From NCBI GenBank assembly GCA_947576095.1, contig CANPPW010000009.1:1-49167 (forward strand): a stretch of 49,167 nucleotides of DNA. The letters are read 5' to 3'. The DNA is from an uncultured Mycoplasmatota bacterium. Lineage in GTDB: Bacteria > Bacillota_I > Bacilli_A > RF39 > UBA660. A model generated the notes under the pieces. It was not told the DNA's origin and did not search any database. It saw only the letters and a list, made by a program, of their open reading frames with translations. This document shows, piece after piece, positions 1 through 49,167 of this stretch. How positions within the stretch are numbered: position 1 is the stretch's first letter; each line of letters starts with the position of its first letter. A program made the translations under genes and the position numbers.

Positions 1-189
1 TTGTTTGTAAACAGGTTTATCCTGCTTTTATTTTGTTTTGATTATTTTAGAAAAAATGAGTTTTTGATGGCCATAACTTCGGCCATAAGTATGACTATTA
101 TTTTTCCTATTTTTGTAATTTGGATAACTATTATTTTAGTTATCTTGTTTTGTTTGTATGGCTGTATAAAAGAAGTAAGTGCGTTATAA
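1..189 (+). CDS. Small hydrophobic protein, possibly cut by the window edge
   Basis: The reading frame is open from the first base (TTG) to a TAA at 187-189. An internal ATG at 67 would give a 40-residue product made almost entirely of one hydrophobic helix, followed by a short tail GCIKEVSAL. No good ribosome binding site precedes either start, so the true start may lie outside the window. It sits just before two genes of a probable mobile element and may belong to it. I do not recognise a family; a small holin-like or element-encoded membrane peptide is possible but not shown. Confidence 0.35.
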   Translation: MFVNRFILLLFCFDYFRKNEFLMAITSAISMTIIFPIFVIWITIILVILFCLYGCIKEVSAL

Positions 190-268
190 TTTCTTTAAGA
201 TATTTTAAAGAAAGTTGGTGCGTAACTATGATATGAATTGTTTAAGAATTTAAAGGGGGTAATAATTT

Positions 269-454
269 ATGCAAGAAAGAAGTGATAAGAAATTAGAACA
301 TTTAAAATCTTATGTAATAGAAATTGCTATACTAGAATTTATCAAAGATAATAACTTGATTGATAATAACGAATATAAAAAAATCAAAAATAAAATTGAA
401 AATGAATATGCAAAATACAATAAATTAAACAATTCAGAATATAGTTTTGCATAA
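269..454 (+). CDS. Small charged protein upstream of the recombinase (SHOCT-like)
   Basis: A 61-residue, highly charged, helical protein with a strong ribosome binding site (AAAGGGGG at about 252-259) and an ATG start. The segment around residues 22-48 (LEFIKDNNLIDNNEYKKI) has the pattern of the short oligomerisation helices called SHOCT: a helix, a turn at 'NLID.NEY' and a second helix. Small proteins of this kind often sit directly before large serine recombinases in Firmicute elements, which is how I read it here (51 bases before the recombinase). The family assignment is inference from pattern only. Confidence 0.6.
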   Translation: MQERSDKKLEHLKSYVIEIAILEFIKDNNLIDNNEYKKIKNKIENEYAKYNKLNNSEYSFA

Positions 455-504
455 TAAAAAATATTTGAAATATGCTATTCTTCAACAATTATGGAAAGGA
501 ATAA

Positions 505-2307
505 ATGAATAATAAAAACGTTGAAGTAATAGCACCAACTTCTAAAACTATGTGCTTAAAAGGAAATGTGAAATATAAACTTATTCGTACTTGTGCTTAT
601 TGTAGAGTTTCAACAGATAATGAAGATCAGAAGACGAGTTATGACTCACAACGAATCCATTATAAAAATATGATAGAAGAAAATCCAGACTGGGAATTTG
701 TAGGAATCTATGCTGATGAAGGTATAACTGGTACTCAAACGAAAAAACGAGAACAATTTAATCAGATGATGAGTGATGCTTTAAATGGTAAGATTGACTT
801 GATATTAGCAAAATCTATATCAAGATTTGCTCGTAATACTGTTGATACTTTAAAATGTGTAAGACTACTTCGTGAACACAATGTAGATGTCTTCTTTGAG
901 AAAGAAAACATTCACACACTAGGTTTATCGAATGAATTATTTTTAACTTTATACAGTGCTTTTGCTCAAGCAGAAAGTGAATCTATTTCAGAGAATGTAA
1001 AAGCTGGAGTTCGTATGAAAATGAAACGTGGTGAATTGGTAGGAAAGTATGCTCCATTTGGATATTTATACGATAAAGAAAAAGATATGATTTATCCAGA
1101 TGAAAATAAAAAAGATATTGTTACTTATATTTTTGAAGAATATTCTAAAGGTGTAGGTTTCAGAACAATTGCTCTTAACTTGAATAATTTAGGAATACCT
1201 AGTCCATCTAATTTAAAATGGTGTCATGCGTCAGTACGAAGAATAATTGTAAATGAAAAATATGTAGGAGATTTAAGGACTGGTAAATACTATTGTGATA
1301 ATGTCATAACACATAAAAGAAAAGTTAATTATGGCGAAAAAGAACAATTTTTTACAACTAACCATCACAAACCGATTATCTCTCGTGAACTATGGGATAA
1401 ATGCCAAGAAATACTAAACATCAGAAGTAAGATTATCAATCCAGACGGTAATAGAGATAAGTTTAGTAGGAAGTACCCATTCAGTAGTAAAATCTTTTGT
1501 GGAATATGTGGAGAGAGATTTATTAGGCGTTCTTATAAAATCAAAAGTAATGGAAAAGAAGTTGCTTATTGGGTTTGTCGAAGTCATCGTAATAAAATTG
1601 ATTGTTCTAACCTTATACACTATAAACAAGAAGAACTAGAAGATATATTTGTAATTGCTTATAACAAATTATTTCAAGATAGTGATAAATACATCAATTC
1701 ATTTATGAAAAAAGTAAATGAAGTCATCAATGAAAATCAGGATTATAATAATCAAAAGAAGATAAAAGAAGAAATATCAAAACTTGAAAATAAGTTATCT
1801 AATTTGATTGATTTACAACTTGATGGATCTATTTCAAAAGAGATACTGAATCAGAAAAATCAAGAAATTTCTAACAAAATTAAAGAGTACGAGCAACAGC
1901 TAAAAGATAACGAAAATATAGAGTTAACTAGAAGACAAAAATTAGAACAAATTGATAAAATTTCTAATACCTTAAAACAATACAAAGGTCTTACTAAATT
2001 TAATGAGGAAGTATTTAATAGTCTAGTAGATAAAATCATCATTGGCGAAAAGTTGGAAAGTGGTGAAGAAAATTTTTATAAGATTAAATTTATTCTTAAA
2101 ACTGGAGAATTAGTGAGTGAAAATCTACCGAATGGAAAACTAGATATTGGCACTAACTTTGGTAAATATGGTTTCTCGATAACAAAACAAGAGTTAGAAC
2201 AAAAAGAAGACAATATGTCTGCCTATGTATTACAACGTCACTCTAATATACAGACCAGCTATCTTTTTTACATCATCATACATCAATTATCATCTCCCTT
2301 TTTCTAA
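505..2307 (+). CDS. Large serine recombinase of a mobile element
   Basis: 600 residues. An N-terminal resolvase/invertase catalytic domain (about 25-170) contains the nucleophile Ser36 in AYCRVST and the arginine motif SRFARNTVDTL. It is followed by the 'recombinase' DNA-binding domain (about 180-300, with YAPFGYLYD and GFRTIALNLN), a zinc ribbon (FCGICGERF then WVCRSH and a further Cys), and a long coiled coil (about 390-480). This is the TnpX/phage-integrase type that integrates and excises large elements without a host-encoded directionality partner of the tyrosine class. ATG at 505 follows GGAAAGGA. The last 35 or so residues (after ITKQELEQ) are hydrophobic and unlike a normal end, so the 3' end may have been altered at an element junction. 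It lies 500 bases from ssrA, a common insertion target. Confidence 0.93.
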   Translation: MNNKNVEVIAPTSKTMCLKGNVKYKLIRTCAYCRVSTDNEDQKTSYDSQRIHYKNMIEENPDWEFVGIYADEGITGTQTKKREQFNQMMSDALNGKIDLILAKSISRFARNTVDTLKCVRLLREHNVDVFFEKENIHTLGLSNELFLTLYSAFAQAESESISENVKAGVRMKMKRGELVGKYAPFGYLYDKEKDMIYPDENKKDIVTYIFEEYSKGVGFRTIALNLNNLGIPSPSNLKWCHASVRRIIVNEKYVGDLRTGKYYCDNVITHKRKVNYGEKEQFFTTNHHKPIISRELWDKCQEILNIRSKIINPDGNRDKFSRKYPFSSKIFCGICGERFIRRSYKIKSNGKEVAYWVCRSHRNKIDCSNLIHYKQEELEDIFVIAYNKLFQDSDKYINSFMKKVNEVINENQDYNNQKKIKEEISKLENKLSNLIDLQLDGSISKEILNQKNQEISNKIKEYEQQLKDNENIELTRRQKLEQIDKISNTLKQYKGLTKFNEEVFNSLVDKIIIGEKLESGEENFYKIKFILKTGELVSENLPNGKLDIGTNFGKYGFSITKQELEQKEDNMSAYVLQRHSNIQTSYLFYIIIHQLSSPFF

Positions 2308-2313
2308 TTTTTC

Positions 2314-2359
2314 AAAAAAAGAGAAGTAAAGGTACTACAAACTAATACTTTTACTTCTC
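2314..2359 (-). terminator. Rho-independent terminator
   Basis: A perfect 10-bp stem, GAGAAGTAAA (2321-2330) against TTTACTTCTC (2350-2359). Read on the minus strand it is followed by seven T residues (A at 2314-2320). It ends the minus-strand gene at 2429-2704 and sits head-on to the recombinase gene. Confidence 0.7.
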
Positions 2360-2428
2360 AAAATAAGTCTTTGTAAATCAATTAAATAATACAACATTTT
2401 TCTTATTTTGTCTATTACCTAGAAAGCA

Positions 2429-2704
2429 TTAGTTCATAGATTTTATGTAGTTTTCTAATTCTGATATTTTAATTTTCTTACTTAGATTATTGATATAGAT
2501 TTCATTTGAATAATTAAAGGCAAGAAACATTACATTATTGATAATTATTCTATGAGGTTCTATGTAGTTTAAGTTTGTCTTATCAATATTCCTTATACTA
2601 CCATTAATAATTGTTGGAGTAGTGTTACAAAAATCACATATTATTTCTAATCTTTTCCTTAAAGATTCCTCCATATCAATTTCTTTTTTGATTACTTTAA
2701 TCAT
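2429..2704 (-). CDS. Hypothetical protein between recombinase and ssrA
   Basis: 91 residues if started at the ATG at 2704. Upstream in-frame GTG (2710) and TTG (2713) codons are also possible. An AAAGG sequence lies about ten bases before the ATG. The protein is mixed charged/hydrophobic with a CDFC pair near residue 25 and no membrane segment. It has its own terminator (2314-2359). I do not recognise it. Its position between the recombinase and the tmRNA terminator suggests that it is cargo or the last gene of the integrated element, but it could equally be a chromosomal orphan. Confidence 0.5.
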   Translation of the reverse strand: MIKVIKKEIDMEESLRKRLEIICDFCNTTPTIINGSIRNIDKTNLNYIEPHRIIINNVMFLAFNYSNEIYINNLSKKIKISELENYIKSMN

Positions 2705-2739
2705 AGACACCAACCTTTCTATGATTTTTTCTTAAAACG

Positions 2740-2762
2740 AAAAAACCAATCATTTCTGATTG
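2740..2762 (-). terminator. ssrA terminator
   Basis: On the minus strand, CAATCA-GAAA-TGATTG is a GNRA-capped 6-bp hairpin followed directly by G and six T. It lies about 45 bases beyond the tmRNA 3' end and is correctly oriented to end ssrA transcription. Confidence 0.65.
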
Positions 2763-2777
2763 ATTCTATATCTAAAA

Positions 2778-2794
2778 GTTCGAATAGTTCGAAC
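2778..2794. repeat. Short inverted repeat just after ssrA
   Basis: GTTCGAA-TAG-TTCGAAC: two perfect 7-base arms with a 3-base spacer, 12 bases beyond the tmRNA 3' end. It could be a protein-binding site or a remnant of a recombination site. No function can be assigned from this alone. Confidence 0.4.
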
Positions 2795-2805
2795 AGATTT
2801 CCCAA

Positions 2806-3180
2806 TGGTGGAGCTGAGGAGAATCGAACTCCTGTCCGAAACTACGTAATAATAAACCTCTACAAGTTTAGATATTATATAAAAGTCCTATAAGATAAAG
2901 ATAATATCAACCAATCTTATAGCAAGTCTATAAATATTCATTATAGTGGTTAGACTTCACTATAATATATCTCATTTATATGAGCCTTCTAAAATCCCAA
3001 TGAGAAAAAGATTGAAGAAAGCCGTATACCTTTTAAATTAGGCAAAAGCAACTTGATTCGAAGTGAATAAGTTAGCTAATACGTTTTTAGCTTTTTTAGC
3101 ATTTATTTTTGTTTATGCTTAACGTGCATCTCCGACTTGCCATCTATTACGCAGTAGTCCCGTCGAAACCAAGCAGCCCC
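2806..3180 (-). ncRNA. ssrA: Transfer-messenger RNA (tmRNA)
   Basis: 375 nt on the minus strand. The 5' end is GGGGCTGCTTGGTTTCGACG and the 3' end carries the tRNA-like T arm, GGAGTTCGATTCTCC, then CAGCTCCACCA. GGGGCTG pairs with CAGCTCC to form the acceptor stem. The tag frame runs from 3100 down to a TAA at 3038, starting at a GCT resume codon. It encodes A-K-K-A-K-N-V-L-A-N, then L-F-T-S-N-Q-V-A-F-A: 20 residues. tmRNA with SmpB rescues ribosomes stalled on broken mRNAs and marks the product for proteolysis. A tag this long that ends in AFA rather than the usual ALAA/AVAA is closer to mycoplasma tags than to Bacillus tags. Confidence 0.96.
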
Positions 3181-3191
3181 ATAACACATTC

Positions 3192-3220
3192 ATTGTAGCA
3201 TATATTTTAAACTGATACAA
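3192..3220 (-). promoter_or_regulatory. ssrA promoter (sigma-A type)
   Basis: On the minus strand: TTGTAT (3215-3220), a 17-base spacer, then TACAAT (3192-3197) with a TGC extended -10 element, 11 bases before the tmRNA 5' end. Confidence 0.7.
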
Positions 3221-4100
3221 GTGAAATGAAGATAAAATATGTGCCATTTTTCTCCAAAAACATATAAAAACTATGAAATAAAAAAGTAAAATTTAATTTC
3301 AAAGAGAGAAATCTATAAAATAGACATTTTAAAGTATAAGAATTTATGAAACAATTTAAAAAAACAGATATCTAAAGATTAATACAAGTTATTCAAATAA
3401 CAATATACTTTAAATAAGATATATTATAGGTAATAAAACAAATAAAATTATGATAATGAGAATGTATTTTCTATAGGGAAGGAGAATAGATCTTAATTTT
3501 GTAGATTAGATAATTGATAAATTTAAAGCAATATTTAAATAAGAATGAACTGATTGAATTGTATAAATATTCTATATATAATGAAATAAATATAGTATTA
3601 GTAGATTGCGAGACTTATGGAATAACTACTAATAATGGAAAAAAAATTAGTAATAGATGAAAATTTAGATGAATATGTGCTATAATTTATACGTGATATA
3701 GAAAAAAATATCATCTATAATAATAATTTACTCTATGAATTATATTAAATCTACAATCTTATTTGAGGTTTTAGATCTATGTCATTTTAGATGGTATTAA
3801 AACTCCAATATGGAATTACTTATTAAGTGAAGGTTTTACATCTATGTCAGTTGATTTTAGAAAAAATAGATTCTGTAGAGTTTATTTTTTTCTTTTACGG
3901 GTAATCTTTTATATAAGTAGATAGATACATTTCAAGATTATTAATATTTTGTTTGATTTTTAAATTATTCTTAGAAAATTTATATCACTTATAAAATAAA
4001 AATCATATATATGATTTTTAAAACTTGCTATTATGTTGTTAAATTTTATGATATTTTTTATTTCACAAATGTATAAAAAATATGGTTTTTAAATTGATAA
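3221..4100. other. AT-rich stretch without intact genes
   Basis: About 900 bases of very AT-rich sequence lie between the ssrA promoter and the next gene. No intact reading frame with a ribosome binding site is visible on either strand. It contains the decayed coding fragments listed separately (3514-3924) and an imperfect direct repeat: GGTTTTAGATCTATGTCA near 3768 and GGTTTTACATCTATGTCA near 3832. It is best read as genomic scar tissue beside an integration hotspot. Confidence 0.5.
3514..3924 (+). pseudogene. Remnants of a decayed protein gene
   Basis: Coding-like peptide runs appear in successive plus-strand frames separated by stops and frameshifts: NKNELIELYKYSIYNEINIV (ending at 3660), then KLVIDENLDEYVL-stop-FIRDIEKNIIYNN (ending near 3748), then DGIKTPIWNYLLSEGFTSMS (from 3790, ending at 3924). 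Residue composition and the hand-over between frames look like one gene broken by at least one frameshift and one nonsense change. I cannot name the family. Confidence 0.35.
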
Positions 4101-4101
4101 T

Positions 4102-4130
4102 TTTTCATTTTGTAAAAATTATGCTATAAT
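4102..4130 (+). promoter_or_regulatory. Promoter of the engB/der cluster
   Basis: TTTTCA (4102-4107), a 17-base spacer, then TATAAT (4125-4130) preceded by TGC as an extended -10. It lies 24 bases before the first gene of the cluster. Confidence 0.6.
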
Positions 4131-4154
4131 ACGCATGCGAAGAAGGTGATTTTA

Positions 4155-5045
4155 TTGAATCTAATCTCAAGTAGTTGTGTATTAGATGTGTATAAGGGTA
4201 TTCATAAATATTTAACAGATTTGATTACAAAAGAGGAAATACAAGGGTATGAGTGTAATTATTCATTATTTATAGATTATGCTCAATATGTATATAAAAA
4301 AGAAGTGATGAATACCAATTTAAAAAAATGGAATTATAATAATTATGATGTTTTATTTGTACAAGATAATTCAATGTTTATAGAGAGTGGTCAAGGAAAC
4401 GTTTCATCTTTAGTAGGTGCTGAATATCTAGTTGGACAGAGAAATAATAAAATAGAAGAATTAGCAGACAAAATTCATTCTAGTCTAGATTTAAGTGGGG
4501 TAGAAGATTATGATAATTTTGCACCCTTTTTAAAAGAAATAGAAAATTTAATTTGTGAAGAAGCATCTTTATTATATGATTCTAGTATTTTGAACATGAT
4601 TGCCTCTAGTCAACTCTATATAGGCAACAACGATAAAATCCATCTACTAGTTAAAAATGCTATTTATTTAAAAGCCCAAAAATATTTTTTGGAGCATTCA
4701 GAAATGATACTAGGATTTTTAATTCATAAACTACATTTTTTAGATTTGTTACATAGTAGAAGAAAAACAGAGTGCCTTTTGGCTATAGATTATATTGCTA
4801 CATTGGGACAGAATTTAAAATCTTATGTTAAAGGGAATCTTTCTCCAATTGTATTCACAAAAAATTTAAGAGACAATCGGGTAGATAAGATTTTAAAAGA
4901 TCATAAAATAAAAAATTGTGTTTATCATTGTTACTTATTGATGTTAAATATTATTCTTGGAGATATGGAAGCGATTTTATTACCAGAATATATCAATCTA
5001 GAAGAAATAAAAGAAAAACAAAAAAAGTATGATATACTAAATTAA
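4155..5045 (+). CDS. Unknown conserved-looking protein before engB
   Basis: 296 residues from a TTG at 4155. I prefer this to the in-frame GTG at 4146 because AGAAGGTGAT (4141-4150) then sits at normal ribosome-binding distance, whereas the GTG is part of that site. The protein is soluble, mostly helical and acidic, with no signal peptide. The N-terminal third is mixed and the rest is long helices (about 95-290, for example HLLVKNAIYLKAQKYFLEHS). It is the first gene of a run with engB, another unknown and der (14 bases to engB), so a role linked to ribosome assembly or cell growth is possible. I do not recognise a named family. Confidence 0.8.
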   Translation: MNLISSSCVLDVYKGIHKYLTDLITKEEIQGYECNYSLFIDYAQYVYKKEVMNTNLKKWNYNNYDVLFVQDNSMFIESGQGNVSSLVGAEYLVGQRNNKIEELADKIHSSLDLSGVEDYDNFAPFLKEIENLICEEASLLYDSSILNMIASSQLYIGNNDKIHLLVKNAIYLKAQKYFLEHSEMILGFLIHKLHFLDLLHSRRKTECLLAIDYIATLGQNLKSYVKGNLSPIVFTKNLRDNRVDKILKDHKIKNCVYHCYLLMLNIILGDMEAILLPEYINLEEIKEKQKKYDILN

Positions 5046-5059
5046 GAGTAGGTGAGAAA

Positions 5060-5641
5060 ATGAAAATAAACCATGTAGAATTGACTGTAAGTGCAGTAAG
5101 AAGAAGTCAGTATCCTACAGATAATAAACCAGAATTTTTATTAGTCGGTAGATCTAATGTTGGGAAAAGTAGCTTCATCAATACAATTACAGGCAGAAAG
5201 AATTATGCAAGAACATCAGCTACACCTGGAAAAACACAAACAATTAATTTTTATTTTGTAGATGAAACTTTTTATCTTGTTGATGCACCAGGATATGGAT
5301 TTGCTAAAATAGGAAAACAAGATAAAAAAAAGTTTGGTCTGATGATGGAAGATTATTTAAAAGAAAGGCCTAATTTAAAGCAGGTATTTATGCTTATTGA
5401 TTTTAGACATAAGCCTACATCAGATGATGTTATGATGTACCAGTTTTTGAAACACTACCATATCCCTGTAACTATTGTTGCAACGAAAGCAGATAAAGTA
5501 GGAACAACCCTACAACAAAAACAAAGGAATTTAATTTTTAAAGAATTAGATCTAGTAGTAGGGGATGACTTTATTGTATTCTCAAATGTGAATAAAACTG
5601 GTAAATTAGAAGTACATGATAAAATCTATAGAACATTATAA
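5060..5641 (+). CDS. engB: Ribosome-assembly GTPase EngB (YsxC/YihA)
   Basis: 193 residues, the usual length. A TRAFAC-class GTPase needed for late assembly of the 50S subunit. G1 is GRSNVGKSSF, the G2 region is TSATPGKTQTINF, G3 is DAPGYGFA and G4 is TKADK. ATG at 5060 follows AGTAGGTGAG. It follows the unknown gene at 4155-5045 by 14 bases and probably shares its transcript. It is clustered here with der, another GTPase of 50S assembly, although in Bacillus the two are apart and engB lies beside lonA. Confidence 0.97.
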   Translation: MKINHVELTVSAVRRSQYPTDNKPEFLLVGRSNVGKSSFINTITGRKNYARTSATPGKTQTINFYFVDETFYLVDAPGYGFAKIGKQDKKKFGLMMEDYLKERPNLKQVFMLIDFRHKPTSDDVMMYQFLKHYHIPVTIVATKADKVGTTLQQKQRNLIFKELDLVVGDDFIVFSNVNKTGKLEVHDKIYRTL

Positions 5642-5686
5642 AGTACCTAAATGATTCATTTACATACACTGTAATAGGTGACTTTC

Positions 5687-6166
5687 ATGAAAATAGAATA
5701 TATACAAGATACAATTATAATATATATTCATACATATGATCAAAATGGTATGAATTTTAAGAATAAAGAAAAAGTGGAACAATATTTTAGAGAATTGTTT
5801 CTTAAATTAAAAAAAGATTATGAGATTGCATTATCTGGTTTTTACCATATTAAGGTATATACAGATGCCTATTATGGAGCAATTTTAGTATTAGAAAAAG
5901 AAGAATTTGAGTATTATCCTTCCTTTGATGAAACACTAGATATGCAAATTATAATAGATGATATGAAAAAAATCTTATTTAAATGTGAAGATTGTTTAGA
6001 TTTTTTAAAAAAAGATTGTTGGATCTATGAGTATCAATCTTTATATTATATAGAACTTAAGTGTAAAGAAGATACAAAATTTATGGGGAAACTTTTAGAG
6101 ATAGCAACTCCCATTTTTGGAGAAGATGTAGAAAAAGTATTGAGATATGGTAAAAAGATAAAGTAA
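5687..6166 (+). CDS. Unknown small protein between engB and der
   Basis: 159 residues from the ATG at 5687. An in-frame GTG at 5678 lies within the ribosome binding site ATAGGTGA and is less likely. The protein is acidic and rich in Tyr and Lys, with a central CEDCLDFLKKDC segment carrying three cysteines, and no signal peptide or membrane helix. It is followed 13 bases later by der. I do not recognise it. Its fixed place between two ribosome-assembly GTPases makes a link to that process worth considering, but nothing in the sequence proves it. Confidence 0.75.
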   Translation: MKIEYIQDTIIIYIHTYDQNGMNFKNKEKVEQYFRELFLKLKKDYEIALSGFYHIKVYTDAYYGAILVLEKEEFEYYPSFDETLDMQIIIDDMKKILFKCEDCLDFLKKDCWIYEYQSLYYIELKCKEDTKFMGKLLEIATPIFGEDVEKVLRYGKKIK

Positions 6167-6179
6167 AAGAGGTGGAATT

Positions 6180-7499
6180 ATGCGTAGAAATGTGGTAGCA
6201 TTAGTTGGAAGACCAAATGTGGGGAAATCAACTCTATTTAATAAATTAGTAGGTAAAAAGATGGCTATTATTGAAGATAATCCTGGTGTAACAAGAGACC
6301 GTTTATATGGAGTAGGCTATTTTGATTCTTACAGTTATCATTTAATTGATACAGGAGGAATTGACCTTGGGAAAGAGGATTTTAATGCAGAAATTCGAAT
6401 GCAAGCCTCTTTAGCAATTGACGAAGCTGATGTAATATTATTTGTAGTTGATGGAAAAGAAGGAATTGTATCAGGAGACCAAATTGTAAGAGATATGCTT
6501 TTAAAATCAAATAAAAAGGTTATTGTTGTTATTAATAAAGTAGATAGTAAATTATCAAAGGAGCACATGTACGATTTTTATGAACTGGGATTTGATTGTT
6601 ATCAGGCAGTGAGTGCTGAACAAGGAGAAGGCATTTATGAACTTCAGATGGAAATGACCAAGGATTTTAAAGATGTTTCGGAAGAATATCCTCAGGATGT
6701 TTTAAAGTTTTCCATTATTGGTAGACCTAATGTAGGGAAGAGTAGTTTGGTTAATGCTATTTTAAATGAGGATAGAGTCATTGTTTCCAATGTGGCTGGT
6801 ACTACTAGAGATGCTATAGATACTCCATTTACTTATCATGGGAAAGATATGGTTGTTATTGATACAGCTGGTCTTCGAAAACGTGGTAAAATTTATGAAA
6901 ATGTTGAGAAATATAGCTTACTTAGAACCTTAAAAGCTATTGATCGTTCTGATGTTTGCTTAATTGTGATAAATGCGGAAGAAGGAATTATAGAACACGA
7001 TAAGCATATAGCTGGGTATGCTATATCGGCTGGTAAATCCGTTGTTTTAGTGGTTAACAAATGGGATACAATTGATGAGAAGGATGCAAAAATGAAATCT
7101 TTTACAAATGAAATTAGGGCACAGTTTGCTTTTATGAGTTATGCACCAATTGTCTTTTTATCAGCACTTACTAAAAAAAGAATACATACATTAATTCCAC
7201 AAGTTGAAAAAGTTTATATGAATAGTAAAAGGGAAATTAAGACAAGTATTTTAAACGATGTTATTGAGGAGGCTTATGCATTAAATCTTCCACCTACTTA
7301 TAAAGGAAAAAGATTAAAAATCTATTTTGCCAATCAAGCGAATATAAAACCACCAACCTTTGATATTCGTGTTAATAGCAAAGGTCTTATTCATTTTTCA
7401 TATGAAAGATATCTGGAAAATAAAATAAGGGAATCTTTTGATTTTGAAGGAACTCCTATTGTATTACATTTTAAAAATAAGGGAGAAGAAAAAATCTAA
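6180..7499 (+). CDS. der: Ribosome-assembly GTPase Der (EngA)
   Basis: 439 residues with two GTPase domains in tandem, unique to this family, followed by a C-terminal KH-like domain. Domain 1 has GRPNVGKSTLFN, DTGG and NKVD. Domain 2 starts near residue 175 with GRPNVGKSSLVN, then DTAGLRKRGK and NKWD. The KH-like part (about 350-435) contains TYKGKRLKIYFANQ. It binds the 50S precursor and is essential for its maturation. ATG at 6180 follows AGAGGTGG. It is the last gene of the engB cluster and is ended by the hairpin at 7507-7541. Confidence 0.98.
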   Translation: MRRNVVALVGRPNVGKSTLFNKLVGKKMAIIEDNPGVTRDRLYGVGYFDSYSYHLIDTGGIDLGKEDFNAEIRMQASLAIDEADVILFVVDGKEGIVSGDQIVRDMLLKSNKKVIVVINKVDSKLSKEHMYDFYELGFDCYQAVSAEQGEGIYELQMEMTKDFKDVSEEYPQDVLKFSIIGRPNVGKSSLVNAILNEDRVIVSNVAGTTRDAIDTPFTYHGKDMVVIDTAGLRKRGKIYENVEKYSLLRTLKAIDRSDVCLIVINAEEGIIEHDKHIAGYAISAGKSVVLVVNKWDTIDEKDAKMKSFTNEIRAQFAFMSYAPIVFLSALTKKRIHTLIPQVEKVYMNSKREIKTSILNDVIEEAYALNLPPTYKGKRLKIYFANQANIKPPTFDIRVNSKGLIHFSYERYLENKIRESFDFEGTPIVLHFKNKGEEKI

Positions 7500-7506
7500 C
7501 TAATAA

Positions 7507-7541
7507 AAAACTGATGTTAAAGACTTAATGCATCAGTTTTA
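7507..7541. terminator. Bidirectional terminator between der and the lipoprotein gene
   Basis: A perfect 10-bp stem, AAAACTGATG (7507-7516) against CATCAGTTTT (7531-7540), with A-rich and T-rich flanks. It lies between two convergent genes. Confidence 0.75.
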
Positions 7542-7556
7542 TTGTATAAAACATTT

Positions 7557-8306
7557 TTAAACAGAAAATTGTATAAAATTCATAAGTTCTTGAAGATATT
7601 CTTCACTCACATCTTCTTTTAAATTTGGATTAGATAGTTCAAAATATAAAAATAGTGAATGATTGGTATTAAGTGCATTTTTTCCCATACTTTGTTCCGT
7701 TTTAGCTTCTCCTTTGATGATGATGTAACCACTTATACTAGGACCTAGAGTTGAGTCTTCATAAAAACTGTAATAAATTTTTTTATTTTTTATAGTTGTT
7801 TCTTTTTTAAAGTAAGCACTATAAGAACCTCTGTTTGAGTATAATTTAGTAGATATTACAGTCGCTTTATCTACCTTCAATGTTGCATAATCTGATAAGT
7901 TTATTTTGGAAATCAATCCTTTATTTGTAATTGTTTCAATTTGCTCTGCTGTATCTTTCATTGTATTAAAAGTATAACTTTCATATTTATCAACTTTGGC
8001 AGAAGCAAATGTTTGAATTGCTGAGGCGTATTCTAAAGAATTGATAAGATAATGGTTGGGAACATTGATAGTTAGAACTTCAAAAGATTGTTCACTATCA
8101 TCTAATATGCCCATTTTTACAGGAATTAATTTTGTCGATTTGGTATAATTTGTATATATTTTCCCTAGATTTTCTGGGGTTTCCTTTTTTGCTTCTGTAG
8201 AGTTTTTATTTTCATTCCTTTTTGTTTTTGTATTTTGGTTTATACAACCAGTTATAGCAATTGATAAAATACTAATAAATAATAAAACTATTAATTTCTT
8301 TTTCAT
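7557..8306 (-). CDS. Predicted surface lipoprotein of unknown function
   Basis: 249 residues. A classic lipoprotein signal peptide (MKKKLIVLLFISILS...) ends in the lipobox ITGC, so the mature protein should start at that Cys and be anchored to the outer face of the membrane. It is followed by a Lys/Asn/Glu-rich linker and a globular domain (about 60-249) with alternating beta-like segments. The start at 8306 is chosen because GAGGAGAAA lies just before it and the signal peptide begins there; a longer upstream frame has neither. It is transcribed alone, convergent with der. I recognise no catalytic motif; many such proteins bind solutes or envelope polymers. Confidence 0.85.
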   Translation of the reverse strand: MKKKLIVLLFISILSIAITGCINQNTKTKRNENKNSTEAKKETPENLGKIYTNYTKSTKLIPVKMGILDDSEQSFEVLTINVPNHYLINSLEYASAIQTFASAKVDKYESYTFNTMKDTAEQIETITNKGLISKINLSDYATLKVDKATVISTKLYSNRGSYSAYFKKETTIKNKKIYYSFYEDSTLGPSISGYIIIKGEAKTEQSMGKNALNTNHSLFLYFELSNPNLKEDVSEEYLQELMNFIQFSV

Positions 8307-8463
8307 TTTCTCCTCTTTTCTATTATACAGAATAACACATCCTGTTTTTCTTTGCAATTATATTAGTAAGATATATTTTTTGTTATGCAAATATTTTATG
8401 AATAATTTTGTAAATATTTTACAGTAATTTCGTGTTATAATAAAAAAAGAAGGTTGGGATATA

Positions 8464-11046
8464 ATGGAAAAAATAATACTAGTTGATGGTAATAATTTAC
8501 TTTTTAGAAGTTATTATGCAACGGCTTATAATGGAAATTTTATGAAAAATAGTAAAGGATTTCCTACCAATGCCTTATTTGGTTTTGCCAATATGATCAA
8601 TAAGATTATTTTGGAAGAAAAGCCAGTATATATGATTGTAGCTTTTGATAAAGGAAAAACCTTTAGACATAAAGAGTATGAATCCTATAAAGGAGGAAGG
8701 AGTGAAACTCCTACTGAGTTAAAAATGCAGTTTCCTGTTGCCCAAGAACTTTTAACATACATGGGAATTAAATATTATGAAATTGATGATTATGAGGCAG
8801 ATGATATTATTGGAACATTTGCTGAGTATTGTAACCAGGATAGTAACTATGAAGGGGTTATTATTAGTAGTGATAAAGATTTATTACAATTAATTAGTCC
8901 AGCTGTGGAAATGAAACTTTTAAAGCAAAAAGATTACATTCGTTATAATATAGATTCTTTTAAAGAAGAGTGGGGAATCGATCCCATTCGTGTTATTGAT
9001 TTAAAAGCACTCATGGGAGATGCATCTGATAATATTCCTGGAGTAAAAGGAATTGGAGAGAAGACAGCCCTTAAACTTTTAAAGACTTATAAAAGTTTAG
9101 ATGGTATTTATGAAAATATTGATGCAATAAAGGGAAGTATGCATAATAAACTTGTAGATGGAAAAGAGTCTGCTTATATGAGTTATCATCTTGCTACAAT
9201 TGTAAAAAATGTGCCTATGGATATTGCATTACATGATATTGAGTATAAACAAAAGAATCATGAAAAACTAGATGCTTTATATGAAGAATTAGAATTTTAT
9301 TCCTTTTTAAAAAAGGAAAGGGAAGTAATAGAAGACGAGGTCTCATATGAGATTATACAATCTATAGAAGATATACATGTTGATGGGCCATGTGCTATTT
9401 ATTTAGAAATATTAGGGACCAATTATCATACAGCACCTATACTAGGTATGGCAGTATATAATGAAAATACATCTATTTTTATTCCCTTTTCATTATTAAA
9501 ACAAAATCCTTCTTTTTTGAATTCTAATGAGAAATATACTTATGATATGAAAAAGGTTATGGTGTCTCTTAGATGGAATCAAATCGATGTTCAGCATATT
9601 ACTTTTGATACTATGATTGCTTCATATTTATTGGATTATAATATAAAAGAGGATATATCTTATTTATCGTCTATGTTAGGATATAAAATTGATTTTTATG
9701 ATACCATTTATGGAAAAACGAAAAAGAAGGCCCCTACAGAAGATGTGATTGCCCTTCATGCTATCAAAAAAGCCAAATTTATATTTGAAACAAAGCAATT
9801 CTTTGCAGATAAAATAAAAGAGGAGGAATTAACTTATTTATTTGAAGAAATAGAAATGCCTCTTTCACATGTTCTTGGGGATATGGAATATACAGGGATT
9901 AAAGTAAGTCCAGAAACGCTTTTAGATATGAAAGTGATGTTAAGTAAGCAAATTGATATTTTAAGCCAGGAAATTTACGAATTGGCAGGTCTAGAGTTTA
10001 ATATAGCTTCACCTAAACAATTGAGCGAAGTTTTATTTGAAAAATTAGGACTTCAATCAGGTAAAAAAACAGCTAGAGGTAATTCTACTGCAAGTGATGT
10101 ATTACAAAAATTAATATTGGCTCATCCTATTATCCCAAAAATCATAGATTATCGAATGCTTACTAAAATTCATTCCACTTATGTGGAAGGACTTTTGCAT
10201 ACAATTTTGGAAGATGGTAGAATTCATACAATTTATACACAGACATTAACAAGAACAGGGAGATTGTCTTCCATTGAACCTAATTTACAGAATATACCGA
10301 TGCGTTATGATGAAGGTAAAATGATTCGAAAAGCATTTATTCCTAGTGAAAATTGTATAATTGTAAGTAGTGACTATTCACAAATTGAATTACGTATTCT
10401 CGCTTCTATGGCAAATGCAAAATCATTAATAGATGCTTTCAAAGATGGTGTGGATATACATACAAAAACGGCAGCTGATATTTTTAAATGTAAAATGGAA
10501 GATGTTACTAAGGATATGAGACGAATTGCTAAGGCTGTAAATTTTGGAATTATTTATGGTATTAGTAGTTATGGTCTTTCAGAAAATGTTGGAATTTCTA
10601 CCAAAGATGCAAAGAAATTTATAGAAACTTATTTTGAAACTTATCCAGGGGTTAAGGAATATATGGATTTTGTAGTAAAAGATGCATACGATAAGGGATA
10701 TGTGAAAACTATGATGAACCGAAAAAGAATAATTCCAGAACTTTCTAATAAAAATTATATGATTCGTTCCAGTGGGGAAAGAATGGCTTTAAATACTCCT
10801 ATTCAAGGAACGAGTGCTGATATTATAAAAAAAGCGATGATTGATATCTACATGGAAATGAAAAAGAAACATTTTGCTTCTAAAATGGTTTTACAGGTAC
10901 ATGATGAACTGATTTTTGATGTTAGAAATGATGAAGCAGAATTATTAAAATCTTTAATTAAAGAAAAAATGGAAGGTGCATATGCGTTAAAGGTTCCATT
11001 ACAAGTGGATATTGAAGATGGTGATGATTGGTACCATGTTAAGTAG
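8464..11046 (+). CDS. polA: DNA polymerase I
   Basis: 860 residues. The N-terminal 5'-3' exonuclease domain (about 1-290) has VDGNNLLFRSYYA, YEADDIIGTFA and GDASDNIPGVKGIGEKTA. The central 3'-5' exonuclease-like domain has lost its acidic catalytic motif (YLEILGTNYH where FDxET is expected), so proofreading is probably absent, as in Bacillus. The C-terminal family A polymerase carries motif A SSDYSQIELRILA, motif B RRIAKAVNFGIIYG and motif C QVHDELIFDV. It fills gaps during repair and removes RNA primers from Okazaki fragments. ATG at 8464 follows AGAAGGTTGGGA, with a TATAAT -10 at 8436-8441. The small membrane protein at 11055 follows 8 bases later. Confidence 0.98.
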   Translation: MEKIILVDGNNLLFRSYYATAYNGNFMKNSKGFPTNALFGFANMINKIILEEKPVYMIVAFDKGKTFRHKEYESYKGGRSETPTELKMQFPVAQELLTYMGIKYYEIDDYEADDIIGTFAEYCNQDSNYEGVIISSDKDLLQLISPAVEMKLLKQKDYIRYNIDSFKEEWGIDPIRVIDLKALMGDASDNIPGVKGIGEKTALKLLKTYKSLDGIYENIDAIKGSMHNKLVDGKESAYMSYHLATIVKNVPMDIALHDIEYKQKNHEKLDALYEELEFYSFLKKEREVIEDEVSYEIIQSIEDIHVDGPCAIYLEILGTNYHTAPILGMAVYNENTSIFIPFSLLKQNPSFLNSNEKYTYDMKKVMVSLRWNQIDVQHITFDTMIASYLLDYNIKEDISYLSSMLGYKIDFYDTIYGKTKKKAPTEDVIALHAIKKAKFIFETKQFFADKIKEEELTYLFEEIEMPLSHVLGDMEYTGIKVSPETLLDMKVMLSKQIDILSQEIYELAGLEFNIASPKQLSEVLFEKLGLQSGKKTARGNSTASDVLQKLILAHPIIPKIIDYRMLTKIHSTYVEGLLHTILEDGRIHTIYTQTLTRTGRLSSIEPNLQNIPMRYDEGKMIRKAFIPSENCIIVSSDYSQIELRILASMANAKSLIDAFKDGVDIHTKTAADIFKCKMEDVTKDMRRIAKAVNFGIIYGISSYGLSENVGISTKDAKKFIETYFETYPGVKEYMDFVVKDAYDKGYVKTMMNRKRIIPELSNKNYMIRSSGERMALNTPIQGTSADIIKKAMIDIYMEMKKKHFASKMVLQVHDELIFDVRNDEAELLKSLIKEKMEGAYALKVPLQVDIEDGDDWYHVK

Positions 11047-11054
11047 GAGGTTTC

Positions 11055-11474
11055 ATGAATAGAAAAAAGGAAAAAAATAATCAGGTAAAAGACAATAAAT
11101 GGGGAGAAAGAGTTTTAATTGGAGTGACTGTTTTAGCCATGGTTACTGTCTTAATAGGATGGATAAAGTGGTTTGATACTGTAAAAAAAGGCCCTTATGT
11201 AGCAACAATAGAGGATATCAGCAGAGTCTGCACTAGTAAACCAATCAAGATTTATGAAAAAGCTTTAGTGAAGGAAAATCAAAGTATTTTGTTATCCTCT
11301 CCTCTTCATAAAGAAGAATTTGAAAAATATATTATTCATTATAAGGAAAATATAAATCCATTATTTTTAATTTACCGAGTTACTTTATCTAATGGTAAAC
11401 AGTATACCATCAATTATGATGATCCTTATTTATCTGAAATATTAGGTAAAAATAAAAAAATTTTAGCCTGTTAA
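11055..11474 (+). CDS. Small single-pass membrane protein after polA
   Basis: 139 residues. A basic N-terminus is followed by one transmembrane helix (about 22-40, LIGVTVLAMVTVLIGW). An extracytoplasmic domain of about 95 residues ends in Cys. ATG at 11055 follows AGGAGG. It follows polA by 8 bases and shares its transcript; the hairpin at 11511-11532 ends the unit. I do not recognise a family. Co-transcription with polA need not mean a role in replication. Confidence 0.75.
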   Translation: MNRKKEKNNQVKDNKWGERVLIGVTVLAMVTVLIGWIKWFDTVKKGPYVATIEDISRVCTSKPIKIYEKALVKENQSILLSSPLHKEEFEKYIIHYKENINPLFLIYRVTLSNGKQYTINYDDPYLSEILGKNKKILAC

Positions 11475-11510
11475 GTGGATAAAAATGGAAAAGTCGAATA
11501 GGGTATAGTG

Positions 11511-11532
11511 ACGAGTATTTATACTCTTTTTT
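11511..11532 (+). terminator. Terminator of the polA unit
   Basis: GAGTA-TTTA-TACTC at 11513-11526 followed by a run of T. Confidence 0.6.
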
Positions 11533-11588
11533 AAATACATCATTTATCATTATAAACATTTTCGTTTATAAAAGTAGAAGGGAATTAT

Positions 11589-12455
11589 ATGAATCAAATT
11601 ATTAAAGTGATGCGTATTAGTATTTTTGTAAATATATTTTTATCGATTATCAAAGTAACTTTTGGATGGCTTTTAAGGTCAGGTGCTCTTGTCGCAGATG
11701 GGATTCACTCACTAAGTGATCTTACAACAGATTTTTTTGCTATCATTGGCAGTTTTTTGTCTAGAAAACCAGCAGATCATAAACATCCTTATGGTCATGG
11801 CAATATTGAATATATTACCAGCTTGGTTATTGCTTTAATGATTATGATAGTTGGATTTTCTGTCATTGAATCTTCTATAAAGAAAGATTTTGTTACACCT
11901 AGTATTTTAGTTGCTTTGGTAAGTTTTATTACAATTTTATGTAAACTTGTTTTATCAAATTATATTATAGGAAAAGGGACTCATTATAATAATCAAATCT
12001 TACTAGCGAGTGGGAAAGAAAGTAGAGCGGATGTTATGAGTTCTATTGTTGTCTTACTATCTTCTTTACTTATTCAATTTTCAAACTATTTTCCCCCTTT
12101 GGCATATACAGATAAGGTAGCGACTATTATTGTTGGGATTTTTATTATAAGAGTTGGTTTTGTTATTTTAAAGGAAAATATTAGCTTTATTATAGGAGAA
12201 CAGGAAACAGATCCTATATATTTAAAAAAAATTGAACAAATTATTTTAGAAACAAAAGAGATTATTCATATTGATAGTTTGGTTCTTTTAAAGTATGGTT
12301 CTTACTATAAATTAAATGGTGTAGTAAGTATGAATGGATGTCTTTCCTTGTTTGTTGCCCATTCTATTATAGATAAATTGGAATCAAAACTCAAAGAATT
12401 TGATGAAAATATTGGATATATTACTATTCATATGGAGCCTGAAGAGGAAATTTAG
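11589..12455 (+). CDS. Cation diffusion facilitator (divalent metal efflux)
   Basis: 288 residues, the usual CDF length, with about six transmembrane helices and a short cytoplasmic C-terminal domain (about 205-288). Helix 2 carries ADGIHSLSD, which gives the His-x3-Asp half of the transport site, and loop PYGHGNIEY is typical of the family. Helix 5 has ESRADV, that is Glu-x3-Asp where Zn/Cd exporters usually have His/Asp-x3-Asp. Members exchange Zn, Fe, Mn or Co for protons out of the cell. ATG at 11589 follows GAAGGG. It stands alone, between the polA terminator and the serS T-box. The metal cannot be settled from sequence. Confidence 0.93.
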   Translation: MNQIIKVMRISIFVNIFLSIIKVTFGWLLRSGALVADGIHSLSDLTTDFFAIIGSFLSRKPADHKHPYGHGNIEYITSLVIALMIMIVGFSVIESSIKKDFVTPSILVALVSFITILCKLVLSNYIIGKGTHYNNQILLASGKESRADVMSSIVVLLSSLLIQFSNYFPPLAYTDKVATIIVGIFIIRVGFVILKENISFIIGEQETDPIYLKKIEQIILETKEIIHIDSLVLLKYGSYYKLNGVVSMNGCLSLFVAHSIIDKLESKLKEFDENIGYITIHMEPEEEI

Positions 12456-12486
12456 TAGAAAATCCATATTTTTATATAAGCATAAA

Positions 12487-12515
12487 TTGACTTTTAAAAT
12501 TGAAGATGGTAAGAT
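12487..12515 (+). promoter_or_regulatory. serS promoter
   Basis: TTGACT (12487-12492), 17-base spacer, TAAGAT (12510-12515), placed just before the T-box leader. Confidence 0.6.
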
Positions 12516-12521
12516 AAAAAT

Positions 12522-12716
12522 ATAAAACGTTGATGAAGATTAGTAGAAAATGAAATGCTTTATAGAAAGTTAGTGGTTGATGGAAACTAATAAGATTTCT
12601 TTTTGAATCTACTTCAGAGTGAAATGTAAACATTTCCGGGCAAACCGTTATACAAGTAAGACTATAAAGTAGGATGGTACCGTGCTATGCGCTCCTATAA
12701 CTTTAGTCTTTTTTTT
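12522..12716 (+). promoter_or_regulatory. T-box riboswitch, serine-specific
   Basis: The leader has the T-box signature GGATGGTACCG (12672-12682), whose TGGT pairs with the 3' end of uncharged tRNA. A stem I region starts near 12530. The specifier loop reads GAATCTACTTC (12605-12615), in which TCT is a serine codon, matching the downstream serS. The terminator stem pairs GACTATAAAGTAGGA (12660-12674) with TCCTATAACTTTAGTC (12693-12708), then a run of T. Uncharged tRNA-Ser should stabilise the antiterminator and allow serS expression. Confidence 0.95.
12660..12716 (+). terminator. T-box intrinsic terminator
   Basis: The terminator half of the serS T-box switch; its 5' arm overlaps the antiterminator and the T-box motif, so the two folds are mutually exclusive. 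Confidence 0.85.
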
Positions 12717-12732
12717 AAAGGAGGAGAAAATT

Positions 12733-14016
12733 ATGATTGATATTAAATGGATTAGAGAAAACAAACAGGTTGTAAAGGAAAATATAAGTAAAAAATTTCA
12801 GGATGAAAAGTTACCTCTTGTTGATGAAGTAGAAAAATTAGATATAGAGAATAGAGCACTTAAACAAAGGGCAGATCAATTAAGAGCTGATCGTAATCAA
12901 AAGAGTACTTTAATAGGATCTTTGCTTCGAAATGGCGATAAAGAGGAAGCAGAAAAAATAAAAAAAGAGGTTTCTTCTTATGGAGATGAGATTGTATCAT
13001 TAGAAAAAAGAGAAGATGAACTTTCGAATAAAATAAAAGAAATGATGATGAAAATTCCACAAATCATTGATGATAGTGTACCAATTGGGAAAGATGATAG
13101 TGAGAATGTGGAAATTGAAAAATTTGGAGAACCATTTATACCTAATTATGAAATTCCTTATCATGCAGATATATGTGAGGCATTAGGTGGCCTTGATAAA
13201 AATAGTGCTGGAAGAACTAGTGGGAATGGTTTTTACTATTTACTTGGTGATATTGCAAGAATGCATGAAGCGGTTATTGCTTATGCAAGAGATTTTATGA
13301 TTGAAAAAGGATTTACCTATGCAGTACCACCATTTATGATAAGAAGTGATGTAGTAACAGGCGTTATGTCTTTTGCAGAAATGGATGCGATGATGTATAA
13401 AATAGAGGGGGAAGATTTATATTTAATTGGAACAAGCGAACATTCTATGATTGGTAAATTTAAAGATCAAATTATTGATGAAAAAGAATTACCAATCGCA
13501 ATGACATCTTATTCTCCATGCTTTAGAAAAGAAGTGGGGGCTCATGGACTAGAAGAAAGAGGCCTTTATAGAGTTCACCAATTTGAAAAACAAGAAATGG
13601 TAGTTCTTTGTAAACCTGAAGATTCTATGGAATGGTATCATAAAATGTGGCAGTTTACTGTAGAATTTTTTAGAAGTTTAGATGTTCCAGTAAGAACACT
13701 TGAATGTTGTTCTGGAGATCTTGCAGATTTAAAGGTGAAATCTTGTGATGTTGAAGCATGGAGTCCAAGACAAAAAAAATATTTTGAAGTAGGTTCTTGT
13801 TCAACTTTAGGAGATGCTCAGGCAAGAAGATTAGGAATTCGGATGAAAACTGAAAAAGGAAATCAATATTTAGCAACTTTAAATAATACAGTTGTAGCCT
13901 CTCCAAGAGGACTTATTGCTGTAATTGAAAATAATTATCAAGAAGATGGTTCTATAAAAATTCCAAAAGCATTACAACCATATATGGGTGGTAAGACGAA
14001 GCTAGAGCTGAAATAA
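12733..14016 (+). CDS. serS: Seryl-tRNA synthetase
   Basis: 427 residues. The N-terminal arm (about 1-110) is the long antiparallel coiled coil that binds the extra arm of tRNA-Ser. The class II catalytic core follows with GTSEHSMIG, motif 2 CFRKEVGAHGLEERGLYRVH and motif 3 NNTVVASPRGLIAVIENN. It charges tRNA-Ser with serine. The start at 12733 is chosen because AAAGGAGGAG (12717-12726) lies just before it and the family N-terminus M-I-D-I-K-W begins there; an upstream in-frame ATG at 12682 lies inside the T-box terminator. Expression is controlled by the T-box leader. Confidence 0.98.
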   Translation: MIDIKWIRENKQVVKENISKKFQDEKLPLVDEVEKLDIENRALKQRADQLRADRNQKSTLIGSLLRNGDKEEAEKIKKEVSSYGDEIVSLEKREDELSNKIKEMMMKIPQIIDDSVPIGKDDSENVEIEKFGEPFIPNYEIPYHADICEALGGLDKNSAGRTSGNGFYYLLGDIARMHEAVIAYARDFMIEKGFTYAVPPFMIRSDVVTGVMSFAEMDAMMYKIEGEDLYLIGTSEHSMIGKFKDQIIDEKELPIAMTSYSPCFRKEVGAHGLEERGLYRVHQFEKQEMVVLCKPEDSMEWYHKMWQFTVEFFRSLDVPVRTLECCSGDLADLKVKSCDVEAWSPRQKKYFEVGSCSTLGDAQARRLGIRMKTEKGNQYLATLNNTVVASPRGLIAVIENNYQEDGSIKIPKALQPYMGGKTKLELK

Positions 14017-14211
14017 GACTTATGTTAATTTCTAACAATTATAATAATGATAAATAGGTCGGGTTATGAAATCAAAATAAATATTAAAATAATTTGATAA
14101 TCGTTTAAAACTGTAAATATTTTGTAAATTGTGTCGATAATTGTTAAAATAAATAACTTATATTGAAGGAACTTAATGTCAAATTTTGTCTATAAAAATC
14201 ATTCAAACTAT

Positions 14212-14240
14212 TTGCAATTTAGAAGAAAAAGATTTATACT
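14212..14240 (+). promoter_or_regulatory. Promoter of the small membrane protein gene
   Basis: TTGCAA (14212-14217), 17-base spacer, TATACT (14235-14240). The 200 bases between serS and this promoter hold nothing else I can support. Confidence 0.6.
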
Positions 14241-14271
14241 AAGAGAGTAAGGAAAGAGAAAGGAAATGAAG

Positions 14272-14502
14272 ATGGACAAGAAAAAAAAATATATGATTGC
14301 ATTATCTGCAGTTCTTTTAGGAGCTATTGTGCCTGGTACTTATATTTGGAAAAGAAAAAGAGATCAGGAAAGACTAAATGAATTATATGATTCATATCAA
14401 GAGGACCATGATGATCTTGGTTATGAAAGTGAAATAGGAAATTCTAAAAGAAAATATATTAAATTGGAAGGGCCCAAATTTTCAAGAAAGGATAGTAAAT
14501 AA
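14272..14502 (+). CDS. Small membrane-anchored protein
   Basis: 76 residues from the ATG at 14272. The ATG at 14266 is too close to AAAGGA to be the start. A short basic N-terminus (DKKKKY) precedes one hydrophobic helix (about 8-24, ending in a Pro-Gly pair and WKRKR). A soluble charged tail of about 50 residues follows, with an acidic patch QEDHDDLGYE and a basic end. The topology is probably N-in with the tail outside, or a short N-terminal anchor. I do not recognise it. It has its own promoter and stands between serS and the CapA-like gene. Confidence 0.65.
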   Translation: MDKKKKYMIALSAVLLGAIVPGTYIWKRKRDQERLNELYDSYQEDHDDLGYESEIGNSKRKYIKLEGPKFSRKDSK

Positions 14503-14553
14503 CTGTCTTTTTTTGTTATGAAAATAGTTATTATTTAGAATATTATAAAATGA

Positions 14554-14565
14554 TTTTTCGACAAA
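14554..14565 (-). promoter_or_regulatory. Consensus Spo0A box upstream of the CapA-like gene
   Basis: The minus strand reads TTTTGTCGAAAAA; the core TGTCGAA at 14557-14563 matches the Spo0A-binding box exactly, including the flanking T and A. It lies about 75 bases before the CapA-like start and about 40 bases upstream of a plausible -10 element (TATAAT, 14603-14608). Confidence 0.45.
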
Positions 14566-14637
14566 ATTTTTATATAGACTATATTTTTTTTGAAAATTTG
14601 TATATAATAAAGATAATGTAAATTAGGGAAGTGAATT

Positions 14638-15804
14638 ATGACAAAGACAAAATTGAGAAAAATTTTTACACTAATATTTTTATGTACTTTTACTATTTTT
14701 TTTATTGTAAGTTTTAGCTTTTTTACAAAAGAATTTTTCTTTAAAAATAAGACAACACAAAAGAAAAACTCTGTGGAAAAAAAGGAGCAGAAAAAAGAGT
14801 ATCAATTATCTATGATTATGGGAGGGGATGCTCTTTATCATACAGGAGCCTATCAAGATGGAAAACAATCTGACGGGAGTTATAACTATGATGACCAATT
14901 AAGCTATATTGCCCCAATTGTGAGTAAATATGATTTGGCGTATTATAATCAGGAGACCATTTTAGGTGGAACAGAATTAGGACTTTCTAGTTATCCTACT
15001 TTTAATTCTCCACAAGAAGTAGGAGATGCTTTTGTAAAAGCAGGATTCAATTTAGTGAGCCTTGCTAATAATCATACATTGGACAAAGGAACAAAGGCTG
15101 TTTTAAATTCCGCGAAATATTGGTCGAAACAATCTAATGTTATGACTGCAGGTAGCTATGGATCCCATGAAGATAAACAAAGATCTCACATTGGAGAAAA
15201 AAATGGAATCAAATATGCTTTTTTTGCCTATACAGTTACTACCAATGGAATTAAAGTACCTACAGGCAAAGAATATTTAGTCAATGTTTATAGTGATGAA
15301 AAAGTCAAAAATGACGTAGAAGCGGTAAAGAGTCAGGTCGATGTGATTCTAGTTTCTATGCACTGGGGTGAAGAATATACACACACTCCTACAACAGAGC
15401 AAAGAAGAATCGCACAGTATTTAGCTGATTTAGGAGTTTCTGTTGTGATAGGATCCCATCCTCATGTTATTCAGCCAATTGAACATATTGGAGATACTGT
15501 TGTTATTTATTCATTAGGAAATTTTATTTCTGCACAAATTGGTATTGAAAGACGTGTGGGGATGCTTGCTACTTTGAACATAAAAAAAACAGTTGAAAAT
15601 GGAAATACAACAGTTGCTATTACAGATGTTGGTGGAGACTTAGTATATACTTATCATACCAATGATTTTAAAAAATTTAGAATTATTCCTTTCTCTCAAC
15701 TCAATAATTCGCTTTTAAGCAATTATCAATCTATTCAAGCAAAATATGAAGCTATTATTAATAAAAATGATAACACAATTACAGTAGGAAATATTACATC
15801 TTAA
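14638..15804 (+). CDS. CapA-family metallophosphoesterase-like protein
   Basis: 388 residues. An N-terminal signal anchor (about 9-31) is followed by a Lys-rich linker and a PGA_cap domain (about 58-330). Motifs typical of the family are MGGDALYHTG, FNLVSLANNHTLDKG, VSMHWGEEY, VIGSHPHVIQPIE and YSLGNFI. The fold is that of calcineurin-like phosphoesterases and it acts outside the membrane. In poly-gamma-glutamate producers CapA joins polymer synthesis and export. No capB, capC or capE lies nearby, so capsule synthesis is not implied; many lone paralogues are uncharacterised. ATG at 14638 follows GGGAAGTGA. A Spo0A box lies upstream and a terminator follows at 15803. Confidence 0.9.
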   Translation: MTKTKLRKIFTLIFLCTFTIFFIVSFSFFTKEFFFKNKTTQKKNSVEKKEQKKEYQLSMIMGGDALYHTGAYQDGKQSDGSYNYDDQLSYIAPIVSKYDLAYYNQETILGGTELGLSSYPTFNSPQEVGDAFVKAGFNLVSLANNHTLDKGTKAVLNSAKYWSKQSNVMTAGSYGSHEDKQRSHIGEKNGIKYAFFAYTVTTNGIKVPTGKEYLVNVYSDEKVKNDVEAVKSQVDVILVSMHWGEEYTHTPTTEQRRIAQYLADLGVSVVIGSHPHVIQPIEHIGDTVVIYSLGNFISAQIGIERRVGMLATLNIKKTVENGNTTVAITDVGGDLVYTYHTNDFKKFRIIPFSQLNNSLLSNYQSIQAKYEAIINKNDNTITVGNITS

Positions 15805-15830
15805 CTTCACAAATTTTGTGAAGTTTTTAA
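15803..15830 (+). terminator. Terminator after the CapA-like gene
   Basis: AACTTCACAAA against TTTGTGAAGTT (15803-15825), a perfect 11-base palindrome, followed by TTT. Confidence 0.8.
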
Positions 15831-15857
15831 CTAGCTAGAACACTCTATATAACATTT

Positions 15858-15865
15858 CATATAAT
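15858..15865 (+). promoter_or_regulatory. Possible sporulation (sigma-E/K) -10 element before spoVIF
   Basis: CATATAAT matches the sigma-E -10 consensus CATACAAT at 7 of 8 bases. The -35 side (GAACACT near 15838-15844) is a poor match, so this is tentative. Confidence 0.35.
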
Positions 15866-15882
15866 GTTTTAGGAGGTAGGTT

Positions 15883-16128
15883 ATGTTTAAATTCACAGAT
15901 AGTTTTTTTGATAAAGTAGAAAAGAAAACCAGTGTAGGGAAGGATACCATTTTAAATTTGGCGGCAAAACTGCAACAAGCAGATTTAAAAAATGAAGGGA
16001 CACTTAGAGAGGTTATACAGGAACTTGGTGATATGACAGGTAAACCAGTATCAAAAGAAAAAGAGGATAAGATTATAGAAGCTGTGATTAATGATAAGAT
16101 TCCTAAAAATATAGATAAAATGATATAA
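15883..16128 (+). CDS. spoVIF: Stage VI sporulation protein F (YjcC-like)
   Basis: 81 residues, close to the B. subtilis protein in length. The N-terminus FFDKVEKKTSVGKDTILNLA and the C-terminal part TGKPVSKEKEDKIIEAVIN match the SpoVIF family as I remember it. In B. subtilis it is made late in the mother cell and is needed for proper coat assembly and lysozyme resistance. ATG at 15883 follows AGGAGGT. It has its own terminator (16158) and is directly followed by spoIVA, so this is a small mother-cell cluster. Confidence rests on motif similarity and on the spoIVA neighbour. Confidence 0.85.
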   Translation: MFKFTDSFFDKVEKKTSVGKDTILNLAAKLQQADLKNEGTLREVIQELGDMTGKPVSKEKEDKIIEAVINDKIPKNIDKMI

Positions 16129-16157
16129 AAAAATAATATTTCTTCTCATATGTCAAG

Positions 16158-16188
16158 AAAAGGTATTCATTTTTGAATACTTTTTTTA
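16158..16188 (+). terminator. spoVIF terminator
   Basis: GTATTCA-TTTT-TGAATAC at 16163-16180 followed by seven T. Confidence 0.75.
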
Positions 16189-16203
16189 GTACTTTCATAT
16201 AGT
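16175..16203 (+). promoter_or_regulatory. Possible sigma-E promoter of spoIVA
   Basis: GAATACT (16175-16181), a 14-base spacer, then CATATAGT (16196-16203) resembles the mother-cell sigma-E promoter (-35 near GAATATT, -10 CATACAAT). It lies 32 bases before spoIVA, which is a sigma-E gene in Bacillus. Its -35 overlaps the 3' arm of the spoVIF terminator. Confidence 0.45.
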
Positions 16204-16234
16204 TAATTGAAAGATAGGAAAGTAGGGATATAAT

Positions 16235-17710
16235 ATGGAAAAAATGGATATTATTCGAAGTATTACCGATAGAACTGGTGGGGATATTTATTTTGGTGTT
16301 GTTGGTGCTGTAAGAACTGGTAAATCAACATTTATCAAAAAAATGATAGAAACACTTGTAGTCCCTCATATTGAGGATGAATATGAAAGAAAAAGAGCAC
16401 TTGATGAAATACCACAGTCAGCACAAGGAAAAACAATTATGACAACAGAGCCTAAATTTGTGCCAAGTAATGCTGCTAATATTAAAATTGATGATTTTGA
16501 AGCAAGTGTAAGGTTAATTGATTGTGTAGGTTATGTGATTCCTAATGCGAAAGGGTATGAAGATGAAAATGGACCTAGGATGGTAAAAACACCATGGTAT
16601 GATGAAGAAATTCCTTTTATAGAAGCAGCCGAAATAGGGACAGAAAAGGTTATTCGTGATCATTCTAGTATTGGTATTGTTATGACGACAGATGGCTCTA
16701 TTGGAGAATTGGATAGAAATGATTATGTTGATGCAGAGGTTCGAGTAATTAGTGAATTAAAGGAAATTGGGAAACCGTTTATAGTAATATTAAACTCTTC
16801 TCATCCAATGTTACCAGAAACAGAGCGTATTGCTGAAAAACTTGTAGAACAATATGATGTACCTGTTTTACCTATGAATGTTGAAAATATGACAGAAAGA
16901 GACATGTATTCTATTTTAAGAGAGGCTTTATATGAATTTCCAGTTATGGAAGTAAGAGTGAGTATGCCAGATTGGATTGCTTGTTTAGAACCACATAATT
17001 GGTTAAAAAAAGTATATATTGAAAAAATGAGAGAAAGTGTTGTTGAAGTTGACAAATTAAAAGATGTTGAGCATATTACAAAACATTTTTCTGATTGTGA
17101 GTATATTAGTAAATCCTATTTATCAGAGGTAAATACTTCAACAGGAGAAGTTACAATTAGTTTAGATGCTCCAGATTCTCTTTATAATGATGTAATTAAG
17201 GAAATTATTGGTATAGATTTACAAAGTAGAGCTGATCTTTTACAATTGCTTCAAGAATATAAAGAGGCAAAGCAAGAATATGATGGAATTAAAAGTGCTC
17301 TTAAAATGGTAAAACAAACAGGATATGGTGTAGCCTCACCAACTTTGACAGATATGAAACTAGATACACCTGAAATCATTAAACAAGGTGGAAGGTATGG
17401 AATTAAATTAAAAGCTGTAGCTCCTTCTATTCATATGATTCGAGTTGATGTAGAATCTACGTTTGAACCTATTATTGGCTCTGAATTACAAAGTAAAGAA
17501 TTGATTGATTATTTGATGAAAGATTATGATACTTCGCCTGATAATATTTGGAAAAGTGAAATATTTGGTAGAAGTTTGGATGTGATAGTAAAAGAAGGAA
17601 TTCAAGCGAAACTTTCATTACTTCCAGAAAATGTTCGATTTAAGTTGTCACAAACTCTTACAAAGCTTGTCAACAAAGGATCAGGAAATCTATTCGCAAT
17701 TGTTATATAA
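16235..17710 (+). CDS. spoIVA: Stage IV sporulation protein A (spore coat morphogenetic ATPase)
   Basis: 491 residues, the full family length. SpoIVA polymerises on the outer forespore membrane using ATP hydrolysis and forms the base of the coat. The N-terminal ATPase domain has the Walker A GAVRTGKSTFIKK and the conserved stretch QSAQGKTIMTTEPKFVPS; a switch-like DCVGYV follows. The middle domain is helical and the C-terminus, ending in GNLFAIVI, matches the conserved end needed for membrane targeting through SpoVM. ATG at 16235 follows AGTAGGGAT. It is one of the best sequence markers of a true endospore former. Confidence 0.98.
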   Translation: MEKMDIIRSITDRTGGDIYFGVVGAVRTGKSTFIKKMIETLVVPHIEDEYERKRALDEIPQSAQGKTIMTTEPKFVPSNAANIKIDDFEASVRLIDCVGYVIPNAKGYEDENGPRMVKTPWYDEEIPFIEAAEIGTEKVIRDHSSIGIVMTTDGSIGELDRNDYVDAEVRVISELKEIGKPFIVILNSSHPMLPETERIAEKLVEQYDVPVLPMNVENMTERDMYSILREALYEFPVMEVRVSMPDWIACLEPHNWLKKVYIEKMRESVVEVDKLKDVEHITKHFSDCEYISKSYLSEVNTSTGEVTISLDAPDSLYNDVIKEIIGIDLQSRADLLQLLQEYKEAKQEYDGIKSALKMVKQTGYGVASPTLTDMKLDTPEIIKQGGRYGIKLKAVAPSIHMIRVDVESTFEPIIGSELQSKELIDYLMKDYDTSPDNIWKSEIFGRSLDVIVKEGIQAKLSLLPENVRFKLSQTLTKLVNKGSGNLFAIVI

Positions 17711-17732
17711 AAGTGATACACATCACTTTTTT
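17709..17732 (+). terminator. spoIVA terminator
   Basis: AAAAGTGAT (17709-17717) against ATCACTTTT (17722-17730), followed by TT. It overlaps the spoIVA stop codon. Confidence 0.7.
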
Positions 17733-17810
17733 GCTTGGGAAAGGAAATCCTTTCTTTACTTTTTTATAAAAGAAAACTATAATCATAATAACTGGGTAAA
17801 GGAGACTTAT

Positions 17811-18662
17811 ATGAAAATAGAAAGAAAACATTATACCCTTCATACAAATAAAAAGATAACAGTAAAAATTTGTCATTTATCGGATCTTCATTTTAAGGAA
17901 CACTATAATCTTAAGATTTTAGAGAGTATTTGTTATGCTGTTCAAAAGGAAGACCCCAATTATATTTGTATAACAGGGGATTTACTAGATGATATGAGTG
18001 TGGAGTCTTCCAATACGATCGATTTATTGTATGACTTTTTTTTCACCATTGCTTCTATTTCTAAAGTGATATGTATTTTAGGCAATCATGATGAAACACT
18101 TATGAAAAAAACAGGGAGGCGTATTTATAAAAGCCCAGATAGATTTATTCGTAAGTTAAAAAGTATTCCTAATTTTCATTTGCTTAATAATGAAGTTTAT
18201 GAAAATGGGAATATTCGTTTTATTGGATATAGGCAACCCCCTTTATTATTTGAACATGAAGTGAGAAATGAAGAATCAATCCAACAGCACCTTACGAGTA
18301 TATTTCCATATCCTTTTTCTAAAGATCGATATAATGTTTTTTTATCACATTCTCCAATTATAGTTGGGAGAAGTGCCGTTCAAAACAATTTAAAAGTGTT
18401 TAAAACGATGGATCTGATCTTATGTGGACATATGCATAATGGTCTTGTATTTTCCTGGATGGAAAGATTCTATCCACCTAATAGAGGTATTATTTCACCC
18501 AATAAAAAGTGGTTTCCCAATCAATCAAGAGGAATTTTACTAGATAAGATATCAGTAATTATTCATGGAGGTATTATTAAGTTAAGTGGAACTTCTGGAA
18601 TTTTTCAGTACTTGAATGGACTTTATAAACCTAGTTTTGTAGTGATTCAGGTAAAAAAGTAA
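17811..18662 (+). CDS. Calcineurin-like metallophosphoesterase
   Basis: 283 residues. The dinuclear-metal motifs are in order: HLSDLH (near residue 22), GDLLDD, GNHDE, then SHSP and GHMHNG near the C-terminus. This resembles the YkuE/YaeI-type phosphodiesterases, some of which act on UDP-linked lipids or membrane substrates. No signal peptide is evident, and the N-terminus is basic (MKIERKHYTLH). The start at 17811 is chosen from AAAGGAGA just before it; the frame is open further upstream but overlaps spoIVA without a binding site. The substrate is not known. It follows the spoIVA terminator. Confidence 0.9.
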   Translation: MKIERKHYTLHTNKKITVKICHLSDLHFKEHYNLKILESICYAVQKEDPNYICITGDLLDDMSVESSNTIDLLYDFFFTIASISKVICILGNHDETLMKKTGRRIYKSPDRFIRKLKSIPNFHLLNNEVYENGNIRFIGYRQPPLLFEHEVRNEESIQQHLTSIFPYPFSKDRYNVFLSHSPIIVGRSAVQNNLKVFKTMDLILCGHMHNGLVFSWMERFYPPNRGIISPNKKWFPNQSRGILLDKISVIIHGGIIKLSGTSGIFQYLNGLYKPSFVVIQVKK

Positions 18663-18693
18663 TTGGATATTTATAGAAAATACAGGAAAATAC

Positions 18694-18722
18694 TTGCAAT
18701 TCCTTAAAAAAAATGATATTCT
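18694..18722 (+). promoter_or_regulatory. hup promoter
   Basis: TTGCAA (18694-18699), 17-base spacer, TATTCT (18717-18722), about 55 bases before hup. Confidence 0.6.
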
Positions 18723-18776
18723 GGATTTGTAAGTACGATAAAGAGTGCTTATCATATTGCATGGGAGGTAAACATT

Positions 18777-19049
18777 ATGTCAAAAACTGAATTAGTGAAT
18801 TATATCGCTGAAGAAACAGGTTTAACAAAAGCAGATGCTTCAAAAGCATTAGAAGCAATGCAAAATGGTGTTGTGAAAGGATTAAAAGAATCAGGTAAAG
18901 TAACTTTAACTGGATTTGCTACATTTGCAACAAAAGAAAGAGCTGCGAGAGAAGGACGTAATCCAAAAACTGGAGAACCTTTAAAAATTGCTGCTTGTAC
19001 AACTGTTTCTATTAAAGCTGGTTCTAAATTAAAAGATGCAATGAATTAA
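18777..19049 (+). CDS. hup: DNA-binding protein HU
   Basis: 90 residues, the exact family size. An N-terminal helical dimerisation part (MSKTELVNYIAEETGLTK) is followed by the beta-ribbon arm with GRNPKTGEP, whose proline intercalates into DNA, and the C-terminal helix SKLKDAMN. It is the main nucleoid protein that bends and compacts DNA. Strong GGGAGGTAA site before the ATG at 18777, own promoter, and a terminator at 19074-19120, so it is a monocistronic, highly expressed unit. Confidence 0.98.
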   Translation: MSKTELVNYIAEETGLTKADASKALEAMQNGVVKGLKESGKVTLTGFATFATKERAAREGRNPKTGEPLKIAACTTVSIKAGSKLKDAMN

Positions 19050-19073
19050 TTAAATAATTCATAAAGGGAAATA

Positions 19074-19120
19074 CACCGATCAAAGTAACATTTTATGTTA
19101 TAATGATAGGTGTTTTTTTG
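19074..19120 (+). terminator. hup terminator (nested hairpin)
   Basis: ACACC (19074-19078) pairs with GGTGT, ATCA with TGAT and an inner TAACAT with ATGTTA, followed by seven T. Confidence 0.65.
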
Positions 19121-19149
19121 TATACTTAGATATAATAGGAGGCCATAAT

Positions 19150-20220
19150 ATGAAAAGAGAAGTGCAATTTATTTTATCATTTTTAGAGCATATGGGAGTA
19201 GAAGCTTATATTGTAGGCGGATATGTCAGGGATTTTTTTTTGAATCATAATTCTTACGATATAGATATTGCTGCCAATGCTAGTTATGAAAGATTATTAC
19301 ATATTTTAAGCCCTTTTAGTCCTCGGATAGAATTTGAGTCTTTTACTTTTGTAAAAAATCATTATACTTTTCAAATTACGCCATTTCGAAAGGAAATGTA
19401 TGATAGAATTCATAGAAGATCCTGTAAGACAATATATACGAGCAAAGTATCTGAGGATGTGTTAAGAAGGGATTTTACAATCAATGCCATTTATATGGAT
19501 AAAGATGGCAATTGTATTGATTTAGTAAATGGCATAGAGGATATTAAGCGAAAGAGCATTTGTTGTATTGGGGATGCCTATATCCGAATGAAAGAAGATC
19601 CTCTTCGTATTTTAAGAGCTATTCGTTTTGCCTCAATGTTGCAGTTTAACATAGAACCGACATTATCTTACGCTATAAAGGAAAATATATGTGAATTAAA
19701 ACGTCTTTCCTTTGCTAGAATTAAAATGGAAATTGAGAGGTTTTATCCATATCATATTCATGCGTTTGCTAAATATATTTGTGAATATCAATTATTTTCT
19801 ATTTTGCATATTGTGCAGTTACCCGTCTATACACCTACTATAGAAGGATTTTGGGCTCATTTTGATATTAAAGGTTATCCCTTCTCTAAAAGACAACGTA
19901 AAAAAATAGAAAAAATACAATTTTATGTAGGTAAAAGAATAGAAAAAGAAGATTTAATTGATTGTAGTTTAAAGGAATGGAAAACCATTTGTATATTGAA
20001 AGGTATTTCTTATAAAAAACTTGTTGATGTATATACATCTTTGCCAATTCATTCTATTAGGGAGGTAAAAATTCCATATCATAAGCTTTCTTTCTATCCA
20101 ATAGGTGATATTAAAAAAGATATTTTATATCAGATTATAAATAGGAAAATAAATAATGTTCCAGATGAAATTTTACAATATGTGACAACTAAATATAATA
20201 AATTATCTAAAAAAACATAA
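19150..20220 (+). CDS. cca: CCA-adding tRNA nucleotidyltransferase / poly(A) polymerase family
   Basis: 356 residues. Class II nucleotidyltransferase head with GGYVRDFF and the metal-binding pair in YDIDIA (Asp-x-Asp), then RRDFTINAIYMD, and the neck motif EDPLRILRAIRFASML. The length is a little short of Bacillus CCA enzymes (about 400). It repairs or completes the 3' CCA of tRNAs. The tRNAs in this window already encode CCA, so a repair role is likely here. ATG at 19150 follows AGGAGG. The next gene starts 18 bases after its stop and is probably cotranscribed. Confidence 0.95.
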   Translation: MKREVQFILSFLEHMGVEAYIVGGYVRDFFLNHNSYDIDIAANASYERLLHILSPFSPRIEFESFTFVKNHYTFQITPFRKEMYDRIHRRSCKTIYTSKVSEDVLRRDFTINAIYMDKDGNCIDLVNGIEDIKRKSICCIGDAYIRMKEDPLRILRAIRFASMLQFNIEPTLSYAIKENICELKRLSFARIKMEIERFYPYHIHAFAKYICEYQLFSILHIVQLPVYTPTIEGFWAHFDIKGYPFSKRQRKKIEKIQFYVGKRIEKEDLIDCSLKEWKTICILKGISYKKLVDVYTSLPIHSIREVKIPYHKLSFYPIGDIKKDILYQIINRKINNVPDEILQYVTTKYNKLSKKT

Positions 20221-20238
20221 TGTATAATAGGTGAGAAT

Positions 20239-20859
20239 ATGAAAAAAATAATATTTCTTCTATTTCTTCTTCTTTTTTCTATTTGCATGGTAAGTGGAAA
20301 AGTACAAAATACTTTTATTGAAAAGATTGATTTAAAGTTAAATGATGGTGAAGTAGGACTTGTTTTTTTGCCAATTGATAATAGCTCTTATTTGCTTATT
20401 CGTACAGAAACAGAATCTATTTTATTACACACCTCTGGACCTGATAAAGGAGCCGAAAAAGTCCTTAAAAAATTAGGCCAAAAAGAGGTGAATTATAGTA
20501 TCAATACAAATTTTAAGGCAAATGAGTGTATTACATTAAAAGATACATTTGAAACTACTCATATTCGTATTAATCAGATAGACGAAAATTATCTATTAGA
20601 GTTAGATGGTCACACTTTTTTTGTATATAATAAAGGGAATTTCATTCCATCTTCGTATGTCTATTTTTTAAATACAGTGTCAATACCTGAAGCAGAAATA
20701 AAGCTTGCTTTTTATAAAGATAATATCGGAGAAGATTTTGAAAAAGAATTAACAGATCATTGGATAGATTCTTATAAAATTAAATCTAATGAATTTACCA
20801 TTGTGAAGTTTTCTGATCAGTCTTATAATGTGATTCGAATCCCTGAGTATTATTTTTGA
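20239..20859 (+). CDS. Secreted protein, possibly a degenerate metallo-beta-lactamase fold
   Basis: 206 residues with a cleavable-looking signal peptide (about 1-20, FLLFLLLFSICMVSG). The segment GEVGLVFLPID, then ILLHTSGPDKGAEKVLKKLG, then VNYSINTN lines up with the start of ComEC-type beta-lactamase folds, where one expects 'LIDTGG...LKxLGIKKIDYLILTHxHxDH'. Here the metal-binding HxHxDH is absent (NTNFKAN), so if the fold is right it is not an active hydrolase. The C-terminal half has no recognisable motif. ATG at 20239 follows AGGTGAG and lies 18 bases after cca. The homology call is inference from pattern. Confidence 0.75.
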   Translation: MKKIIFLLFLLLFSICMVSGKVQNTFIEKIDLKLNDGEVGLVFLPIDNSSYLLIRTETESILLHTSGPDKGAEKVLKKLGQKEVNYSINTNFKANECITLKDTFETTHIRINQIDENYLLELDGHTFFVYNKGNFIPSSYVYFLNTVSIPEAEIKLAFYKDNIGEDFEKELTDHWIDSYKIKSNEFTIVKFSDQSYNVIRIPEYYF

Positions 20860-20883
20860 GTTAATATCCTTATCTTTTGAATC

Positions 20884-20912
20884 TTGACTTTACTATAGAC
20901 AAACTTTATAAT
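20884..20912 (+). promoter_or_regulatory. dnaD-nth promoter
   Basis: TTGACT (20884-20889), 17-base spacer, TATAAT (20907-20912). The -10 covers the first in-frame TTG, which rules that codon out as the dnaD start. Confidence 0.75.
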
Positions 20913-20929
20913 TGAATGAGGTGATGTAT

Positions 20930-21574
20930 GTGGTAGAAAAAATGATACACATATTAAAAGAGGGAAGTGCTAGTATTCCTAAAATACTTTTGTTTCATTA
21001 TAAAGAATTAAATATAGAAGATAAGGAACTTATTTTTTTAATGTATTTATTAAATGAAGAATTATTATTTAATCCCAAGAAGATAGGTTATGATTTACAA
21101 ATATCTATGGCTGAAGTTTTAGAAATGATTGAGAAGTTAACAAGCAAAGGTTTTTTAAAACTTGAAGTGATAAAAGTTAAAAATATTAGAGAAGAACATC
21201 TTAATTTAGATGGCCTTTATGATAAACTTTCTTTTTTAATTGTTAATGAAAAAATAGATTCAGATGAAAAGAGTAATTTATTCGATATTTTTGAGCAAGA
21301 ATTTGGAAGAACACTTTCTCCTATTGAATACGAAATTATAAAAGGCTGGGAAGAGAGTAATTTTTCAGAAGAACTTATTATATGTGCACTTAAAGAGGCT
21401 GTTTACAATGGTGTTTTTCGAATGAATTATATTGATAAAATACTATTTGAATGGAATAAAAAGGGAATTCGTACAAAAAGGGATGTGGAAAAAAATAATA
21501 TACAATTTAATAATAGAAAAAAGGAAAAAACAGAAGAGGTATTTGCATATGATTGGCTCAATGAAAACGAATAG
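20930..21574 (+). CDS. dnaD: DNA replication initiation protein DnaD
   Basis: 214 residues from a GTG at 20930, five bases after GAGGTGA. The N-terminal winged-helix domain starts with EGSASIPKILLFHYKELNI, close to B. subtilis DnaD. The C-terminal DnaD domain (about 120-185) has FEQEFGRTLSPIEYEII and ALKEAVYNGVFRMNYIDKIL. With DnaB and DnaI it loads the replicative helicase at oriC and at restarting forks. It overlaps nth by 26 bases, and the dnaD-nth-ponA-recU order matches the Bacillus locus. Confidence 0.95.
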   Translation: MVEKMIHILKEGSASIPKILLFHYKELNIEDKELIFLMYLLNEELLFNPKKIGYDLQISMAEVLEMIEKLTSKGFLKLEVIKVKNIREEHLNLDGLYDKLSFLIVNEKIDSDEKSNLFDIFEQEFGRTLSPIEYEIIKGWEESNFSEELIICALKEAVYNGVFRMNYIDKILFEWNKKGIRTKRDVEKNNIQFNNRKKEKTEEVFAYDWLNENE

Positions 21575-22187
21575 AATTTTAAATGGCTTAGATGAGAAAA
21601 TTCCAAATCCTAGGTGTGAATTAAATTATAAAAAAGATTATGAACTTTTACTAGCGGTTATGTTATCAGCTCAAACAACGGATAAGAGAGTAAATATGGT
21701 AACAGATATTTTATTTAAAAAATATCCAACATTGGAAGATTTAAAAGAAGCTGATTTGAAGGATTTAGAAGCGATTATTAGGCCAATTGGTACTTATACA
21801 AAGAAATCCTATAATATTAAAGAAATTGCTACTAGACTTTTTTGTGAAGCAGATGGAAAGGTTCCTAATGATCGTACATATTTAGAAACACTACCTGGTG
21901 TAGGACGAAAGACATGCAATGTTGTGTTATCCAATCTGTATGATGAGCCATTAATTGCTGTAGATACACATGTATCTAGGGTTTCTAAAAGACTTGGTCT
22001 CGCTACTGATAAAGATGATGTTCTTGTGATAGAAAAGAAATTGAATCAAATATTTCCTGAGAATAGACTAGCAAGATTGCATCATCAACTGGTTTTATTT
22101 GGAAGGTATACTTGTAAGGCACAGAACCCTTCTTGTGAGGAATGTAATCTTTCAGATATTTGTAAATATTTTAAATCTAAGAAATAA
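21549..22187 (+). CDS. nth: Endonuclease III
   Basis: 212 residues. A helix-hairpin-helix DNA glycosylase/AP lyase for oxidised pyrimidines. LPGVGRKTCNV holds the catalytic Lys and VDTHVSRVSKRLGL the catalytic Asp. The C-terminus has the iron-sulphur cluster ligands C-x6-C-x2-C-x5-C (CKAQNPSCEECNLSDIC). ATG at 21549 gives the family length (E. coli has 211); the ATG at 21561 is an alternative. It starts inside dnaD, so translation is probably coupled. The unit ends at the hairpin at 22186. Confidence 0.97.
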   Translation: MIGSMKTNRILNGLDEKIPNPRCELNYKKDYELLLAVMLSAQTTDKRVNMVTDILFKKYPTLEDLKEADLKDLEAIIRPIGTYTKKSYNIKEIATRLFCEADGKVPNDRTYLETLPGVGRKTCNVVLSNLYDEPLIAVDTHVSRVSKRLGLATDKDDVLVIEKKLNQIFPENRLARLHHQLVLFGRYTCKAQNPSCEECNLSDICKYFKSKK

Positions 22188-22222
22188 AAAAAGAAGAAAA
22201 TTTTAAAATTCTTCTTTTTTTA
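22186..22222. terminator. Bidirectional terminator between nth and ponA
   Basis: AAAAAAGAAGAA against TTCTTCTTTTTT with an AATTTTAAAA loop. It serves both convergent units. Confidence 0.75.
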
Positions 22223-25063
22223 TGGAGTTGGGGAAGGGGTTACAGCACTATTTACAGTAATTACTCTTGTTTGTGTATCTGTAATATTATTATACTTTAT
22301 GATATAGGTAATTGTGTAAGTTCCTGCAGTATCAAATGTATATGTGTCTTCTTTCCATGGGGTTCCATTTATCGATTTTGTTATTGTATATTTTGTAGTA
22401 TCTACGATAACACCATTATCCATAACGATAACACCAGGATCCTTATAAATACTTCCAAGAGTTACAGTTTCTGCTTTTTTTCCTTTTAAACTGAACGTTG
22501 GAATTGATTTTATTTGATTTGTAAGTGTGATTTCAGATCCACTACTAGCGAAATCTTTTTTGTTAGAGTAGGTTGTTTTTACTACATAGGTGACTGATTT
22601 CTCACTTTCCTTTATGGTTCCAGTATAAGAAGTATTATCTACTGTTTTGAGAAGCGTTAAATTGCCATTTTCTTTTTTGTATACTTCATAAACGAGGTTT
22701 CCATAGCTGCCATCTGAAGAAATGCTAGCAGCTCTATTCCAAGATAAAATAACTTTATTACCATCAATTTTTCCTGTAAGACCTGTTACATTTTTAAGTC
22801 TTAAATGTTGGGTAGATACTTCAGTAGGTTCTGTTCCAACCTTAAATAATTCGGTAATTTTCATATGATCAGGAGTACCATCACTTGGCAGTCTAGCAGG
22901 ATTACTTCCCATTTCAATTGTAACTTCTTTCACACTATCTGGTTTTGTAAAATGTCCATCATTTGCTGAAAATATTTTCTTTGCTACAGTTTGGAAAAGT
23001 CTTACATGTTGTCTACTACCATAGTGTGTGTAATGGTCTTTATAAATTTTATCATAGCCATACCATACAGCGATAGAGTAGGCTGGGTTATATCCAACAC
23101 ACCATAAGTCATTGATGGCATCTGCTGAAAGCCCATTTGATTTTTTTGTTTCTGAAGAAAAGTTGGTTGTTCCTGTTTTTGCCGCATATGTAAGCCCATT
23201 TACATCTGAATATCGACCAAGTGCCGATTTTGATGTGCTAATTAATATATCAGTCATCATATAAGCCGTAGAATCGCTCATTACCTTTTTCTTTGTCTGT
23301 TTATTTTCATAGGTTTTATCAGAGTTTCTATATTTGATTTTTGTAAATGAATAAGGTTTTGTATAATACCCACCACTTGCAAAAGCGGCGTAAGCTGCAG
23401 ACATTGATAGGGGAGATTCTCCGTTATAACCACCAATTGCATGAGCTTCATGTAAAACACCATTATTTCCTAGTTCTGGAGATAGACCTAGACTTGTTAC
23501 AAATTTTTTAACATTTGCATTTTTATTAGCTTGGAATGCTTTAAGGGCAGGGATGTTACGTGAGTCCATAATTGCTGCTCTAGATGTCATAAATCCTTTA
23601 TAGGTACTATCATAATTTTTAATGGAAGTACCATCACTATAATGATATGGTTCATCTACAAATGGTTGATAAGTAGACCAATTTTCATATTCCATACCAG
23701 GACCATAATCATAAAGTGGTTTTGCGGTAGAACCAATCTGTCTTTTTTGCATATTCTCCATTGTAGCTGTATTAAGTGTTTTGGCTGCAGTTTTATTTCT
23801 TCCACCACCAATTGCGGCAATGGCACCTGTTTTTACATCTAATACAGAAATACCTGCAGTTACCACATCGTTTTCCCAATCAAATGCAACGCCATTCATA
23901 ATATCATTGATAGCATCTTGTTTTGATTTGTCCATGGTGGTATAAATCTCCATAGCGGTACTATATGGATCTTCTCCTGTTAATTCTGTTACTTCAGAAG
24001 TTACAGTATCAACAAAGGCTTGATATTTTGTATTATCTGTTTTCTTTTTCTCAACCAATAATTTTTCTACTGTTATTTTTTCAGCCTCTTCTTTTTCTTT
24101 TTTTGTGATATATCCATGGCGTTCCATAAGATATAAAACAGTTTTTCTTCTTTTTTCGGCTCTATCAGGGTGATTATAGGGATCTAAGTAATTTGGTGCG
24201 TTAAACAATCCTGCAATTAATGAAGCTTCTGCTACGTTTAAATCTTTAGCATGTTTTCCAAAATAATTGAGGGATGCTTGTTCTACACCATAAGCACCTC
24301 CACCTAAATAGTTTGCATTGGCATAGAATTCCAGTATTTCTTCTTTGGAATATTTCTTTTCTACTTGGAAAATAGACATATAAATGTCTGTAAATTTACG
24401 AATGATACCTTTTATACCTGTATCAACGGTAGAGGTAAAGTGGTTTTTAACAACTTGCATGGTTAATGTAGAAGCACCACCTGCATCAGATTTTCCTAAT
24501 AACTGTTTTGCACTTGCAACCGTAAATCTTGGTAAATCAAATCCATTGTGTTTAAAAAATCTGGCATCTTCTGTTGCGACAATGGCATTAATTAAAGATT
24601 CACTCATTTCATTATATTTAATAATTTCTCTATTTTCAGCACCTAATTTTGCAATTACATTTCCATCTTTATCATATACGATGGTTGATTCTTGATGATA
24701 TAGTTTATTGGGATCAAAAGTCGGTGCATGAGATGCAATATAAACAAAAAATAGAATTCCTAAGATGCAACCAATAATAAATAAAATTAAAAATGCAAGT
24801 AATATTTTTTTCCAAACTTTTTTACTTTTTTTTGTTCCAGTTTCCTTTTTCTTTTTTGTTTTCACTACATTTTTCCCCTTTTCTTTTGATTGCTTTTTTT
24901 TCATATCTTGGATAAATGGTGGTAAGAACCAACAAATATCTAGTAGAGCAATGAGGAAAAAGGCCTTTAAAAAACCAATTGTTATAGTACCAATAATCAA
25001 TGTTATGATACTGAGTGCCACTACTAGAATGTTACTACTATTATTAAACCAAAATTTTTTCAT
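22220..25063 (-). CDS. ponA: Class A penicillin-binding protein 1A
   Basis: 947 residues. Two extra hydrophobic segments (about 10-30 and 32-50) and a Lys-rich linker precede the usual anchor helix (about 86-110). The glycosyltransferase domain (about 130-320) has [12 protein letters not shown] and [13 protein letters not shown]. The transpeptidase domain (about 390-690) has GSTAKPL with the active Ser, SRN and KTGTT. The C-terminus adds a fibronectin-like domain (about 760-850) and an Ig-like domain (about 860-940), ending in PSPTP. It polymerises and cross-links peptidoglycan at the outer membrane face. ATG at 25063 follows GGAGG and overlaps the recU stop as ATGA, the conserved recU-ponA coupling. 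Confidence 0.97.
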
Positions 25064-25629
25064 ACGTCGCCTCCATATATATGATCTACTATTTTTAAGT
25101 AGTCGATTCTTGGATTATAAGTGTATTTGATAGAGTATCCATGTGTTTCAAAATATGAGATAGGAATCGATTTTCTAGTATTTTTTTGAATAAATTCTAG
25201 TAAATCTTCTGCTTTTAATAAGTACAATTGACCAGTACTTGTAAAGGAAATAATTAAAAATGCAATTCCACCTTGATTAACCACTTTTCTTAAATGTTCA
25301 ATTTGATGAATATGGATATTTCGAAGGGGAAAGAAATCTTTGTTTTTTGTTTCTTTTGCCTCAAAATCAATATATTTTCCTTTATATATACCGTTATAGT
25401 CTGTTGTAGAGGGCGTTTTAAAATAGGCCTCTTTGATTACAGCTTCCAATCTAGATGGGTAATCAACTTTCACAATGGTAATAGGGGTTGGCTTTTTATG
25501 AATAACAGCTTTATCCTGTATTAAATAATATTCATTTGATAAATTAATATCATGTTCAAGCCCCATGCCACGATTACTATATGTAACAGATTTACTTTCA
25601 TTTTTTCGAATTCCACATGGGTGTTTCAT
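25060..25629 (-). CDS. recU: Holliday junction resolvase RecU
   Basis: 189 residues. The nuclease core has [29 protein letters not shown] (Asp, Glu-x-Lys of the PD-(D/E)xK type) and IHIHQIEHL. It cuts Holliday junctions during recombination and chromosome segregation, often with RuvAB. ATG at 25629 follows GGTGATAAT. It is cotranscribed with ponA downstream, as in Bacillus, and diverges from the gpsB unit. Confidence 0.96.
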
Positions 25630-25734
25630 ATTATCACCATTACAATTATACTATAAAATGAAAAAAAATTCTACAGAAATTATTTAAGTGAAAAAAATGT
25701 CATATTTCTACATATTATTGCTCGCTTCTTCTAT

Positions 25735-25746
25735 TTTTGTCGAAAT
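25735..25746 (+). promoter_or_regulatory. Consensus Spo0A box
   Basis: TTTTGTCGAAATG; the core TGTCGAA at 25738-25744 is an exact Spo0A-binding box with the usual T and A flanks. It lies 50 bases before the 30-codon ORF at 25793 and in the recU-gpsB divergent region. Confidence 0.45.
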
Positions 25747-25792
25747 GAAACTAGGGATAGAGTATTTATGATATTTTAATATTGGTGATATT

Positions 25793-25885
25793 ATGAGTGA
25801 GATAAATACTTTATTTTCAGATATGATTGATGATGTAACTTATATGCAGAAAATTATTGTTTTGAAGAAATTAAAAAGTGGATAA
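25793..25885 (+). CDS. Possible 30-residue peptide behind a Spo0A box
   Basis: ATG at 25793, nine bases after GGTGAT (25784-25789), runs 30 codons to TAA. The product is MSEINTLFSDMIDDVTY followed by a basic helix (MQKIIVLKKLKSG): an acidic N-terminal half and a basic C-terminal half that could form a short amphipathic helix. No membrane segment. It stands alone between divergent recU and gpsB, 50 bases after a consensus Spo0A box. It could be a small regulatory peptide of the sporulation programme, or chance. I know of no named homologue. Confidence 0.4.
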   Translation: MSEINTLFSDMIDDVTYMQKIIVLKKLKSG

Positions 25886-25924
25886 AATTGGTTATATAAT
25901 GCACCTTTTTTTTCATACAGAAAA

Positions 25925-25953
25925 GTTGACAAAAAAATTTTTTTTTGAGAGAA
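25925..25953 (+). promoter_or_regulatory. gpsB promoter
   Basis: TTGACA (25925-25930), 17-base A/T-only spacer ending in GA, then GAGAAT (25948-25953), 30 bases before gpsB. The -35 is perfect and the -10 moderate. Confidence 0.5.
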
Positions 25954-25982
25954 TGAATATGTTATGAGACGGAGGTGATTTT

Positions 25983-26309
25983 GTGTATCAAGATAGAATT
26001 GTTTTAACTGCAAAGGATATCTATGAAAAAGAATTTAAAATAGATACAAGAGGGTATAGACCTCAAGAGGTGGATAAGTATTTAGACATTATCATAAAGG
26101 ATGTAGAGGAATATACTGCTATTATAAGAGAACTAACAGAAGAAAAAAGAGATCTAATTGATGATAACATGAAATTGAAACAAGAAATACGTCGCCTTCG
26201 AACAAAACTAGATGCGATTAAGGAATATCCATCTGGGGAGATGCATAATTCGGATCTTTTACGAAGATTATCAAATCTTGAAAAGATCATTTATGGAAAA
26301 AATGAATAG
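25983..26309 (+). CDS. gpsB: Cell division/growth coordinator GpsB (DivIVA family)
   Basis: 108 residues. The N-terminal DivIVA-like membrane-binding part has LTAKDIYEKEFKIDTRGYRPQ, typical of GpsB, then a coiled coil (about 40-75) and a short C-terminal helical trimer region (LLRRLSNLEKIIYG). It shuttles PBP1 between septum and side wall, which fits with ponA on the opposite strand here. GTG start at 25983 follows ACGGAGGTGAT. The stop codon lies at the base of the rnpB P1 stem, the same gpsB-rnpB order as in Bacillus. Confidence 0.95.
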   Translation: MYQDRIVLTAKDIYEKEFKIDTRGYRPQEVDKYLDIIIKDVEEYTAIIRELTEEKRDLIDDNMKLKQEIRRLRTKLDAIKEYPSGEMHNSDLLRRLSNLEKIIYGKNE

Positions 26310-26660
26310 TATTTTGACAAACGCTGCATTTTTATAATGTAGAGGAAAGTCCATGCTCGCACAATCTGTGATGATTGTAGTGTTTGTGTATAGGGAAAAA
26401 ATAACCTATAGTAGCAACTGCTAACGGCGTGAAAAAACCTAAACCTTTTGGCAAGGTTTTAGTAGCATAAAGTGCCATAGAGACGAGTTTTTTAGAAATA
26501 AAAAAGTGGAACGTGGTAAACCCCGCAAGCGAGAAACCCAAATTTGGTAGGGGAACCTAATAAAGGAGAATAAGAATTCTTTATGGGACTAGATTTTCTA
26601 GTAGATAAATGTTTGTCGCCTATTTATAGGAACAGAACATGGCTTATAAAATATTATTTT
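26305..26660 (+). ncRNA. rnpB: RNase P RNA, bacterial type B
   Basis: About 355 nt. Conserved blocks are in order: TAGAGGAAAGTCCATGCTCG, the CTAACGGCGTGAAAAAACC region, AAAGTGCCATAGAGACGA, GTGGAACGTGGTAAACCCC, GCGAGAAACCC, TTGGTAGGGGAACC and the closing GGAACAGAACATGGCTTA. The ends pair: AATAGTATTTT (26305-26315) with AAAATATTATT (26648-26658) as P1. It is the catalytic RNA that matures the 5' ends of tRNAs. The layout matches the Bacillus type B class, somewhat shorter than the 401 nt of B. subtilis. It starts over the gpsB stop codon. Confidence 0.96.
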
Positions 26661-26689
26661 TGATCCAAACCAGAAAGTGGTGAAGTAAA

Positions 26690-27172
26690 TTGAAAGAAAT
26701 TGGCTTACAATTCCAAGAATCTAGAGAAAATATAGGCATTAGTATTGATGAAGTTGCCTCCGATTTGAAAGTTGAAAAACAGGATTTAGAGAATTTAGAG
26801 GCGGGCAATATTAAATCTTTTGCGAATGTTGTTTCTTTAAAATATTTAATTCGGGATTATTCTAAATATTTGGGGTTAAATGCAGAAGATATTCTAGATG
26901 AATATAATGAATATTTATTTGATCAAACATCAAAAATTTCATTAGATGATATTAAAGCAGCAAAGAAAAGGTTGGCTCGTGAAGCAGAAATACAAAAAGA
27001 AGATAAAGTACGATCTCCTTATACAAATTCAAAAAAGAATGAAAGTAGAATTGTTTTTGTAATTGTATTATCTATTTTGCTTGTTATGATTGCTACTGTT
27101 GCCATTTATTTTGTTTTTAAACAAAAACCTGTAAAAGACGATCATACAATTTCATATATAAGGTGGGAGTGA
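26690..27172 (+). CDS. RodZ-like membrane protein with HTH domain
   Basis: 160 residues. An N-terminal helix-turn-helix of the RodZ/YmfM type (LQFQESRENIGISIDEVASD, YLIRDYSKYLGL) is followed by a charged linker and one transmembrane helix (about 121-141). There is almost no extracytoplasmic domain, so it is shorter than classic RodZ. RodZ links MreB to the wall-elongation machine. TTG at 26690 follows GTGGTGA. It lies 4 bases before pgsA, the same pair as ymfM-pgsA in Bacillus, which supports the assignment. Confidence 0.85.
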   Translation: MKEIGLQFQESRENIGISIDEVASDLKVEKQDLENLEAGNIKSFANVVSLKYLIRDYSKYLGLNAEDILDEYNEYLFDQTSKISLDDIKAAKKRLAREAEIQKEDKVRSPYTNSKKNESRIVFVIVLSILLVMIATVAIYFVFKQKPVKDDHTISYIRWE

Positions 27173-27176
27173 TACT

Positions 27177-27773
27177 ATGAAGATGAACTTACCCAATCGA
27201 TTGACAATGTTAAGACTTATTTTATCGATTGTTATTATTATTATTTTGTTGTTTCCCTTTGATGCTTGTGGGATCATCATTCCTAAATTATTTATTAATG
27301 AATCTCTTGTAATTGATATTAGATATATCATATCAGGTATTTTATTTATTTTAGCGTCTATTACAGATTTTTTAGATGGATATGTAGCTAGAAAATATAA
27401 TTTGGTAACTGATTTTGGAAAAATGATTGATGCAATTGCAGATAAAGTATTGGTAAACTCGATTTTGATTATACTTGCATCTTCTGGTTTTATTCATCCC
27501 ATTATCGCAGTGATTGTAGTAATTAGGGATACAGCTGTCAATTCTATTAAAATGGTGGCAGGAAATAAAGGAAAAGTGGTGGCAGCCATTAAGAGTGGAA
27601 AATTTAAAACAGCATTTTTAATGGTAGGAATTATTTTGACATTATTTTATAATTTACCATTTGAACTATGGAATTTTAAGGTATCTGATTTTTTACTTAT
27701 TGTTGCGGCAATTCTCTCAATTGTTTCAGGTATCCAGTATTATATACAAAATAAACATCTTATTTTTTCGTAA
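27177..27773 (+). CDS. pgsA: CDP-diacylglycerol-glycerol-3-phosphate phosphatidyltransferase
   Basis: 198 residues with about five membrane helices. The CDP-alcohol phosphatidyltransferase motif D-G-x2-A-R-x8-G-x3-D-x3-D is seen as LDGYVARKYNLVTDFGKMID with AD following. The N-terminus NLPNRLTMLRLILS is typical of PgsA. It makes phosphatidylglycerol phosphate, the entry to PG, cardiolipin and lipoteichoic acid; the LtaS-like enzyme at 46614 would use PG. ATG at 27177 follows GGGAGTGA. The terminator overlaps the stop. Confidence 0.97.
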   Translation: MKMNLPNRLTMLRLILSIVIIIILLFPFDACGIIIPKLFINESLVIDIRYIISGILFILASITDFLDGYVARKYNLVTDFGKMIDAIADKVLVNSILIILASSGFIHPIIAVIVVIRDTAVNSIKMVAGNKGKVVAAIKSGKFKTAFLMVGIILTLFYNLPFELWNFKVSDFLLIVAAILSIVSGIQYYIQNKHLIFS

Positions 27774-27784
27774 GATGTTTTTTT
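27752..27784 (+). terminator. pgsA terminator
   Basis: AACATCTTA (27753-27761) against TAAGATGTT (27771-27779), followed by six T. Confidence 0.8.
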
Positions 27785-27814
27785 GTGAAATAACCACTAC
27801 TTTATGAAAATGGT

Positions 27815-28054
27815 TTACTTTATATCAACACGTTCTATTGTCTTTGTTGTGAATTCTTCCTTTGTATTTACTTTTCTAAATACAATTTCATAACCACATA
27901 ATTTAGCAATACTTTCAATTGTATCAAAATTTGGGTTTGAATAATTGGTTTCATAACCAGATAAAGTTGTTTGGGCAATATTGAGTAGTTCAGCTAACTC
28001 TGTTTGATTGTATCCTTTATCAGAACGCAATTTTTTTAACATTTTCCCTATCAT
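27815..28054 (-). CDS. XRE-family transcriptional regulator
   Basis: 79 residues from the ATG at 28054, five bases after GAGGTG; a GTG at 28060 is possible. A single helix-turn-helix (about 5-60) has GYNQTELAELLNIAQTTLSGYE and FDTIESIAKLCGYEI. The short C-terminal tail is Thr/Lys-rich. It is a lone Cro/CI-type DNA-binding protein transcribed towards pgsA. Targets are unknown; autoregulation is usual for such proteins. No phage genes lie nearby. Confidence 0.9.
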   Translation of the reverse strand: MIGKMLKKLRSDKGYNQTELAELLNIAQTTLSGYETNYSNPNFDTIESIAKLCGYEIVFRKVNTKEEFTTKTIERVDIK

Positions 28055-28139
28055 ATTCACACCTCGTCTAAATTATGTCATTTTAGATAAATATTGTGTT
28101 TAAATATCGAGAAAATCATTATAAAAAATGTATAACAGG

Positions 28140-28721
28140 TTATTTTTCTCTTTTTTCTAATATTTTATCTACAATTCCATAACTAAGAGATTCCTTAGCA
28201 TTTAAAAAATAATCCCGTTCAGTATCCTTTTCAATTTCTTTTAGCTCTTTTCCTGTATTTTTTGCTAAGATATGATTTAGTTTATCTTTTAATTTTAAAA
28301 TTCTTTCTGCCGCAATTTTTATTTCTGTTGCCTGACCTGTTGCACCTCCTAGTGGTTGATGGATCATGACTTCACTATTGGGAAGTGTATAACGTTTTCC
28401 TTTGCTGCCAGATGATAACAGAAAAGCAGCCATAGAAGCAGCCATCCCAATACAGATTGTTGAAACGTCACTTGCTATAAAATTCATAGTATCATAAATT
28501 GCCATTCCCGCTGTAACACTTCCACCAGGGGAATTGATATATATGCTAATATCATCATGAGAGATAGAATCTAAATACAAAAGTTCTGCACTGATAATAC
28601 TAGCCATTTTATCATCAATTTCATCTGATAAAAGAATAATACGATCTTTTAGAAGCCTTGAATATAAATCATAAGCTCTTTCACTATTGCTTGTTTTTTC
28701 AATAATAGTTGGTATTAACAA
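28140..28721 (-). CDS. clpP: ATP-dependent Clp protease proteolytic subunit
   Basis: 193 residues from a TTG at 28721. AAGGAG then sits nine bases away and the product starts M-L-I-P-T-I-I-E, like Bacillus MNLIPTVIE. The ATG at 28730 touches the binding site and is less likely. The catalytic triad is Ser96 (GMAASMAA), His121 (MIHQPLGG) and Asp170 (TERDYF). It forms the 14-mer protease core working with ClpX/ClpC and would degrade ssrA-tagged proteins. No CtsR operator is visible upstream. It is divergent from the uridine kinase gene. Confidence 0.97.
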
Positions 28722-28779
28722 AATGATCATCTCCTTATATTTATAATAGGTATAAAAGTCTTTAAATATGCAAAAAGGT

Positions 28780-28808
28780 GTGACAAAAAAATTTTTTTTT
28801 GGTAAAAT
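28780..28808 (+). promoter_or_regulatory. Promoter of the TGS-kinase gene
   Basis: GTGACA (28780-28785), 17-base spacer of A/T runs, TAAAAT (28803-28808), 25 bases before the start at 28834. Confidence 0.5.
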
Positions 28809-28833
28809 AGTAATCAAGAATAAGAGGGATAGG

Positions 28834-30498
28834 ATGGAAAAAACAATAAAATTGAATTATAATAATCATGTTATAAAGGAATTTAAGGCTGGGACAAAAA
28901 TTCTTGATATAGTACCCAGTTTTAAAAAATATTATAATTATGATATTTTAGCTGCCAAGTTTGAAAATGGAATTTTAGAATTAGGTGATACCATTACAAG
29001 AAGTGGAGCCATTACATTTTATGATAGGAGTAGTAGAGCTGGAAATGATATATATTCTAGAAGTGTTCAGTTTATATTACTTTTAGCTGTTAAAAGAATT
29101 CTAGGCCCAAGTAGTGAGATTATTACACAACATTCTATTGATAAAGGAATTTATTATGAAATTGAGGATAATCATTTTGATAAACCTATTTTAAAGAGAA
29201 TAGAAGCAGAAATGCGAAAAATTGTAGAAGAGGACCTTGTTTTTACCAAACTAAGTGTTTCTAGATTAGACGCTATGCATTTTTTTAAAAAAAGAAATCA
29301 AATGGATAAAGTGAAAGTGCTTAAGTATATTAGTAATACATATATCAATTTGTATAAGCTTGATAATCTCTATGATTATTTTTATGGTCAGATGGCTTAT
29401 AGTACAAAATCAATTGATAGTTTTAAATTAACTTATATTAAGGGAAACGGTTTTGTTTTAAGTTATCCAGATGTATATAATCCAGAATGTACACTTGATT
29501 ATAAACATCATAATATGATTTTTAATACGTTTTTAGATTATACTAGATGGGGAAATAATATAGGTATTTCTAATGCAGCTGATTTAAATGCATTAGTATC
29601 TACAGGTGAGTTTGAAAGATTGATTCATTTGGCAGAGGCATATTATAATAGTCAGCTTGCTTACGTTGCAGAACAGATTCATCAAAATAAAGATAATATT
29701 AAGCTTGTTCTCATTGCAGGACCTTCTTCTTCTGGGAAGACTACGACTTCTAAAAAACTTGAGGTATATTTACAAAGTAGAGGAATTCATACACATCAAA
29801 TTTCAATTGATGATTATTTTGTAAATAAAATTGATACGCCTTTAGACGAACATGGACAGCTTGATTTAGAATCACTTAGGGCGGTGGATGTTGATTTATT
29901 TAATAGACATCTTACACAATTATTAGAAGGAGAGAAAGTGTTGCTTCCACAATATAATTTTATTACTGGTGAACGTGAATATAAGAACAAGTGGTTGCAA
30001 ATTGGTGAAAATGATATCATTATTATTGAAGGATTACATGGGCTGAATGAGGAGTTAACCTTATCTATTGAAAGAAAAAATAAATACAAGATTTATATTA
30101 GTCCACTTACACAATTAAATATTGATAATCATAATCGAATTTATACAAGTGATACTAGAAAATTAAGAAGGATTGTGAGAGATAATAGGTACAGAGGATA
30201 TAGTGCTAGTGATACACTTAAATTATGGAGTAATATTAGAAATGGAGAGGAAAAGTATATTTTTCCATTTCAAGATGATGCTGATATTGTAATTAATTCG
30301 GCACTTATCTATGAACTAGGTGTTTTAAAAACGTATGCAGAACCTCTTCTTTTCTCAGTAGAAGAGAATGATGAAATGTATGCAGAAGCCCTTAGACTTA
30401 TTAATTTTCTTAGAAATTTATTACCAATTCCGAGTGATAGTGTTCCAGGGGATTCTGTATTAAGAGAATTTATTGGTGGAAGTTATTTTAAAGATTAG
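28834..30498 (+). CDS. TGS-domain uridine/nucleoside kinase
   Basis: 554 residues. The N-terminus (about 1-60) is a TGS ubiquitin-like domain and the next part (about 65-240) resembles the editing domain of threonyl-tRNA synthetase without the synthetase core. The C-terminal half (about 285-480) is a uridine kinase-like P-loop kinase with [16 protein letters not shown] and IIEGLHGL. This fusion is widespread in Clostridia and Erysipelotrichia. The kinase part phosphorylates a nucleoside, probably uridine or cytidine, in salvage; the role of the front part is not settled. The start at 28834 is set by GAGGGATAGG and the beginning of the TGS domain. Confidence 0.92.
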
Positions 30499-30513
30499 AA
30501 AAGAGGGATACAA

Positions 30514-31524
30514 TTGATTAAAGTAGCAATTAATGGATTTGGAAGAATAGGAAGACTTGTGTTTCGAATTATGGAAGAGGATCCAGAATTTGAAATTGTC
30601 GCAATTAATGATTTAACAGACTCTCAGCAGCTTGCATATTTGCTAAAATATGATACGAATCATAGGAACTATAAGGTAGATGAAATTTCTTATGATGAGG
30701 AAGGGATTATTGTGTCAGGTAGAAAAGTAAAAGTATTTTCTGAAACGGATCCTTCCCGTTTACCTTGGAAAGCGTTAGGAGTAGATGAAGTATTTGAATG
30801 TACAGGAAAATTTGTTGAAAAAGAAAAGGCACTTGCTCATATTGATGCAGGTGCTAAAAAAGTAATCATTTCGGCTCCAGCGAAAGGAGATTTAAAAACA
30901 ATTGTATATAATGTGAATCACACATTATTAGATGGTACAGAAACTGTGATTAGTGCTGCATCTTGTACAACCAATTGTTTAGCACCTACATTAGATATTA
31001 TTGAAAAAAATATTGGAATTGAGAAAGGGTATATGACAACAGTACATGCTTATACAAATGATCAAACCATTTTAGATGTTGCTCATAAAAAGGGAATTTA
31101 TGCTAGAAGAGGAAGAGCGGGAGCTATGAATATTGTTCCATCTTCTACAGGTGCTGCAAGTGCCCTTGGACTTGTTATTCCATCTTTAAAAGGAAGACTT
31201 GATGGAAGTGCTTTACGTATACCTACATCTACAGGTTCTATTGTGGATTTAACATTAGAGTTAAAAAGTCGTACAACAATAGAAAAGATTAACCATTTAT
31301 TTGAAGAAAATCAAAATGAAACAATTCAAATCACTATGGACCCTATTGTTTCAAGTGATATAATCGGTTCCCATTTGGGATCTTTAATAGATGGACAACT
31401 TACCAAAATACTAGAAGTGGATGGAAAACAGATGGTTAAGATTGTGGCATGGTATGATAATGAAATGGGATATAGTGCTCAAATGGTTCGTACTGCAAAA
31501 TATATGGGGAAATTTTTATCATAG
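30514..31524 (+). CDS. gap: Glyceraldehyde-3-phosphate dehydrogenase, type I
   Basis: 336 residues. An NAD-binding Rossmann start (INGFGRIGRLVFR), the catalytic site SAASCTTNC with Cys151, and the C-terminal WYDNEMGYS. It converts glyceraldehyde-3-phosphate to 1,3-bisphosphoglycerate in glycolysis. TTG at 30514 follows AAAGAGGGA. It heads a region with pgk and tpiA; a terminator at 31535 separates it from the pilin-like gene, so the enzymes are grouped but not strictly one transcript. Confidence 0.98.
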   Translation: MIKVAINGFGRIGRLVFRIMEEDPEFEIVAINDLTDSQQLAYLLKYDTNHRNYKVDEISYDEEGIIVSGRKVKVFSETDPSRLPWKALGVDEVFECTGKFVEKEKALAHIDAGAKKVIISAPAKGDLKTIVYNVNHTLLDGTETVISAASCTTNCLAPTLDIIEKNIGIEKGYMTTVHAYTNDQTILDVAHKKGIYARRGRAGAMNIVPSSTGAASALGLVIPSLKGRLDGSALRIPTSTGSIVDLTLELKSRTTIEKINHLFEENQNETIQITMDPIVSSDIIGSHLGSLIDGQLTKILEVDGKQMVKIVAWYDNEMGYSAQMVRTAKYMGKFLS

Positions 31525-31534
31525 CTTATATAGG

Positions 31535-31565
31535 AAAGAGGGAAATTTTTATCCCTTTTTTCTTT
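31535..31565 (+). terminator. gap terminator
   Basis: AGGGA (31539-31543) against TCCCT (31552-31556) with an A/T loop, followed by six T. Confidence 0.6.
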
Positions 31566-31578
31566 TCCTTAATTTTTC

Positions 31579-31607
31579 TTGTCAAAAGAAAAGATTTGGT
31601 ATAAAAT
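31579..31607 (+). promoter_or_regulatory. Possible promoter of the pilin-like gene
   Basis: TTGTCA (31579-31584), 17-base spacer, TAAAAT (31602-31607). The start codon is only 17 bases beyond the -10, so the leader would be about ten bases long. Confidence 0.4.
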
Positions 31608-31623
31608 GAAAATAGGTGATTTT

Positions 31624-32808
31624 ATGAAAGATACAAGGGGTTTTACTTTAGTTGAAATTATGGGTGTTATTGCTATATTAGCAGTTGTTGTGCTTGTCAC
31701 AGCACCAACTCTTATAAAATCTTTAAAAACGACAGAGAATGCACAATATGATGCTTTCAAAGATGATTTGTATTTAGCTGCAGAATCTTATATTGAATCT
31801 AATAAAGATTTATATAAGGAGCAACTTCTTACAATCGGAGGTAAAGTGAATGTTTTTATGAAAACCTTGAAAGATGAAAATTTAATCAAACATAAACTTA
31901 AAAATCCAAAGACGAACGAGATTTTAAAGGATGGAAGTTATATACAAATTATAGTACAAGGAGATGGAACCTATAAATATAATTTTATTGATGCAGCTGG
32001 GTCTGCTGCCTCTTACGTAGAAAGTAGTGCAAATGCTAAGGAATTAATAGACGATAATAGTAATAGTGGGTTAGATCATACCAAACCTTATACAAGCCGT
32101 AAATATTATATTGGTAAAAATCCAAATAATTATTTGATTTTTAGTGGGAATTGTTTTAGTATTATTCATATTACTCAAAATAATAGTTTGAAATTAATTT
32201 ATGAGGGAACAGCAAATGGGACAACTTGCGTTCGTAATGATTCTAATAGCAATGATTTATCGCCTGTTTTATGGGGATCTACAAGTGGTTTATGGGATCA
32301 ATCTAATATTAAAGATATGATGAGTGGATTCGCCGGTTCAGGTAGTATTTCTGTTGGTAGAGGCAGTATTACGATAGTTCAATCTAAAGACTTGCATCTG
32401 ATAGAACCCGCCACTTTTTATATCGGTGCTACTTATCATTTAGGAAATGCTTATGGTCAAACATTAAAAAATCATATAGAAAATGAGAGAACAAATTCTG
32501 TTTCAGAATTTGTTGGACTTATAAATACAAGTGATTATCTTAAAATTTCATGTGGAAGTGGGATTTCATGTAGTTGTATAACATCTCCTTCATCTACTTG
32601 TCAAAATGATAATTATTTATCAAAATCATATCCATATTGGCCAATCAATGCAGGTACAGGTGTTAATACTATGCATGTTATAAAATCGGGATTAAAAACC
32701 CAAAGTATATCTGATTCCGCTTATATAAGACCTGTCATTTATTTAAGCCAAGCAGCTAAGATCGTTCGTGGTAATGGTTCATCCACAAGCCCTTATATCG
32801 TATCATAG
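31624..32808 (+). CDS. Type IV pilin-like surface protein
   Basis: 394 residues. The N-terminus MKDTRGFTLVEIMGVIAIL is a textbook class III signal: a short basic leader, cleavage after Gly6, Phe at +1, Glu at +5, then a long hydrophobic helix. The body carries several Cys pairs (FSGNCFS; CGSGISCSCITSPSSTC) and ends in GNGSSTSPYIVS, a C-terminal motif seen repeatedly in surface proteins of gut Firmicutes. It needs a prepilin peptidase and an assembly ATPase, neither of which is in this window. It could be a large pseudopilin or adhesin. ATG at 31624 follows TAGGTGA. It sits between gap and pgk with its own possible promoter. Confidence 0.88.
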   Translation: MKDTRGFTLVEIMGVIAILAVVVLVTAPTLIKSLKTTENAQYDAFKDDLYLAAESYIESNKDLYKEQLLTIGGKVNVFMKTLKDENLIKHKLKNPKTNEILKDGSYIQIIVQGDGTYKYNFIDAAGSAASYVESSANAKELIDDNSNSGLDHTKPYTSRKYYIGKNPNNYLIFSGNCFSIIHITQNNSLKLIYEGTANGTTCVRNDSNSNDLSPVLWGSTSGLWDQSNIKDMMSGFAGSGSISVGRGSITIVQSKDLHLIEPATFYIGATYHLGNAYGQTLKNHIENERTNSVSEFVGLINTSDYLKISCGSGISCSCITSPSSTCQNDNYLSKSYPYWPINAGTGVNTMHVIKSGLKTQSISDSAYIRPVIYLSQAAKIVRGNGSSTSPYIVS

Positions 32809-32823
32809 AATGGGGAGAATATT

Positions 32824-34008
32824 ATGAAAAAAACAATTCGAGATTATCAATTATTCAATAAAAAGGTATTAATTCGTGTAGACTTTAATGTTCCTATTAA
32901 AGATGGCATTATTTTAGATGATAATCGTATGATAGAGAGTTTACCAACGATAAAGTATGCGATTCAAAAAAAAGCGAAGGTAATTTTGTTTTCTCATTTA
33001 GGAAGGATTCGTTCAGAAGAGGATAAAGTTAAAAATGATTTAAGACCTCTTTGTGAAAAGTTATCTCTACTTTTAGAACAACCCGTTATTTTTATAGAAC
33101 AAACACGTGGGGATTGTTTAGAAAAGGCGGTTCAAACATTAAAATGTGGTGAAGTTTTGCTTATACAAAATACAAGATATGAAGATTTTCCAGATAAAAA
33201 AGAGAGTAATAATGATGAAGCATTAGGAAAATATTGGGCGTCCTTAGGAGATATTTATATTAATGATGCTTTTGGCACTTCTCATAGAAGTCATGCTTCT
33301 AATGTGGGAATTGCTTCTCATTTGCCAAGTGGAATTGGATTTTTAATAGAAAAAGAATTGGGAACCTTTCGTAACATTTTAGATAGTCCAGAACGACCGT
33401 TTACAGTGATTTTAGGTGGATCTAAAGTAGCAGATAAGATAGGTGTTATTCAAAAACTCATTCATAGCCTTGATTATCTGTTGATTGGAGGGGCTATGGC
33501 ATATACCTTTTTAAAGGCCGAGGGTCTTCCCATAGGTTCTTCCATAGTAGAAGAGCAGTGGGTACCTTTTTGTTCTAATTTATTAAAAAAATATCCAGAT
33601 AAGATTATTTTACCAATTGATACAATTGTAGCAAAAGAGATAAAAAAGGATGCAGAGCATCGAAACTGTTTTATAAGTGATATACAAAAGGAAGAAATTG
33701 GACTTGATATAGGAAGATCCACAATTAAATTATTCAAGCAATATTTAGATGAGAGTAGAACGATTGTATGGAATGGTCCTTTAGGAATGTTTGAGTTAGA
33801 GCCATTTTCATATGGAACAAAAAGCTTATGTGAAATGATATCTTCTTTGGATGCTAAAACGGTTGTAGGTGGTGGAGATACAGCATCTGCCATTATAAAT
33901 ATGGGATATAAAGAAAAAATGACACATATTTCAACAGGTGGAGGTGCTTCTTTAGAATTATTAGAAGGAAAAAATTTACCTGGTATAGAAATCATTGAGG
34001 AAAAATGA
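32824..34008 (+). CDS. pgk: Phosphoglycerate kinase
   Basis: 394 residues, normal length. The start (VLIRVDFNVPI), SHLGR, GDIYINDAFGTSHRSHAS, the ATP-site GGSKVADKIG and the C-terminal VVGGGDTASAI with STGGGASLELLEG are all present. It makes ATP from 1,3-bisphosphoglycerate. ATG at 32824 follows GGGGAGAA. The stop overlaps the next start as ATGA, so the flippase-like gene is translationally coupled. Confidence 0.98.
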   Translation: MKKTIRDYQLFNKKVLIRVDFNVPIKDGIILDDNRMIESLPTIKYAIQKKAKVILFSHLGRIRSEEDKVKNDLRPLCEKLSLLLEQPVIFIEQTRGDCLEKAVQTLKCGEVLLIQNTRYEDFPDKKESNNDEALGKYWASLGDIYINDAFGTSHRSHASNVGIASHLPSGIGFLIEKELGTFRNILDSPERPFTVILGGSKVADKIGVIQKLIHSLDYLLIGGAMAYTFLKAEGLPIGSSIVEEQWVPFCSNLLKKYPDKIILPIDTIVAKEIKKDAEHRNCFISDIQKEEIGLDIGRSTIKLFKQYLDESRTIVWNGPLGMFELEPFSYGTKSLCEMISSLDAKTVVGGGDTASAIINMGYKEKMTHISTGGGASLELLEGKNLPGIEIIEEK

Positions 34009-35015
34009 AAAAAACAAGAAAACACGTTTTAAATGTTATTTTTTTAATATGTATTACCATACTCGTTTTATTTTTAAGTTTAAAAGATCATTTTTCTGAA
34101 ATTTTATACCAAGTATTCCATTTAAATCTTTTTTGGTTATTAGTGGCTTTCCTATTTATGGTAGCATCTTGGCTTTTGAAAGCTTTATCTCTTTATATTG
34201 TTACGAAAAAGATCAAACCTACTTATTCGTTCTCTAGTTCTCTTCGTTTAACTATGATTACCCAGTTTTTCAATGCAGTTACACCATTTGCAACAGGTGG
34301 ACAACCTTTTCAAGTATATACACTAAAAAAAGATGGTATTACTGTTACAAATGGAACCAATATTATCATGCAAAATTTTATTGTATATCAGGTAGCCCTC
34401 GTTTTTCTTGGTGTACTTGCCGTTTTATATAATTCTATTTTTCATATTTTTGAAGAAGTAAATGTATTAAAACATCTTGTAACACTTGGTTTTATGATGA
34501 ATACAATTGTTGTTGTTTTCCTTTTTGTAATTGCTTTTGGCAAAAAAATTAATGCATTTATTTTAAAATATGTTATTCAACTTTTAGATCGTTTTCACCT
34601 TGTTAAGAATAAAACGGAAAAATTGCAAAAGTGGGAGAGTTATATTGAGAACTTTCATGTTGGTGCTAAAAGATTACTAGCTGATAAAAAAATGTTTATT
34701 TTTACTGTACTTGCTAATTTTCTTTCTTTAATTTGCTTATACTTAATTCCATTGGCTATTTTATATGGAATGAATCATTATAATATTCATGTAATAAATT
34801 GTCTTGCCTCTTCAGCATACACTATGTTAATAGGCTCCTTTGTACCGATTCCAGGTGGTACAGGAGGATTAGAATATGGATATACCAAATTTTTTGGTCA
34901 TTTTGTAAAGGGAACTATTTTAAATGCATCTATGTTATTATGGAGAGGAATTACTTATTATCTGGGCCTTATTATAGGTGCTATTACTTTAAATATAAAA
35001 ACAAAAAGGAAGTGA
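34005..35015 (+). CDS. Flippase-like membrane protein (LPG synthase TM / UPF0104 family)
   Basis: 336 residues with about eight membrane helices. The family signatures are PFATGGQPFQVY (near residue 97) and FVPIPGGTGGLEYG (near 281), as in the membrane half of lysylphosphatidylglycerol synthase MprF and in YbhN-type proteins. It lacks the aminoacyl-transferase half, so it is more likely a lipid flippase-like protein than an LPG synthase. It overlaps pgk by four bases and lies 4 bases before a glycolipid glycosyltransferase gene. A joint role in making and moving membrane glycolipids is an inference from that. Confidence 0.9.
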   Translation: MKKTRKHVLNVIFLICITILVLFLSLKDHFSEILYQVFHLNLFWLLVAFLFMVASWLLKALSLYIVTKKIKPTYSFSSSLRLTMITQFFNAVTPFATGGQPFQVYTLKKDGITVTNGTNIIMQNFIVYQVALVFLGVLAVLYNSIFHIFEEVNVLKHLVTLGFMMNTIVVVFLFVIAFGKKINAFILKYVIQLLDRFHLVKNKTEKLQKWESYIENFHVGAKRLLADKKMFIFTVLANFLSLICLYLIPLAILYGMNHYNIHVINCLASSAYTMLIGSFVPIPGGTGGLEYGYTKFFGHFVKGTILNASMLLWRGITYYLGLIIGAITLNIKTKRK

Positions 35016-35019
35016 TTGT

Positions 35020-36270
35020 ATGAGAATTGGAATTTTTACAGATACATATCCGCCCTATATTAATGGAGTTTCAACTAGTGTAGCGATGTTACAAGGTGCA
35101 CTTGAGAAAAAGGGGCATGAGGTGTTTATTGTTACAGTCAATGCGGATAATATGTCATATAAGTATGAAAATGAAAACAGGATTATCCGAATTCCAGGAA
35201 TTCCAATTGGAATATTTGATTATAGACTTACAGGTATTTATCCACTTCGGGCTATTGAAAAAATAAGAAAGTGGAATTTAGATGTAATTCATTCTCATAC
35301 AGAGTTTGGTGTAGGCACATTTGCAAGAATTATTGCCAAGCAATTATCAATTCCTTTAGTTCATACTTATCATACGATGTATGAAGATTATGTTCACTAT
35401 ATTACGAAAGGATATTTTAATGGAACTAGTAAAAAAATAGTAGAGTATTTAACAAAATTTTATTGTGATAAAACAGCTACAGAGCTTATTGTTCCTACCA
35501 AAAAAACATATGATTTATTTAAACAGAAATATCATGTTGAAAGAAATATTCATATTATTCCAACTGGAATTGAAGTAGAAAGATTTTATAAGGAAAATTT
35601 TACCAAGAAAGAAATACAAGATCTTAAGAAGGAAATAGGATTTCAGGAAGATGATTTTGTGATTTTATTTGTAGGAAGAATGGGGAAAGAAAAAAGTGTT
35701 GATTTTTTAATTGATGCACAAAAGGATATTAGTAAAAAATATCCATGTGCTAGGTTACTTTTAATAGGGGATGGTCCATATTTAGAGGCATATCAAAATC
35801 TTGCGAAAAAACTTAAACTAGAACAAAAAATCAAGTTTTTAGGAAAAATCCCATGGGAAAAAATCCCGCTTTATTATCAACTGGGAGATATATTTGTAAC
35901 AGCTTCACAGACAGAGACGCAAGGTCTTACTATCATTGAAGCTATGGCAGCGTCTCTTCCTGTAGTAGCGATTGATGATGAAAGTTTTAATACTGTCATT
36001 ATTGATGAATTAAATGGTTATCTATTTAAAAATAAAAAGAGCTATAAACAAACGGTAGAACGTTTAGTAAAAGACAAACAACAAATAGATAGAATTAGTA
36101 AGCAAGCTAGAATTAGTGCAGATTTGCATTCTTCTAAATATTTTGCTGAGCGTGTGCTTGATGTCTATAAAGTAGCACTTGGTGGGGAGTATCAAATGAA
36201 AGAGATGCAGTCTAAAACTTTTTTTGGAAGATTTAAAAGAGAAATTAGGAGAATTTTTCATGGAAAATAA
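35020..36270 (+). CDS. Family 4 glycosyltransferase, probably diacylglycerol glucosyltransferase
   Basis: 416 residues. GT-B fold: the N-terminal domain starts with MRIGIFTDTYPPYINGVSTS and has HSHTEFGVGTFAR and HTYHTMYEDYVHY. The C-terminal domain has FVGRMGKEKS, LIGDGPY and the E-x7-E motif ETQGLTIIEA. This pattern matches the 1,2-diacylglycerol 3-glucosyltransferases of mollicutes and streptococci, which make the monoglucosyl lipid that anchors lipoteichoic acid or adjusts membrane curvature. ATG at 35020 follows AAGTGATTG. It overlaps tpiA by 11 bases. Exact sugar and acceptor are inferred. Confidence 0.9.
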   Translation: MRIGIFTDTYPPYINGVSTSVAMLQGALEKKGHEVFIVTVNADNMSYKYENENRIIRIPGIPIGIFDYRLTGIYPLRAIEKIRKWNLDVIHSHTEFGVGTFARIIAKQLSIPLVHTYHTMYEDYVHYITKGYFNGTSKKIVEYLTKFYCDKTATELIVPTKKTYDLFKQKYHVERNIHIIPTGIEVERFYKENFTKKEIQDLKKEIGFQEDDFVILFVGRMGKEKSVDFLIDAQKDISKKYPCARLLLIGDGPYLEAYQNLAKKLKLEQKIKFLGKIPWEKIPLYYQLGDIFVTASQTETQGLTIIEAMAASLPVVAIDDESFNTVIIDELNGYLFKNKKSYKQTVERLVKDKQQIDRISKQARISADLHSSKYFAERVLDVYKVALGGEYQMKEMQSKTFFGRFKREIRRIFHGK

Positions 36271-36985
36271 AAAAATATTTGTAAATTTTAAAATGCACTT
36301 TTCTGAAGATGAAGTGAGTTGCTATTTACAAAACATTAGAGGAAAAATCAAGTGTAAAGATGTTGTTTTTTTTCCAAGCAATTTATATAGTTATATGTTT
36401 TTAAAGGAACACTATAAGGTGGGACTACAGAACATTTATAAAGAAAATGTGGGAGCTTATACAGGAGAAGTATCTGCCTATCAAGCTTCTAGTATGGGAA
36501 TAGAATATGCATTGATAGGACATAGTGAAAGAAGAAATTTATTTCATGAAAAAAATAGCGATATCGCCAAAAAAATATGTGTAGCTACTGAAAATGATGT
36601 CACAGCTGTTCTTTGTGTTGGAGAGACAAAGAAAGAAAGATTATTTCATAGGGAAAAAAAGGTTGTGAAAAAACAAATAAAAGAGGCGTTAAAAAATATC
36701 AAAACAGGGGAGTATCTTATCTTAGCTTATGAACCTATTTGGGCAATCGGAGGAATGGAATCATTATGTTTAAAGGAAATTGAAGCGATGGTTCTTTATA
36801 TAAGAAAGATTATACAAAAATATTTTCCTAATGTGGTGATACCTATTTTATATGGAGGTAGCATCCATGAGGAAAATATAAAAGAATTATTAACCCTAAA
36901 AGAAGTAGATGGCTTTTTAATTGGAAGTGCCAGTTTGGATTTTAAAAAGCTTTTAAAAATAATAGAAGTTGCAGTACCGATGTGA
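36260..36985 (+). CDS. tpiA: Triosephosphate isomerase
   Basis: 241 residues, somewhat divergent. NFKMH near the N-terminus gives the catalytic Lys11 (usually NWKMN), GHSERR the catalytic His and AYEPIWAIG the catalytic Glu, with YGGS near the end of the barrel. It interconverts dihydroxyacetone phosphate and glyceraldehyde-3-phosphate. The start at 36260 is set by TAGGAGAA and by the family N-terminus; it overlaps the glycosyltransferase gene by 11 bases. It completes the gap-pgk-tpi triose cluster, interrupted by three membrane or surface genes. Confidence 0.96.
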   Translation: MENKKIFVNFKMHFSEDEVSCYLQNIRGKIKCKDVVFFPSNLYSYMFLKEHYKVGLQNIYKENVGAYTGEVSAYQASSMGIEYALIGHSERRNLFHEKNSDIAKKICVATENDVTAVLCVGETKKERLFHREKKVVKKQIKEALKNIKTGEYLILAYEPIWAIGGMESLCLKEIEAMVLYIRKIIQKYFPNVVIPILYGGSIHEENIKELLTLKEVDGFLIGSASLDFKKLLKIIEVAVPM

Positions 36986-37007
36986 CTTTTTTTGCTATTT
37001 TTTAGCA

Positions 37008-37019
37008 AATTTCGACAAA
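37008..37019 (-). promoter_or_regulatory. Consensus Spo0A box upstream of spo0A
   Basis: TTCGACA at 37011-37017; the other strand reads TTTGTCGAAAT, an exact Spo0A box with flanks. It lies 90 bases before spo0A, consistent with the autoregulation known in Bacillus. Confidence 0.55.
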
Positions 37020-37032
37020 ACTAGAACAAAAA

Positions 37033-37067
37033 TACTCTAGTAAAGGAAGTGTAAAGTAGAGTATAAT
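37033..37067 (+). promoter_or_regulatory. spo0A promoter region with inverted repeat
   Basis: TATAAT at 37062-37067 has no fair sigma-A -35 at 17 bases, but AAAGGAAGT (37042-37050) resembles the sigma-H -35. A perfect 7-base inverted repeat, TACTCTA (37033-37039) and TAGAGTA (37057-37063), spans the promoter and could be an operator. Confidence 0.4.
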
Positions 37068-37104
37068 AAATATCGTAATAGTAGTACGTGGAAGGAGAAT
37101 AAAA

Positions 37105-37872
37105 ATGGAAAAAATCAAACTTTTAATGATTGATGATAATATAAGCTTAGTAGAAATGGTAAAAGAATATTTTCATAATCATGAACAAATAGATGTTGTA
37201 TTAGAAGCCTATGATGGTGAAGTGGGGATTGAGATGATGGAATCTCAAAAACAAAATTATGATGTAGTACTACTGGATTTGATTATGCCTAAAAGGGATG
37301 GCATGTATGTATTAGAAGAAATGAAAAAAAGAGGGATTGATAAAAAGGTTATTGTTTTAACAAGTTACAATGCTGGAGATGTGATTCGTAAGGTAGCAGA
37401 GCAAGGCGTCCAATATTTTATGTTAAAACCATTTGAACTTTCTGATTTAGAAAAGAGAATTTTAGAAACAAATCAAAAAATATCAGAAAACAAAAGTGTT
37501 GATTTATATAAAAATAATTTAAATATGTCTATTACTAAAATTTTACATGAGTTAGGAATTCCATCTCATATAAAGGGATATCAATATATTAGAGAAGGTA
37601 TTGGTATTATCTTTGAAAGACCAGAAACGATTGGTGGTATTACTAAGGAACTGTATCCAGAATTAGCTGGTAAATTTAATACAACCGTTTCAAGAGTCGA
37701 AAGGGCTATTAGACATGCTATTGAAGTTTCCTGGAATCGAGGAGACTGGGATCTTATGGAAGAAATCTTTGGGCATAGTGTAGATATAGATAAGGCTAAG
37801 CCAACAAATTCAGAATTTATTGTCACAATTGCAGATAAACTTAGATTAGAGTTTCATAAGGTTGGTAGTTAA
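37105..37872 (+). CDS. spo0A: Master sporulation response regulator Spo0A
   Basis: 255 residues. The receiver domain (about 1-120) has the acidic pair DD near residue 10, the phosphorylated Asp58 in VVLLDLIMP, the Thr in VLTSYN and the Lys in FMLKPF. The C-terminal DNA-binding domain (about 145-255) has [15 protein letters not shown] and the recognition helix region [21 protein letters not shown], unique to Spo0A. Phosphorylated Spo0A binds TGTCGAA boxes to start sporulation. AAGGAG precedes the ATG at 37105. It stands alone here; the usual upstream neighbour spoIVB is absent. Confidence 0.98.
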
Positions 37873-37878
37873 TATTTT

Positions 37879-38388
37879 TTATCCCATATATCCACCATTC
37901 ATGGGATTTGCACTTTGTGATATAATGAGGGCCTTTTTGTCAGTTTTTTCAATAATAGAGAGAACTTCCTCTCTTTTTTTTCTTGGAATCAGGATGATTA
38001 AAATATGTTTGATGCTATCTTTTCCTGTTGCTTTGGTATAAGTAACTGCATATCCATGATTTCTTAGGTCATTGCAAATTTCTTCTCCTAAAGTATGATT
38101 TGTGACAGCCATCAACATATTATCTCCCATTGCCATTTTCTCTTCAATAAAGCTACCTAGATAAGATCCTAAAAAGCATCCAAGTGCAAGAAATAATACA
38201 CGAAATGGATGGTGTGAAATATCTAAGACAACCATACTTGTGGAAATCATCCAAACAATGGATATTACACCAGATAAAAAGGCTCCTAACAATTTTTTTC
38301 CATTATTAATTACAATAATACGGAATGTTGCAAGAGAAGTTTCTGTAATTTTAGCAATTAGAATAAAAAAACAAGTAAGGATTTCCAT
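37879..38388 (-). CDS. UPF0316 (YebE-like) membrane protein
   Basis: 169 residues. Three membrane helices in the first half (about 1-20, 34-54, 60-80), with ETSLATFRIIVINNGKK and a Gly-rich third helix ending GSFIEEKMAMGD. The second half is a soluble DUF2179-like domain (about 88-169) with LRNHGYAVTYTKATGKD and IPRKKREEVLSIIEKTDKKALIIS. This is the layout of Bacillus YebE. The function is not known; the soluble domain is shared with membrane transport or sensing proteins. ATG at 38388 follows AGGTGAT. It is convergent with spo0A. Confidence 0.9.
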   Translation of the reverse strand: MEILTCFFILIAKITETSLATFRIIVINNGKKLLGAFLSGVISIVWMISTSMVVLDISHHPFRVLFLALGCFLGSYLGSFIEEKMAMGDNMLMAVTNHTLGEEICNDLRNHGYAVTYTKATGKDSIKHILIILIPRKKREEVLSIIEKTDKKALIISQSANPMNGGYMG

Positions 38389-38582
38389 AGTATCACCTGA
38401 TATTAGTATGAAGAAAAATATTTTGTTTATAAGTTTTATTTCAAAAAATATTAGTTTTCCATTGCGAGTCCTTTATTTTAAATAATATATGAATTATTTA
38501 ATATCTATTTTGCTACTAATTTACTACTTTTTATAGAAGTTTTAAATTCTTCAAGGAATTTTTTAAATCTTAAAGAAAATAC

Positions 38583-38612
38583 TTGCTAGTAAACCATTTT
38601 TAATGCTATAAT
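38583..38612 (+). promoter_or_regulatory. Promoter of the putative antitoxin RNA
   Basis: TTGCTA (38583-38588), 18-base spacer, TATAAT (38607-38612) with a TGC extended -10. No coding region follows it on this strand until 38983. Confidence 0.6.
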
Positions 38613-38640
38613 GAATATGTCAAGGAAACTTGCATAAAAT

Positions 38641-38681
38641 AAAAAAGGAATACCTAGTTTTGAAGAGTTAGGTACTATTCC
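38641..38681 (-). terminator. Terminator of the putative toxin mRNA
   Basis: On the minus strand GGAAT-AGT-ACCTA pairs with TAGGT-ATTCC (AGT bulged) and is followed by TTTTTTATTTTA. The 5' arm is the same sequence that can pair with the mRNA 5' end (38835-38847), so the two pairings would compete. Confidence 0.6.
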
Positions 38682-38696
38682 AATTTCAATTGATTT

Positions 38697-38730
38697 AGTA
38701 CCGACTTATACAGTTGGTACTATTTTTATT
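38697..38730 (+). terminator. Terminator of the putative antitoxin RNA
   Basis: AGTACCGACT (38697-38706), loop TATAC, AGTTGGTACT (38712-38721): ten pairs with one G-T, followed by ATTTTTATT. Confidence 0.65.
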
Positions 38731-38798
38731 AATATGACTAAAATCACAATAATAAGGAGTATTATGATATTCATTAGAGCTTTCTCTGATTTTCTCAT
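38706..38798 (-). CDS. 30-residue hydrophobic peptide, putative type I toxin
   Basis: ATG at 38798, stop at 38706-38708. The product is MRKSEKALMNI, then a run of Ile/Leu/Val, then KIVPTV: a basic N-terminus and one membrane helix of about 17 residues. A near-perfect Shine-Dalgarno AAAGGAGGTG (38804-38813) precedes it, but lies in a strong hairpin: CTCCTTT-ACTTTT pairs with AAAAGT-G-AAAGGAG at 38807-38835. The promoter TTGTCT-17-TATAGT is upstream. The mRNA would be about 225 nt for a 93-base frame, with long structured UTRs. Small hydrophobic type I toxins (Fst, TxpA, BsrG, Ibs) share this architecture, but I see no clear family match. It could also be an ordinary small membrane protein. Confidence 0.65.
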   Translation of the reverse strand: MRKSEKALMNIIILLIIVILVILIKIVPTV

Positions 38799-38806
38799 AA
38801 TTTCAC

Positions 38807-38835
38807 CTCCTTTCACTTTTAAAAAAGTAAAGGAG
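38807..38835 (-). promoter_or_regulatory. Shine-Dalgarno-sequestering hairpin
   Basis: On the minus strand CTCCTTT+ACTTTT pairs with AAAAGT+AAAGGAG (one bulged G, loop TT), 13 pairs in all. It includes most of the ribosome binding site of the 30-residue peptide and should block its translation in the full-length mRNA. Confidence 0.6.
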
Positions 38836-38870
38836 AATAGTACCTAAACTAACTAAATATTCCTAAATTA

Positions 38871-38899
38871 ACTATACCAAACATTTGTTTTCTAGACAA
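38871..38899 (-). promoter_or_regulatory. Promoter of the putative toxin gene
   Basis: Minus strand TTGTCT (38894-38899), 17-base spacer, TATAGT (38871-38876) with TGG before it (extended -10). The expected start is near 38864. Confidence 0.6.
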
Positions 38900-38982
38900 T
38901 AATTTTATTACAAATTAACAATAAATATTAAAATGCAAAATATATAATAATAACAGTGGGTTTAAGCAATAGGAGGTAAGAA

Positions 38983-39516
38983 ATGGAAATATTTGTTGGG
39001 TGTAGTAGTTCGGAAGATGTTGACTCAATATATTTAGAATCAGCAAAAGAATTGGGAAAAATAATTGCTTTAAATGGACACACTCTAGTTTTTGGTTCCT
39101 CTGATAAGGGAATGATGGGAGAATTATATAGAGGTGTAAAAGAAAATGGAGGAAAAGTTATATCAGTTTTTCCAAAACAATTTAGTGGATTTTTAACAAA
39201 AGTAGAATCTGATAAAATAATTGAGACAGAGACTGCAACTGACCAATTAAAATATTTAGTTAATAATGGGGATATTACTATTATTATGCCTGGTAGTTAT
39301 GGAGCTTTAGCTGAATTAGCTACATCTATTCAAAATAAAAAATTAGGGGAGCATAGTAAACCCATATTTATAATAAATATAAACGGATATTTTGATAATC
39401 TATTAAAGATTTTTGAAAAATTTTATAGTGATAAATTTGATTTGTGTGATAGAAATAAACTATATACTGTTTTAGATAAACCAGTAAAAATACTAGATTA
39501 CCTGCATAACGTGTAA
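38983..39516 (+). CDS. LOG-family (lysine decarboxylase-like) Rossmann protein
   Basis: 177 residues. A Rossmann fold start (IFVGCSSSEDVDSIY) and LVFGSSDKGMMGELYRGVKENGGKVISV match the TIGR00725/LOG superfamily. The nucleotide-site motif normally reads PGGxGTxxE; here it is PGSYGALAE, with Gly to Ser and Thr to Ala. LOG enzymes cleave the N-glycosidic bond of nucleoside monophosphates; this one may be altered or inactive. ATG at 38983 follows AGGAGGTAAG. It lies in an accessory region beside the toxin-antitoxin candidate and has no operon partners. Confidence 0.85.
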   Translation: MEIFVGCSSSEDVDSIYLESAKELGKIIALNGHTLVFGSSDKGMMGELYRGVKENGGKVISVFPKQFSGFLTKVESDKIIETETATDQLKYLVNNGDITIIMPGSYGALAELATSIQNKKLGEHSKPIFIININGYFDNLLKIFEKFYSDKFDLCDRNKLYTVLDKPVKILDYLHNV

Positions 39517-39582
39517 AAATTTTTTAAATATTATATTGAAAATAAACGAAAAATAATGATGTTTGCTACATGCTTCATGCTA

Positions 39583-39691
39583 CATAATAAGGGTAATACT
39601 AGTCCTTATTATGACAAGGACTTTGTGGCTACGCCACTAGTCTATCTTATAAGACTATACTCCGATACTATGACATTGCATAGTATTTTTT
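39583..39691 (+). ncRNA. Candidate structured RNA with terminator
   Basis: Four stems in about 110 bases. CATAATAAGG/CCTTATTATG is perfect, 10 bp (39583-39613). GGACT-TT-GTGGC-TAC-GCCAC-T-AGTCT is at 39619-39643. An alternative AGTCT/AGACT pairing (39639-39656) excludes the base of the second stem. Last, ATACTATG/CATAGTAT is followed by T6. The sequence has less AT than its surroundings and no reading frame. It may be an independent small RNA, a mobile palindromic repeat or the 3' UTR of the LOG gene; the mutually exclusive stems would suit a regulatory switch. Confidence 0.4.
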
Positions 39692-39692
39692 A
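39665..39692 (+). terminator. Terminator
   Basis: ATACTATG (39665-39672), loop ACATTG, CATAGTAT (39679-39686) followed by a T run. It ends the LOG gene transcript and/or the structured RNA. Confidence 0.7.
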
Positions 39693-39917
39693 ATATTTAA
39701 AATTAATACTTTAAAAATTTCCTAAATTTTTACTACGAATTTATTACTTTTGAAAGCGAAAATATAAGAAATTATAAAAATATATGTAATTATCTTCTGA
39801 AATTAAAAATGTCTTAAATACTTATAAATAAAGGCTATAAAGACATTTAAGAACTTATAAAAATTTATTCAAAAAATTACTATCTTTTTTTATTAAAATT
39901 TACAATAAAAAAATTTT
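39693..39917. other. AT-rich intergenic stretch
   Basis: About 225 bases between the terminator and the CIRCE element, over 80% A+T by eye. I see no gene, repeat family or RNA fold I can support, apart from a weak inverted pair TTAAATACTTATAAAT / ATTTAAGAACTTATAA around 39813-39860. Confidence 0.4.
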
Positions 39918-39944
39918 TTAGCACTCATATATTGACAATGCTAA
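39918..39944 (+). promoter_or_regulatory. CIRCE operator (HrcA-binding)
   Basis: TTAGCACTC-N9-CAATGCTAA: the left arm is perfect and the right arm matches 7 of 9 bases of GAGTGCTAA. It stands before hrcA, as expected for an autoregulated class I heat-shock operon. Confidence 0.85.
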
Positions 39945-39960
39945 CATATAATAGTATACT
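39932..39960 (+). promoter_or_regulatory. hrcA operon promoter
   Basis: TTGACA (39932-39937), 17-base spacer, TATACT (39955-39960). The -35 overlaps the CIRCE spacer and right arm, so HrcA binding would block RNA polymerase directly. Confidence 0.75.
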
Positions 39961-39966
39961 GGAAGC

Positions 39967-39994
39967 AGCACTTGAAAAAAAATTTAAAAGTGCT
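39967..39994 (+). repeat. Second inverted repeat in the hrcA leader
   Basis: AGCACTT (39967-39973) and AAGTGCT (39988-39994), 14 bases apart, just after the expected transcription start. The arms echo the CIRCE half-site (AGCACT/AGTGCT) but with wider spacing; it would also form a hairpin in the mRNA leader. Confidence 0.5.
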
Positions 39995-40017
39995 TATAAA
40001 TAAAAAGAAGGTGATTT

Positions 40018-41022
40018 ATGTTAAGTAGTAGGCGAACAGAACTTTTAAAACTGATTGTAGAAGATTATATTAAAACAGCACGGCCTATTGGTTCTAAATC
40101 ACTTTGTACAGCACTCTCTTGTTCTAGTGCAACTATTCGTAATGAAATGAGTGAGTTAGAGGAAATGGGATTGCTTGAAAAAACACATACCTCATCAGGA
40201 AGGGTTCCTTCTGAAAAAGGGTATAGATACTATGTAGATCATATTATGAAACCGAAAGAACTTACAGGAGAAGATGTTTTAAAACTTCAAACAATATTTC
40301 GCAACAATTCGCTTATGCTTTCTGATACTATTATAAAGAGTATGGAGATTGTATCTGAGCTTACTAATTATACATCTATTGTTCTTGGAAAGTCATCTAA
40401 AAATAATAGAATTAGTAAAGTAGAAGTTGTCCCTCTTGACAAAAATAACTTTATTGCTATTGTTATTACAGATAAGGGATATGTCAAACATAAAAAAATG
40501 TTTATTAAAGAAAAAATTGATATTGTAGAAATTAAACAAGTAGTTGATCTCATTAACAAACATATTATAGGAACTCCTATAGATGAAGTCAGTTCTAAAT
40601 TGGAATATGAGGTAAAGCCGATTATTGGAGAAGAGATTAAACAAAAAGAGGTTTTATACAATGCTTTTTATAATGTATTTACAGATATTAAGAATTCTTC
40701 CAATGTAAAAGTAAATCGTACTAGTAATATGTTAAAAGGACCTGAATTCAATGATGCTGATAAAATTAGAAAGATTCTTGAAAAATTTGAAAATAAAGAT
40801 ATGATTCATAGAATTGAAGAGGAAGAAGATGATGAAGAAGGATCTGTTCGAATTTACATTGGTAGTGAAAGTGAATTTGATGATGACATGACTGTGATTA
40901 AAACAAAATACTCTATCGATGGGGAGGAAGGAACGCTTGCTTTAGTGGGGCCTAAACGTATGCAGTACGATAAGGTAACTGCGTTACTTCATTATATAAA
41001 AGAAAATATTGAAAGGAAGTAA
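40018..41022 (+). CDS. hrcA: Heat-inducible transcription repressor HrcA
   Basis: 334 residues. An N-terminal winged helix (about 1-75) has SRRTELLKLIVEDYI, ARPIGSKSL and LEKTHTSSGRVPSEKGYRYYVD, characteristic of HrcA. A GAF-like middle and a dimerisation domain follow. It binds CIRCE to repress the chaperone operon; GroEL helps it fold in the species studied. ATG at 40018 follows AAGAAGGTGA. First gene of hrcA-grpE-dnaK-pepF-dnaJ. An acidic insert (EEEEDDEEGS near residue 265) is somewhat unusual. Confidence 0.97.
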   Translation: MLSSRRTELLKLIVEDYIKTARPIGSKSLCTALSCSSATIRNEMSELEEMGLLEKTHTSSGRVPSEKGYRYYVDHIMKPKELTGEDVLKLQTIFRNNSLMLSDTIIKSMEIVSELTNYTSIVLGKSSKNNRISKVEVVPLDKNNFIAIVITDKGYVKHKKMFIKEKIDIVEIKQVVDLINKHIIGTPIDEVSSKLEYEVKPIIGEEIKQKEVLYNAFYNVFTDIKNSSNVKVNRTSNMLKGPEFNDADKIRKILEKFENKDMIHRIEEEEDDEEGSVRIYIGSESEFDDDMTVIKTKYSIDGEEGTLALVGPKRMQYDKVTALLHYIKENIERK

Positions 41023-41026
41023 TAAA

Positions 41027-41644
41027 GTGGAAAAACAAAATCATGATAACAAACAATCGTGCGAGGAAGAAGTTTGCACATGTGAGCCATGTAAGTGTGA
41101 AGAGTCTTGTACATGTAAAAAGACAGAAGTAGAAGAAAAGTCAAAGGAAAAAAAGAAAAAAGAAGAGAAGGATTCAAAAAATAAATATAAAAAAGAAAAT
41201 GAAGATTTAAAATTAAAAATAAAAGAATTAGAAAATAAGGTATTAAGTGAAAAAGCGGAACTGATTAATTATCGAAAAAGAAAAGATGATGAAGTCAGTT
41301 ATATGTTAAAATATGCAAGTGAAGATATGATTAAATCAATTCTTCCGATTGTGGATAATTTTGAAAGGGCTATTAAACTAGATGATGATAATCTAGAAGA
41401 TGAACTTTCTAAATTTTTAGAGGGATTTAAAATGATTTATTGCCATTTGGTTAAAGTTTTAGAAGAAAATGGTGTAAAGGCAATTGATGGGGTTAATAAG
41501 GCTTTTGATCCTACTTATCATGAAGCTGTATTAACAGAAGTAAGAGAAAAAGTAGAACCTTCAATTGTTTTAGAAATTTTACAAAAAGGATATCTTTATA
41601 AAGATAAAGTTATAAGACCTGCTATGGTCAAAGTAAGTGCATAA
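41027..41644 (+). CDS. grpE: Nucleotide exchange factor GrpE with cysteine-rich N-terminus
   Basis: 205 residues from a GTG at 41027, eight bases after AAAGGAAG. The coiled coil (about 55-105) and the C-terminal beta domain (NGVKAIDGVNKAFDPTYHEA, KGYLYKDKVIRPAMVKV) are normal. It releases ADP from DnaK. The first 32 residues are odd: seven cysteines at 12, 17, 19, 22, 24, 28 and 30 in a C-x4-C-x-C-x2-C-x-C-x3-C-x-C pattern, then a Lys/Glu-rich linker. Such spacing suits Zn or Cu binding or redox sensing; the tail of most GrpE proteins is acidic and without Cys. It lies 4 bases after hrcA. Confidence 0.96.
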   Translation: MEKQNHDNKQSCEEEVCTCEPCKCEESCTCKKTEVEEKSKEKKKKEEKDSKNKYKKENEDLKLKIKELENKVLSEKAELINYRKRKDDEVSYMLKYASEDMIKSILPIVDNFERAIKLDDDNLEDELSKFLEGFKMIYCHLVKVLEENGVKAIDGVNKAFDPTYHEAVLTEVREKVEPSIVLEILQKGYLYKDKVIRPAMVKVSA

Positions 41645-41663
41645 TGAAAAGGAGAGATAAAAT

Positions 41664-43502
41664 ATGGGAAAAATAATAGGTATAGATTTAGGAACAACAA
41701 ATAGTTGTGTAGCTGTATATGAAGGAGATGCTGCAAAAGTTATCGCAAATCCAGAGGGAAGTAGAACAACTCCTTCTGCTGTTATGAAAAAGAAAACAGG
41801 AGAAATTATCGTTGGTGAAAAGGCAAAGAGAGCTTCTGTTACAGATAAGGTAATTCTTTCTGTCAAAAGATTTATGGGAACAGATACTAAGGTAGAACTT
41901 GGTGATAAAAAATGTACACCAGAAGAAATTTCAGCTATGATTTTAACAAATTTAAAAGAAACTGCAGAAGCTTATTTAGGGGAAAAAGTAACGGAGGCTG
42001 TTATTACAGTTCCAGCATACTTTAATGATGCTCAAAGACAAGCTACTAAAAATGCTGGAAAAATTGCTGGATTAGATGTAAAGAGAATTATTAATGAACC
42101 TACTGCAGCAGCTTTGGCTTATGGACTTGATAAACAAGATAAAACAGAACAAATTCTTGTATTTGATTTAGGTGGAGGAACATTTGATGTATCTATTCTT
42201 GAAATTGGTGATGGTGTTTTTGAAGTAAAATCAACAAGTGGAAATAACCATTTAGGTGGGGATGACTTTGATGAACGTATTATGGATTATTTAGTATCTG
42301 AATTCAAAAAAGAAAATGGAATTGATTTATCTAAAGATAAAATGGCAATGCAAAGAGTAAAAGATGCAGCTGAAAAGGCGAAAAAAGATCTTAGTGGTAT
42401 GACAAGTACTGAAATCTCACTTCCATTTATTTCACAAGGAGAAGATGGACCTCTTCATTTAAGTATGAATTTAACAAGAGCTAAATTTGAAGAACTTGTA
42501 GATGATTTAGTTGAATCTACACTAGAACCAGTTCGTAAAGCTTTGAAAGATGCTGATTTAACAAAAAATGATATTGATAAAGTATTACTTGTCGGAGGTT
42601 CTACACGTATTCCTAAAGTACAGGAAATCATTCAAAAAGAACTTTCAAAAGAACCTTCTAAGGGTGTAAACCCAGATGAGGTTGTTGCTATGGGTGCTGC
42701 CATTCAAGGTGGTGTGCTTAAAGGTGATGTAAACGATATTGTCCTTCTAGATGTAACACCACTTTCATTAGGTATTGAAACATTAGGTGGTGTATGTACT
42801 GTTTTAATTCCAAGAAATACAACTATTCCTACAAGTAAATCACAAGTATTCTCTACAGCAGCAGATAATCAACCTGCCGTTGATATTCACGTATTACAAG
42901 GTGAAAGATATATGGCAGCTGATAATAAAACACTTGGAAATTTTCAGTTAACAGGAATTCCTGCTGCACCAAGAGGTGTTCCACAAATTGAGGTGACTTT
43001 TGATATAGATGCGAATGGTATTGTAAATGTAAAAGCTAAAGATATGGGAACCAATAAAGAACAATCTATTACTATTACTGCTTCAACCAATTTATCAGAT
43101 GAAGAAATTGATAAAATGGTAAAAGAGGCAGAAGCAAATAAAGCAGCTGATGAAAAGCGTAAAGAAGAAGTAGATGTAAAAAATGATGCAGAACAACTTA
43201 TATTTGCTACTGAAAAATCTATTAAAGATTTAGGTGATAAGATTGATGCAAAAGATAAAGAAAAGGCAGAAGAAGAAATGAAAGCTTTAAAAGAAGCTCT
43301 TGAAAAAAATGATTTAGAGGAAATTAAAACGAAAAAAGAAAAATTACAGGAAACAGCTATGGCATTTGCAACAAAAGTATATGAAGAAGCAGCTAAGAAT
43401 GCTGATGCAAATAAGGAAGAATCATCTTCCTCATCCAATAAAAAGGATAAAAAGAAAAAAGACAAAGATGATGAAGAAGTAGTAGATGCACAATTTGAAT
43501 AA
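41664..43502 (+). CDS. dnaK: Chaperone DnaK (Hsp70)
   Basis: 612 residues. The ATPase domain starts with [16 protein letters not shown] and has [14 protein letters not shown] and [13 protein letters not shown]. The substrate-binding domain has the linker [17 protein letters not shown], and the C-terminal tail is charged and ends EEVVDAQFE. It binds unfolded proteins in cycles driven by DnaJ and GrpE. AGGAGAG precedes the ATG at 41664. It lies 19 bases after grpE. A perfect hairpin without a T run follows (43507-43528). Confidence 0.99.
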
Positions 43503-43506
43503 AATG

Positions 43507-43528
43507 AAGTTCTAGGTTACTAGAACTT
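43507..43528 (+). terminator. Attenuator-like hairpin after dnaK
   Basis: AAGTTCTAG-GTTA-CTAGAACTT, nine perfect pairs, then TGTCTT without a clean T run. It is more likely an attenuator or mRNA 3' stabiliser that lowers pepF and dnaJ relative to dnaK than a full stop. Confidence 0.5.
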
Positions 43529-43549
43529 TGTCTTATAGAGGAGATATAT

Positions 43550-45364
43550 ATGGAAAAATTAAAAAAACGTAGTGAAGTTGCTGAAAAAGATCAATGGGAT
43601 TTATCAAATTTAATGACATCTGATTTATTTGAAGAGAATATTCAAAAAGTTCAAGAATTAGTAGAAGAAGCTACTCATTATCGTGGAAAAATTACAGAAA
43701 ATGCTGATACTTTTTATAAATATTTAAAAATCGATGAAAAAATAGACCGTCTACTATCTAATATATATGTATATGCACATTTGTATTGTGATGTAGATAC
43801 TACCAATGTAGAGGGACAAAAACTCAAAATGAGGGCGGAGAGATTAGAAGAGACAATTCTAGAAAAACTTTCTTTTGCTAATCCTGAGATATTGAGTACA
43901 GATTATGAAACAATAAAATCTTTTATAGCAGAAAAAGAAGAGTTAAAAAAATATCAATTTTATTTAGAAAGATTTTTCCTTTTCAAGGATCATACATTAA
44001 CAAAGGAAGAAGAGGAGATTGTTACTAAAGCAAGTAATGCTTTTGGAACTCCTTATGAAGTTTTTTATAATTTAGATAATGCAGATATTCATATTGGGAA
44101 TATTTCTGTAAATGGAGAAGAAGTAGAAGTTACAAATAGTAATTATATCAAACTCATGATGAATAGGAATAGAAAGGTTCGGAAAGACGCTTTTGAAAAA
44201 ATGTATGCCTTTTGGAAAGATCATATTCATGTTGTTGCAGCTAGTTATAAAGGGAAAATCAAAGAAGACTTTTTCTATAGCAAAGTAAAAAAATATAAAA
44301 GTCCATTGGAAGCACATTTATATAGTGATCAAATTGATACAGATGTATATAAAAATGTAATTGATGTAACACACAATCATTTAGATAAGTTACATCATTA
44401 TATGAAAATTAGAAAAAAAATGTTAGGGATACAGGATTTGCACATGTATGATATTTATGTTCCCCTTGTTAAGGAGGAAGATGAGGATATCGCTTTTGAG
44501 GTGGGAAAAAATATATTATTTGAAGCTTTACAACCACTTGGAGAAGAGTATTTAAAGGATTTAAAACAAGCATTTGACAAACGTTGGATTGATATTTACC
44601 CTAATAAAGGAAAAAAATCAGGGGCTTATCAGTGGAGTACTTATGATTCATCTCCATATGTATTACTCAATTACAATAATAATATGGATTCTGTGTCTAC
44701 TATGGCACATGAGTTAGGCCATGCTATGCATTCATATTATTCTAAAAAAAATCAGGATTTTCTATATCATGATTATCCAATTTTTCTGGCAGAAATTGCA
44801 TCTACAGTAAATGAAGTGATATTAAATGATTATCTAATTCGTCATGCAAAAGATAAAAAGGAAAAGATTTTATATTTAACAGAATTTTTAGATAAAGTAA
44901 AAGGCACCATTTATAGACAGGTGCAGTTTGCTGAATTTGAAATGATTATGCATGATAAAGAAGAGAAGGGCGTTCCTTTAACAGCAGAGGAATTTTGCCA
45001 AACGTATTATCAATTAAATCGAAAATATTATGGTGATGTTATGGTCAGTGATGATGCCATTCAATATGAATGGGCTAGAATTCCACATTTTTATACACCA
45101 TTTTATGTATACCAATATGCAACAGGACTTACAAGTGCTTTAGCACTTGCTAGTGATATATTAAATCATGTAGATGGTGCGAGGGAAAGATATTTGAAGT
45201 TTTTATCAAGTGGTTGCAAGGATTATCCTTTAAACATCCTTAAAGAAGCTGGTGTAGATATGGGGGAAACAGAACCACTTGAAAAAGCATTTGCTATGTT
45301 TTCAGATAAACTAAAAGAATTAGAAGAATTGGGAGATTTATCAAAGATTTACATAAGGAAGTAG
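43550..45364 (+). CDS. pepF: Oligoendopeptidase F (M3 family)
   Basis: 604 residues, the family length. The zinc site HELGH (His387, Glu388, His391) is in [14 protein letters not shown], with the third ligand Glu in [10 protein letters not shown] downstream. The C-terminal [17 protein letters not shown] is typical of PepF/M3B. It cleaves peptides of about 6-20 residues in the cytoplasm. AGGAGAT precedes the ATG at 43550. It lies between dnaK and dnaJ, 7 bases before dnaJ, so it is read with the heat-shock operon. That is not the usual place and may couple peptide turnover to stress. Confidence 0.96.
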
Positions 45365-45371
45365 GTGTAGT

Positions 45372-46475
45372 ATGAATAAGAAAGATTATTATGAAGTCCT
45401 TGGTGTTAGTAAAGATGCATCTAGTGCAGATATTAAAAGTGCCTTTAGACGTTTAGCCAAAAAATATCATCCTGATGTTTCTAAAGAACCTGATGCTGCA
45501 GAAAAGTTTAAAGAATGTCAAGAAGCCTATGCAGTTCTTTCTGATGAACAGAAGCGTCGTCAATATGATCAATATGGTCATGCTGCTTTTGAAGGTGGAG
45601 CATCTGGTGCTGGAGGTTTTGACTTTAGTGGTTTTGATTTTTCAGATATTTTTAGTGATTTATTTGGAGGTGGTTTTGGATTTGGTGGAGGATCATCCCG
45701 TGGAGGAGATAGACCAACGCAGGGAAGAGATACCCTTATGCATGTAAATTTAACCTTTGAAGAGGCTGTGTTTGGAACCACTAAAGAAATGAATATCGAT
45801 ACTACAGAGACATGTGAAGATTGTGATGGTAAAGGGGGCCATGGCGAGACAAATTGTAGTAAGTGCCATGGTCTTGGAACGATTGTAACAGAACAAAGAA
45901 CTATGTTTGGAGTTTTTCAATCTAGAACAGCCTGTGATAAATGTCATGGAAAAGGTAAAAGTTATGATAAAGTTTGTAATACTTGCCATGGGAAAGGTAT
46001 CATAAAAGTGAATAAAAATATTAAGGTTCGCATTCCAGCCGGTGTAGATGATGGTAATAGACTTAGGGTTCCTGGTAAGGGAGAAGCTGGTCATAATGGT
46101 GGACCTAATGGGGACCTTTATCTAGAATTTTCTGTAAAATCCCATCCTTTATTTCAGAGAGATGAGGGAGATATTTTTATTACCCTTCCTCTTACAATCC
46201 CGGAAGCTGTTCTTGGTTGTAAGAAAGAAATTCCGACTTTGTATGGAAATGTAAAAATGGTGGTGCCAGCGGGCAGTAGTACAGGTGATAAACATCGAAT
46301 TAAAGGTAAAGGTGTGGAAAATCCTAATACAGGAAGAAAAGGCGATATGTATGTGATACTAAAAGTATTAATTCCTAAAAAATTATCAAAAGAGCAGAAA
46401 AAACTATTTGATGCTTTATCAGAAACGAATTTAGAAGATGCACAGGAAATTAAGAATTTTCACAAATATATCTAA
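45372..46475 (+). CDS. dnaJ: Chaperone DnaJ (Hsp40)
   Basis: 367 residues. J domain (1-70) with the HPD motif in KKYHPDVSK. Gly/Phe-rich linker ([16 protein letters not shown]). Zinc domain with four CxxCxGxG repeats ([32 protein letters not shown]), then the substrate-binding C-terminal domains. It stimulates DnaK ATPase and hands over clients. ATG at 45372 follows AGTAGGTGTAGT. Last gene of the operon, ended by the hairpin at 46474. Confidence 0.99.
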
Positions 46476-46497
46476 GAGGCTTATAACCTCTTTTTTT
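46474..46497 (+). terminator. dnaJ operon terminator
   Basis: AAGAGG (46474-46479) against CCTCTT (46487-46492), followed by a run of T. Confidence 0.75.
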
Positions 46498-46562
46498 CTT
46501 ACATTTTTGTCATAAAAAATATGTAAAAAGTATGATATGATACTAGTAGATCAATAGGGAAA

Positions 46563-46591
46563 TTGATTAATTTATAAAAAAGTGATATACT
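46563..46591 (+). promoter_or_regulatory. Promoter of the LTA synthase-like gene
   Basis: TTGATT (46563-46568), 17-base spacer, TATACT (46586-46591), 23 bases before the ATG. Confidence 0.55.
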
Positions 46592-46613
46592 GATAAAGTT
46601 GATGAGGTGAACT

Positions 46614-48641
46614 ATGAAAAAAATTGTGGAAAAAGTTAAGACAAAATCAATTGCATATGCCCAAACCAATATTTTATTTTTTACATTTACACTCACATCG
46701 GTATTCAATGGAATGCTCCTTCGATTTTTAACTGTAAAAAATTATTTTGAAATTAAACCAATTTTGGGGGATTTGATTATTGTCCTTGTAATAGGTGCTT
46801 TTGGGTATTTAATAAAACCCAAACATCAATTTAAATATTTTTTAGGTTGGTCTATATTCTTTTCTCTTCTTTGTATTGTTAACTCGATGTATTATACAAA
46901 TTATCTATCGTTTGCATCTGTATCTTTGCTAGCAACATCTCTGCAAGTAGTAGATGTAGGAGATGCTGTTATTCAAAATGTGATGGAAATTAAAGATTTT
47001 TCATATATATGGCAGCTTTTTGCATTAATATTTGTTCATATTTCTTTAAGAAAAAAAGATTATTATGAAAAAGTAAGTAAAGTAGAAGTTGGTAAAATTC
47101 GTATTTTAAATACTTTAATTGGTGCTTTAATCGCAACAGGATTTTTTGTATCCATGTTAACATCTTTAGATATTAGTAGACTTGGAAAACAATGGAATCG
47201 GGAATATGTTGTTATGAAATTTGGTATTTATATGTATCAAGCAAATGACTTAATTACATCTTTAAAACCGCAAATTAGTCCTCTTTTTGGATATGATGAA
47301 AATTATAAAACATTTAGACAGTATTATGAGAATAGAGAAGATAAAACGATTAATAATGCCTATACCAATATATTAAAAGATAAAAATATTATCGTAATTC
47401 ATGCGGAAAGTATACAAGATTTTTTACTTCATACACAATTTAATGGACAAGATGTAACACCTAATTTAAAAAGATTATCTGAGGAAGGATTATATTTTTC
47501 CAATTTTTATGCACAGGAAAGTGTAGGAACTAGTAGTGATACTGAGTTTACATTTAATACCTCTTTAATGCCCGCTAATAGTGGAACTGTATTTATTAGT
47601 TATTGGGATAGAGAATATATTACCATTCCTAAATTATTAAAGGAAAAAGGTTACTATACATTTAGTATGCATGGGAATAATTGTACATTTTGGAATCGCA
47701 ATAATGTACATAAAGAGTTTGGGTATGATAATTTTTATTGTTATACAAAAGATTTTAAAATTGATGAGACAATTGGTCTAGGACTTTCTGATCAATCCTT
47801 TTTTAGACAGTCTATTCCTAAGATTCAAAAAGTAAAAGAGAAAAATGGAAAATTTTATGGAGTGATGATTCAATTATCAAATCATACACCATTTAATAAT
47901 AAAGGTGAGGATATTAGTGATTTTGATGTTTCTATGAATTATAAGAAAATAGATGAAACAACAAATGAAGAAATTGAAGTCAATGCTCCATATATGGAGG
48001 GTACAAAATTAGGTAGTTACTTTAAATCTGCTCATTATTCTGATGAGGCAATTGGTTCGTTTATTGATCAATTGGATCAAAATGGTCTTTTAGAAAATAC
48101 AGCTATTGTGATTTATGGTGATCATGATGCTAAGTTAAAAAAAGGGGAGTATACAAGATTTTATAATTATAATCCAGAAACTGATTCTATATTGGAAAAA
48201 GATGATCCGAATTATAGAGAAATTGATTATTATGATTATGAATTGAATAGAAAGGTTCCATTTATTATTTGGACAAAGGATGGAACAATTAAGCATGAAC
48301 AGGTAGATAAAGTTATGGGAATGTATGATGTACTTCCAACCCTTGGAAATATGTTGGGGATTAAAAGTCCATATCAATTGGGACACGATATTTTCAGTAT
48401 AGATGATAATGTTGTAGTATTTCCTGATGGAAATTGGCTAACAGATAAAATGTATTATAGTCATCAAAAAGATGAGGGAAAAATGTTGAATGAGGGAGAT
48501 ACAGTGAGTAAGGAATATATCGATAAATATAATCAGATTTCAGAGGAAAGTATATCTGTTTCTAATTCTATTATTGTGTATGATTTAATTAGAAAAGCGA
48601 AGGAAAAGAGTTTGATTGTACCTAGTATGATGCAGAAGTAG
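46614..48641 (+). CDS. Lipoteichoic acid synthase family protein
   Basis: 675 residues, near the LtaS length of about 650. About five membrane helices in the first 195 residues are followed by an extracellular sulfatase-fold domain (about 255-610). HAESIQDF gives the metal-binding Glu, and ESVGTSSDTEFTFNTS the catalytic Thr region. MHGNNCTFWNRNN and YGDHDAKLKKGEY give further metal ligands. LtaS-type enzymes transfer glycerol phosphate from phosphatidylglycerol to a glycolipid anchor; pgsA and the glycolipid glucosyltransferase in this window could provide both substrates. ATG at 46614 follows GATGAGGTGA. It has its own promoter and terminator. Specificity (synthase or primase) cannot be told. 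Confidence 0.92.
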   Translation: MKKIVEKVKTKSIAYAQTNILFFTFTLTSVFNGMLLRFLTVKNYFEIKPILGDLIIVLVIGAFGYLIKPKHQFKYFLGWSIFFSLLCIVNSMYYTNYLSFASVSLLATSLQVVDVGDAVIQNVMEIKDFSYIWQLFALIFVHISLRKKDYYEKVSKVEVGKIRILNTLIGALIATGFFVSMLTSLDISRLGKQWNREYVVMKFGIYMYQANDLITSLKPQISPLFGYDENYKTFRQYYENREDKTINNAYTNILKDKNIIVIHAESIQDFLLHTQFNGQDVTPNLKRLSEEGLYFSNFYAQESVGTSSDTEFTFNTSLMPANSGTVFISYWDREYITIPKLLKEKGYYTFSMHGNNCTFWNRNNVHKEFGYDNFYCYTKDFKIDETIGLGLSDQSFFRQSIPKIQKVKEKNGKFYGVMIQLSNHTPFNNKGEDISDFDVSMNYKKIDETTNEEIEVNAPYMEGTKLGSYFKSAHYSDEAIGSFIDQLDQNGLLENTAIVIYGDHDAKLKKGEYTRFYNYNPETDSILEKDDPNYREIDYYDYELNRKVPFIIWTKDGTIKHEQVDKVMGMYDVLPTLGNMLGIKSPYQLGHDIFSIDDNVVVFPDGNWLTDKMYYSHQKDEGKMLNEGDTVSKEYIDKYNQISEESISVSNSIIVYDLIRKAKEKSLIVPSMMQK

Positions 48642-48667
48642 GAGATTTCTTTATGAGATCTCTTTTT
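48641..48667 (+). terminator. Terminator after the LTA synthase-like gene
   Basis: GAGAT (48642-48646) against ATCTC (48658-48662), followed by TTTTT. Confidence 0.55.
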
Positions 48668-48699
48668 GTATTCATTTTATATAAATGTAGAAATTTGAA

Positions 48700-48728
48700 T
48701 TGACAATTATAAATTTTTACGATAAAAT
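48700..48728 (+). promoter_or_regulatory. tRNA operon promoter
   Basis: TTGACA (48700-48705), 17-base spacer, TAAAAT (48723-48728). A further TATAAT at 48751-48756 lies closer to the tRNA but has a weak -35. Confidence 0.6.
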
Positions 48729-48765
48729 GAAACTATAGCTTAAAAATGCATATAATGTAATAAAT

Positions 48766-48839
48766 GGGTCTATAGCCAAGTGGTAAGGCATGGGACTGCA
48801 ACTCCCTGATCGTTGGTTCAAATCCGACTAGGCCCTCCA
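48766..48839 (+). tRNA. tRNA-Cys (GCA)
   Basis: 74 nt. Acceptor stem GGGTCTA / TAGGCCC (one G-T), D loop AGTGGTAAGG, anticodon GCA in GGGACTGCAACTCCC, T arm GTTGGTTCAAATCCGAC, discriminator T as usual for Cys, and an encoded CCA. Confidence 0.97.
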
Positions 48840-48840
48840 T

Positions 48841-48914
48841 GCAGATGTGGTTTAATGGTAGAACATAACCTTGCCAAGGTTAGAACGGGAGTTCGATTCT
48901 CCTCATCTGCTCCA
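48841..48914 (+). tRNA. tRNA-Gly (GCC)
   Basis: 74 nt, one base after tRNA-Cys. Acceptor GCAGATG / CATCTGC, D loop TTTAATGGTAGAAC, anticodon GCC in AACCTTGCCAAGGTT, T arm CGGGAGTTCGATTCTCCTC, and an encoded CCA. Confidence 0.97.
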
Positions 48915-48923
48915 TTTGAAAAC

Positions 48924-48959
48924 AACTTACGGGCTAATGAAAGTTCGTGAGTTTTTATT
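48924..48959 (+). terminator. tRNA operon terminator
   Basis: AACTTACG (48924-48931) against CGTGAGTT (48946-48953), eight pairs with one G-T, followed by TTTATTT. Confidence 0.7.
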
Positions 48960-49006
48960 TTATATAAAAGACTTTAGTTCTCTTTCTAGGAAGGAGGACT
49001 TTTTTG

Positions 49007-49167
49007 ATGTTGGAATTTAAAACTATGGAAACATTGAAACCAAATACTGAAATCTTGGAGGTGATTAAAGATTATACATACAAAGTTAAAAAAGGTGAAA
49101 TAAAACATATTCTACATACTAATTTACAAGTTATAGAACCTACTGAATATTTAATTACATATCCTAC
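49007..49167 (+). CDS. Unknown protein, cut by the window end
   Basis: ATG at 49007 lies nine bases after a strong AAGGAGG (48991-48997) and the frame stays open for 53 codons to the edge. The visible part (MLEFKTMETLKPNTEILEVI... with YKVKKGEIKHILHTN) is charged, without a signal peptide or membrane helix. I do not recognise it from this fragment. Confidence 0.7.
   Translation, partial: MLEFKTMETLKPNTEILEVIKDYTYKVKKGEIKHILHTNLQVIEPTEYLITYP

Follow-up and report, generated by a model that had tools for sequence, protein, structure and literature searches.

On balance, its sequence favors reading the N-terminal tail of the GrpE encoded in the window, by which we mean the whole 49,167-nucleotide stretch of DNA analyzed here, as a metallothionein-like, metal-holding peptide for which GrpE is mainly a chassis. 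The tail holds a dense cysteine cluster ahead of an otherwise ordinary GrpE. Tails rich in metal ligands recur on the GrpE proteins of related genomes, and cassettes of a similar kind are found on other proteins of the same family of genomes or as small proteins of their own. Family, genus and class are used here as groups of the genome database.

The grpE gene and its cysteine-rich tail

The features of the gene and its protein are as follows.

41012 to 41019, forward strand: Shine-Dalgarno-like AAAGGAAG, 7 nt 5' of the grpE GTG
41027 to 41644, forward strand: grpE, 205 aa with a GTG start (translation, Pfam GrpE match, PDB fold search)
41060 to 41116, forward strand: metallothionein-like Cys cluster of GrpE, residues 12-30, 7 Cys (translation; model without metal)
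41117 to 41182, forward strand: Lys/Glu-rich linker from the Cys cluster to the coiled coil of GrpE (sequence)
41147 to 41638, forward strand: GrpE domain (Pfam match; model with a long helix from residue 36)

An initial annotation, made from the letters of the DNA, had claimed seven cysteines in residues 12-30, and the translation of 41027-41644 bears this out: Cys 12, 17, 19, 22, 24, 28 and 30, spaced C-x4-C-x-C-x2-C-x-C-x3-C-x-C. An eighth cysteine, residue 139, lies in the core. With seven cysteines in 19 residues, the tail is a short Cys-dense peptide with CxC and CxxC spacing. The Pfam GrpE model matches residues 41-204 (E 4.9e-46, 156.9 bits against a cut-off of 25.8), while residues 1-58 alone matched nothing in Pfam or NCBIfam, even with E values up to 1 admitted. 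A PDB fold search with the protein returned 13 matches at E ≤0.001, all of them GrpE or GrpEL1 entries. In an AlphaFold2 model built from 31 sequences and without metal, residues 1-38 have pLDDT below 50 and a long helix begins at residue 36. The model and the PDB matches thus place the Cys cluster in a predicted disordered tail, the remainder being an ordinary GrpE. The domain, the fold and the hrcA-grpE-dnaK-dnaJ context, the last recognized by reading, all identify the protein as GrpE.

The cluster stands or falls with the start codon, so the start was checked. The hrcA stop is at 41020-41022 and the grpE GTG at 41027, preceded by the Shine-Dalgarno-like site. The first start of the open reading frame 5' of this GTG is a TTG at 41009, and in the 3' direction the frame offers no further ATG, GTG or TTG before residue 93, a position already within the GrpE fold. 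A start further downstream that would remove the tail was therefore ruled out, and the Cys cluster is kept with every plausible start. Since the usable starts are only GTG 41027 and TTG 41009, any translation of grpE includes the tail.

The cluster also stands out from its surroundings. The background in the window is 89 cysteines in 10,425 residues (22 ORFs of at least 250 aa), which puts the chance of seven or more Cys in 19 residues at P 1.5e-10 per position and 1.6e-6 across all positions. When the window's six frames are divided from stop to stop, 130 ORFs reach 60 aa or more, and among them GrpE has the top Cys count per 20 residues (7; the next has 5). The window's own genome (G000; 1.16 Mb, 38 contigs, 92% complete) holds 10 matches to the CxCx3CxC DNA pattern, and only that of GrpE is read in the frame of a long ORF; the remaining nine lie in frames of 6-51 codons that overlap longer frames of 115-1008 codons. 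A low-complexity DNA repeat was ruled out as the source of the cluster, as no tandem repeat lies beneath it and the repeat rows found begin at 41141.

Seven cysteines in CxC, CxxC and CxxxC spacing within a charged, disordered stretch would bind a soft metal as thiolate clusters. We infer that Zn(II) or Cu(I) would be the most likely metal.

The operon around grpE

The genes around grpE read as a heat-shock operon.

39918 to 39944, forward strand: CIRCE-like operator (HrcA site), 2 mismatches, upstream of hrcA; none in 100 shuffles
40018 to 41022, forward strand: hrcA, heat-shock repressor, first operon gene (sequence reading and operon position)
41664 to 43502, forward strand: dnaK (sequence reading)
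43550 to 45364, forward strand: M3-type oligoendopeptidase gene between dnaK and dnaJ (HELGH in the translation)
45372 to 46475, forward strand: dnaJ with the usual four CxxCxGxG zinc-site repeats (sequence reading)

The gene order is hrcA-grpE-dnaK-(M3 peptidase)-dnaJ behind the CIRCE-like site, which overlaps promoter-like hexamers at 39932-39960 and was scored against the CIRCE consensus. Because grpE sits in this apparent HrcA/CIRCE operon, stress would raise the metal buffer together with the chaperone. The plasmid collection searched showed no match to the operon. Elsewhere in the window, 37105-37872 resembles, by reading, the sporulation regulator Spo0A, in a genome of 1.16 Mb.

GrpE tails in relatives

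The family set comprised 134 loci, of which 130 had a start and 127 remained after merging three identical sequences. The outside-family set comprised 82 GrpEs from 21 other families of the class, out of 89 fetched; 13 of the 102 class genomes outside the family with a GrpE match were left out. For the relatives, a simple Shine-Dalgarno score decided the start codon. Twelve loci without a start by that rule were dropped (4/134 in the family, 7/89 in other families and 1/80 of the loci from a GTDB scan). Some of these are truncated at the edge of a contig; in L072 and L086 the tail is simply short and lacks Cys, so the rule loses some bare tails.

At least three tail cysteines are present in 50 of the 127 family GrpEs and in 5 of the 82 from other class families (Fisher p 2e-8), and a CxC in 49/127 and 2/82, respectively (Fisher p 1e-10); these p values are a guide only, since related sequences are counted as independent. 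Six or more Cys plus His occur in 42/127 family tails. Over the 127 proteins, cysteine makes up 394 of 3984 tail residues (9.9%) and 128 of 20,450 residues elsewhere (0.6%), a 16-fold difference. A further 79 of 80 loci from the GTDB scan include 52 tails with at least three Cys and 57 with at least six Cys plus His, an unfair sample because the loci were picked by similarity to the A1 query alignment, which is rich in Cys tails.

The general claim that GrpE tails are Cys-poor elsewhere held for 77/82 tails of the other class families, which have fewer than three Cys; it did not hold for a few with short Cys clusters of another type. The five Cys-rich tails outside the family are other designs, such as the repeated CCSDES-type double-Cys units of L286, which belongs to another family of the class.

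Within the family, Cys richness recurs, and spacing is not kept. The exact pattern, the conservation of which had been proposed as a check, is lost even within the genus: among its six genomes, four have 4-8 tail cysteines and two have one. What recurs is richness in metal ligands, with spacing and length free. Some relatives have His-rich tails without any Cys (L030, L179, L184, L239), and in L201 and L219 His alternates with CKC and CNC units. Since 77/127 family GrpEs have fewer than three tail Cys, and a single one is present in two of the six genus members, the Cys tail is dispensable. Five of the 117 family genomes surveyed gave no GrpE match (G018, G080, G089, G099 and G117, 64-94% complete).

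A different explanation for the many adjacent thiols is that they form a thiol store or redox sink, working through disulfide or persulfide and not through metal, perhaps in place of Hsp33-type redox chaperoning. A search for Hsp33 (PF01430) came up empty in all 10 family genomes covered, among them that of the window, and gave matches in 8 of 14 control genomes. Against the idea, small genomes may often lack Hsp33. The Cys-free His-rich tails at the same position also fit metal and not redox. We consider a redox sink improbable and keep to metal holding as the preferred reading.

Retention of cysteine and turnover of tails

Close pairs of GrpEs were compared residue by residue. Cysteine was kept in 196/248 cells and all other tail residues in 936/1454 across 20 non-overlapping pairs whose cores are 85-99% identical; the p value of this test is too small because every aligned cell enters the count twice, once from each side. 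The alignments favor identity, and the gap is smaller against charged residues, Gly and Asn alone (644/955 kept in the same pairs); His was kept in 166/217. At 78-85% core identity (19 pairs), Cys was kept in 118/189 cells and other residues in 502/1145. In the tails of L055 and L189, nine aligned cysteines are kept and the spacers are altered. Both tails had at least three Cys in only 17/20 and 11/19 of these pairs, so gain and loss are also seen. On a tree of 126 GrpE cores, the label of three or more Cys changes at least 25 times, compared with 39.5 ± 2.7 in 1000 shuffles. By these counts a Cys-rich tail is heritable, yet often gained or lost. TGT and TGC codons are mixed in 31/37 family tails with at least five Cys.

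Could such tails be the product of neutral drift in a disordered, low-complexity stretch with no function of its own? Turnover is fast, with 25 changes or more on the tree, and tail length and spacing vary freely. Against this, close pairs preserve cysteines better than other tail residues, Cys is 16 times as frequent in the tail as in the rest of the protein, the labels cluster on the tree beyond the shuffles, and similar cassettes, many alike beyond their cysteines, sit on other proteins. Drift is thus the least credible account. The metallothionein-like reading agrees with the recurrence of such tails in the family and with the retention of their cysteines above other tail residues; the part of it that did not survive is exact spacing.

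Cassettes on proteins other than GrpE

Cassettes of the CxCx3CxC type, often GCQEGKECTC, were found at the C-terminus of HisRS, ferredoxin and DeoC, in or before DUF1292 proteins, inside NrdD, and as stand-alone proteins of 45-61 aa. Among 117 family genomes, CxCx3CxC DNA patterns and fetched loci gave in-frame non-GrpE cassettes in 22 genomes: HisRS in 6, ferredoxin in 6, stand-alone in 5, DUF1292 insert in 3, NrdD in 1 and DeoC in 1. A second draw of 290 genomes, 105 of them with a DNA match, added at least 13 for HisRS, 5 for ferredoxin, 2 stand-alone, 1 for DUF1292 and 1 for DeoC. In this draw 30 loci (21 new) and 26 chosen regions were inspected, among the matches listed. The totals over the genomes inspected are at least 19 for HisRS, 11 for ferredoxin, 7 for stand-alone proteins, 4 for DUF1292, 2 for DeoC and 1 for NrdD; they are lower bounds and give no rates because the second draw was inspected in part and its regions were chosen.

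HisRS is the commonest non-GrpE carrier among the matches listed, with a C-terminal Cys/His cassette (CHCGDDCHC, for example) in L391, L431, L444 and 16 further loci. One of the genomes without a GrpE match, G018, bears a cassette on HisRS. The NrdD of L390 (G061), an anaerobic ribonucleotide reductase, has its Cys cassette before a fused C-terminal glutaredoxin-like domain. In G463, two different single-cluster ferredoxins (L441, L442) both have Cys cassettes. Pfam was run on 14 of the 38 carrier-domain proteins, and NCBIfam also, and named HisRS, ferredoxin (Fer4_13), NrdD plus glutaredoxin, DeoC and DUF1292, the match of L373 (DUF1292) being under the cut-off; the remaining 24 were named by sequence reading. 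The stand-alone proteins gave no match in six scanned by Pfam and five by NCBIfam (L389 by NCBIfam only). Antisense or out-of-frame pattern matches and cysteines in long surface-type proteins (L384, L398, L427) were left out as carriers. A profile search with tail alignment A2 matched in only 12/117 genomes and was less sensitive than the DNA patterns; the NrdD carrier was first found in this way.

Several genomes have more than one carrier (two each in G023, G053, G060 and G170, three in G414). A rule of one carrier per genome, or mutual exclusion, was rejected (odds ratio 0.31 and p 0.10 in the 107 genomes whose tail could be read), as there are clear exceptions.

These carriers bear on what the tail does for GrpE. 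The initial annotation had proposed a tail through which DnaK cycling would respond to metal or oxidative stress. Stated as a mechanism, metal or disulfides would fold the tail and so alter its competition with substrate at the substrate-binding domain of DnaK. The disordered tails of Escherichia coli GrpE are reported to bind the DnaK substrate site via 17-IIM-19 and to aid substrate release (PMC12915176). The Cys cluster at residues 12-30 of the window GrpE lies at about the same place. The two tails are alike in position, disorder and charge, and differ in that the window tail has a Cys cluster and no hydrophobic IIM. Thiol chemistry has also been proposed for another exchange factor of the GrpE type, GRPEL2, which is reported to have a redox cysteine (PMC12987570). 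In that 2025 review, however, this is one residue, Cys87, immediately upstream of the contact with the Hsp70 linker, with no tail cluster such as that of the window GrpE, and according to the review insertion of the GrpE tail has yet to be seen directly in a structure. The 77/127 family GrpEs with fewer than three tail Cys also speak against a switch. The proposal is weakened by similar cassettes on HisRS, ferredoxin, DeoC, NrdD and DUF1292, none of them known to act on DnaK, and on free-standing proteins. Given that the cassette turns up on carriers with no relation to DnaK, we regard control of this chaperone by metal or redox state as a rather unlikely possibility. The preferred reading, a metal-holding peptide, would make GrpE one chassis among HisRS, ferredoxin, DeoC, NrdD and DUF1292, with the cassette also able to stand free and His-rich tails able to substitute for it.

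Similarity between cassettes

To compare cassettes beyond their cysteines, Cys positions were fixed and the other residues shuffled. Over 178 pairs the median z was 2.3, and in 42% of pairs 0-1 of 200 shuffles were as good, for 21 hand-picked cassettes of which many have the GCQEG motif (175 pairs between different proteins and 3 ferredoxin-ferredoxin). The best pair, the GrpE tail of G115 and a stand-alone protein of G070, reached z 9.6. In G023, the genome's own stand-alone protein and its GrpE tail are identical at 27/36 residues, ungapped, and their DNA is also alike. A motif GC-x-[DE]-G-x-EC[TS]C is common to GrpE, HisRS and stand-alone proteins, and GCQNGEPCTC and GCQDGEPCTC occur on ferredoxin. 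The strict form C-G-C-x-[DE]-G-x-E-C-[TS]-C is present in 2/31 family genomes and 0/216 other genomes of the class (p 0.015).

The window tail itself is set apart. Similarity of the GCQEGKECTC type beyond the Cys frame is seen in the GrpE tails of G023 and G115, but not in that of the window, which showed no similarity beyond the Cys frame to four stand-alone proteins (z 0.5, -1.2, 1.2, -0.1). Descent of the window tail from a stand-alone cassette is therefore unsupported and copying is not established for it; convergence or decay would fit equally well.

Convergence could also be proposed more widely, with each carrier evolving its own Cys cluster for metal holding without any copying. It is a question of origin and is compatible with the reading of function preferred above. 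The window tail is consistent with it, and so are the cross-carrier pairs (over half of those tested) that miss the level of 0-1/200 shuffles, the His-rich versions, and the CC-type clusters of L286. It fits less well with the recurrence of the GC-x-[DE]-G-x-EC[TS]C motif across GrpE, HisRS and stand-alone proteins and in variants on ferredoxin, with z values up to 9.6 between different carriers, with the restriction of the strict motif to the family among the class genomes compared, and with G023, which nears near-identical DNA between the tails of two carriers. We consider convergence throughout possible but doubtful.

Tentatively, and with some reserve, we suggest instead that a portable Cys (or Cys/His) cassette is the cytosolic metal buffer of this family. 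It would be copied from gene to gene onto abundant, tolerant housekeeping proteins (the N-terminus of GrpE, the C-termini of HisRS, ferredoxin and DeoC, DUF1292 proteins and the NrdD linker) and sometimes freed as a small protein, a 'wandering metallothionein' in place of a fixed one. If this is true, a metal buffer can be a mobile feature of proteins and not a gene. Cys-rich, His-rich and bare tails coexist in one family, so the role of the GrpE tail can be tested with natural variants.

Comparison with known systems

Pfam and NCBIfam returned no known metallothionein family over the cut-off for the window tail or the stand-alone proteins, and the cassettes scanned with Pfam, NCBIfam and PHROGs gave no match over a cut-off. 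The relative L034 gave one sub-threshold Metallothio match (E 0.4). No solved structure was found for the Cys tail of L016. In the open-licence literature searched, we found no account of a metallothionein-like cassette on GrpE, HisRS or ferredoxin.

Bacterial metallothioneins such as SmtA and MymT are likewise short Cys-dense peptides, and metallothioneins are described as folding upon metal binding (PMC7558416). Unlike SmtA and MymT, the cassettes scanned here matched no family model over a cut-off, and the cassettes are often fused to housekeeping proteins.

The closest functional parallel is HspA, the GroES of Helicobacter pylori, whose His/Cys-rich C-terminal extension is reported to bind nickel and has been proposed to serve as a nickel store and in detoxification (PMC3856676). 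Both HspA and the window GrpE are co-chaperones with an added His/Cys tail; the likeness is in how they would work, and the proteins are not homologous. HspA is a GroES with a C-terminal extension for nickel in one lineage, whereas the tail here is N-terminal on GrpE, is dominated by Cys, and has counterparts on five other carriers. As a precedent, HspA shows by analogy that a His/Cys tail on a heat-shock co-chaperone can work. Metal-binding chaperone tails are thus already known from HspA; for a metallothionein-like cassette recurring on several unrelated housekeeping proteins of one bacterial family, the open-licence literature searched showed no counterpart.
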